Part shown: piece after piece, positions 1 through 32,418 of the stretch
Layout of the letters: each line of letters opens with the position of its first letter
Numbering within the stretch: position 1 is the stretch's first letter
Assembly: GCA_020428105.1 (NCBI GenBank)
Contig: JAGQNK010000014.1
Span: forward strand, 1 to 32,418
DNA: 32,418 nt
Source: Candidatus Saccharimonadota bacterium
GTDB lineage: Bacteria; Patescibacteriota; Saccharimonadia; Saccharimonadales; JAGQNK01
Direction of reading: 5' to 3'
The notes under the pieces: generated by a model
Told to the model about the DNA's origin: nothing
Databases searched by the model: none
What the model saw: the letters and a program-made list of their open reading frames with translations, nothing else
Translations under genes and position numbers: made by a program

Positions 1-47
1 CCTGTACTGTAGGGTTGTGGAGAAATGGTTTGTTTACGAAAAGCTTA

Positions 48-56
48 TGCTATACT
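48..56 (+). promoter_or_regulatory. Extended -10 promoter upstream of pilM
   Basis: The sequence TGCTATACT is an extended -10 (TG, one base, TATACT at 51-56). A weak -35-like TTGTTT lies at 30-35. Initiation near 63 would give a pilM leader of about 94 bases. A very similar stretch (GCTTATGCTATA followed by CTTATTT) occurs upstream of the minor pilin gene at 8578, so the two pilus units may share a promoter type. Confidence 0.5.
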
Positions 57-156
57 TATTTTAAACATGAGTTCCATGTTAAGGATATACGGGATTCACA
101 TAAGTGGGCAATATGATACAGACAAGCACTAAAAACATACAAGAAAGTTACACTAG

Positions 157-1197
157 ATGAGTCTTATAAGTGGTGTTTCTGACTTTTTTGGGCTAGATAT
201 CGGCACTACGGCGGTCAGGCTTGTGAACCTAAAGGGAAGTGGGCCCGTCAAGTCATTGGCCAGATACGCATATGCACCGATAGATAGCAAAATCTCCCTA
301 AGTGATGCCAAATCAGACCAGCAGAGACTTGCTGGAGTTATAAGAGATTTATTATCCGAGGCTAGGTTGTTGACTAGAAATGTTGCGGTTGGACTACCGT
401 CACAAAAAGTGTTTACAACAGTTGTGGACATTGACCGGATGTCACCCGGTGAACTGGCAAAGTCGATTCACTATCAGGCAGATTCTTTGATACCAACACC
501 AGTTGATGCGTCTAAGATGGACTGGGCAGTGATTGGCGATTCACCAAAGGACAGTAACAAAGTAGAGCTGTTATTGACTAGTGTACCAAATGATTTTATT
601 GAAAACAGACTAGATATGCTGGAGTCAATCGGCTTGAATGTTATTTCTTTTGAGCCTGATAATTTGGCGTTGACACGTGCAATGTTGGCACCCGATGCTA
701 CATTACCGCAGATGGTGTTAGACATAGGCAACAAGAGCACGGATTTGGTTATTGCTATGAACGGTGCCCCTCGCTTAACCCGCTCAATACCCACGGGATC
801 AGAAGCTATTATTCGCTCGGCTGTACAAAACTTGAATATTGATGACAAGCAAGCAGAGCAATTTGTGTTCAAATTTGGCTTGAGTAAAGAGAAGCTAGAA
901 GGGCAGATCTATCAGTCGATTATTGGTACGGTGGATCTGTTGGCAGGTGAGATTGAGAAATCAATCAAGTTCTTCCAGACTAGATATGGCGACGTAAAGC
1001 TAGATCGTATTATTGTTACCGGAGGCGCTTCGGCTCTACCAGAGTTTCCATTATATATTGCAAATAAGTTCGGCATAAGTGTGGAGATTGGTAATGCGTG
1101 GCGCAATGTCAGCTTCTCCCCAGATAAACAAAATGAGCTCCTAACGGTTTCAAATCACTTTGGTGTGGCCGCTGGACTGGCGGAGAGGGCGGAGTAA
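157..1197 (+). CDS. pilM: Type IV pilus assembly protein PilM (actin-like ATPase)
   Basis: PilM is the cytoplasmic FtsA/actin-like component of the type IV pilus alignment complex; it binds the N-terminal tail of PilN. The 346-residue length is normal. The phosphate-1 motif (FFGLDIGTTAVRLV, residues 10-23), the phosphate-2 motif (LDIGNKSTDL, around residue 188) and the late adenosine motif (IIVTGGASALPEF, around residue 286) are all visible, so nucleotide binding looks intact. It is the first gene of a colinear pilM-N-O-x-B-T-C run and ends 3 bp before pilN, which strongly supports the assignment over FtsA. No strong Shine-Dalgarno precedes the ATG, only AAGAAAG about 10 bases upstream. Confidence 0.95.
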   Translation: MSLISGVSDFFGLDIGTTAVRLVNLKGSGPVKSLARYAYAPIDSKISLSDAKSDQQRLAGVIRDLLSEARLLTRNVAVGLPSQKVFTTVVDIDRMSPGELAKSIHYQADSLIPTPVDASKMDWAVIGDSPKDSNKVELLLTSVPNDFIENRLDMLESIGLNVISFEPDNLALTRAMLAPDATLPQMVLDIGNKSTDLVIAMNGAPRLTRSIPTGSEAIIRSAVQNLNIDDKQAEQFVFKFGLSKEKLEGQIYQSIIGTVDLLAGEIEKSIKFFQTRYGDVKLDRIIVTGGASALPEFPLYIANKFGISVEIGNAWRNVSFSPDKQNELLTVSNHFGVAAGLAERAE

Positions 1198-1200
1198 AGT

Positions 1201-1923
1201 ATGATTCAGTTCAATCTACTGCCTGACGTAAAGCTAGAATATGTAAAGGCAAAGCGCGCAAAACACCTGGTGGTTCTTGTGTCTGTTGTTCTTGCGTCTC
1301 TAGCGGTTGGGGTGATGATGGTTTTATTCTTTGGCGTAAATGTTGTCCAAAAAAGACACCTGAACAACTTGAGTAAGGATATTACCGAAAAGAGTGATCA
1401 GCTCAAACAAGAAAAAGATATAGACAAGATTCTAACAGTTCAGAATCAACTGAATAATTTGAATAAGTTGCATGATGCAAAGCCTGCAGCAGAGAGGATG
1501 GGTGACTATCTAGAGAAAGTAACTCCACATGATGTAGCCATCTCAACTCTTTCCGTCGATTTTGGTGTTAATACACTAAAATTTGATGGCAAAGCAACAT
1601 CAGTCAAATCTGTAAACCAGATGATCGACACGATGAAGTTTGCTGAATACAAACTGACCGAAAAGGGCGAGGATGGTAAATCTACTACAACAACTGGTAG
1701 TGCATTTTCCAGTGTAGTTCTTGCATCCTTTGACAGAGCTGATGGGGAAGAAAAAATGCCCGTAACTTATGAGATTACTGCTAATTTTGATCCGCTTATT
1801 TTCAATGTTACGAAGAAGATTTCATTAGTTATACCCGCATCAAAGATTACCACTCAGTCGGTTACTGAGCGCCCAACGCCACTTTTCCAGCCAACATCTA
1901 CTAGTAAACCGGAGGATCAATAA
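1201..1923 (+). CDS. pilN: Type IV pilus inner-membrane protein PilN
   Basis: PilN is a bitopic membrane protein linking cytoplasmic PilM to PilO on the outer face. The protein begins MIQFNLLPDVK, the typical PilN tail (consensus near INLLP) that docks into PilM. One membrane helix follows (about residues 22-48), then a charged coiled-coil stretch (about 55-85) and an extracytoplasmic alpha/beta domain. The C-terminal tail is rich in Thr, Ser and Pro. The gene starts 3 bp after pilM and stops 2 bp before pilO. Family identification rests on the N-terminal motif, topology and position, because PilN sequences diverge strongly. Confidence 0.85.
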   Translation: MIQFNLLPDVKLEYVKAKRAKHLVVLVSVVLASLAVGVMMVLFFGVNVVQKRHLNNLSKDITEKSDQLKQEKDIDKILTVQNQLNNLNKLHDAKPAAERMGDYLEKVTPHDVAISTLSVDFGVNTLKFDGKATSVKSVNQMIDTMKFAEYKLTEKGEDGKSTTTTGSAFSSVVLASFDRADGEEKMPVTYEITANFDPLIFNVTKKISLVIPASKITTQSVTERPTPLFQPTSTSKPEDQ

Positions 1924-1925
1924 TC

Positions 1926-2615
1926 ATGGCAAAGGGTACTCAGCGTCTTTCTGTAAAAAGGATCCAGATAGACAAGGCAAACTCTGTTATTGTGGCTGCT
2001 GTGGGGACAGCGGCATTCCTGATTGCTTTTTCATTGGTGTCTACCAAGTCATTGTTGGCTAGAAGGGCGTATCAAGAAAAAGTAGCGAATTCTAGAGAAC
2101 ATGCTAGGAATGAGCTAGAAAAGAATATCAATGCTGTGACCGATCTGAAGACTCGTTACTATGAATTCGTGGGCAGAAGTGAGAATATTATCAAAGGTTC
2201 GAGCACTGGCAAAGGCCCACGCGATGGGGATAATGCACGTATTATTTTGGATGCTCTACCAAGTAAATATGACTACCCGGCTTTGGCGTCTAGTCTCGAG
2301 AAGATCCTCAAAGATAAAGGGTATACCATACATTCAATGTCTGGTGTTGACCAAGAGGTAGAGCATAATAGCTCTCAGACAGATGCCGTGCAGCAGGCCG
2401 TTGAGATGCCTTTCGAGCTTACAGCAGGAGGGTCGTATAGAGGCATCGTTGATTTGCTAGTCGAATTTAGGCGCTCTATTCGGCCATTGCATATACAGAC
2501 ATTGAGTTTTGAAGCTGAAAAAGAAGATGTTGATTCTATTAAACTCACTATCCAGGGAAAGTCGTACTATCAACCACAGCGAACCTTAAATATATCTGAG
2601 GAGATTGTACAGTGA
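1926..2615 (+). CDS. pilO: Type IV pilus assembly protein PilO-like
   Basis: This is a 229-residue bitopic protein with a short basic cytoplasmic N-terminus, one membrane helix (about residues 20-40), a coiled coil (about 45-85) and a C-terminal ferredoxin-like region. PilO pairs with PilN in the alignment subcomplex of the pilus machine. The assignment comes from topology and from its place directly after pilN; primary sequence similarity in this family is weak. The stop codon overlaps the GTG start of the next gene (GTGA), which implies translational coupling. Confidence 0.75.
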   Translation: MAKGTQRLSVKRIQIDKANSVIVAAVGTAAFLIAFSLVSTKSLLARRAYQEKVANSREHARNELEKNINAVTDLKTRYYEFVGRSENIIKGSSTGKGPRDGDNARIILDALPSKYDYPALASSLEKILKDKGYTIHSMSGVDQEVEHNSSQTDAVQQAVEMPFELTAGGSYRGIVDLLVEFRRSIRPLHIQTLSFEAEKEDVDSIKLTIQGKSYYQPQRTLNISEEIVQ

Positions 2616-2857
2616 AACAAAAAGATATAGCCCTGATCATAGTTATAGTCTTTATAAGTGGTGTGTCGTCATACTTTATTTCAAATAAGTTTATTAGTTC
2701 GCCAAAGCATGATCTGAAATCGGCCAAGGTAGAGCCTATTACATCTGACTTCTCTGAGCCTAGTACGGCATACTACAATGATAAGTCAATTAATCCGACT
2801 CAGTTGATAAAAATTGACGATAATAACAACGATAAGCCGTTTACAGAAGGTCAATAA
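2612..2857 (+). CDS. Small bitopic membrane protein in the pilus operon
   Basis: An 81-residue protein starts at GTG, overlapping the pilO stop. It has a single N-terminal membrane helix (about residues 6-26) and then a polar, low-complexity tail of about 55 residues rich in Ser, Asp and Asn. It occupies the place where pilP lies in Gram-negative pilM-N-O-P-Q operons. It lacks the size, lipobox and beta-domain of PilP, so I do not call it PilP. A small accessory of the PilN/PilO complex is the simplest guess. It is followed by a 29-bp gap before pilB. Confidence 0.7.
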   Translation: MKQKDIALIIVIVFISGVSSYFISNKFISSPKHDLKSAKVEPITSDFSEPSTAYYNDKSINPTQLIKIDDNNNDKPFTEGQ

Positions 2858-2886
2858 TTTTGTTGCAAGCGTGAGGAAAGTTTAAG

Positions 2887-4698
2887 ATGAGTGTTTTATC
2901 GGCAGAGGCCCAAAAGCAAGTCGAAGAAAAACTGGTTGCCGATAAGCTTGTTAGCGCAACCGAGCTTGCGAATATAAAGAAAAAAGCCGAAGCTGACAAT
3001 AAGCCGTTTATGAGCTTACTCGTGGCAGATAGTAAACTTTCCAACGAACAGCTTACCAGGACGATAGCGAAGGTTACGAACGTTCCATACGTCAACCTAA
3101 CAAATGCACAGATTGATCAAGACATTCTAACCCTGCTACCAAAAGATATAGCCGAACGCTATATGGCTGTGCCATTGGGCGAAATGCAACGCCGTTTGGT
3201 GGTAGCGATGCTGGATGCCGGTAACGTCCAGGCCGTTGACTTCCTAGCCAATAAGATTGGTCGACCGTTAAAGGTGTATGCTGCCAGCGAAGAGGGTATC
3301 CGTAGCGTCATTAAACAATACGAAGGAGCAAGTCTCGGCAAAGAGATGGAGGCTGCGCTTGGCGCACAGCAACAGCAGGATCGACAAGAGCAGGAAGAAG
3401 AAAAAGCTAGCAAACCAAAGGTTAAGCAAAACACCAAAATTCAAACCATAGTTCAGGATTCTCCGATCAGCAAGGCACTGTCTACTATCCTAGACTATGC
3501 CGCTAAGAATAGAGCAAGCGATATTCATATTGAGCCTCTCGAGCATGAGCTAAAGATTCGCTGTCGAATTGATGGTGTGCTTCGCGAGATCATGAAGCTA
3601 CCAAAGAGCACCGAGCCGCCTCTAGTGTCTAGAATCAAAATTCTTGCAAACCTCAAGATCGATGAACATCGTATTCCGCAGGATGGTCAATTTACCATCC
3701 AGTCGGACGATAAGGCTATTGACCTGCGTATTGCTATATCTCCAGTCGTTTGGGGCGAACAGGTAGTTATTCGTTTGTTGGACAAATCCGGCACAACTCT
3801 AAAGCTAGAAGATATGGGTTACAAGGGTCGTGCGCTCCGTGCTATTCGCGAGGGAGTAAAGTCTTCCAACGGCATGGTGCTGACCTCTGGACCTACTGGT
3901 TCGGGTAAGTCGACTTCTATGTACGCATTGATTCAAGAAATCATGAGTGACGGTATAAATATCGTTACCCTAGAAGACCCTGTTGAATACAAGGTGGGCG
4001 GGGTTAATCAAATTCAGGTTAATGCAGATGTCGGACTAACCTTTGCTGCAGGCTTGAGGTCAATATTGCGTCAGGACCCAGACGTTGTCATGGTCGGTGA
4101 GATTCGAGACAAAGAAACCGCTCAGCTGGCTGTTCAGGCTGCATTGACTGGGCACCTTGTCTTTAGTACGCTTCACACAAATTCTGCAGCCGGTATTTTG
4201 CCCAGGCTTTTAGATATGGGCATAGAGCCGTTTTTGATTGCAAGCACTGTAAGAACGGTTATTGGCCAGCGTTTGGTGCGCAGAATAAATGAAGAGGGAA
4301 AACAGAGTTATCAATCGGAGCCAGCCGAAACAGATGCTCTGCAGAGTGTTCTTGGTAAGTTGTTGCCCGAGAAAGAATCTGCCGTTGCAACTGCTGCAAA
4401 AGATCTTGGCTATGAAAGCTTGCCACTGAGGGGTCAAAGCGCTTATACTTTGTTTAAGGGCACAGATAGTCCTGCTTCTCCCGGAGGATACAAGGGTCGA
4501 ATGGGGTTATACGAAGTATTTCCAGTATCCGACACTATCAAGTCACTAATCCTCAAGCGAGCAACAAGTTCAGAGATACAAAAAGTTGCCGAGACGGAAG
4601 GGATGGTGAGTATGAGAGAAGATGGTTATCTAAAGGCCTTAGCAGGCTACACAACATTATCAGAGGTCAACCGCGTTGCGGCTGCCGATAACGCATAG
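2887..4698 (+). CDS. pilB: Type IV pilus extension ATPase PilB
   Basis: PilB is the hexameric secretion-type ATPase (GspE/PilB family) that powers pilus extension from the cytoplasmic face. An N-terminal MshEN/T2SSE_N-type region (about residues 1-150) is joined by a Gln/Glu-rich linker (about 158-185) to the N2 domain and the ATPase core. Visible motifs are Walker A GPTGSGKS (335-342), the Asp box VTLEDPVEY, Walker B DPDVVMVGEIRD (from 397) and the His box TGHLVFSTLHTNSA (from 421). The tetracysteine zinc motif normally found after GQRLVRR in PilB/GspE is absent; that stretch contains no Cys. At 603 residues it is slightly longer than usual. Confidence 0.95.
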   Translation: MSVLSAEAQKQVEEKLVADKLVSATELANIKKKAEADNKPFMSLLVADSKLSNEQLTRTIAKVTNVPYVNLTNAQIDQDILTLLPKDIAERYMAVPLGEMQRRLVVAMLDAGNVQAVDFLANKIGRPLKVYAASEEGIRSVIKQYEGASLGKEMEAALGAQQQQDRQEQEEEKASKPKVKQNTKIQTIVQDSPISKALSTILDYAAKNRASDIHIEPLEHELKIRCRIDGVLREIMKLPKSTEPPLVSRIKILANLKIDEHRIPQDGQFTIQSDDKAIDLRIAISPVVWGEQVVIRLLDKSGTTLKLEDMGYKGRALRAIREGVKSSNGMVLTSGPTGSGKSTSMYALIQEIMSDGINIVTLEDPVEYKVGGVNQIQVNADVGLTFAAGLRSILRQDPDVVMVGEIRDKETAQLAVQAALTGHLVFSTLHTNSAAGILPRLLDMGIEPFLIASTVRTVIGQRLVRRINEEGKQSYQSEPAETDALQSVLGKLLPEKESAVATAAKDLGYESLPLRGQSAYTLFKGTDSPASPGGYKGRMGLYEVFPVSDTIKSLILKRATSSEIQKVAETEGMVSMREDGYLKALAGYTTLSEVNRVAAADNA

Positions 4699-4723
4699 CG
4701 ACAAGAGGGGTGGGTAGAATAAT

Positions 4724-5794
4724 ATGGCAGGACAGCAACCAAGGATAGAAATCCTCCTAGAGGAAGTCATCAAAAAGAAAGCATCCGACCTTCATATTCA
4801 GGTGGGTTTGCCGCCAATGCTTCGTGTCGACGGTCAGCTACTGGCGATATCTGGCACAGAAACATTAACTGAAGAGACCGTAGAGGCGTTGATTTTTGCC
4901 ATACTGGACGAGGACCAAAAGCAGATTTTGCTCAAGGATAAGGAGTTTGACTTTAGTTTTGCCTTTGGTGATCTTGGGCGGTTTCGTGTAAACGCGTTTC
5001 ACGAAAGAGGCAACTTAGCTGCTGCACTTCGATTAATACCAAACGAAATTCTTACCATAGAACAGCTCGGTTTGCCACAGACAGTTAATAAATTTGCAGA
5101 GTACCCCAGGGGCTTGGTGCTGGTGACAGGCCCAACAGGTTCTGGTAAGTCTACGACTTTGGCGGCTCTTTTACACAAGATCAACATGGAGCGCGCGACT
5201 CATGTCGTGACTATCGAAGACCCTATAGAGTTTACTCATACCTCACAGAAATCGGTGATTGTTCAGCGAGAGGTGCACTACGATACGTATTCGTTCTCGG
5301 CTGCGCTTCGTTCAAGCTTGCGCCAGGACCCAGATGTAGTTCTAATTGGTGAGATGCGCGACCTAGAAACAATTGCTGCTGCGATCACCATTGCCGAAAC
5401 CGGCCACCTTGTATTTGCAACCTTGCACACAAACTCAGCTGCGCAATCGATTGATCGTATGATAGACGTTTTCCCACCACACCAACAGCCGCAGGTACGC
5501 TCGCAGTTGGCCAACATTCTGATGGCGATATGCGCACAACGTCTGGTGCCAGCAATTGGTGGCGGTAGAATTGCCGCAGCAGAAATAATGGTTGCTACGC
5601 CTGCAGTACGTAACATTATCCGAGAAGGCAAGAGCCACCAACTGGAAGCAGTTATTCAGACTGGTGCAGAGTTTGGCATGCAATCGATGGACAGAACACT
5701 GGCCACGCTTATTCATAACGGTACAATAACCTATGATGAAGCGCGTATGGTGGCTGTAGATATCGACGAGCTAGATAGGTTAATGAGAGGTTAA
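4724..5794 (+). CDS. pilT: Type IV pilus retraction ATPase PilT
   Basis: PilT is the hexameric ATPase that depolymerises the pilus, giving twitching motility and often DNA uptake. The 356-residue length is typical. Walker A GPTGSGKS lies at 136-143, followed by the Asp box TIEDPIEF, Walker B DPDVVLIGEMRD, the His box TGHLVFATLHTNSA and a C-terminal PAVRNIIREGK, which corresponds to the AIRNLIRE motif diagnostic of PilT rather than PilB. It lies between pilB and pilC, with 25- and 15-bp gaps. Extension and retraction motors together imply dynamic pili. Confidence 0.96.
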   Translation: MAGQQPRIEILLEEVIKKKASDLHIQVGLPPMLRVDGQLLAISGTETLTEETVEALIFAILDEDQKQILLKDKEFDFSFAFGDLGRFRVNAFHERGNLAAALRLIPNEILTIEQLGLPQTVNKFAEYPRGLVLVTGPTGSGKSTTLAALLHKINMERATHVVTIEDPIEFTHTSQKSVIVQREVHYDTYSFSAALRSSLRQDPDVVLIGEMRDLETIAAAITIAETGHLVFATLHTNSAAQSIDRMIDVFPPHQQPQVRSQLANILMAICAQRLVPAIGGGRIAAAEIMVATPAVRNIIREGKSHQLEAVIQTGAEFGMQSMDRTLATLIHNGTITYDEARMVAVDIDELDRLMRG

Positions 5795-5809
5795 TGACGG
5801 AATAATTCG

Positions 5810-7033
5810 ATGCTTACATACAAATATACAGCCCGAGATGTAGCCACTGGCAAAAAGATGACTGCCGAGGTTCAGGCGGCCAGCGAGCAGGCAGCTGCCA
5901 AGTTGTTGCGGGACCAAGGCTTATCGCCGATTGATATTACTCCGCTTACAGATGGGGGTAGCAACCCAATAGCACGTTTCAAAAACCGCATAACTATCAA
6001 AGATAAAATCTTGTTTTCTAGGCAATTATCAACGCTGATTAATGCAGGTTTACCCTTAGTGCAGTCGCTCCGTACGGTTATGGGCCAAACCCAAAACAAA
6101 GCCTTCAAAGTTGTAATTACTGGGGTGATTACAGATGTTGAGTCAGGGCAGGCATTGTCGATAGCACTAGGCAAGCATCCAAGGGTCTTTAATGACATTT
6201 ATGTCAGTCTAGTGGCTGCTGGTGAGGTGTCGGGTACTTTGGATAAGTCCCTTGAGCGTCTAGCGAATCAGCAGGAGAAAGATGCCGAGATTATCAGCAA
6301 GGTAAAAGGCGCAATGGTCTACCCGATTATTGTACTTGCAGTCATGTGTCTTGTCGTCGGGTTTATGCTAGTCAAAGTAATGCCCCAGGTAGCTATGTTA
6401 TACGATGGCATGGGTGGTGGGGCACAACTTCCACTCATCACCCGAATTTTATTATCAGTGTCAAATTTATTGATTAAGTTCTGGTACGTGGCGGTAATCC
6501 TTATTATTATTTCTGACTTTTTGGTATCGCGCTGGGCAAGAACATTTGGTGGTAAGCGCTATATTGATAGGTTCAAGATGCGAACACCACCGTTAGCTAG
6601 CTTGTTTATGAAGATGTACATGGCACGTTTTGCTAGGACTGGCGCAACTCTTGTAGCTAGTGGTGTACCACTCATCCAGGTGCTAGAAATCACGTCCAAG
6701 AGCATCAGCAACGTACATCTAGAAGAGTCAATCAATAGAGCAATAGAAAAGGTAAAGGGTGGTAAGGCCCTCTCTGAATCAATCTCAAATGATCCGAATT
6801 TCTTGCCATTAGTACCAGATATGCTACGTATTGGCGAGCAGTCTGGTGCAATAGAACAAATGATGGAAAAGACAGCCGACTATTACGAAAAAGAAGTCGA
6901 CAACGAGATCAAAGCCATCTCTACGATTATAGAGCCTGTACTTATGGTCCTCTTGGGTGTGGTGGCATTCATTATTGTGGCAGCCGTGTTGCTACCAATC
7001 TACAGTCTTGCAGGCAAGGGAATAAGCGCCTAA
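5810..7033 (+). CDS. pilC: Type IV pilus inner-membrane platform protein PilC
   Basis: PilC (GspF family) is the polytopic platform that couples the PilB/PilT motors to pilin insertion or removal. The 407 residues show two T2SSF domains (about 65-190 and 270-395) and three membrane helices (about 165-190, 220-240 and 370-400). The N-terminal YKYTARDVATGKK is typical of the family, as is the repeated G-LS-AL pattern with an E-SG motif (AGEVSGTLD, IGEQSGAIE). It is the last gene of the colinear assembly run; the major pilin follows after a 128-bp leader. Confidence 0.95.
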   Translation: MLTYKYTARDVATGKKMTAEVQAASEQAAAKLLRDQGLSPIDITPLTDGGSNPIARFKNRITIKDKILFSRQLSTLINAGLPLVQSLRTVMGQTQNKAFKVVITGVITDVESGQALSIALGKHPRVFNDIYVSLVAAGEVSGTLDKSLERLANQQEKDAEIISKVKGAMVYPIIVLAVMCLVVGFMLVKVMPQVAMLYDGMGGGAQLPLITRILLSVSNLLIKFWYVAVILIIISDFLVSRWARTFGGKRYIDRFKMRTPPLASLFMKMYMARFARTGATLVASGVPLIQVLEITSKSISNVHLEESINRAIEKVKGGKALSESISNDPNFLPLVPDMLRIGEQSGAIEQMMEKTADYYEKEVDNEIKAISTIIEPVLMVLLGVVAFIIVAAVLLPIYSLAGKGISA

Positions 7034-7100
7034 TAGCTGCAAGAGCAGTTATACACAGGTTGAAGTGTCTATGACATAAAATGCTTGTGTTTTTGGTTAC

Positions 7101-7115
7101 GAATGATTATCATTC
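7101..7115. repeat. Short palindrome in the pilin leader
   Basis: GAATGATTATCATTC is a perfect inverted repeat (seven-base arms, one-base centre) about 47 bases upstream of the pilin start. It could be a protein-binding site or an mRNA stem (GAATG/CATTC) in the untranslated leader. No function can be assigned from sequence. Confidence 0.4.
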
Positions 7116-7161
7116 TTCTATGAGTAACAATAATAAAGTGTCTCAGGGGGGCTCTAATACT

Positions 7162-7614
7162 ATGTATAAAAACTTAAAAAGTAAAAATCAAGGCTTCACC
7201 ATCATCGAAGTCCTTATCGTCTTGGCAATCGCCGGACTGATCATGCTGATTGTATTCTTGGCGGTGCCTGCATTGCAGCGAAATAGTCGCAATAACGCAC
7301 GAACGCAGTCAGCCTCCAAAGTAGCGGCGGCAATGACGGATTGTCTATCAAACCGTAACTATGTATTTACCTCATGCGCAAGTGCGGCTGCGCTGAATAA
7401 CCCGGTAGGTACCGGTGATGCGCTCAGTACAGTTAGCTTCGGTGGTGCGGCCTACTCACAGACTGATGCACGTATCGTAAACAGTGGTAGCGTGGTATGT
7501 AATACCGATGGTAGCGCACCCACAGCAGGTGGTGGCCCACGCTCATTCGTCGTTACCTTCCAGCTTGAAGGTGCTGGCGGCGGTGCCGGTCTGAACCGTT
7601 GTATAGGCGCATAG
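7162..7614 (+). CDS. Type IV major pilin-like prepilin
   Basis: This is the pilus subunit candidate. I chose ATG 7162 over the in-frame ATG at 7081 because it gives the short type IVa leader MYKNLKSKNQG, cut before F12, followed by TIIEVLIVLAI with the conserved Glu at +5. A G-rich Shine-Dalgarno (GGGGGG, 7145-7150) also precedes it. The 150-residue product has one hydrophobic N-terminal helix and a small Gly/Ala-rich globular part with four Cys (DCLSN, TSCAS, VVCNT, NRCIG), which could form two disulfides. It follows pilC and is closed by a strong terminator, consistent with a highly expressed subunit. An upstream start would bury the leader and is less likely. Confidence 0.88.
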   Translation: MYKNLKSKNQGFTIIEVLIVLAIAGLIMLIVFLAVPALQRNSRNNARTQSASKVAAAMTDCLSNRNYVFTSCASAAALNNPVGTGDALSTVSFGGAAYSQTDARIVNSGSVVCNTDGSAPTAGGGPRSFVVTFQLEGAGGGAGLNRCIGA

Positions 7615-7638
7615 TCTTAGGCTAACCTGCATAAATCT

Positions 7639-7671
7639 AAAACAGTATTGGTGGATAACCGATACTGTTTT
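7639..7671 (+). terminator. Intrinsic terminator after the pilin gene
   Basis: Ten-base arms AAAACAGTAT (7639-7648) and ATACTGTTTT (7662-7671) are perfectly complementary, and the stem extends inward through T-G and GGT/ACC. The 3' arm ends in a T run. It separates the pilin transcript from pilD. Confidence 0.85.
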
Positions 7672-7675
7672 ACTA

Positions 7676-7681
7676 TATACT
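7676..7681 (+). promoter_or_regulatory. -10 element for pilD (near-leaderless)
   Basis: TATACT at 7676-7681 lies directly after the pilin terminator. The predicted start of transcription (7 bases on) is about 7688, two bases before the pilD ATG. No Shine-Dalgarno fits between them, so the mRNA would be essentially leaderless. Confidence 0.5.
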
Positions 7682-7689
7682 AGTACGTA

Positions 7690-8514
7690 ATGAATATTCT
7701 TATTCTTATAGTGTTCGGCCTGTGCTTTGGTAGTTTTGTGAATGCGTTTGTTTGGCGTCTGCACGAGCTTCAGACCAAAAAGCCCAACACAAAGCAGAAG
7801 AAGGCTCTTTCACCACTAAACGGCAGGTCTATGTGCACGAGCTGTCGACATGAGCTTGCATGGTATGATCTACTGCCGGTATTTAGCTGGGTCTCTCTTG
7901 GCGGAAAGTGTCGCTACTGCCACAAAGCAATTAGCTGGCAGTATCCGTTGGTAGAGATTGCCACTGCTTGTTTGTTTGTACTGTCTTTTGTTGTGTGGCC
8001 ATTAGGGTTTGGTGTCACAGGGAACGCATTGTTTGTGGTCTGGCTGGTATTTATCGTGGCATTTATGGCGTTGGCGGTATACGACATTCGTTGGATGGAG
8101 CTACCGAATAAGATTGTTTATCCATTTCTAGGCCTTGGGGTATTCCAAGTGGTTTTGCGCATGGCTCACTCTGGTGATGTTGTTGGTACGCTTCTTGGAG
8201 CGCTGTTTGGCTTTGTGGCGATTGGTGGGCTGTTTTGGGCACTGTATCAGATCTCTGACGGCAAATGGATTGGTGGTGGTGATGTAAAGCTTGCTTTTGT
8301 AATTGGACCGTTGGTTGCTTCCGGGGTACTTAGTCTGATGGTAATTTTCTTTGCTTCATTGTTAGGCACTATGTTCGCGGTGCCGTTCATGGTTCGTGGC
8401 AAACTAAAGACAGGTAGTCGCATACCGTTTGGACCCTTTCTGATTGTCGCAACAATCATCGTCTATCTTTTTGGCAGGCGTATTCTGGAGTGGTATCTGC
8501 AGGGCATGGTATAA
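7690..8514 (+). CDS. pilD: Prepilin leader peptidase / N-methyltransferase PilD
   Basis: PilD is a polytopic aspartyl protease that removes prepilin leaders and N-methylates the new first residue. The 274-residue product has an N-terminal helix, a cytoplasmic loop with two CxxC pairs (CTSC and CRYC) as in bifunctional PilD, and about seven further membrane helices. The two catalytic Asp are in the AVYDIRWMELPN and GGGDVKLAF motifs. It serves the pilin just upstream and the four prepilins downstream. Its own -10 sits about 9 bases before the ATG, so it is probably transcribed independently of pilM-pilin. Confidence 0.95.
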   Translation: MNILILIVFGLCFGSFVNAFVWRLHELQTKKPNTKQKKALSPLNGRSMCTSCRHELAWYDLLPVFSWVSLGGKCRYCHKAISWQYPLVEIATACLFVLSFVVWPLGFGVTGNALFVVWLVFIVAFMALAVYDIRWMELPNKIVYPFLGLGVFQVVLRMAHSGDVVGTLLGALFGFVAIGGLFWALYQISDGKWIGGGDVKLAFVIGPLVASGVLSLMVIFFASLLGTMFAVPFMVRGKLKTGSRIPFGPFLIVATIIVYLFGRRILEWYLQGMV

Positions 8515-8530
8515 ATACCAGGTATTTTAT
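8511..8530 (+). terminator. Possible weak terminator after pilD
   Basis: AAATACC and GGTATTT (8513-8519, 8521-8527) flank a single base and are followed by TTAT. The stem is A/T-rich and overlaps the pilD stop codon. It is short and may act only weakly. Confidence 0.35.
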
Positions 8531-8559
8531 GTATAAATCCCTGTTGTATTTAGTGCTTA

Positions 8560-8570
8560 TGCTATATACT
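8560..8570 (+). promoter_or_regulatory. Extended -10 for the minor pilin operon (near-leaderless)
   Basis: TGC followed by overlapping TATATA/TATACT (8563-8570) resembles the pilM promoter. Initiation is expected near 8577, directly at the ATG at 8578, and no Shine-Dalgarno lies in between. Confidence 0.5.
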
Positions 8571-8577
8571 TATTTGT

Positions 8578-9471
8578 ATGCTAGGCCGTGGGAGCCATAT
8601 CAATCAAACCAACAAAATTTCTGGCAGTACGTCCAGGGTTTTTAGTAGGGTTTTGTCAGGCCACAAAGGATATACTATTACAGAGGTAATGATATTCTTG
8701 GCTGTGACGACGGGTATTTTTGTTATGGTGGCAAGTACGTTCAGCCAACGTCAGCGAAGCACCGAATTTAACACCGCTGCGCGGGAAATAGAATCCCAGG
8801 TTCAGGATATTGCAAATGACATCACCACTGGCTTTTATGGCAGCACTGAAAGCTTCGGGTGTAATACCACTGGGCCTCTTAGCGATAGGGTGCCCAATAT
8901 CACACCGGCACCTCCAGGAGGTGGCCAACAAGGGACGAATCAGGATTGTATACTGGTGGGGCGTGCGATACATTTTGTAGGAGCTTCGGCTGGTGAGTCA
9001 TACAATGTCTACTCGGTTGCCGGTGCGCGTAGGACGTCGGTTTCTTCTGATGAACGGGATGTTGAGAATTATAATGAGGCAAATCCTAGAGCTATAACGA
9101 TCTCCGGCATGGTAGAAACGAAGCAGGTTCCAAGAGGGCTTACCATTAGGGGTATGCGCATTGGCGGTGGAGGTGGAACCAGTATTAATGGTGTAGGATT
9201 TTTCACGACGTTTGGTGCGGCTGCCTCTGCAAATCCAACGGCGCTGAGCGTGAATCTGATTCCCCTCACCGGCAGTACTTCCGCCAATATGGAATCAGCT
9301 ATTAACTCGGTTTCAGATACTACGCCAATGAATCCGGCCAGAGGTGTTGTGGTCTGTATGGATGACTCAGGTACAAATCAACGGGCCTTACTAAGGATAG
9401 GTACCCAAAATAGCCGGTTAACTACAGAGGTTGTAATGGAGAGTGGGACATGCGCAGCGGCAGGTTTTTAA
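8578..9471 (+). CDS. Minor pilin / prepilin-type protein
   Basis: A 297-residue protein with a 31-residue basic leader ending in HKG, cleaved before Y32, then TITEVMIFLAV with Glu at +5 and a hydrophobic helix. The body is Gly/Ser/Thr-rich with a few Cys. It is likely a minor pilin at the pilus tip or priming complex, processed by PilD. It starts an operon of four prepilins with overlapping or touching ends (9450 overlaps by 22 bp). The leader is long for type IVa, but the core motif is unambiguous. The exact role (FimT-, PilV- or GspH-like) cannot be told. Confidence 0.85.
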   Translation: MLGRGSHINQTNKISGSTSRVFSRVLSGHKGYTITEVMIFLAVTTGIFVMVASTFSQRQRSTEFNTAAREIESQVQDIANDITTGFYGSTESFGCNTTGPLSDRVPNITPAPPGGGQQGTNQDCILVGRAIHFVGASAGESYNVYSVAGARRTSVSSDERDVENYNEANPRAITISGMVETKQVPRGLTIRGMRIGGGGGTSINGVGFFTTFGAAASANPTALSVNLIPLTGSTSANMESAINSVSDTTPMNPARGVVVCMDDSGTNQRALLRIGTQNSRLTTEVVMESGTCAAAGF

Positions 9472-9887
9472 GGCGGTTGAGTGAAAGCGGCGATACTATC
9501 GTTGAAGTTTTGTTGGCGATTGCAGTGGTGTCAGCGGTTTTGGGCGGTGCTTTCGTGTCCGCCAACAGATCACTTAACGGTACCCGCGTATCTCAGGAGC
9601 GTTCAGAGGCAACCAAGCTGGTCCAGGGCCAAGCCGAGCTGCTGAGTGCAGCCACCAAAGACCCCGTTGCGTCGGCTGATATCTTTACTTATGTCGGGGT
9701 TAGCAATACCTTCGTTCTGAACAACGACCTAAGTCGAGGTGGTGCCAGCACTACCAGAGGCATTTATACTATTTCGATTCGTCGAGAAGCACAGAACACC
9801 TTTTTGGTCAGAGCACAGTGGTCAAAGGTCGGAAGTGGCTCAACAGAAGAGATGTTCATAAGGTATAGGGCATATCCAAACCCATGA
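9450..9887 (+). CDS. Minor pilin (PilV/GspI-like)
   Basis: A 145-residue prepilin. The leader MRSGRFLRRLSESG is followed by D15 instead of the usual Phe, then TIVEVLLAIAVVSAVLGG with Glu at +5. The small body fits GspI/PilV-type minor pilins by size and by the place between two other prepilins. It overlaps the upstream gene by 22 bp and the downstream one by 4 bp (ATGA), so translation is probably coupled. Asp at +1 is unusual for the methylated residue; methylation by PilD may still occur. Confidence 0.82.
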   Translation: MRSGRFLRRLSESGDTIVEVLLAIAVVSAVLGGAFVSANRSLNGTRVSQERSEATKLVQGQAELLSAATKDPVASADIFTYVGVSNTFVLNNDLSRGGASTTRGIYTISIRREAQNTFLVRAQWSKVGSGSTEEMFIRYRAYPNP

Positions 9888-10507
9888 GGCAACACAAACT
9901 TATTAACCAAAAACAAGAAGGTTTTACCTTGGTAGAACTTATGATAGCCAGTGCTGTTTTCGCGACAGTATTGCTGCTATGTACCTATGGACTTCTGGAG
10001 ATAGGTCGGTCCTACTATAAAGGTGCCACAATTAGCCGGACTCAGGAGACTGCCCGATTAATTACGGATGATGTGATCGAAGCGATTCAGTTTGGTGGTG
10101 GTGGAGTTTTTGGTAATGAGGCAGATGGATGGTATTGTATTGGTAACAAGCGCTATAGTTTTACGTCTAATGTGCAGCGAAGGGATACCGCGCCCGTGAG
10201 GTCGCATGTACTAATGTCCGAAACAGTCCCCGCATGCAGCAGTACAAGCGACAAAAACACGTCAGTCGATACAAGTACGCTCACCGGAACGGATACGAAA
10301 GAGCTCATGAACATGAGAATGCGACTTACGAGGTTTTCTATTACACCACTAAATAACGATCTATATGAAGTTACAGTCAGAGTTGTAAGCGGGGATAATG
10401 ACATGTTAGAAACGATTAGTGGTGAGACAGTATGTCGCAATGACAGGATACTTTCACAGTTCTGTGCGGTGTCTCAACTAACAACAATTGCACGAAAGAG
10501 GGTGTAG
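9884..10507 (+). CDS. Minor pilin (PilW/GspJ-like)
   Basis: A 207-residue prepilin with leader MRQHKLINQKQEG, cut before F14, followed by TLVELMIASAVFATVLLL with Glu at +5. The order prepilin-I-like, then J-like, then K/X-like matches the minor pilin order in many type IV pilus and type II secretion operons, which is the basis for the PilW/GspJ label. Four Cys occur in the exposed region (YCIG, ACSS, VCRN, FCAV). It starts in an ATGA overlap with the preceding gene and stops 2 bp before the next. Confidence 0.82.
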   Translation: MRQHKLINQKQEGFTLVELMIASAVFATVLLLCTYGLLEIGRSYYKGATISRTQETARLITDDVIEAIQFGGGGVFGNEADGWYCIGNKRYSFTSNVQRRDTAPVRSHVLMSETVPACSSTSDKNTSVDTSTLTGTDTKELMNMRMRLTRFSITPLNNDLYEVTVRVVSGDNDMLETISGETVCRNDRILSQFCAVSQLTTIARKRV

Positions 10508-10509
10508 GG

Positions 10510-11571
10510 ATGATAAGACATATACAAAAGAGTAACATTACCCATAATGAGCAGGGACTTGTATCGTTTATGGTCGTGACGGTGATTATGGCCATAACAA
10601 CCCTTATAGTCATGTCTTACGCCCGTGTTGTACGGCGCGAGCAAGTTCAGACGGCCGATCGTCAACTAAATGTACAGGCACTATATGCAGCGGAGTCTGC
10701 GGTGAATGATGCTATGAATGCGCTAAATACGACTCCATCTTTAGCCACCGGTGGACCATACAACAATTGCGATGACTTCACTACGGCAGCAGGTTTAGCC
10801 TCGAACCTTGGCAACAATGTGGCTTACTCATGTTTGTTGGTCGATACATCACCCACTCGGCTAGATTATGATGGCGTCAATACTAATAGCTCGACCGTTA
10901 TCCCACTTCGCTCTACGACAAATATCGATACAGTAGAGATATCCTGGGATAGCGATGTACCCAGCCCCACGACGAACGGTTGTGCAAGCAACCTGACATT
11001 ACCAGCACCTTGGCCCAATGATTGCCAGATAGGCATGATTCGTTTTGAGCTACTACCGTTTATTGCCACCGGAATGACTCGCGATTCTATTATTTCGGAC
11101 ACAGCAGTAGGCTTTTTGAAACCCTATGACACAGGTGGTGCAAACAATAGGTCGTTGAGTTCTTTTCAGCAGAGTGCAGGCAGCAACGACAAGGGTGAGA
11201 TTGTTGGCGTGCGGTGCAACAGTACAAGTCCTAGACGATGTGTCTTTCGTATTACCGGTATCAACACAAATCAGGCTTACCTTCGGGTGAAGTCTGAATA
11301 TAGAAATACGCCACTAACTATCAGAGCATTTGATAATGCGTCAACTCCCTTAGGACTACGAGGTGCGCAGGTAGTTTTTGATGTAACGGGTAGAGCAGCG
11401 GGTGTTTTGAAACGCATTAAAGTCAACAAGCAAGTTCCAAATGGCAATACGGGTATTGCTCCTGAGTTTGCACTGCAGTCGAAGAATACTCTTTGTAAGC
11501 AGTTTACATATAGGCCGGGTGTTGTCGCTCCACAGAATGCAGCTTCAGAATGTGATCCCAGCCAGCCATAG
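10510..11571 (+). CDS. Minor pilin of PilX/GspK type
   Basis: A 353-residue prepilin-like protein. The leader ends in NEQG, then LVSFMVVTVIMAITTLIVM forms the hydrophobic helix. Position +5 is Met, not Glu; loss of Glu5 is a hallmark of the GspK/PilX-type tip subunit. The segment ALYAAESAVNDAMNAL is a clear PilX_N-like signature. The large C-terminal part (about 300 residues, several Cys) is typical of a tip protein. It is the last gene of the minor pilin operon and ends 11 bp from the convergent xer gene, with no obvious terminator. Confidence 0.8.
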   Translation: MIRHIQKSNITHNEQGLVSFMVVTVIMAITTLIVMSYARVVRREQVQTADRQLNVQALYAAESAVNDAMNALNTTPSLATGGPYNNCDDFTTAAGLASNLGNNVAYSCLLVDTSPTRLDYDGVNTNSSTVIPLRSTTNIDTVEISWDSDVPSPTTNGCASNLTLPAPWPNDCQIGMIRFELLPFIATGMTRDSIISDTAVGFLKPYDTGGANNRSLSSFQQSAGSNDKGEIVGVRCNSTSPRRCVFRITGINTNQAYLRVKSEYRNTPLTIRAFDNASTPLGLRGAQVVFDVTGRAAGVLKRIKVNKQVPNGNTGIAPEFALQSKNTLCKQFTYRPGVVAPQNAASECDPSQP

Positions 11572-11582
11572 GTCGGATAGTA

Positions 11583-12518
11583 TTATCCATGGCTTCTATG
11601 AAATCTATTATGCACATCCTTTAAATGAGGGTCAGTGATATGCGTGTAAATCTGGGTTGTTGATATATTGCTGTGGCCAAGCATTGCTTGTACAGAGCGT
11701 ATATCCGCGCCGTTCATAAGCAGATCGGTTGCAAACGAATGACGTAGAGTATGTGGGCTGACGTGTTTTGTGATTCCGGCCATCAGGGCGTAGCGTGCCA
11801 CCATGCGCTGAATGCTTCTTGCGGTTAGCCTGTGATAATTGCCGGACAGGTCTACCTGTTTGCTTCCGCTGTATCGAATGAAGAGTGGCTTGGTGGTGTC
11901 GGTGCGCTTGTCGACATATTTTTGTACCCAGTTTGCGGCCTCGGGGCTAATAAATACTGGTCGGTCTTTTTGCCCTTTGCCCCGTACCATAAATTCTCTG
12001 CGCTTTAGGTTAATGCGACCTCTGTCTAGTCCGACCAGTTCAGATACACGCAGTCCCGAAGAAAAAAGTAGTTCAAGTATGGCTCTGTCTCGTAATCCCG
12101 GCAAGGTTGAAATATCTGGCTGTTCAAATATTCTGGCCAATTCCTCTTGATTCAGGAAAGTAACTTGTTTCCTTTTGGTTCTAGCCAGCTCAATCTTGTC
12201 TGCGGCAAGGGTGGGTATGTCTCGTTTGGCACAAAACTTCAAAAAGCTTCGGAGAGCAATCAAGTGATAGTTGGTGGTTGTCTTGCTGAGCTCATCACTC
12301 GTATTGGTGCCTAGTCGGTTGAGCCAAAGACGCCATTTGCGCACAAGCTCCTTGTCTATATCGGACACTTTGATGTCTCCGGCAAAGTCCACAAGCCTAG
12401 TCAGGTAATGATCGTAGTTTGCAAGAGTTTTGTTGGAACGGTTTTGTTCGATTTCTAGGTATTCAAGGAAATCAGTTTTGGCTTTGGCAAATAACATAAC
12501 AATATTATTGTACGTCAT
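11583..12518 (-). CDS. xerC: Tyrosine recombinase XerC/XerD family
   Basis: A site-specific tyrosine recombinase, probably the chromosome-dimer resolvase acting at dif. The 311 residues comprise an N-terminal SAM-like core-binding domain (FLEYLEIEQNRSNKTLANYDHYL, split here as FLEYLEIEQ and NKTLANYDHYL) and a C-terminal catalytic domain. Catalytic residues are visible: Arg in SSGLRVSELVGL, Lys in the MVRGKGQKDR beta-turn, HTLRHSFATDLL, the second His in MLGHSNISTTQIYTH, and the nucleophile Tyr in that same segment. It is not beside phage genes, and a housekeeping Xer is more likely than a mobile integrase. Whether it is XerC- or XerD-like, or a lone Xer, cannot be decided here. Confidence 0.88.
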   Translation of the reverse strand: MTYNNIVMLFAKAKTDFLEYLEIEQNRSNKTLANYDHYLTRLVDFAGDIKVSDIDKELVRKWRLWLNRLGTNTSDELSKTTTNYHLIALRSFLKFCAKRDIPTLAADKIELARTKRKQVTFLNQEELARIFEQPDISTLPGLRDRAILELLFSSGLRVSELVGLDRGRINLKRREFMVRGKGQKDRPVFISPEAANWVQKYVDKRTDTTKPLFIRYSGSKQVDLSGNYHRLTARSIQRMVARYALMAGITKHVSPHTLRHSFATDLLMNGADIRSVQAMLGHSNISTTQIYTHITDPHLKDVHNRFHRSHG

Positions 12519-12536
12519 GCGTCAGCAAACTTCATC

Positions 12537-12545
12537 TGTTATACT
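12537..12545 (+). promoter_or_regulatory. Extended -10 promoter of ndk
   Basis: TGTTATACT (TG at 12537, TATACT at 12540-12545) places initiation near 12552, about 24 bases before the ndk ATG. That leader carries an AAGGA Shine-Dalgarno. The reverse strand of the same stretch contains TATAAC, a possible -10 for the divergent xer gene. Confidence 0.55.
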
Positions 12546-12575
12546 TAGTACAAAATTTAACAAGAAGGAAACGAT

Positions 12576-13091
12576 ATGGAACGAACTTTGATTATTCTAA
12601 AGCCCGATGCAGTTAAGCGTGGATTGTCTGGTGAAATATTGTCGAGGTTTGAGCGATCCGGGCTAAAGATTATCGGTGCCAAGATGTTGAGTCCAGATTA
12701 TGAACAGTTTTTTCAACACTATGAGGGTATCAGCAAGATGGTTTCTCGTAGAGGCAAAGAAGCCTTTGATGTAACCCTAGAGATGATGCAAGAAGGTCCA
12801 GTCATAGCATTTGTATTAGAGGGTATTGGCGCAGTTGCTTTGGTGCGCAAAATGGTGGGTGACACCGAGCCCCAGAAGGCACTGCCCGGCACTATTCGTG
12901 GTGATTACGCACATATGGGCTTCGACTATGCCAATAAAGAGGGTATTGGTGTCCCAAATGTTATTCACGCCTCTGGTAACGTCGAAGAGGCCGATCAAGA
13001 GATATCACATTGGTTTAGCGATAGCGAACTGTTCGACTACAAAACAGTTCACGAAGAATACACTCAGGCCAAAAAACGCACTCGCAAGTAG
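12576..13091 (+). CDS. ndk: Nucleoside diphosphate kinase
   Basis: Ndk transfers the gamma-phosphate of ATP to nucleoside diphosphates through a phosphohistidine, balancing NTP and dNTP pools. The start MERTLIILKPDAVKRGLSGEI and the active-site segment NVIHASGNVEEADQEISHWF are diagnostic; the His in NVIHASG is the catalytic one. At 171 residues it is about 25 longer than most bacterial Ndk, with extra residues in the middle (around 90-110) and a basic C-terminal tail (KKRTRK). The Shine-Dalgarno AGAAGGAA precedes the ATG. It stands alone between two unrelated genes. Confidence 0.95.
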   Translation: MERTLIILKPDAVKRGLSGEILSRFERSGLKIIGAKMLSPDYEQFFQHYEGISKMVSRRGKEAFDVTLEMMQEGPVIAFVLEGIGAVALVRKMVGDTEPQKALPGTIRGDYAHMGFDYANKEGIGVPNVIHASGNVEEADQEISHWFSDSELFDYKTVHEEYTQAKKRTRK

Positions 13092-13138
13092 CGCTACGTA
13101 GTATACAGTTAGTGTAATTCAAGGGGGCGCAGAGAAGA

Positions 13139-13849
13139 ATGCAGGGCGACAATAATACCGAGAGTAGTGATACTAAAATTCCGCAGGGTAGTATTTATCA
13201 AAATTCTCCGCCCAACGAACAGTTTCCCCTGTCAGCGAGTGAACTAGGCTATTTAGACATGCAAGCAAGTCGACCACCTATAAGTCGCAAGAAGATAATT
13301 ATCGGGGCGATTCTTGTCTTTGGGGTGCTGGCGGTGTTTATTGGTTTGCTGTTATTTATGAATATTATTTCATTCAGTAAGTTCAAATCTGTTTCTTACA
13401 ACAGTAAAGGGTTTCATTACAAGTTAGATTTCTACGGTAGGTATAAGTCTAGCCATCTCACTTCTGGGGGTGAACAGTTGATATCGCGGGTTTCTGTACA
13501 GAATAAAATACCGATTAGTATTTCTATTACTTCTAACACGAACGCTACTGGATACAGTATGATAAAAAACTGCGCAAACTTTAAAAAGCTCTTTAGTGTA
13601 TATAATGAACATCTCAAGCAAGATATCGCTGTGTGTGATGCTGCAGGCAGCAACCCACAATACGCCGGTGGTGTTTACTTAGCAGGTTTTGTCTATGATG
13701 GCGCCTATCACGTCATTACTATTGCTCAAGATTATAGTCAGGTTGACATTTCCGATCATAATGCAGCCAAGGCAACTTTATTACGATTTGGTCTAGATGT
13801 TTACCACGAAGATATTAAAAAGATAATAGCTTCCATAGAAATTAAGTAA
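13139..13849 (+). CDS. Membrane-anchored protein of unknown function
   Basis: I do not recognise this 236-residue protein. A polar, probably disordered N-terminus of about 55 residues (Asn, Ser and Pro rich) is followed by one membrane helix (about residues 58-80) and an extracytoplasmic alpha/beta domain of about 155 residues with two Cys (KNCANF, AVCDAA) that could pair. The orientation is most likely N-inside. A run of G residues (GGGGG, 13123-13127) about 11 bases before the ATG may serve as the ribosome site. It stands between ndk and tRNA-Arg. The general shape is common for CPR surface or envelope proteins; no enzymatic motif was seen. Confidence 0.7.
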   Translation: MQGDNNTESSDTKIPQGSIYQNSPPNEQFPLSASELGYLDMQASRPPISRKKIIIGAILVFGVLAVFIGLLLFMNIISFSKFKSVSYNSKGFHYKLDFYGRYKSSHLTSGGEQLISRVSVQNKIPISISITSNTNATGYSMIKNCANFKKLFSVYNEHLKQDIAVCDAAGSNPQYAGGVYLAGFVYDGAYHVITIAQDYSQVDISDHNAAKATLLRFGLDVYHEDIKKIIASIEIK

Positions 13850-13876
13850 TTATTCAACTGATTGTGATGATATTTT

Positions 13877-13953
13877 TGGTGATCCGGGAGGGATTCGAAC
13901 CCCCGACGCCCGCCTTAGGACGGCGGCGCTCTATCCAGCTGAGCTACCGGACC
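13877..13953 (-). tRNA. tRNA-Arg(CCT)
   Basis: A full cloverleaf on the minus strand. The acceptor GGTCCGG/CCGGATC has one G-U pair, the anticodon stem is CCGCC/GGCGG with loop GTCCTAA (anticodon CCT, reads AGG), and the T arm contains GTTCGAATC. The discriminator is A and the 3' CCA is encoded in the DNA. Confidence 0.95.
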
Positions 13954-13986
13954 ACAACTAAGGTATAAGTATACTCACAATTAAGG

Positions 13987-13992
13987 TAAAAT
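13987..13992 (+). promoter_or_regulatory. -10 element for a leaderless gene
   Basis: TAAAAT ends 6 bases before the ATG at 13999, so the expected +1 is the A of the start codon. There is no Shine-Dalgarno. Other TATA-like hexamers (TATAAG, TATACT) lie 15-25 bases further upstream and could be alternatives. Confidence 0.4.
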
Positions 13993-13998
13993 AAACCC

Positions 13999-14577
13999 AT
14001 GACTTCGCAAAAGACAAAAAACGAAACACCTCAACAGTTTGCCGATCAACTTGACGGGGAAGAAGTGCTTCTAATGTTTCGCAAACATCCTGTAGTCATG
14101 CGCAAGGGCTTGGTTTTTGGTATGTTTGGGCCTCTGGTTGGTGTTTTGCCGGCTGCAATATGGCCAACACTGGGTTTTGGATGGTTCTTTGGGGGGTTAC
14201 TTGGAGGGGTAATTTTAGGCTTCTTAATTCTGTTTCCGTACTGGATAAATTGGTACTACAGCATCTACATCATCACCGATCAGAGATTTATACAAATAAG
14301 TCAAAAAGGTCTATTTAGCAAAAGTTTTGTAGACATTAGCCTTAAACAGATACAGAGCCTGAATTACCAGATTAAAGGACTACAGGCAACGCTACTTGGT
14401 TATGGTACAATACTCGTACAGACCTATATGGGAGACTTGGTCATTCATGAAGTACATCATCCGGCCAAGTTGTATAAACAGCTTATAACGATCATGCGAG
14501 ACAAAGGTATAGAACCAGAAGCAATAACACCAGCAATTGACGAAGAGGAAGCGATAGATCTTGAAGAAGAAAATTAA
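13999..14577 (+). CDS. bPH2 (DUF304/YdbS-type) membrane protein
   Basis: A 192-residue protein with two membrane helices (about residues 33-53 and 58-80), then a bacterial pleckstrin-homology domain of the YdbS/YdbT type. Typical features are YSIYIITDQRFIQIS, the amphipathic FVDISLKQIQSLNYQ and the glycine-marked GYGTILVQT, ending in an acidic tail. Such proteins sit in the cytoplasmic membrane with the PH domain inside; their precise role is not established. The last 17 bp overlap the start of the parvulin-like gene, so the two are translationally linked. Confidence 0.8.
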   Translation: MTSQKTKNETPQQFADQLDGEEVLLMFRKHPVVMRKGLVFGMFGPLVGVLPAAIWPTLGFGWFFGGLLGGVILGFLILFPYWINWYYSIYIITDQRFIQISQKGLFSKSFVDISLKQIQSLNYQIKGLQATLLGYGTILVQTYMGDLVIHEVHHPAKLYKQLITIMRDKGIEPEAITPAIDEEEAIDLEEEN

Positions 14578-15628
14578 AAAGTTACTCGACAAACGTCCAC
14601 GTCGTAAACAAGGTACGGATATTCGTGATAATGCACCACGAATCACCAATGAAACTGTAGCAGCCCACCGTGAAGAAGTATTAGGGACTGCGCGTAAGTA
14701 TATTTACCCACTTCAGCATTCCAAGCATCGCATTGTTCTGATATCAACCGGCCTTTTTATTGTCACTGTAGTGGTGTTCTTTACATATGCAACACTGGCT
14801 CTTTATAAGTTTCAGACAAACTCAACGTTTTTATATCGTGTTACCCAAGTGCTGCCTTTTCCTATTGCTAGGTCAGGCGGGCGTTTTGTGTCGTACGAGA
14901 ATTATTTATTTGAACTACGACACTACACACACTATTATGAAAACCAGTTGGATACGGACTTCTCTGACCCCAAGAATGCACCACAACTAGAAGATTTCAA
15001 ACGTCGTGCGCTCGATAAAGTTGTCAACGATGCTTATGTGAAGCTTTTGGCTCAACAACATAACATCAGTGTTAGCTCACAGGAAGTTGATGATCAGATA
15101 ACGATTGTGCGCAACCAAAACCGTCTGGGTGGCAATGAGCAGGTCTTCGAGGATGTCTTAAAAGATTATTGGGGTTGGTCAGTTGGGGATTTTAAACGAT
15201 CATTGCACCAGGAGTTGCTTGCTCAAAAAGTAGCCTCTACCCTGGATACTGCCACCAAAACCAAAGCAGAGACAGCTATAAGAGAATTGCGCAAAGGTGC
15301 AAAATTTGCCGATGTGGCAAAAAAATACTCCGATGATAAGCGTACCAAGGATAACGGTGGGGAAATGCCAGGTCTAGTGGAGCGAACTGACCGAGATTTG
15401 TCTGCTCAGACTACCGATGCACTGTTCAAGCTCAAGAAAGGTCAAACATCAGAACTCGTTAATACCGGTTACGCACTTGAGATTTTAAAAAATCTTGATA
15501 CGGAGGGTGACAAGATTAAAGCGGCTCACATATTGTTCCAGTTCAAAGACATATCAGAGTACATAAATGATCTCAAAGACAAAAAGGGCACGCGTCTTTA
15601 TATCTCCTTAGGAACAAAAGAGAAATAG
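14561..15628 (+). CDS. Membrane-anchored SurA/PpiC-like protein (parvulin-type)
   Basis: A 355-residue protein using a TTG start inside the preceding gene; no ATG lies upstream of the membrane helix. A strongly basic cytoplasmic N-terminus precedes one membrane helix (about residues 62-85), a SurA_N-like helical chaperone region (about 110-230) and a parvulin-like segment (about 235-315: KYSDDKRTKDNGGEMPGL, FKLKKGQTSELVNT). The usual opening strand of parvulins (R-HIL) is missing before this segment but appears after it, as KAAHILFQFKD at about 321, so the domain looks permuted or the C-terminus carries the start of a second, truncated repeat. It probably helps fold exported proteins such as pilins; isomerase activity is uncertain. 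Confidence 0.75.
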   Translation: MKKKIKKLLDKRPRRKQGTDIRDNAPRITNETVAAHREEVLGTARKYIYPLQHSKHRIVLISTGLFIVTVVVFFTYATLALYKFQTNSTFLYRVTQVLPFPIARSGGRFVSYENYLFELRHYTHYYENQLDTDFSDPKNAPQLEDFKRRALDKVVNDAYVKLLAQQHNISVSSQEVDDQITIVRNQNRLGGNEQVFEDVLKDYWGWSVGDFKRSLHQELLAQKVASTLDTATKTKAETAIRELRKGAKFADVAKKYSDDKRTKDNGGEMPGLVERTDRDLSAQTTDALFKLKKGQTSELVNTGYALEILKNLDTEGDKIKAAHILFQFKDISEYINDLKDKKGTRLYISLGTKEK

Positions 15629-15650
15629 TCTAAAAATACATACCTTACTA

Positions 15651-16430
15651 TCAACTTAAGGCAATAGTGTCTTGAGTATTTTGCTTAACCACAATTGATT
15701 TATCAATGAATATTCTAAATCGTTCATCGGTGTGTTCGCTTGGTAGTGGAGGGACGTGAGGGTCGCAACCAGGCAAAAATCTTATTACGGATAACTGGGG
15801 TACGCTGGTTGCAATTGCTGTTACAGGTATGTCGGTGCCTTCTAGAATATCCCCCGTCTCTATGTCGAAGCAGTCTGCATCGAACTTACCCTTGTAAAAT
15901 ATAGTTGTTGGTCCAGTTACAGTTACCGCATACCGTACTGTATTGTCGTCGAAAGTATCAAAATGTGTCGTTTCTGTCTGCTCTGAATAATTTCCAAAAG
16001 AAAAGTACGATATATACTCATAGAATTGACTGTTGTGCGGAAGTCTGGACATATCCGCCTCGACTATGTCATTAAACTTTTGCCATATATCAAGGAGCTG
16101 TGCACGTATGGTGTCATCTTCGATAAAATCTGCTGCTTCACGAGTTGCCGCAATTCTTGCTACCGAATGGTCAGGGCTGAATCTTTCGGGATATTCTGTC
16201 GGGAAGTAGTCATATTCGTTGCCAAAATATTTTATGATTTGCGAAATTGATTCTGGGTCAATGTCTAGTCGGCCAATTTCTGTTGGCCCGGCACATTCTC
16301 CAGTGCGTTTCCATTGTTCGCGTCGTGCTAGCTCGTGCTGCATGTTGAGTTCTGTATCTGGGAGTAAGCCGTCTGTAATATTACCCATAAAAATGGGTTC
16401 AGCTAATGTAAGAGTGTCAATGTTTTTCAT
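15651..16430 (-). CDS. Uncharacterised acidic protein, possible 2OG-oxygenase-like fold
   Basis: I do not firmly recognise this 259-residue soluble, acidic protein. Its C-terminal half has THFDTFDDNTVRYAVTVTGP, a His-x-Asp followed by beta-strands, and near the end SEHTDERFRIFIDKS, a His and an Arg on a strand. The spacing H-x-D, H, R resembles the double-stranded beta-helix of Fe(II)/2-oxoglutarate oxygenases and DUF1826-type proteins. This is an inference from pattern only. There is no signal peptide or membrane helix. It converges on the parvulin-like gene and has its own sigma70 promoter (16456-16484, minus) and a GGAT-type ribosome site followed by an A-rich leader. Confidence 0.65.
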   Translation of the reverse strand: MKNIDTLTLAEPIFMGNITDGLLPDTELNMQHELARREQWKRTGECAGPTEIGRLDIDPESISQIIKYFGNEYDYFPTEYPERFSPDHSVARIAATREAADFIEDDTIRAQLLDIWQKFNDIVEADMSRLPHNSQFYEYISYFSFGNYSEQTETTHFDTFDDNTVRYAVTVTGPTTIFYKGKFDADCFDIETGDILEGTDIPVTAIATSVPQLSVIRFLPGCDPHVPPLPSEHTDERFRIFIDKSIVVKQNTQDTIALS

Positions 16431-16455
16431 TTTTTATTTCTAATCCAACATGTTA

Positions 16456-16484
16456 ACAATACCACAAACAAATGGAAAAATCAA
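16456..16484 (-). promoter_or_regulatory. Sigma70 promoter of the acidic protein gene
   Basis: Read on the minus strand: TTGATT (16479-16484), a 17-base spacer, then TATTGT (16456-16461). Initiation is expected near 16449, giving a leader of about 19 bases with GGATTAG. Confidence 0.5.
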
Positions 16485-16520
16485 GTACACGTAATGGCAC
16501 GTAACCCTTGGGTCGACATA

Positions 16521-17171
16521 CTAGGTATGTTTGCTTAGGTATTGCTCTAATGCGTCTGTGTCAAGGAGTATATTATGTTTGTGTAGTTCTAGCATTCCGG
16601 CATCTTCCAGTTTATGTAGTTCACGACTTATTGTTTCTCTGGCTAGCCCACTGCGTGCAGCTAAGTCGTGACGTCTAATATTGATCCGAGTCTTACCGTG
16701 GTAATGGGGGGATCCAAAACGCTGTGCTTCAATTAGTAGTTCAAGGATTACACGATGCTTTGCTATGCCACTTGCAGTAAGTACAGATCTCTTGAGCAAT
16801 GCATCAGTGCCCCTATAAACTCTACTCAATAAGTCAAACATTACATCTGGATTATTGAATACAAAATCTATGATTTCATCTGCATGCGCACATTTAAGAA
16901 CTACATCAGCAGTGGCAGTGAATAAATATGTGTTGGGGGTTTTATTGATAGCCCAGGACATAGGGAAAAATGCCCCAGGTCCATATACGTTTACAGTTAC
17001 TCGATTTCCTGCAGGGGTTATGTCACTTTGTTCGACAGTTCCGTCGATGAGCAAGTACACGCCTGCAGGATCCACATCGGAGTGAATAATAATATCGCCT
17101 TTTTTGTAGTGCTTTGATCCATATTTTGAATAGAAATTTTGTATTTTTTTCGATACGTTCTGTTGCGTCAT
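16521..17171 (-). CDS. CRP/FNR family transcriptional regulator
   Basis: A 216-residue regulator with an N-terminal cyclic-nucleotide-binding fold (about residues 15-125; GDIIIHSDVDPAGVYLLIDG and VYGPGAFFPMSW), a dimerisation helix and a C-terminal Crp-type winged helix (about 148-210). The recognition region is DLAARSGLARETISRELHKLE, in which the Arg, Glu and Arg of RETISR match the residues that make CRP read TGTGA. No Cys cluster is present, so it is not an oxygen-sensing FNR. The cAMP-binding residues are not clearly conserved, so the ligand is unknown. The matching operator lies 23 bp upstream of its start, between it and the divergent two-gene unit. Confidence 0.9.
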   Translation of the reverse strand: MTQQNVSKKIQNFYSKYGSKHYKKGDIIIHSDVDPAGVYLLIDGTVEQSDITPAGNRVTVNVYGPGAFFPMSWAINKTPNTYLFTATADVVLKCAHADEIIDFVFNNPDVMFDLLSRVYRGTDALLKRSVLTASGIAKHRVILELLIEAQRFGSPHYHGKTRINIRRHDLAARSGLARETISRELHKLEDAGMLELHKHNILLDTDALEQYLSKHT

Positions 17172-17192
17172 TGATAGCAGCCTGTATATAAT
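17163..17192 (+). promoter_or_regulatory. Candidate sigma70 promoter toward the LigA-like/VKOR unit
   Basis: TTGCGT (17163-17168), 18 bases, then TATAAT (17187-17192). Initiation near 17199 would fall inside the CRP-type palindrome. A second possible -10 (TAACAT, 17231-17236) would instead put the palindrome centre about 41.5 bases upstream of its start, the class II activator position. Confidence 0.45.
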
Positions 17193-17212
17193 ATGTGACT
17201 TCAGTCACATAT
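17191..17212. promoter_or_regulatory. CRP-type operator (22-bp palindrome)
   Basis: Ten-base arms ATATGTGACT and AGTCACATAT surround the two bases TC. The core is TGTGA, six bases, TCACA, which matches the classical CRP consensus exactly. It lies between the CRP/FNR gene and the divergent gene at 17271, so autoregulation plus control of the neighbour is likely. Confidence 0.8.
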
Positions 17213-17270
17213 TTATTCTACACATATGAGTAACATAAGAACAATGATTAGATGAATAAAAGGACAGGGT

Positions 17271-17810
17271 GTGAAAAAAGCGACTAAAAATCAAGAGAAG
17301 GTCATCAACAGTGTATTTATGTACTTGTCAGTTGTAGGTGTCGTAGTGATGCTGTCTATTGGTGCTTTGGCATTCTGGGCACATAGCTTTACAACTAGTA
17401 TGGTTCGCACTGAGCTTGCCGCACAGAAGGTTTACTTTCCAAACAAAGGTAGCCCCGAACTAGATTCAGCTACTTACCCCGGGTTGCAAAAATACGCTGG
17501 CCAATTAGTAGATACTCCCGAGGAAGCCAAGGCTTATGCCAACGGTTATATCGGAGAACACTTAAGACAAATTGCTGACGGTAAGGTTTATGCAGAAGTA
17601 AGTTCTGAGTCTATGAAAGATCCCAATAACAAAGAGCTACAAGCCCAAAAACAATCGCTATTTCAGGGTGAAACTTTGCGAGGTATCTTGCTTACGAGTG
17701 GGTATGGGTTTGGTACTGTCGGTAAGATTGCGGGAATTGTGGCATACGTTGCGGTTGCTATGAGCGTTGCTCTGGGCTTGTTGGCGATGTTCTTTAAGAA
17801 AAGGTCTTAG
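17271..17810 (+). CDS. Two-helix membrane protein resembling actinobacterial 'LigA-like' proteins
   Basis: A 179-residue protein with a GTG start preceded by AGGACAGGG. It has a helix at about residues 18-40, an extracytoplasmic region of about 100 residues, and a second helix at about 150-172. The exposed part contains DTPEEAKAYANGYIGEHL, KVYAEVS and LFQGETLRGILLTS. These resemble actinobacterial proteins annotated, probably wrongly, as aromatic ring-opening dioxygenase LigA, which have a YAE-like motif and a similar SFLRASLFTS stretch. No enzymatic role is supported. It lies 4 bp before the VKOR gene and opposite the CRP/FNR gene, so a redox or envelope role is a reasonable guess. Confidence 0.75.
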   Translation: MKKATKNQEKVINSVFMYLSVVGVVVMLSIGALAFWAHSFTTSMVRTELAAQKVYFPNKGSPELDSATYPGLQKYAGQLVDTPEEAKAYANGYIGEHLRQIADGKVYAEVSSESMKDPNNKELQAQKQSLFQGETLRGILLTSGYGFGTVGKIAGIVAYVAVAMSVALGLLAMFFKKRS

Positions 17811-17814
17811 CTGA

Positions 17815-18426
17815 GTGCTTAGTATACGAATCAAAAATTTATCTCTGGAAAAATGTTTGCCATATGTACTGGTTTTGGCAGGTCTTGTCGGTTTTCTTGC
17901 GTCATTTGTGCTTACGTATGACAAGATACAAATACTGCAGAATACAAATTATGATCCGTCGTGTAACATTAATCCAATTCTGAGCTGCGGTTCCGTTATG
18001 AAAACAGAGCAAGCAAGTCTATTTGGTGTTCCGAACACGATTTTTGGTCTGGTCGGGTACAGTATGCTGATTACTTTCGGTGTGTTGCTGGCAGGTGGAG
18101 CAAAGGTCAAGAGATGGGTATGGCTCGGTGCTCAAGCGGCGGCTACTATAGGCGTTATATTCATGCATTACTTATTTTTTCAAGGGGTATTTAGGATTAA
18201 CGCTATTTGTCCATGGTGCTTTACTGTCTGGATGGCTACTATACCAATTTTTTGGTACATCACACTATATAACGTAGGCGAAAAAAACCTTAAGGTACCC
18301 CAATATATGCAGAAAATAGCTATTCTGGCTCGTAGGTACCATGGCGAGATACTGGTAACCTGGTACATGGTGATTTTGGCTATATTGTTACAGCATTTTT
18401 GGTACTACTGGTCGACCCTCATTTAG
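17815..18426 (+). CDS. Vitamin K epoxide reductase (VKOR) family protein
   Basis: Bacterial VKOR homologues reoxidise a DsbA-like partner using quinone and so drive disulfide formation outside the membrane. The 203-residue protein starts at GTG 17815 and has about five membrane helices. The loop cysteine pair is C50 and C58 (SCNINPILSCGSVM) and the active-site CPWC is at 132-135, both as expected for the actinobacterial type. No DsbA/thioredoxin domain is fused to it. Substrates could include the Cys-rich pilins of the same window. It forms a two-gene unit with the upstream LigA-like protein. Confidence 0.92.
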   Translation: MLSIRIKNLSLEKCLPYVLVLAGLVGFLASFVLTYDKIQILQNTNYDPSCNINPILSCGSVMKTEQASLFGVPNTIFGLVGYSMLITFGVLLAGGAKVKRWVWLGAQAAATIGVIFMHYLFFQGVFRINAICPWCFTVWMATIPIFWYITLYNVGEKNLKVPQYMQKIAILARRYHGEILVTWYMVILAILLQHFWYYWSTLI

Positions 18427-18672
18427 TACGATAGAGATTAGTTCGGTGGTGAGTATTTTTATGGCCCCAAATCGGTTGCGGCGAGGTGTGTGACGCTGTG
18501 GCTGAAATATAACTTGACCAACACGCTATGGCTTAATTAACTCTTACCATATATGATCGGATCACAGGATTCACTGCCATAGTGGTGCTAGAAGACGCAG
18601 AATACGTAGACGGTCTTGTTGTGTGTGGAGTGATGCGCATATCTGGCGGCTTGCCAGTAGAATTGGGTGCGG
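18427..18672. other. Intergenic region with a possible gene remnant
   Basis: No intact gene was found. On the plus strand an open frame of 46 codons runs from 18537 to 18677 and reads coding-like (ITGFTAIVVLEDAEYVDGL, then GLPVELGAV) but has no good start. It may be the 3' fragment of a decayed gene. The frame is short enough that chance cannot be excluded. Confidence 0.3.
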
Positions 18673-18702
18673 TATAAAAAGGCAGGTTGGTAGCCTAACC
18701 TG
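18673..18702 (-). terminator. Intrinsic terminator overlapping a stop codon
   Basis: On the minus strand CAGGTT, GG and loop CTA pair with CC and AACCTG (18683-18702), followed by CCTTTTTAT. The hairpin contains the TAG stop of the upstream minus-strand gene, so gene and terminator overlap. Confidence 0.75.
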
Positions 18703-19663
18703 GAAGCTGGGGGATGATCCGAGGCTCTTGTTTTGGCGGTGGGTTTATGCCTTGTTCTTGTGCGCGGCTTTGTATGACAGCAATTAAAGCTAAGGTAGTC
18801 TCCTGGCTAATTCCAGCCGTAAGACCAAGTTCGATGGCACTGTCATGACAGTAGCCTAGCTCGTTATAGATATCTGCAAGTGCATCAGTATACTTGTCAA
18901 TCGCACCTGTGGCTTCTCTAACAGCACTGTCTCCAGCACTAAGAGCACGGCTTGCTGCATCAGCAAGCACTGACCTAATTTCTGTACCTCCAAGCAACAT
19001 TACCTTAAGGTGAGTAGCGGCAGCATCATGTCTATAGTATGACTCTGTTGCCCCAGAAACAGGGAACTTGCCATTTGCTAAGGTATTTAGATAATCGGTA
19101 GGTGAAATTAAGCCTTCTTCAAATATCTCTATATCTACCCCAAGTGCTTTGGCGGCAGTTTTTATAGTTTCGGGTGTTGGAATAGCAGAAGGAGTGAGTT
19201 TACCGTCTACTAAAGTGTCGTCATCAAATTCATAGCCTAATTTAGAGAAATATCGTGCGGTCGGGGGGTCCATTCCCAGCAGGTCTGGACGAGAAAAAGA
19301 CTTTGCGTCTATAGCTTTGCCGTGTTCACTATGCCGTATGCTAATTGTGCGAGTATATGGCTCTGTGCTAGTTTGTGAAACGTCAGCAGGATCTTCTGTA
19401 ACCGTATATGTTCCATCTGTTAGTTCGTCTAGCCTAATGGGCGAGAGTTCAATCTCAGATAGTGCACTCTGGTCACCATGCTCAGAAAACGGATAAATTC
19501 CTTCAGGTAGGTTAGTGTTATAGCTATGGCCTGCAATCTCGATGCGCCTTTCCTCATTTGATTGATCTATGCCAATTACCAGCCCTCCAAGTGTGCTATA
19601 TGTTTCTGCACTTGGAGGGGTTAACTGTTCAACAGGTACTGGATTTTCTAGGGTGGTATTCAT
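18695..19663 (-). CDS. Uncharacterised protein with an alpha-helical C-terminal region
   Basis: I do not recognise this 322-residue protein. The N-terminal part (about 1-130) is acidic and beta-strand-like (GGLVIGIDQSNEERRIEIAGH, cited in part: EERRIEIAGH; YTRTISIRHSEHG). The C-terminal part (about 215-305) is alanine-rich and helical (TEIRSVLADAASRALSAGD, IDKYTDALADIYNELGY), suggesting a bundle or oligomerisation surface. A Pro-rich tail ends the protein. There is no signal peptide or membrane helix. It has a near-consensus promoter, an AAGGAT ribosome site and its own terminator, so it is a complete single-gene unit. It lies among apparent gene remnants, as accessory genes often do. Confidence 0.65.
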   Translation of the reverse strand: MNTTLENPVPVEQLTPPSAETYSTLGGLVIGIDQSNEERRIEIAGHSYNTNLPEGIYPFSEHGDQSALSEIELSPIRLDELTDGTYTVTEDPADVSQTSTEPYTRTISIRHSEHGKAIDAKSFSRPDLLGMDPPTARYFSKLGYEFDDDTLVDGKLTPSAIPTPETIKTAAKALGVDIEIFEEGLISPTDYLNTLANGKFPVSGATESYYRHDAAATHLKVMLLGGTEIRSVLADAASRALSAGDSAVREATGAIDKYTDALADIYNELGYCHDSAIELGLTAGISQETTLALIAVIQSRAQEQGINPPPKQEPRIIPQLPG

Positions 19664-19689
19664 TTTTATTTTCTATCCTTAGAATATCA

Positions 19690-19718
19690 ATATTAACATA
19701 TATACTACAAAAAGTCAA
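19690..19718 (-). promoter_or_regulatory. Near-consensus sigma70 promoter of the 322-residue protein gene
   Basis: On the minus strand TTGACT (19713-19718), 17 bases, then TAATAT (19690-19695), with TG one base before the -10. This is one of the strongest promoters in the window. Initiation is expected near 19683, about 20 bases before the ATG. Confidence 0.7.
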
Positions 19719-20066
19719 TATGACCATAGTCCTTCAACAACTATACATGTACGGAACTGGTAGCCCGTTACCACGCATCTCTTATCGGTAGTCTACAGAA
19801 TAGTGGCTTTGTAATAAGTCTGCTTAATGAGCCCGCGCAGCCTAAAACTTTAGCTTGATTGGGTATATCAGTGTCCATATATTGCTTTCGGTAGAGTTAG
19901 GTCACTTCGTCTCAAATACCTAAAGAAAGCCCATGTAGTATTAGACGAGGCGCTGGTGAGTGATACTATTGACAAGCGATTGGTATTAATGGCTAAGTTA
20001 CGGCAAAGTAAGAGTAATATTATAGCTATCACTAGCAAAATATACTTTCTCGTGTCGATAATCTAA
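19716..20066 (+). pseudogene. Probable degraded gene
   Basis: The stretch has no intact gene, but coding-like pieces continue across frames. ATG 19719 opens MTIVLQQLYMYGTG and stops at 19793. A middle piece reads SGFVISLLNEPAQPKTLA. A third frame from 19854 to 20066 reads LKYLKKAHVVLDEALV and DKRLVLMAKLRQSKSNIIA before TAA. The composition of the last piece is strongly protein-like. I read this as one gene broken by frameshifts and stops, product unknown. It shares a promoter region back-to-back with the gene at 18695-19663. Confidence 0.35.
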
Positions 20067-20138
20067 GTGAAGTGTTCTAGGGCGCTATGACCATAACAAC
20101 TCATGATGTATCTAGGTTAGAACTGGCATCTAGATAAT

Positions 20139-20172
20139 AAAAAAGTGGTTCTAATACCTATAGAACCACTTT
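20139..20172 (-). terminator. Intrinsic terminator downstream of tRNA-Asp
   Basis: AAAGTGGTTCTA (20142-20153) and TAGAACCACTTT (20161-20172) form a perfect 12-bp stem with a seven-base loop. On the minus strand it is followed by TTTTTT, so it ends transcription coming from tRNA-Asp. Confidence 0.85.
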
Positions 20173-20204
20173 CTGTGCTGTGTCATGACAGCGAAAATCC
20201 TAAC

Positions 20205-20281
20205 TGGCGGGCCCGACCGGATTCGAACCGGCGATCTCCTCCGTGACAGGGAGGCATGTTAGGCCTCTACACCACGAGCCC
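20205..20281 (-). tRNA. tRNA-Asp(GTC)
   Basis: A full cloverleaf on the minus strand. The acceptor GGGCTCG/CGGGCCC has one U-G pair, the anticodon stem is CCTCC/GGAGG with loop CTGTCAC (anticodon GTC), and the T loop is TTCGAAT. The discriminator is G and CCA is encoded. Confidence 0.95.
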
Positions 20282-20338
20282 GTATTGTAGACCAATTTAT
20301 GCTATCAAAATATGACTGTTTATGCAATGGCCTACATC

Positions 20339-20347
20339 TGTTAATAT
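20339..20347 (+). promoter_or_regulatory. Extended -10 for the tRNA-Thr/tRNA-Gly unit
   Basis: TGTTAATAT (TG at 20339, TAATAT at 20342-20347) predicts initiation near 20354, ten bases before tRNA-Thr. Confidence 0.4.
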
Positions 20348-20363
20348 ATCTTTTGTTAATTAG

Positions 20364-20439
20364 GCCACCTTAGCTCAGTTGGTAGAGCGACGCATTCGTA
20401 ACGCGTAGGTCGCCGGTTCAATCCCGGCAGGTGGCTCCA
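20364..20439 (+). tRNA. tRNA-Thr(CGT)
   Basis: The acceptor GCCACCT/AGGTGGC is perfectly paired and the anticodon loop is TTCGTAA (anticodon CGT, reads ACG). The T arm GCCGG/CCGGC has loop TTCAATC, the discriminator is T, and CCA is encoded. The last anticodon-stem pair is an A-C mismatch (A31, C39). The U discriminator is complementary to the variable base of the T-box-like bulge upstream of thrS. Confidence 0.94.
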
Positions 20440-20470
20440 TTAGAACATTGAGATTGGGCGAATTCAATAA

Positions 20471-20545
20471 GCGGGTATCGTATAGTGGCTAATATGCAAC
20501 CTTCCCAAGGTTGAGAGCAGAGTTCGATTCTCTGTATCCGCACCA
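20471..20545 (+). tRNA. tRNA-Gly(CCC)
   Basis: The acceptor GCGGGTA/TATCCGC has one G-U pair, the anticodon stem is CAACC/GGTTG with loop TTCCCAA (anticodon CCC), and the T loop is TTCGATT. The discriminator is A and CCA is encoded. It lies 31 bp after tRNA-Thr and is probably co-transcribed with it. Confidence 0.94.
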
Positions 20546-20578
20546 CTTTATACTTTTGGGGTTTCGCAGTACACTTAT

Positions 20579-20938
20579 ATGCAAATGCACGTACCAAAAA
20601 AATACATCCATGATCGAATTGTAGTTTTGCTACTGAGCATCAATACTTTTCTTGCGCTTTTAGGAAGTGTACTAGTACTCTTGCGACTAGATGGGGGCTC
20701 TGATGTCTACATTACACAGTATCGAGCAAATCTGGGGCTGAGTGGCTTTATTCGCGGCGGTCCTGAAACTCTCTGTAGTTTTGTGCTATTTGGCTTCCTG
20801 ATATTGGTGATACATACAGTCTTGAGTATCCGTGTTTATTCCGTACAGCGTTATTTTGCTATTGCTGTTTTATCCATGGGTACACTTTTGATCAGTCTTT
20901 CTATTATTGTCAGCAATGCACTGCTAATATTGAGTTAA
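20579..20938 (+). CDS. Small three-helix membrane protein
   Basis: An unrecognised 119-residue protein with three membrane helices (about residues 13-37, 60-85 and 90-117) and a short exposed loop (about 38-58). The start may be ATG 20579 or ATG 20585. A -10-like TACACT (20570-20575) predicts initiation near 20582, which favours the second as a near-leaderless start. It ends 24 bp before the glycosyltransferase gene in the same direction, so it may be an accessory of that enzyme. Confidence 0.65.
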   Translation: MQMHVPKKYIHDRIVVLLLSINTFLALLGSVLVLLRLDGGSDVYITQYRANLGLSGFIRGGPETLCSFVLFGFLILVIHTVLSIRVYSVQRYFAIAVLSMGTLLISLSIIVSNALLILS

Positions 20939-20962
20939 ATATTGTTTGGACGATAAGTAATC

Positions 20963-22570
20963 ATGAAAAGCATTGAAATACCGTACCAAAAGAACAAGGG
21001 TCGTAGATATCGTTTCTTCGAGATGCTACCCGGGCTTTTAAGTTGGTCCATATTAATTATCCCGTTTGTATTGAGTTGGATTAATCCAACTCTTTGCGTA
21101 TTGGTAATTATTGCATATTTACTACTCTGGTTTGTTAAGTCTGCCGGTCTGACTATAAGGTCACTTCAGGGATACAAGGTGATACAGGATCATATGAAGT
21201 TGCCATGGCCACAGATGTTAGTGGAGTTGCAGTCACGAAAAGTGACTCAGCCTGAAAAGAGTGTACCTACTTGGCACTACGATAATATTCGTCGACTTCA
21301 AGACCACGGACCTGTGATTGAGCCTAGTGCAATGATCCATGCGATTGTCATTGCTGCATACAATGAGACGAGAGAAGTGCTAGAACCAACCATTCAGTCA
21401 GTCTTGGCATCTGAATATGATATGCAAAAAGTCATCCTGGTTTTTGCGTATGAGGGTAGGGACGGCGCGCAATCAGAACAGGCAGTATTGGACTTGGTCA
21501 AAGAGTATGGCGGTCAGTTTATGAAGGCTATGGCTTTCAAGCATCCCTTGACCGAAGGTGAGGTGCGTGGCAAAGGTGGCAATATCACTTTCGCGGGTCG
21601 TGGTTTGGAAAAATACCTGACAGAAAACAAAATTGATCCACTTCGTGTGATCGTAACGACCCTAGACTCTGACAACCGTCCACACAAATACTATCTGGCG
21701 GCGCTTAGTTATTTGTACGCAATGGCACCTGATCCGGCAAGGGTATCATTTCAGCCAGTTCCGATGTTTACAAACAATATCTGGGACGCTCCTGCTCCAA
21801 TGAGGGTGATTGCTACGGGCAATACATTTTGGAACGTAGTTCTCAGCTTGCGTCCGCATATGATTAGAAACTTTTCTAGTCATGCCCAGAGTATGAAAGC
21901 TTTGATAGATACAGACTTCTGGAGTGTTCGAACTATTGTAGAAGATGGACATCAATTTTGGCGTACCTATTTTCGCTACGATGGTGATCACGACGTTTAT
22001 CCAATATACCTCCCAATCTTTCAAGATGCTGTTTTATCGAGCACCTGGCGCAAGACAATAAAAGCTCAATTTATTCAGATTAGGCGCTGGGCGTGGGGGG
22101 CATCGGATGTGGCATATGTTATGGAGACAGGGTTTTTTAAACCGAACAAAGTTCCTAGGCTGGACCTAACTTTCAAGTTCTTGCGTTTACTCGAAGGGCA
22201 CGTTAGCTGGGCGACTGCGCCATTACTGTTGGCTTTTGCGGCATTTGTGCCGGCGTTTTTGAACTCGGACGATTTTACGTCTAATCAGTTACCAATTATT
22301 GCGAGCCGGATACAAACTTTTGCTATGGTGGGTATTGTAGTAACTCTATTCCTGAGCCTGAAGCTCTTGCCACCAAAGCCAGCTCGTTATAAGCACCACC
22401 GGACGCTGTTCATGGTGCTGCAGTGGGCGATTCTTCCAGTAACTACCATAGTTTTTAACTCTCTTGCTGCATTGAACTCTCAGACTAGATTGATCTTTGG
22501 CTGGAACTTGAACAAGTTTGATGTTACAGATAAGGCTGTAGTCAAAGAAGACAAACAGAGGGTAATGTAG
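20963..22570 (+). CDS. Membrane-bound family 2 glycosyltransferase
   Basis: A 535-residue processive-type GT2, expected to assemble or extend a glycan at the cytoplasmic membrane. Two N-terminal helices (about 22-62) precede a GT-A domain opening with HAIVIAAYNETREVLEPTI. The metal-binding DxD lies in TTLDSDNRPHKYY, the acidic motif is TIVEDGHQFW, and the acceptor-side motif is QIRRWAWG (Q-x-x-R-W), as in cellulose- or hyaluronan-type synthases. Three to four C-terminal helices follow (about 410-500). No PilZ domain is present. The product is unknown; an envelope or capsule polysaccharide is likely. Confidence 0.87.
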   Translation: MKSIEIPYQKNKGRRYRFFEMLPGLLSWSILIIPFVLSWINPTLCVLVIIAYLLLWFVKSAGLTIRSLQGYKVIQDHMKLPWPQMLVELQSRKVTQPEKSVPTWHYDNIRRLQDHGPVIEPSAMIHAIVIAAYNETREVLEPTIQSVLASEYDMQKVILVFAYEGRDGAQSEQAVLDLVKEYGGQFMKAMAFKHPLTEGEVRGKGGNITFAGRGLEKYLTENKIDPLRVIVTTLDSDNRPHKYYLAALSYLYAMAPDPARVSFQPVPMFTNNIWDAPAPMRVIATGNTFWNVVLSLRPHMIRNFSSHAQSMKALIDTDFWSVRTIVEDGHQFWRTYFRYDGDHDVYPIYLPIFQDAVLSSTWRKTIKAQFIQIRRWAWGASDVAYVMETGFFKPNKVPRLDLTFKFLRLLEGHVSWATAPLLLAFAAFVPAFLNSDDFTSNQLPIIASRIQTFAMVGIVVTLFLSLKLLPPKPARYKHHRTLFMVLQWAILPVTTIVFNSLAALNSQTRLIFGWNLNKFDVTDKAVVKEDKQRVM

Positions 22571-22633
22571 CAAATCGGTGAGATTGCTTAGGTCAAACTT
22601 CAATGTGGTGGACTGTTGCTACCTCGTCTTGGT

Positions 22634-23038
22634 TTACGTTAATGGGTGAAATGCTTGGTAGTGGGTAGCAGCTACTTTATCAAATTTAAGAAGAGTATCT
22701 ATGACAATTTTCTTTATCTCTAGTTTATTGATTGATATATTTTGCATGTAAGGGAGAAGTTTGTTTAGAACAGTATCTGTGAGGGCTGTAGCGTCGTGTA
22801 TAGCGGCTTTTCGATGCTTTAGGCTGTCAAATATGCTCATGAATAATTTATCGCGTTGAAACGGCTCTAGGCCCTCTGGGCAGTTGACATGGATACTGCT
22901 ACTCAAATCTACGGACTCTAGCGATGTAAACATGGCCCCACAAGATAAGCAGGTACGTCTTCGCCAGACACGATTTGAGCGCTTTTGATGACGTGAGTTA
23001 GTTACCTTTGTTTCTTTGCCGCAGTATATACAAACCAT
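22634..23038 (-). CDS. nrdR: Transcriptional repressor NrdR-like
   Basis: NrdR represses ribonucleotide reductase genes in response to nucleotides. I chose ATG 23038 because it gives MVCIYCG, the standard NrdR start, rather than ATG 23065, which adds nine residues. The zinc ribbon has C3, C6, C30 and C33, with the basic stretch RVWRRRTCLSC. An ATP-cone domain follows (about 50-130; EPFQRDKLFMSIFDSL). At 134 residues it is shorter than the usual 150 or so, and the beta-strand before the ATP-cone (normally VIKRDG) is reduced to SIHVNCPEG. A palindrome matching the NrdR box abuts the start codon, suggesting autoregulation. No nrd genes lie in this window. Confidence 0.85.
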   Translation of the reverse strand: MVCIYCGKETKVTNSRHQKRSNRVWRRRTCLSCGAMFTSLESVDLSSSIHVNCPEGLEPFQRDKLFMSIFDSLKHRKAAIHDATALTDTVLNKLLPYMQNISINKLEIKKIVIDTLLKFDKVAATHYQAFHPLT

Positions 23039-23053
23039 GTCAACATATTGACA
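23038..23053 (-). promoter_or_regulatory. Candidate NrdR box at the nrdR start
   Basis: On the minus strand TGTCAATATGTTGACA is a 16-base near-palindrome with perfect TGTCAA/TTGACA arms. Its central CAATATGTTG matches the NrdR-box core CWATATATWG at nine of ten positions. It overlaps an extended -10-like TGTCAATAT whose predicted +1 is the A of the ATG. Confidence 0.5.
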
Positions 23054-23117
23054 CTCAGCTGACAAAAATACAAGTGGAAAACTATTATGATGTGTGGGAA
23101 AAGTCTATTTCAGTAAA

Positions 23118-23152
23118 CAAAAAACCCTAGGTGTCTCTCTTGCCTAGGGTTT
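23118..23152 (-). terminator. Intrinsic terminator of the 38-codon gene
   Basis: AAACCCTAGG (23122-23131) and CCTAGGGTTT (23143-23152) form a perfect ten-base stem. On the minus strand it is followed by TTTTTTG. It begins 10 bases after the stop of the small minus-strand gene. Confidence 0.85.
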
Positions 23153-23161
23153 CGCTCGACT

Positions 23162-23278
23162 TTACTTCTCTTGAAGTGCAGTACGAGCGCGTCGTATTCG
23201 ACTTATTGATTTCGACGAGGCAGCAAATTCTTCATAGAACAGCTGGAAACCCTCGAGCGAACTCGAATTGGTACTCAA
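23162..23278 (-). CDS. Small protein of 38 residues, complete transcription unit
   Basis: A TTG start (23276-23278) follows a strong Shine-Dalgarno GGGAGG (23288-23293) at nine bases. The product begins MSTNSSSLEGFQLFYEEF and ends in SRIRRARTALQEK before TAA: a polar start, an aromatic-acidic centre and a basic C-terminal helix. It is preceded by a perfect sigma70 promoter (TTGACA, 17 bases, TATACT) and followed by a terminator, so the locus is certainly transcribed. Function is unknown; a nucleic-acid- or ribosome-binding peptide would fit the basic tail. If it is not translated, the transcript is a small RNA of about 180 bases. Confidence 0.6.
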   Translation of the reverse strand: MSTNSSSLEGFQLFYEEFAASSKSISRIRRARTALQEK

Positions 23279-23306
23279 GTATGAGCGCCTCCCAATTAAC
23301 CGCACT

Positions 23307-23335
23307 AGTATATCTAGGCTATGAAATCATGTCAA
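23307..23335 (-). promoter_or_regulatory. Consensus sigma70 promoter
   Basis: On the minus strand TTGACA (23330-23335), exactly 17 bases, then TATACT (23307-23312). Predicted initiation is near 23300, leaving a leader of about 22 bases with GGGAGG. It is the best promoter in the window. Confidence 0.85.
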
Positions 23336-23365
23336 CACTAAGTCAATAGCATTAGCGTAATAATG

Positions 23366-23374
23366 TGCTAATAT
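23366..23374 (+). promoter_or_regulatory. Extended -10 for tgt (leaderless)
   Basis: TGCTAATAT (TG at 23366, TAATAT at 23369-23374) predicts initiation near 23381, one base before the tgt ATG. Confidence 0.5.
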
Positions 23375-23381
23375 AACAGGG

Positions 23382-24467
23382 ATGAGTGAGTATTTTGATT
23401 TACTTTCTGAGTTTCACGGCGCAAGGGCCGGAGTGCTGAAAACACGTGCAGGTGATGTTCATACCCCAACTTTTATGCCAGATGGCACAAGAGGTGCTGT
23501 GAAAGGATTAACTCCGGAAATGGTACGGTCAACAGGGGTGCAAGCAGTTTTGGCCAATACCTATCATTTGCACTTGCAACCTGGAGAGGACACGGTTGCA
23601 GTTCTTGGTGGATTGCACGAATTTACAAAGCAGGTTCTGCCGCTATTAACAGACTCCGGTGGTTTTCAGGTTTTTTCACTAGCCCATATAAATAAGATTA
23701 CCGAAGATGGTGTACACTTCAAGGATCCAAAAACCGGCGATACTGTATTTTTGTCACCAGAAAAATCGATACAAATACAAATGAAGCTTGGTGCTGATAT
23801 CATGGTAGCTTTTGATGACGTAACAGCATTGGACGATAAGGGACGAACTCGCACCAGAGAAGCATTTGATCGAACGCATCGTTGGCTCGCGCGTTCGTTG
23901 TCGGAATTCCAGAGACTCACTAAAGGTATGGATCTCGGGGAACGACCTCTGTTATTTGGTGTTGTTCAAGGTGGTTTGGATAAGGAATTACGAAAGCAGA
24001 GCTTGGAGATTGTTCAAAGCTTACCGGTTGATGGTATTGCCATCGGCGGTTTGTCAGTTGGAGAATCGAGAGAAGAAATGCATGGTATGCTGGGGTATCT
24101 AGCTGATCACTATGATAGTTCACCTAGACCCAGATTTTTGCTCGGAGTTGGTGATCCGATTGATTTACGATTTGCGATACAACATGGCATCGACATGCTG
24201 GACTGCGTGTTGCCGACTCGTAACGCCAGGCATGCAACAGCATGGGTCGCGGGTGATGAGAAGATACATCTTACAAACGCAAAATTTATTGCAGACAGAG
24301 ATGTCATAGATCCAGGTTGTGATTGTACGACGTGTAATTTTGGTTATAGCAAGGGGTTTTTGCGCCACCAGTTTAAGGTAAATGAACCATTAGCAGGTAC
24401 ACTAGTATCGATCCACAATATACGATACTTACAGCGTATCTGTGAAGAGTATCGAAAAGAGAATTGA
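23382..24467 (+). CDS. tgt: tRNA-guanine transglycosylase (queuine tRNA-ribosyltransferase)
   Basis: Tgt exchanges guanine 34 of GUN-anticodon tRNAs (such as tRNA-Asp(GTC) in this window) for preQ1 or queuine. The 361-residue TIM barrel shows LLTDSGGFQVFSL, the substrate loop LFGVVQGG and GIAIGGLSVGE, and LLGVGDPIDL. The nucleophile Asp is in DMLDCVLPTRNARH, and the zinc site is CDCTTC plus RHQF. All catalytic features appear intact. No queuosine biosynthesis genes lie nearby, so preQ1 or queuine may be salvaged. The stop is TGA. Confidence 0.95.
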   Translation: MSEYFDLLSEFHGARAGVLKTRAGDVHTPTFMPDGTRGAVKGLTPEMVRSTGVQAVLANTYHLHLQPGEDTVAVLGGLHEFTKQVLPLLTDSGGFQVFSLAHINKITEDGVHFKDPKTGDTVFLSPEKSIQIQMKLGADIMVAFDDVTALDDKGRTRTREAFDRTHRWLARSLSEFQRLTKGMDLGERPLLFGVVQGGLDKELRKQSLEIVQSLPVDGIAIGGLSVGESREEMHGMLGYLADHYDSSPRPRFLLGVGDPIDLRFAIQHGIDMLDCVLPTRNARHATAWVAGDEKIHLTNAKFIADRDVIDPGCDCTTCNFGYSKGFLRHQFKVNEPLAGTLVSIHNIRYLQRICEEYRKEN

Positions 24468-24508
24468 TTTCTACCCCTGTTCTTGGTACTATTGTTCATA
24501 CATGATTA

Positions 24509-24585
24509 GGGCGATTAGCTCATTTGGCTAGAGCGCAGCATTGACGTTGCTGAGGTGATAGGTTCGAATCCTATATCGCCCACCA
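24509..24585 (+). tRNA. tRNA-Val(GAC)
   Basis: The acceptor GGGCGAT/ATCGCCC is perfectly paired, the anticodon stem is CAGCA/TGCTG with loop TTGACGT (anticodon GAC), and the T arm is GATAGG then TTCGAATC. The discriminator is A and CCA is encoded. Confidence 0.95.
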
Positions 24586-24994
24586 CACCAGAGAATTTTT
24601 CAATTTTCTCGTCGTAAGGTGTATTTTTAGATTCACTTCTTGGAATTCTGAATAATGTCCAAACCACCTTTTTGTCTCTTTGAAAAAGTATTTTTAGCTC
24701 CCAGTCCCTAGTGTTTTTTCGATTTTGGGTTATGGTTTTATCTTTTAGAAATAGGTTTGAGTCGTAGATTTCCGCCATTTTGTTTTTAGCTACTAAAAAA
24801 CAGTACTATAAACAACTTTACAGAGAACGTTGATGCTTTCTAGCTAATTTCACATAGGTTTGACCTAAAGGACTATCGTTCCGCTGTAAATTGGCATTTT
24901 TTCTTCAAGTGTTTTTCCTCGCCCAAACCGATACTACGGATATACCATATATGGTAATGTTTGAAATTAGTTATCCCCAGGTGGAAATGTAAGA
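24586..24994. other. A/T-rich region without a supported gene
   Basis: About 400 bases lie between tRNA-Val and the structured RNA. An ACACC/GGTGT pairing (24586-24622) followed by ATTTTT may end the tRNA transcript weakly. A minus-strand frame from 24778 runs into the tRNA (see rejected items). The only clear structure is the palindrome at 24943-24956. Confidence 0.5.
24943..24956. repeat. 14-bp perfect palindrome
   Basis: TACCATATATGGTA is perfectly self-complementary. It lies about 45 bp upstream of the promoter of the structured RNA and could be a repressor operator. A similar-looking palindrome, TACGGTATACCGTA, occurs at 29772. Confidence 0.45.
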
Positions 24995-25030
24995 ATGACA
25001 ATACAAAAATACTAGCACTATACTGCTAGT
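24995..25030 (+). promoter_or_regulatory. Promoter and overlapping inverted repeat for the structured RNA
   Basis: ATGACA (24995-25000), 18 bases, then TATACT (25019-25024), predicting initiation near 25031. The -10 sits inside an inverted repeat, ACTAGCA, six bases, TGCTAGT (25011-25030), which is ideally placed for a repressor. Confidence 0.55.
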
Positions 25031-25148
25031 ATGCTAAGATAGGAGTACTGATTTGCTTGGAGGCGAATCAGTAAGGCGAAGTTTTGCCGAGGTGTTTTAG
25101 CGAAAAGTGATTGAAGACAGTGCGAGAGCCTTCAATCACTTTTTATAT
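25031..25148 (+). ncRNA. Structured RNA with three-way junction and terminator (riboswitch-like or sRNA)
   Basis: The predicted transcript begins two bases before a closing helix, GCTAAGATA (25033-25041) with TGTTTTAGC (25093-25101). Inside it are a ten-base hairpin, ACTGATTTGC/GCGAATCAGT (25047-25056, 25063-25072, loop TTGGAG), and a five-base hairpin at 25075-25088. Junction strands are purine-rich: GGAGT, AA and GAGG. One base later a 14-bp intrinsic terminator begins. The layout is that of an aptamer plus expression platform 17 bp before a SemiSWEET-like gene, or of a stand-alone sRNA. I cannot match it to a known riboswitch class. Confidence 0.65.
25103..25147 (+). terminator. Strong intrinsic terminator
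   Basis: AAAAGTGATTGAAG (25103-25116) and CTTCAATCACTTTT (25130-25143) are perfectly complementary over 14 bases with a 13-base loop, and the 3' arm ends in a T run. Confidence 0.9.
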
Positions 25149-25149
25149 T

Positions 25150-25158
25150 TGATAAGAT
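25150..25158 (+). promoter_or_regulatory. Extended -10 for the SemiSWEET-like gene (leaderless)
   Basis: TGATAAGAT (25150-25158; TG, A, TAAGAT) ends six bases before ATG 25165, so the predicted +1 is the A of the start codon. There is no Shine-Dalgarno. Confidence 0.45.
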
Positions 25159-25164
25159 ATTGAT

Positions 25165-25431
25165 ATGCATATTCTTGATATAGCTACGATAGTTGCTCTC
25201 ATGGCGCTAAACATTGATATATTTCTACAAAATCAGAAGGTGTATCGACGGAAATCTTCAAAGGATATATCTCTACCAGGCTTATCGGTAAGATATATCG
25301 CAATATTTATCATACTCACAAAATACGTGGCTATTAATGACAAGGTATTGGTTTTTGGGCAGTCGTTAATAGCGCTTAATGTTATGGTCTACATCGTACT
25401 TGTTTATAGATATCGTAGGTCTAGTGTTTGA
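25165..25431 (+). CDS. SemiSWEET / PQ-loop-like small membrane protein
   Basis: An 88-residue protein with three membrane helices (about residues 3-20, 42-58 and 62-82), the size and topology of a SemiSWEET protomer. Helix 1 ends in IFLQNQKVYRRKSSKDISLPG, where Q-N-Q takes the place of the P-Q motif and KSSKDISL is typical of the loop. SemiSWEETs dimerise and move small solutes such as sugars; the substrate here is unknown and the Pro of the PQ motif is replaced. It directly follows the structured RNA and its terminator and precedes the thrS leader. Confidence 0.75.
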   Translation: MHILDIATIVALMALNIDIFLQNQKVYRRKSSKDISLPGLSVRYIAIFIILTKYVAINDKVLVFGQSLIALNVMVYIVLVYRYRRSSV

Positions 25432-25456
25432 TATCTGATTCAAACAGAGGTATATT
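25428..25456 (+). promoter_or_regulatory. Sigma70 promoter of the thrS leader
   Basis: TTGATA (25428-25433), 17 bases, then TATATT (25451-25456). Predicted initiation is near 25463, giving a leader of about 180 bases. Confidence 0.6.
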
Positions 25457-25462
25457 AGTGTG

Positions 25463-25622
25463 TAAGCGATGACGTGGATTCACCAACTACCGAGCTTCGT
25501 AGGCGACGCAACAGAGGTACGATAACCAATGGTGCACGAGTAAAAGATTTCGGTGGAACCGTCTTGGGCTGCCCAGGACCCGAAACGCGTAAGATATTGA
25601 GTATTCATATCGAACGCGTTTT
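25463..25622 (+). promoter_or_regulatory. T-box-like leader RNA upstream of thrS
   Basis: The T-box signature is an antiterminator with two helices around the bulge UGGNACC, which pairs with the tRNA NCCA end. Here helix A1 is CGG (25551-25553) with CCG (25580-25582), the bulge is TGGAACC (25554-25560), and helix A2 is GTCTTGGG (25561-25568) with CCCAGGAC (25572-25579). The variable base is A, which pairs with the U discriminator of tRNA-Thr in this window. A specifier stem cannot be assigned with certainty: GCG/CGC (25466, 25507) enclose two small hairpins, and Thr codons occur at 25472 (ACG), 25482 and 25489 (ACC). The region before the bulge is short for a classical Stem I. Confidence 0.7.
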
Positions 25623-25630
25623 ATTATTTA
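25582..25630 (+). terminator. Terminator in the thrS leader
   Basis: AAACGCGT (25583-25590) pairs with ACGCGTTT (25614-25621), and GATAT/ATATC form an inner stem. TTATTATTT follows. It would end transcription when tRNA-Thr is charged. It overlaps the antiterminator by one base only, so the switching mechanism is not obvious. Confidence 0.65.
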
Positions 25631-25643
25631 TAAGGAGAAAAAT

Positions 25644-27497
25644 ATGAGCCAACCCGATGACCAACTATACGCAATGAGACACAGCCTTGCACATATTACC
25701 GCCACAGCGGTTCAGCATTTATGGCCAGAAGCAAAGTTTGGCATAGGCCCAGTGGTGGAGAATGGGTTTTATTACGATATTGATTTGGGCGATACGACTA
25801 TTTCCGAGGCTGACTTTGAGCGTATTGAGGCGGAGATGCACAAGATTATTGAGGCAGGTGAACAGTTTGACAGATTTGAGCTTCCAATAGACCAAGCGAT
25901 TGATTGGGCAAAACAAACAAATCAGCCCTACAAACGGGAGTTATTAAACGACCTTAAACGAGCTGGAACAACTGTTGCCAAAGATTTAGATAAAGACGAG
26001 CTAGGTACGATTGCCGAAGGAGATGCTGCAACAGAAAAGGTGTCGTTTTATAAAAACGGCGACTTTACCGATCTATGTAGAGGGCCTCATGTAGAGTCGA
26101 CCAGTAAAGTAGGTGCATTTAAGCTTATGCGAGTGGCGGGAGCTTACTGGCGTGGCAAAGAGGACAACCCACAGATGCAAAGGCTTTACGGCGTAGCATT
26201 TGCGACCGAGAAGGAACTGCGTCAGCACTTGAATATGCTGGAAGAAGCCAAAAAGCGTGACCACCGCAAGCTAGGGCAGGAGCTGGATTTGTTCTCGTTC
26301 TCTGATCTGGTTGGTCCAGGACTTCCGCTTTACTCACCCAGGGGCGCGATACTAATAGAAGAGCTCAAGAACGCTCTAAAGGATATTAGTCGTCGATACA
26401 ATATGCAGCAGGTTTCCATACCTCATCTTGCGAAGTTAGATTTATATAAGATATCTGGTCACGCAGATAAGTTTGAGGATGAGCTATTTCGAGTAAAGAG
26501 TCACTATCAACAAGAATTTATCTTGAAGCCAGTAAATTGTCCTCACCATACGCAGATTTTTGCATCTCGGCCTAGAAGTTATCGGGATATGCCCTTACGT
26601 TATGTCGAGCAGACTATGCAGTATAGGGATGAAAAGCCTGGTGCTATAGGTGGCTTGCAGCGTACTAGAGGTTTCACCGTTGACGATGGACATACTTTTT
26701 GTCGAGTAGATCAGATAGAGGATGAGGCTTCAATGATTGCAGAAATCATACAGGAGTTTTATGAGAACGTTGGCCTCTGGGGTCAGCACTGGGTATCCTT
26801 GTCGGTTCGCGATCCAAGGAGTCCAGAGAAGTACATCGGTGAGCCGAAGGACTGGGATGAAGCAGAGATAATGCTTAAAACGGTTTCTGATAAGTACGGA
26901 CTTGATGCTAAGCGTATGGAGGGTGAAGCGGCACTGTATGGACCAAAGTTGGACTTCATGTTTAGGGATGCATTGGGTCGTGAGACACAGCTTGCTACTA
27001 TTCAACTGGACTTTGCGATGCCTAAGGGCTTCGGTCTGATCTATACCGACGAAGAAGGACAAGAAGCTACACCAGTAATGATTCATAGGGCTATCCTTGG
27101 GTCATTCGAGCGGTTCATAATGCTACTTATTGAGCATTTTGCAGGTAAATTCCCGGTGTGGTTAGCTCCAGAGCAAATTAGGGTTATTTCTGTTAATCAA
27201 GAAGAGCCCATAGTAGAATTCGCTAATGGGATTGTAGAGCAGGCAAAAGAGTTAGGCCTACGCATCTCTGTAGACAATGACAATGAGTCTGTTAGCAAAA
27301 AAATTCGAAATGCTGAGATATGGAAGATTCCATATACCATTGTTGTTGGCGAAAAAGAAATTGTTAGTGGTGAAGTGGTGCCACGTGTTAGGGGGGATTT
27401 GGAAGTTCAAAAGTCTCATCAAGCGCACAAAGTTGGAGATTTCTTGCGGACCGTTGCTAATGAGGCAAAGTCTCGCGTTGTAAAAACCTCATTATGA
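25644..27497 (+). CDS. thrS: Threonine-tRNA ligase without TGS domain
   Basis: ThrRS attaches Thr to tRNA-Thr and edits Ser-tRNA. The start is fixed by AAGGAG (25632-25637) before ATG. The protein (617 residues) begins directly at the editing domain: H13 and H17 of HSLAH, later LCRGPHVES. The N-terminal TGS domain present in most bacterial ThrRS (about 60 residues) is missing. The class II core has zinc ligands in VNCPHH, DDGHTFC and the His in VMIHRAILG. Motif 2 is around YRDEKPGAIGGLQRTRGF and motif 3 is GSFERFIMLL. The C-terminal anticodon-binding domain runs from about 520 (APEQIRVISV). The last four bases overlap the next gene (ATGA). Confidence 0.96.
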   Translation: MSQPDDQLYAMRHSLAHITATAVQHLWPEAKFGIGPVVENGFYYDIDLGDTTISEADFERIEAEMHKIIEAGEQFDRFELPIDQAIDWAKQTNQPYKRELLNDLKRAGTTVAKDLDKDELGTIAEGDAATEKVSFYKNGDFTDLCRGPHVESTSKVGAFKLMRVAGAYWRGKEDNPQMQRLYGVAFATEKELRQHLNMLEEAKKRDHRKLGQELDLFSFSDLVGPGLPLYSPRGAILIEELKNALKDISRRYNMQQVSIPHLAKLDLYKISGHADKFEDELFRVKSHYQQEFILKPVNCPHHTQIFASRPRSYRDMPLRYVEQTMQYRDEKPGAIGGLQRTRGFTVDDGHTFCRVDQIEDEASMIAEIIQEFYENVGLWGQHWVSLSVRDPRSPEKYIGEPKDWDEAEIMLKTVSDKYGLDAKRMEGEAALYGPKLDFMFRDALGRETQLATIQLDFAMPKGFGLIYTDEEGQEATPVMIHRAILGSFERFIMLLIEHFAGKFPVWLAPEQIRVISVNQEEPIVEFANGIVEQAKELGLRISVDNDNESVSKKIRNAEIWKIPYTIVVGEKEIVSGEVVPRVRGDLEVQKSHQAHKVGDFLRTVANEAKSRVVKTSL

Positions 27498-27823
27498 AGC
27501 TAGATATCCCACAAATAGGAGGTGGTTTTAGGGAGCGGGTTGAGGCGATTGTTGTACAAATTCCAGAAGGTCGGGTTATGACATACGGGCAGCTTGCTGC
27601 TCTATGTGGAAGCCCCAGAGCGGCAAGGATTGTTGGCGGGATCGCTCATTTCGGAGATCCAAAATTGCCGTGGCATAGAGTTGTCAAAAAAGATGGAAGT
27701 TTGGCTGAGGGTTATCCTGGGGGTATGCCAGGACATCGCCGGGCTCTTGAGGCGGACGGTGTGTTATTTGGTAATTCAGATAAAGTTAATGTAGAGAGTC
27801 TATTATGGCACCCGGTGGACTGA
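27494..27823 (+). CDS. Alkyltransferase-like (ATL) DNA-binding protein
   Basis: A 109-residue homologue of the C-terminal domain of O6-alkylguanine-DNA alkyltransferase. The active-site PCHRV is replaced by PWHRV (residues 59-63), so the alkyl-accepting Cys is lost; this Trp form is typical of ATL proteins, which bind O6-alkylguanine and hand it to nucleotide excision repair. The helix-turn-helix and flipping-Arg region (GSPRAARIVGGIAHF) and the GYPGGMPGHRR stretch are intact. It lies in an ATGA overlap with thrS and overlaps miaA by 19 bp, so it is translated as part of that operon. Confidence 0.9.
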   Translation: MKLDIPQIGGGFRERVEAIVVQIPEGRVMTYGQLAALCGSPRAARIVGGIAHFGDPKLPWHRVVKKDGSLAEGYPGGMPGHRRALEADGVLFGNSDKVNVESLLWHPVD

Positions 27824-28614
27824 TATCCATAGTAGGCCCAACTGCCAGCGGAAAGACGGCCCTAGCTATTCGGGTTGCAGAAGAGTTATCTGGTGAAATT
27901 ATCTGTGCAGATAGCCGGACTGTATACAAAGGGTTAGATATCGCCACGGCAAAACCGAGTAGAGATGAGCGCAATAGGGTACCCCATCATGCGTTAGATG
28001 TAGTGACACCAGATGAGCCGTTTACTGTTGCCGACTTCAAGCAACTAGCCGACAAGGCAATCAAGGATATCCAAGACAGGGGTAAAATACCTATTTTGGT
28101 AGGAGGCAGTGGTTTGTATATCGATGCGGTTTTGTTTAATTATAGTTTTTCTCCTCATGGTTCCAAGCGTGATTTAGTAAATACGCGACATGTAGACAAG
28201 GCATCACAGGGTAGCAGACAAGAAGTGCGCAGAGATACTTTGATTATTGGTCTTAGGATCTCAAGGGAAGTGCTTAGGCTACGGATAGAAGAACGAATCC
28301 AGAATATGATTGAGTCAGGGTTGAACGATGAAGTGCGTTGGCTAATGACAAATTATCCAAATAGTAAAGCGTTAGACTCACCAGGTTACAAAGCATTTTA
28401 TCGATATATAACCGGGGAGATTAATCTCGAAGATGCGACTATTTTATTCACTCGCAACGATTTTAGCCTAGCCAAGCGTCAGATGACATGGTTTAAGCGA
28501 AATAAGCACATTCAGTGGTTCGATGATGCTAATGATGCCTTTGCGTCAGTGACAAAAAGCTTTATAGACAGCAAGAAAATGGGCAAGAACAATGCCATCA
28601 TTACCAAGCCATAG
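27805..28614 (+). CDS. miaA: tRNA dimethylallyltransferase MiaA
   Basis: MiaA adds the dimethylallyl group to A37 of tRNAs reading UNN codons. The P-loop is GPTASGKT (11-18), followed by ICADSRTVYKGLDIATAKPS, where the DS-x-x-Y motif contacts the tRNA and substrate, then PHHALDVV, ILVGGSGLYIDAV and KRQMTWFKRN near the C-terminus. At 269 residues it is short (typically about 300), with parts of the swinging helical domain reduced. Its last 103 bp overlap the end of the convergent MFS gene. The operon thrS-atl-miaA combines translation and DNA-damage recognition. Confidence 0.94.
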   Translation: MAPGGLISIVGPTASGKTALAIRVAEELSGEIICADSRTVYKGLDIATAKPSRDERNRVPHHALDVVTPDEPFTVADFKQLADKAIKDIQDRGKIPILVGGSGLYIDAVLFNYSFSPHGSKRDLVNTRHVDKASQGSRQEVRRDTLIIGLRISREVLRLRIEERIQNMIESGLNDEVRWLMTNYPNSKALDSPGYKAFYRYITGEINLEDATILFTRNDFSLAKRQMTWFKRNKHIQWFDDANDAFASVTKSFIDSKKMGKNNAIITKP

Positions 28615-29723
28615 GATAGGCTAGGAAGTATTCCGATGTTTTGGGCTAACTTACTGAAAACTATGGCTAGCCATATCTCATGCAGTAAGCCAAAGTTACT
28701 TATAAGGGATAGTAAGGTTGCCTTGTATCGCTTTTGCCCATATAGCTCTAGTATGTAATGTTGGTACATTATTTTTTGAAATCTCCACAGGCTCATGTTA
28801 ATTACGAAAGCACCTATCGCTAGTGGAAGAGATTTGAGTATCCCAAAGCTAATAAACATTGTAGAGCTTACCATTACATCTAGTGTCGCATATTGTCGAA
28901 AACTGAGTCTTTTGAGGTTATGCACGAATAAACCAACGATTGCTCCAACTATGCTTGCCACTCCAAAAACTATTCCTAGTAGCTTCGGGGGCATACCAAG
29001 TTCAACAAACCCTAGGTTAAATATGTCCGTAATACCACTGATAACTGAATAGATAAATCCTGCAGAGACGAAGAATAACAGAGTTTTTCTATTTATAAGC
29101 TTGCGCACTGTGGCGAAGAAACTATCCTTTTTTGCATCTGACCGGTGTTTTATTGGCGGTTCTGTCAGCAAGCTAGACAATGTGAACAGCACTAAATATG
29201 CTATAAATCCTGCCACAAACGGAAGTCGCTTATCAATAGGGTAAAGCAAGGGGATGGTAGTTATGAATATCGCATTAGCTATTAGACTGAGTGATTGAGC
29301 TCTGGATGCTATTTTTGCGTAATCTTTCTCTTTTCCCAGCACTATCAGAGAATCATGTATAAGTGCTTCCATGGCGCCACTCAAGAATGAATAGCCAATG
29401 GCGATAATTATCGAGGCACAGAGTATTCCATAGAAATTCTGGCCGAATACGTAGAATACAGTACCCAATGCCGCTAACAGAGATCCGATTTGTGCACTTT
29501 TCTTTCGTCCGTGTATATCCGCCCAAAAACCAGTAGACGATTCAAAGAATAGGCTAACACCAGAAGAGAAACTAGCTATCAAGCCAATCTGAGCAACACT
29601 CAGGCCGGCCGCCTGACTAGCATATATTGAGGTAAGGGGAAGGAAAACTCGTTTTGTGAATATTTTGTATACACCAAACAAACGGATGTTTCGATCCATA
29701 TACATTTTTGTTATCATGTTCAT
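28512..29723 (-). CDS. Major facilitator superfamily transporter
   Basis: A 403-residue polytopic protein with about 12 membrane helices. The loop between helices 2 and 3 has the MFS signature GFWADIHGRKKSAQIG (G-x-x-x-D-x-x-G-R-K-K). A basic central loop (about residues 190-205, HRSDAKKDSFF) separates the two halves. Substrate is unknown; multidrug or small-molecule efflux is common for such proteins. The start is ATG 29723 or ATG 29717. On the minus strand TGATACTAT lies just upstream, so it may also be near-leaderless. The 3' end overlaps miaA by 103 bp in the opposite direction. Confidence 0.88.
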   Translation of the reverse strand: MNMITKMYMDRNIRLFGVYKIFTKRVFLPLTSIYASQAAGLSVAQIGLIASFSSGVSLFFESSTGFWADIHGRKKSAQIGSLLAALGTVFYVFGQNFYGILCASIIIAIGYSFLSGAMEALIHDSLIVLGKEKDYAKIASRAQSLSLIANAIFITTIPLLYPIDKRLPFVAGFIAYLVLFTLSSLLTEPPIKHRSDAKKDSFFATVRKLINRKTLLFFVSAGFIYSVISGITDIFNLGFVELGMPPKLLGIVFGVASIVGAIVGLFVHNLKRLSFRQYATLDVMVSSTMFISFGILKSLPLAIGAFVINMSLWRFQKIMYQHYILELYGQKRYKATLLSLISNFGLLHEIWLAIVFSKLAQNIGILPSLSYGLVMMALFLPIFLLSIKLFVTDAKASLASSNH

Positions 29724-29771
29724 CCATATAGTATCACAAAACTATCCAGCACGTTTAGATTACCAAATATA

Positions 29772-29785
29772 TACGGTATACCGTA
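29772..29785. promoter_or_regulatory. 14-bp palindrome between divergent genes
   Basis: TACGGTATACCGTA is perfectly self-complementary. It lies 48 bp upstream of the MFS start and about 80 bp upstream of the winged-helix protein. It is a candidate operator for that regulator. Confidence 0.45.
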
Positions 29786-29837
29786 GATATTAGCACAACA
29801 TTAGTGAACAAAAATCAGATGTAATGAGTGATTTGTC

Positions 29838-29846
29838 TGTTACAAT
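29838..29846 (+). promoter_or_regulatory. Extended -10 for the wHTH-nucleotidyltransferase gene (leaderless)
   Basis: TGTTACAAT (TG at 29838, TACAAT at 29841-29846) predicts +1 at 29853, exactly the second of two close ATG codons (29847, 29853). Confidence 0.5.
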
Positions 29847-29852
29847 ATGATT

Positions 29853-30476
29853 ATGATTGATCAACTATTCGGGTCCAAGACGAGGGTAAAATTATTACAG
29901 CTTTTTTACAGCAATCCCAATCGTTCATTCTATGTTAGGGAGATTACGCGCAAGATTGACGAACAAATTAACTCGGTTCGCAGGGAGCTATCCAACTTAT
30001 TAAGCATTGGTATAATTTCATCTGATACCAACAACAACCGCCTATACTACGAGGTAAATCAGAGCTTCGAGTACTATAAGCCACTTCGTGAAATATTTGG
30101 AACCAGTGGATTAAAGGCAAAAGTATCGTCCACTACTGTTTCTGCAACTCAGTCACAGGATCTAAAGATATTAGGAAACGTAGATTTGGTGATATATTCT
30201 GGTCAGTTTACCAGGGATGAATCAAGTGGGATAGACATTCTTATTGTTGGCGACATCAACCAAACGCAATTATCTAAGTATATTGAAGATCTAGAAGCCA
30301 AAGAGTCTAAGGATTTGCGGTATACTGTTATGACGCCCAGGGAGTTCAAGTACAGACAACAGGTTAACGATAGGTTTTTGGCATTACTGTTATCGTCAAA
30401 GCACCAAGTACTCGTAGATAAACACAACACTCTTGGTCCAAAGACACCCAAGAATAATCAATCAGAGGAGGAATAA
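29853..30476 (+). CDS. Winged-helix protein with nucleotidyltransferase-like domain
   Basis: A protein of 207 residues from ATG 29853 (209 from 29847). The N-terminal winged helix (about 1-75: IDQLFGSKTRVKLLQLFYSNP, in part SKTRVKLLQLF; SFYVREITRKI; SVRRELSNLLSIGII) is of the type found in many archaeal and CPR regulators. The C-terminal half has LVIYSGQFTRDESSGIDILIVGD, resembling the minimal nucleotidyltransferase fold with its Asp-x-Asp (DESSGIDILI). The G-S motif that starts active nucleotidyltransferases is only SGQF, so catalysis is doubtful. It is followed 4 bp later by the MBL-fold gene. It probably regulates its own operon and perhaps the divergent transporter. Confidence 0.78.
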   Translation: MIDQLFGSKTRVKLLQLFYSNPNRSFYVREITRKIDEQINSVRRELSNLLSIGIISSDTNNNRLYYEVNQSFEYYKPLREIFGTSGLKAKVSSTTVSATQSQDLKILGNVDLVIYSGQFTRDESSGIDILIVGDINQTQLSKYIEDLEAKESKDLRYTVMTPREFKYRQQVNDRFLALLLSSKHQVLVDKHNTLGPKTPKNNQSEEE

Positions 30477-30480
30477 TATT

Positions 30481-31113
30481 ATGGACGTTCAGTATTATGG
30501 AGCAAACTGTATTCGTTTGAGTACCAAAAAAGCATCAATTTTAGTAGACGACAATCTAATGGATCTTGGTAGTAAGTCAGTTGCTAAAAATGGAGACATA
30601 GTGTTGTTTACAGGGCCACATGGCGATTCATCTACCAATATTGAAGAGAAGATAGTTATTGATAAGCCCGGGGAATATGAGGTATCAGAGGTATCCATCC
30701 AGGGTATTGCTGCCCGTGGTCATATGGATGAAGAAGGGCAGAACAGTGCAACAATATTCAAGATCATTGACGACGATATTAAAGTTGTCGTGGTGGGTAA
30801 TGTTTTTCCGGAGCTTAGTGACGATCAGCTAGAATCTATCGGAATGGTGGATGTTCTTGTGATACCAGTAGGAGGTAATGGCTACACCCTAGATGGTGTC
30901 GGGGCTCTCAAGCTCATTCGTAAGATTGAACCAAAGGTAGTCATACCAACCCACTTTGAAGAGAAGGGGCTTTCGTTTGCTGTGCCTCAACAGCCACTAT
31001 CGGAGGCTATTAAGGCGTTGGCTATGGAACCTAAAGAAACGGTATCTAAATATAAAGCAAAGCCGCTGGAGCTAACCGATAATACTCAGCTGATTATTCT
31101 AGAGAAGTCTTAG
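30481..31113 (+). CDS. MBL-fold protein with degenerate metal site (UlaG/YtkL-like)
   Basis: A 210-residue protein starting at ATG 30481 after AGGAGG (30466-30471); an upstream in-frame start at 30433 would overlap the previous gene and has no ribosome site. The beginning MDVQYYGANCIRLSTKKASILVDD is typical of UlaG/YtkL-type metal-dependent hydrolases (cited in part: YYGANCIRL, SILVDD). The HxHxDH motif expected at about residues 43-50 is replaced by GPHGDSS; later ligands are also mostly missing, with only the final His in VVIPTHFEE kept. A non-hydrolytic or binding role is likely. It forms an operon with the winged-helix protein. Confidence 0.82.
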   Translation: MDVQYYGANCIRLSTKKASILVDDNLMDLGSKSVAKNGDIVLFTGPHGDSSTNIEEKIVIDKPGEYEVSEVSIQGIAARGHMDEEGQNSATIFKIIDDDIKVVVVGNVFPELSDDQLESIGMVDVLVIPVGGNGYTLDGVGALKLIRKIEPKVVIPTHFEEKGLSFAVPQQPLSEAIKALAMEPKETVSKYKAKPLELTDNTQLIILEKS

Positions 31114-31157
31114 TTTGCTGATAGGCTAATCATCTAATGACTCGCTAATGATTAAAT

Positions 31158-31187
31158 TTTCAAAGCTTCCGTACGGAAGCTTTGAAA
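31158..31187. terminator. 30-bp perfect palindrome / bidirectional terminator
   Basis: TTTCAAAGCTTCCGT and its exact complement ACGGAAGCTTTGAAA form a gapless palindrome between convergent genes. It can form a stem of about 13 pairs with a tetraloop on either strand. The flanking U tracts are short (TTTAAT on the minus strand), so termination may be moderate. Confidence 0.7.
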
Positions 31188-31206
31188 TATTGAGACGCTA
31201 CGCAGA

Positions 31207-31425
31207 TTATTTTGCGGATGCTTCTGTGGTAACAGGAGTGAGTAATCCCTTTTTCTTCAGTGTGCGAATTGCTTGTGTGCTAAGCTTCATTTTGACTTTT
31301 TTGCCATCAACTATAACAGTCTTCATCTGAAGATTTGGCTTCCATACTTTTTTGGTGTGGCGCTGCGAAAAGCTGACGTTGTTGCCGAACTGTTTGCCTT
31401 TGCCGGTTAATTCACATTTTTGCAT
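31207..31425 (-). CDS. rpmB: 50S ribosomal protein L28
   Basis: bL28, a small basic protein of the large subunit. I chose ATG 31425 over 31449, because it yields MQKCELTGKGKQFGNNVSFS, the standard L28 start, and AAAGGA lies at a good distance upstream. The 72 residues include SQRHTKKVWKPNLQ and KMKLSTQAIRTLKKKGL, both typical. Only one Cys (C4) remains, so the two-CxxC zinc form is not present. It stands alone, in the opposite direction to its neighbours. Confidence 0.95.
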   Translation of the reverse strand: MQKCELTGKGKQFGNNVSFSQRHTKKVWKPNLQMKTVIVDGKKVKMKLSTQAIRTLKKKGLLTPVTTEASAK

Positions 31426-31472
31426 AAATATATCCTTTAATCTCGTCAATTCAAGGTGTAATTATATCTGCT

Positions 31473-31500
31473 TTGTCTCTAACGGTCAACACGTTATAAT
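31473..31500 (+). promoter_or_regulatory. Sigma70 promoter of the M50 protease gene (near-leaderless)
   Basis: TTGTCT (31473-31478), 16 bases, then a perfect TATAAT (31495-31500). Predicted initiation is about 31507, two bases before the ATG at 31509. Confidence 0.65.
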
Positions 31501-31508
31501 ACTGAGGC

Positions 31509-32141
31509 ATGTTAGACGCGTTTATCAGTAGCCCGATAGGAATTGCCACAGTTATTATCACTGTCCTCATCTCTATTACGTTGCACGAGGCAATGCATGC
31601 CTTTGCAGCCCATTGGCTAGGGGATGACACGGCTCAGATGCAGGGAAGGCTTACTCTGAACCCGATCAAGCATATCGATCCTTTCTTGACTTTGGGTATG
31701 CCAATATTGCTTGCACTGATGGGTGCACCTGTTTTGGGCGCAGCTAAGCCGGTGCCATTTAATCCAAATCGGGTTAAATATGATGAATTTGGAGCGGCGC
31801 TTGTTGGTTTGGCCGGGCCTTTGACAAATTTTGTACTGGCAATCGCCGGAGCGTTTTTATACAGGGCAATCGGTGCGTTGGTGCCTGATGTTGTAGTTTT
31901 ATCAATACTAACATTTATCCTAGTAAATCTTGGGTTTTTTGTATTCAACATGATTCCATTTCCACCACTAGATGGTTCGCGGGTTTTGTATGCAGTTGCG
32001 CCAGAACCAATTCAAAAAATCATGTCACAGATAGAAGCATATGGATTGTTGGGTTTTGTGCTGTTCTTCTTTTTGCTGTTCAAGTATATTTCGCCAATGG
32101 TAGCTGATGTTATAAACACTCTATTTAGGTTTCTGGTTTAA
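31509..32141 (+). CDS. Site-2 protease-type (M50) membrane metalloprotease
   Basis: A 210-residue intramembrane zinc protease of the compact M50/SREBP-S2P-like type. The zinc motif HEAMH is at residues 26-30 in the first helix, and the third ligand lies in NMIPFPPLDGSRVL (N-x-x-P-x-x-P-x-D-G). About five membrane helices are visible and no PDZ domain is present, as in the short bacterial forms. Substrates are unknown; regulated intramembrane proteolysis or signal-peptide clearance are typical roles. Its promoter places initiation two bases before the ATG. The next transcript starts about 26 bp after its stop. Confidence 0.92.
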   Translation: MLDAFISSPIGIATVIITVLISITLHEAMHAFAAHWLGDDTAQMQGRLTLNPIKHIDPFLTLGMPILLALMGAPVLGAAKPVPFNPNRVKYDEFGAALVGLAGPLTNFVLAIAGAFLYRAIGALVPDVVVLSILTFILVNLGFFVFNMIPFPPLDGSRVLYAVAPEPIQKIMSQIEAYGLLGFVLFFFLLFKYISPMVADVINTLFRFLV

Positions 32142-32154
32142 AAGGCAGAAGAGT

Positions 32155-32160
32155 TATAAT
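32155..32160 (+). promoter_or_regulatory. -10 element of the terminal structured RNA
   Basis: A perfect TATAAT with only a weak -35 (TTTCTG-like) inside the end of the M50 gene. Predicted initiation is at 32167-32168, the first base of the closing helix of the RNA. Confidence 0.5.
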
Positions 32161-32166
32161 ATCAGT

Positions 32167-32337
32167 AGGCTGAGTAGTCGGCTAAATGATAATCTGAATA
32201 CTTATCATTCGGGATTCCAATATTCGTGCGTGGCTGTGGTTGCGCCGTGCGGAGACCCACCTGGGCCTATATTCCAGGTTGTCATGTCGGCCTCAGTCAG
32301 CTAAATAAAAAACCATCATTTATAGATGGTTTTTTAT
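32167..32337 (+). ncRNA. Structured non-coding RNA of unknown family (possibly 6S-like)
   Basis: The ends pair: GGCTGAG (32168-32174) with CTCAGTC (32292-32298). Inside are the hairpins AATGATAA/TTATCATT (32185-32192, 32202-32209) and ACCTGG/CCAGGT (32259-32264, 32274-32279), with a G/C-rich segment (32226-32258) between them. No open frame of note is present. It ends in an 11-bp terminator. The overall plan (paired ends, about 140 bases, own promoter and terminator) recalls 6S RNA, but I see no decisive conserved motif. It is not tmRNA, RNase P RNA or SRP RNA as far as their signature motifs show. Confidence 0.55.
32307..32335 (+). terminator. Intrinsic terminator
   Basis: AAAAAACCATC (32307-32317) and GATGGTTTTTT (32325-32335) are perfectly complementary with a seven-base loop. 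The A and T runs allow action in both directions, so it may also end the tRNA on the minus strand. Confidence 0.88.
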
Positions 32338-32397
32338 AATTTACGCTCAGCCAACAGGTGGTTTAAGTAAAATCGTAATTTAACTTTTATCCATTTC

Positions 32398-32418
32398 TGG
32401 TCGGGGTGACAGGACTTG
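32398..32418 (-). tRNA. Partial tRNA, probably tRNA-Pro (3' end only)
   Basis: The window ends inside a minus-strand tRNA. CCA (32398-32400), discriminator A (32401), acceptor strand CACCCCG (32402-32408), T stem CCTGT and part of the T loop are visible. A 5' acceptor of CGGGGTG, with C1-G72, is characteristic of tRNA-Pro. The anticodon lies outside the window. Confidence 0.7.

Follow-up and report, generated by a model that had tools for sequence, protein, structure and literature searches.

The window analysed here, a contig of 32,418 nt from a 910-kb genome that is 99.6% complete (contig C35 of genome G000), carries a thrS gene preceded by a leader that a preliminary description took for a T-box, possibly of a minimal or divergent class. 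Most descriptions of T-boxes come from Firmicutes and Actinobacteria. The locus raises the question of whether the leader is a T-box at all and, if it is, how it relates to the known classes. The sequence argues, with a probability of roughly 0.9, that the leader (25465 to about 25629) represents a compact transcription-antitermination T-box riboswitch for tRNA-Thr. The evidence consists of a conserved anatomy (the bulge, a K-turn pattern, a pseudoknot and, in a subset of relatives, the Stem III purine motif), covariation, a Thr specifier, matching discriminators, the overlap of the terminator with the antiterminator, the association with thrS and the existence of similar leaders of other specificities. 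The features are collected in Table 1.

Table 1. Features of the thrS leader and its surroundings (positions in the window)
Feature	Position	Strand	Details
tRNA-Thr(CGU), U73	20364..20439	+	discriminator fits; anticodon cannot read ACC
Queuine tRNA-ribosyltransferase gene	23382-24467		upstream of thrS (Pfam)
Small-RNA-like element	25005-25145		conserved
88-aa ORF	25165-25431		no Pfam match
-10-like promoter box TATATT	25451..25456	+	box common to most leaders
K-turn pattern and Stem I	25465..25496	+	AGC 25465-25467/GCU 25494-25496, GA.GA tandem
Stem I, 4 bp	25474-25477/25487-25490	+	9-nt apical loop 25478-25486; covariation
Specifier ACC (Thr), then A25485	25482..25484	+	Thr codon kept in leaders
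IIA/B-like pseudoknot	25497..25535	+	UCGU 25497-25500 with ACGA 25519-25522
Pseudoknot hairpin	25508-25513/25530-25535 and 25516-25518/25525-25527	+	covariation
Purine string GAGUAAAAG	25538..25546	+	relatives have RRRNG-Stem III-AA here (alignment)
Antiterminator	25548..25585	+	A1 25548-25553/25580-25585, A2 25561-25568/25572-25579; covariation and fold
T-box bulge UGGAACC	25554..25560	+	UGGA complementary to tRNA-Thr UCCA
Intrinsic terminator GAAACGCGU/ACGCGUUUU, then U-rich tract	25582..25629	+	4-nt overlap with A1 3' strand
thrS, threonine--tRNA ligase	25644..27497	+	TIGR00418 599.7 bits, cut-off 383.65; Pfam domains
IPP transferase gene	27494-28614		downstream of thrS (Pfam)

Architecture of the leader

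Leaders for comparison were gathered via relatives of the ThrRS; those whose records carry a name belong largely to Candidatus Saccharibacteria. TGGAAC(C/A) is present in 67 of the 103 leaders that were inspected; 56 of the leaders were delimited in full and 32 compact ones were aligned. The RNA before the bulge is about 88 nt long, as had been described, and Stem I, which had been expected to be very reduced, has 4–5 bp across the leaders, with a loop of mostly 9 nt. In 42 of 55 leaders a -10-like box precedes the element by 7–10 nt (with a TG extension in 37 of the 55), and its mean score is 5.9, compared with 4.3 in shuffles. The position of this box at the 5' end of the element implies that there is little or no RNA upstream, and hence that Stem I is truly short.

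The pattern AGC-NNU-GA ... GA-GCU, whose flanking stems covary, points at the level of sequence to a K-turn. In the 32 aligned leaders the K-turn and Stem I helices are paired in 100% and 87% of the cells, respectively, with double changes at all eight pairs. Of the 56 leaders, 49 present ACC in the Stem I loop, 6 present ACU and 1 presents ACG, without exception a Thr codon followed by A.

The 57–91 nt that separate Stem I from the bulge are taken up by the pseudoknot, the purine string and an optional Stem III. Helices 3–5, which make up the pseudoknot region, are 75–88% paired and show double changes at 11 of 13 pairs (32 leaders). The arrangement RRRNG-Stem III-AA, known from T-box discriminators (PMC7583486), is present where Stem III is clear (12 leaders by script, more by eye); most leaders, including that of the window, have only the purine string in place of Stem III. 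Three thrS leaders (L151, L159 and L161, in G636, G584 and G530) are smaller, at 85–110 nt, and are seemingly devoid of the pseudoknot.

The A of UGGA had been matched to the U discriminator of the tRNA-Thr encoded nearby. This tRNA does have U73, but its CGU anticodon cannot read ACC. The tRNA-Thr that can (GGU) is encoded on contig C5 and also has U73; this base, which matches UGGA, is shared by the three tRNA-Thr genes that were read from the genome (UGU, GGU and CGU).

Covariation and the proposed antiterminator/terminator switch

The T-box reading had been staked on covariation of the two antiterminator helices and on conservation of the bulge in related thrS leaders, in which a conserved Thr codon was also to be sought. 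In the alignment both helices covary (A1 and A2 are paired in 80% and 90% of the cells of the 32 leaders). In the 56 delimited leaders the Thr codon is kept, and the bulge is TGGAACC in 49 and TGGAACA in 7, with UGGAAC invariant. The variant UGGAACA is that of L025, L036, L043, L044, L063, L066 and L091. For the whole aligned fold, pseudoknot included, 85.1% of the cells are paired, against 32–40% in slid controls, and double-sided changes occur at 26 of the 33 pairs; the covariation score of 0.41 (0.19 in shuffles) was matched by none of 500 shuffles. RNAalifold alone recovers Stem I and A2, and neither the pseudoknot nor the adopted A1 register, so the structure tested against these controls is one set by hand.

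The bulge and the 8-bp A2 helix are as originally described, but the helix on the other side, given as 3 bp, is in fact a 6-bp A1 (UUUCGG/CCGAAA). The placing of a terminator and then thrS 3' of the bulge also holds, with the TIGR00418 gene starting at 25644. The antiterminator and terminator had been thought to have a single base in common; this is wrong, as the terminator takes four of the six nucleotides of the A1 3' strand. It starts at the same position of that strand in 40 of 54 leaders, with an overlap of 4–5 nt, and the two structures are mutually exclusive, as in T-boxes. In four leaders (L008, L011, L012 and L013) Stem III and its loop, upstream of A1, contain the 5' strand of the terminator, and the terminator encloses the antiterminator; here Stem III and the terminator would be the mutually exclusive pair.

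Folding of the window's leader, which had been proposed as a check, gives a single-sequence z of -2.9. For its 3' part the energies of the antiterminator and terminator states are nearly equal (-28.0 and -29.8 kcal/mol), a balance expected of a switch that tRNA could tip. In the minimum-energy fold of the window's leader A1 and UGG pair with the 3' strand of Stem I; as a conserved anti-antiterminator this pairing was rejected, its 5.8 bp being little more than the 4.9 bp of shuffles.

By analogy with the known T-box mechanism, the leader would bind tRNA-Thr, sense its charging and control termination. Transcription would begin just 5' of the K-turn, and the GGU anticodon of tRNA-Thr would read the Thr codon ACC displayed by the apical loop of the 4-bp Stem I. 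With uncharged tRNA, the terminal UCCA would pair with UGGA of the bulge and hold the A1/A2 antiterminator, denying the terminator the A1 3' strand, and thrS would be transcribed. The 3' end of charged tRNA-Thr could not engage; the slightly more stable terminator would then form and transcription would stop.

Some features count against this reading. The uridine at the base of A2, which forms a G-U pair and is described as a conserved amino-acid sensor of T-boxes (PMC7583486), is found in none of the 32 aligned leaders at the corresponding position (column 133, on the 3' side of the foot of A2). Moreover, when the antiterminator state is forced, a shortened terminator stem can persist beside the U-tract. 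Both features would be accounted for if the leader were a T-box relic or an altered T-box, binding tRNA-Thr without reading its charging or acting through an output other than termination; the ileS T-box of the same genome does have G-U at the base of A2. We nevertheless regard this explanation as improbable: UGGA and, where Stem III exists, RRRNG-Stem III-AA, both of which meet the 3' end of the tRNA, are conserved, and the overlap with the terminator is constant.

Relation to the known T-box classes

The Rfam T-box covariance model (RF00230) gives no match to the thrS leader, either at the gathering threshold or at E<=10, a result that counts against a T-box and that also fits the earlier suggestion of a divergent one. 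The matches to freshwater-2 and snoRNA families obtained at the locus at E<=10 are weak and were judged to be due to chance. Of the general features of T-boxes, the leader has a UGGNACC-type bulge between A1 and A2, agreement of its N with the discriminator, a specifier in Stem I, a K-turn pattern and a terminator exclusive with the antiterminator, but it lacks the A2-base uridine.

Among the known forms, the class III T-boxes of Nocardia farcinica and Mycobacterium ileS (PMC10482949, PMC7583486) likewise have a short Stem I without IDTM, a specifier in the apical loop, a K-turn, a IIA/B-type pseudoknot and the UGGN bulge. The thrS leader differs from them in that it precedes thrS rather than ileS, has a loop of mostly 9 nt instead of 5–6, has no U at the A2 base and, judged from secondary structure only, has no S-turn Stem II. 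It is also transcriptional, whereas class III control is translational: an intrinsic terminator lies 5' of the Shine-Dalgarno sequence. With class I (RF00230) it shares the K-turn, specifier, pseudoknot, A1-bulge-A2 antiterminator and terminator and, in the leaders with a clear Stem III, the Stem III motif, but it lacks a long Stem I, and an IDTM would not fit. The class II glycine T-box (glyQS) is similarly transcriptional and without Stem II, but has a long Stem I with the IDTM, in contrast with the 4–5 bp Stem I and pseudoknot of the thrS leader.

The architecture, without a long Stem I, an S-turn Stem II or the usual A2-base uridine, has no exact match among the published classes I–IV (PMC10482949). 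In the absence of S-turn Stem II and long Stem I, tRNA binding would rest on fewer of the known contacts, which again counts against a T-box. We consider the chances evenly balanced that the leader represents a further T-box class, a transcriptional switch of Patescibacteria dedicated to thrS, with a K-turn, a 4–5 bp Stem I and a pseudoknot, and without the elbow-binding IDTM, the S-turn Stem II and the A2-base uridine. If so, this RNA would hold the tRNA and sense its charging by means unlike those of the solved T-boxes. The small thrS form tests which T-box parts are required for tRNA capture and the readout of charging.

A search of open-access papers found none on T-boxes of Saccharibacteria or Patescibacteria, although such papers may exist elsewhere. 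For TBDB, the translational-class model was run on Actinobacteria genomes and on those truncated sequences that the class I model had picked up beforehand (PMC7778990).

Distribution and leaders of other specificity

A covariance model (R1) was built from the leaders, that of the window among them, and applied within Patescibacteria. It has matches in 123 of 295 genomes of the order and in 76 of 143 genera. Strong matches are single-copy, and the top ones (about 25, checked by hand) lie directly upstream of thrS; a few matches are placed one small gene further upstream. In L049, L084 and L086 (G029, G058 and G057) another gene, acetyltransferase-like by eye in the latter two, precedes thrS, and the T-box is about 0.6–0.9 kb upstream of thrS. 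The other classes of Patescibacteria, absent from the training set, also have R1 matches (67 of 380 genomes in all), before thrS in most of the loci read. Several R1 matches overlap sub-threshold RF00230 matches (G066, G308, G345, G457, G475 and G528). Of 287 Patescibacteria genomes, 9 have an RF00230 match over the cut-off and 99 have one at E<=0.1.

The genome of the window has a second T-box-like leader (C9:18381-18557, minus strand; L185), a sub-threshold RF00230 match of 39.9 bits, located before an inositol monophosphatase-like gene (by eye) followed by ileS. Its Stem I, GUGG-CUAUCAA-CCAC, displays, as read by eye, the Ile codon AUC, and a UGGUACC bulge and a terminator follow. It resembles the thrS leader in the 4-bp Stem I, apical-loop specifier, K-turn-like base, UGGN bulge and terminator, and differs in an extra purine-rich region that by eye resembles S-turn Stem II and in the G-U at the A2 base.

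With specifiers read by eye from Stem I-like hairpins, further T-box-like leaders are found before ileS (AUC/UGGU; G055, G105, G088 and G499), aspS (GAC/UGGC; G341), glyS (GGA or GGC/UGGA, compact; L192 in G403:C7 and L193 in G532:C1) and hisG (CAC/UGGG; L189 in G051:C5, a genome of the Saccharibacteria order). The discriminators that were read fit: U73 for tRNA-Thr (G000, G341 and G403) and for tRNA-Gly (G403, fitting the UGGA of glyS), C73 for tRNA-His (G000, G341 and G403), G73 for tRNA-Asp (G000 and G403) and A73 for tRNA-Ile (G341). The four UGGN variants all occur, each where the T-box rule would place it, and specifier, UGGN and gene agree.

Patescibacteria with genomes of about 1 Mb commonly have T-box-type leaders, which precede aminoacyl-tRNA synthetase genes and a histidine gene, the thrS form being present in more than 40% of the sampled relatives. 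Ultra-small bacteria would thus often possess, in stripped-down form, a type of control otherwise known chiefly from Gram-positive bacteria. This suggests that individual synthetases are still under starvation control in these dependent bacteria, and that the Rfam model undercounts T-boxes.

The related leaders before ileS, aspS, glyS and hisG also speak against the proposal that ThrRS itself binds the leader and represses thrS, as at the E. coli thrS operator, which mimics the anticodon arm of tRNA-Thr. The position of the leader directly before thrS in most genomes would suit such an operator, but the loop contains a Thr codon, not an anticodon, and neither the UGGN bulge nor the terminator overlap would have a role; we find this very unlikely. 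Ribosome-mediated attenuation via a Thr-rich leader peptide is scarcely credible and was rejected: an 18-codon frame does open at ATG 25469 in the window's leader, but the frame is not conserved, its start codon is not kept consistently, a stop falls within 7 codons in about a third of the 32 aligned frames, the longest leader ORFs contain only about 9% Thr, and the specifier does not lie in the ATG 25469 frame.

Around the T-box and thrS, the queuine tRNA-ribosyltransferase and IPP transferase genes both concern tRNA modification, and a protein with an alkyltransferase DNA-binding domain is encoded between them. The 88-aa ORF is hydrophobic and, by eye only, PQ-loop-like. The small-RNA-like element, whose Rfam matches are at chance level only, recurs 5' of thrS in many Saccharibacteria that have no T-box; it consists of CTAGC/CTAGT repeats, a -10-like box, GGYGAAGUUUUG and then a hairpin whose loop is UGCGAGA, with a U-tract.
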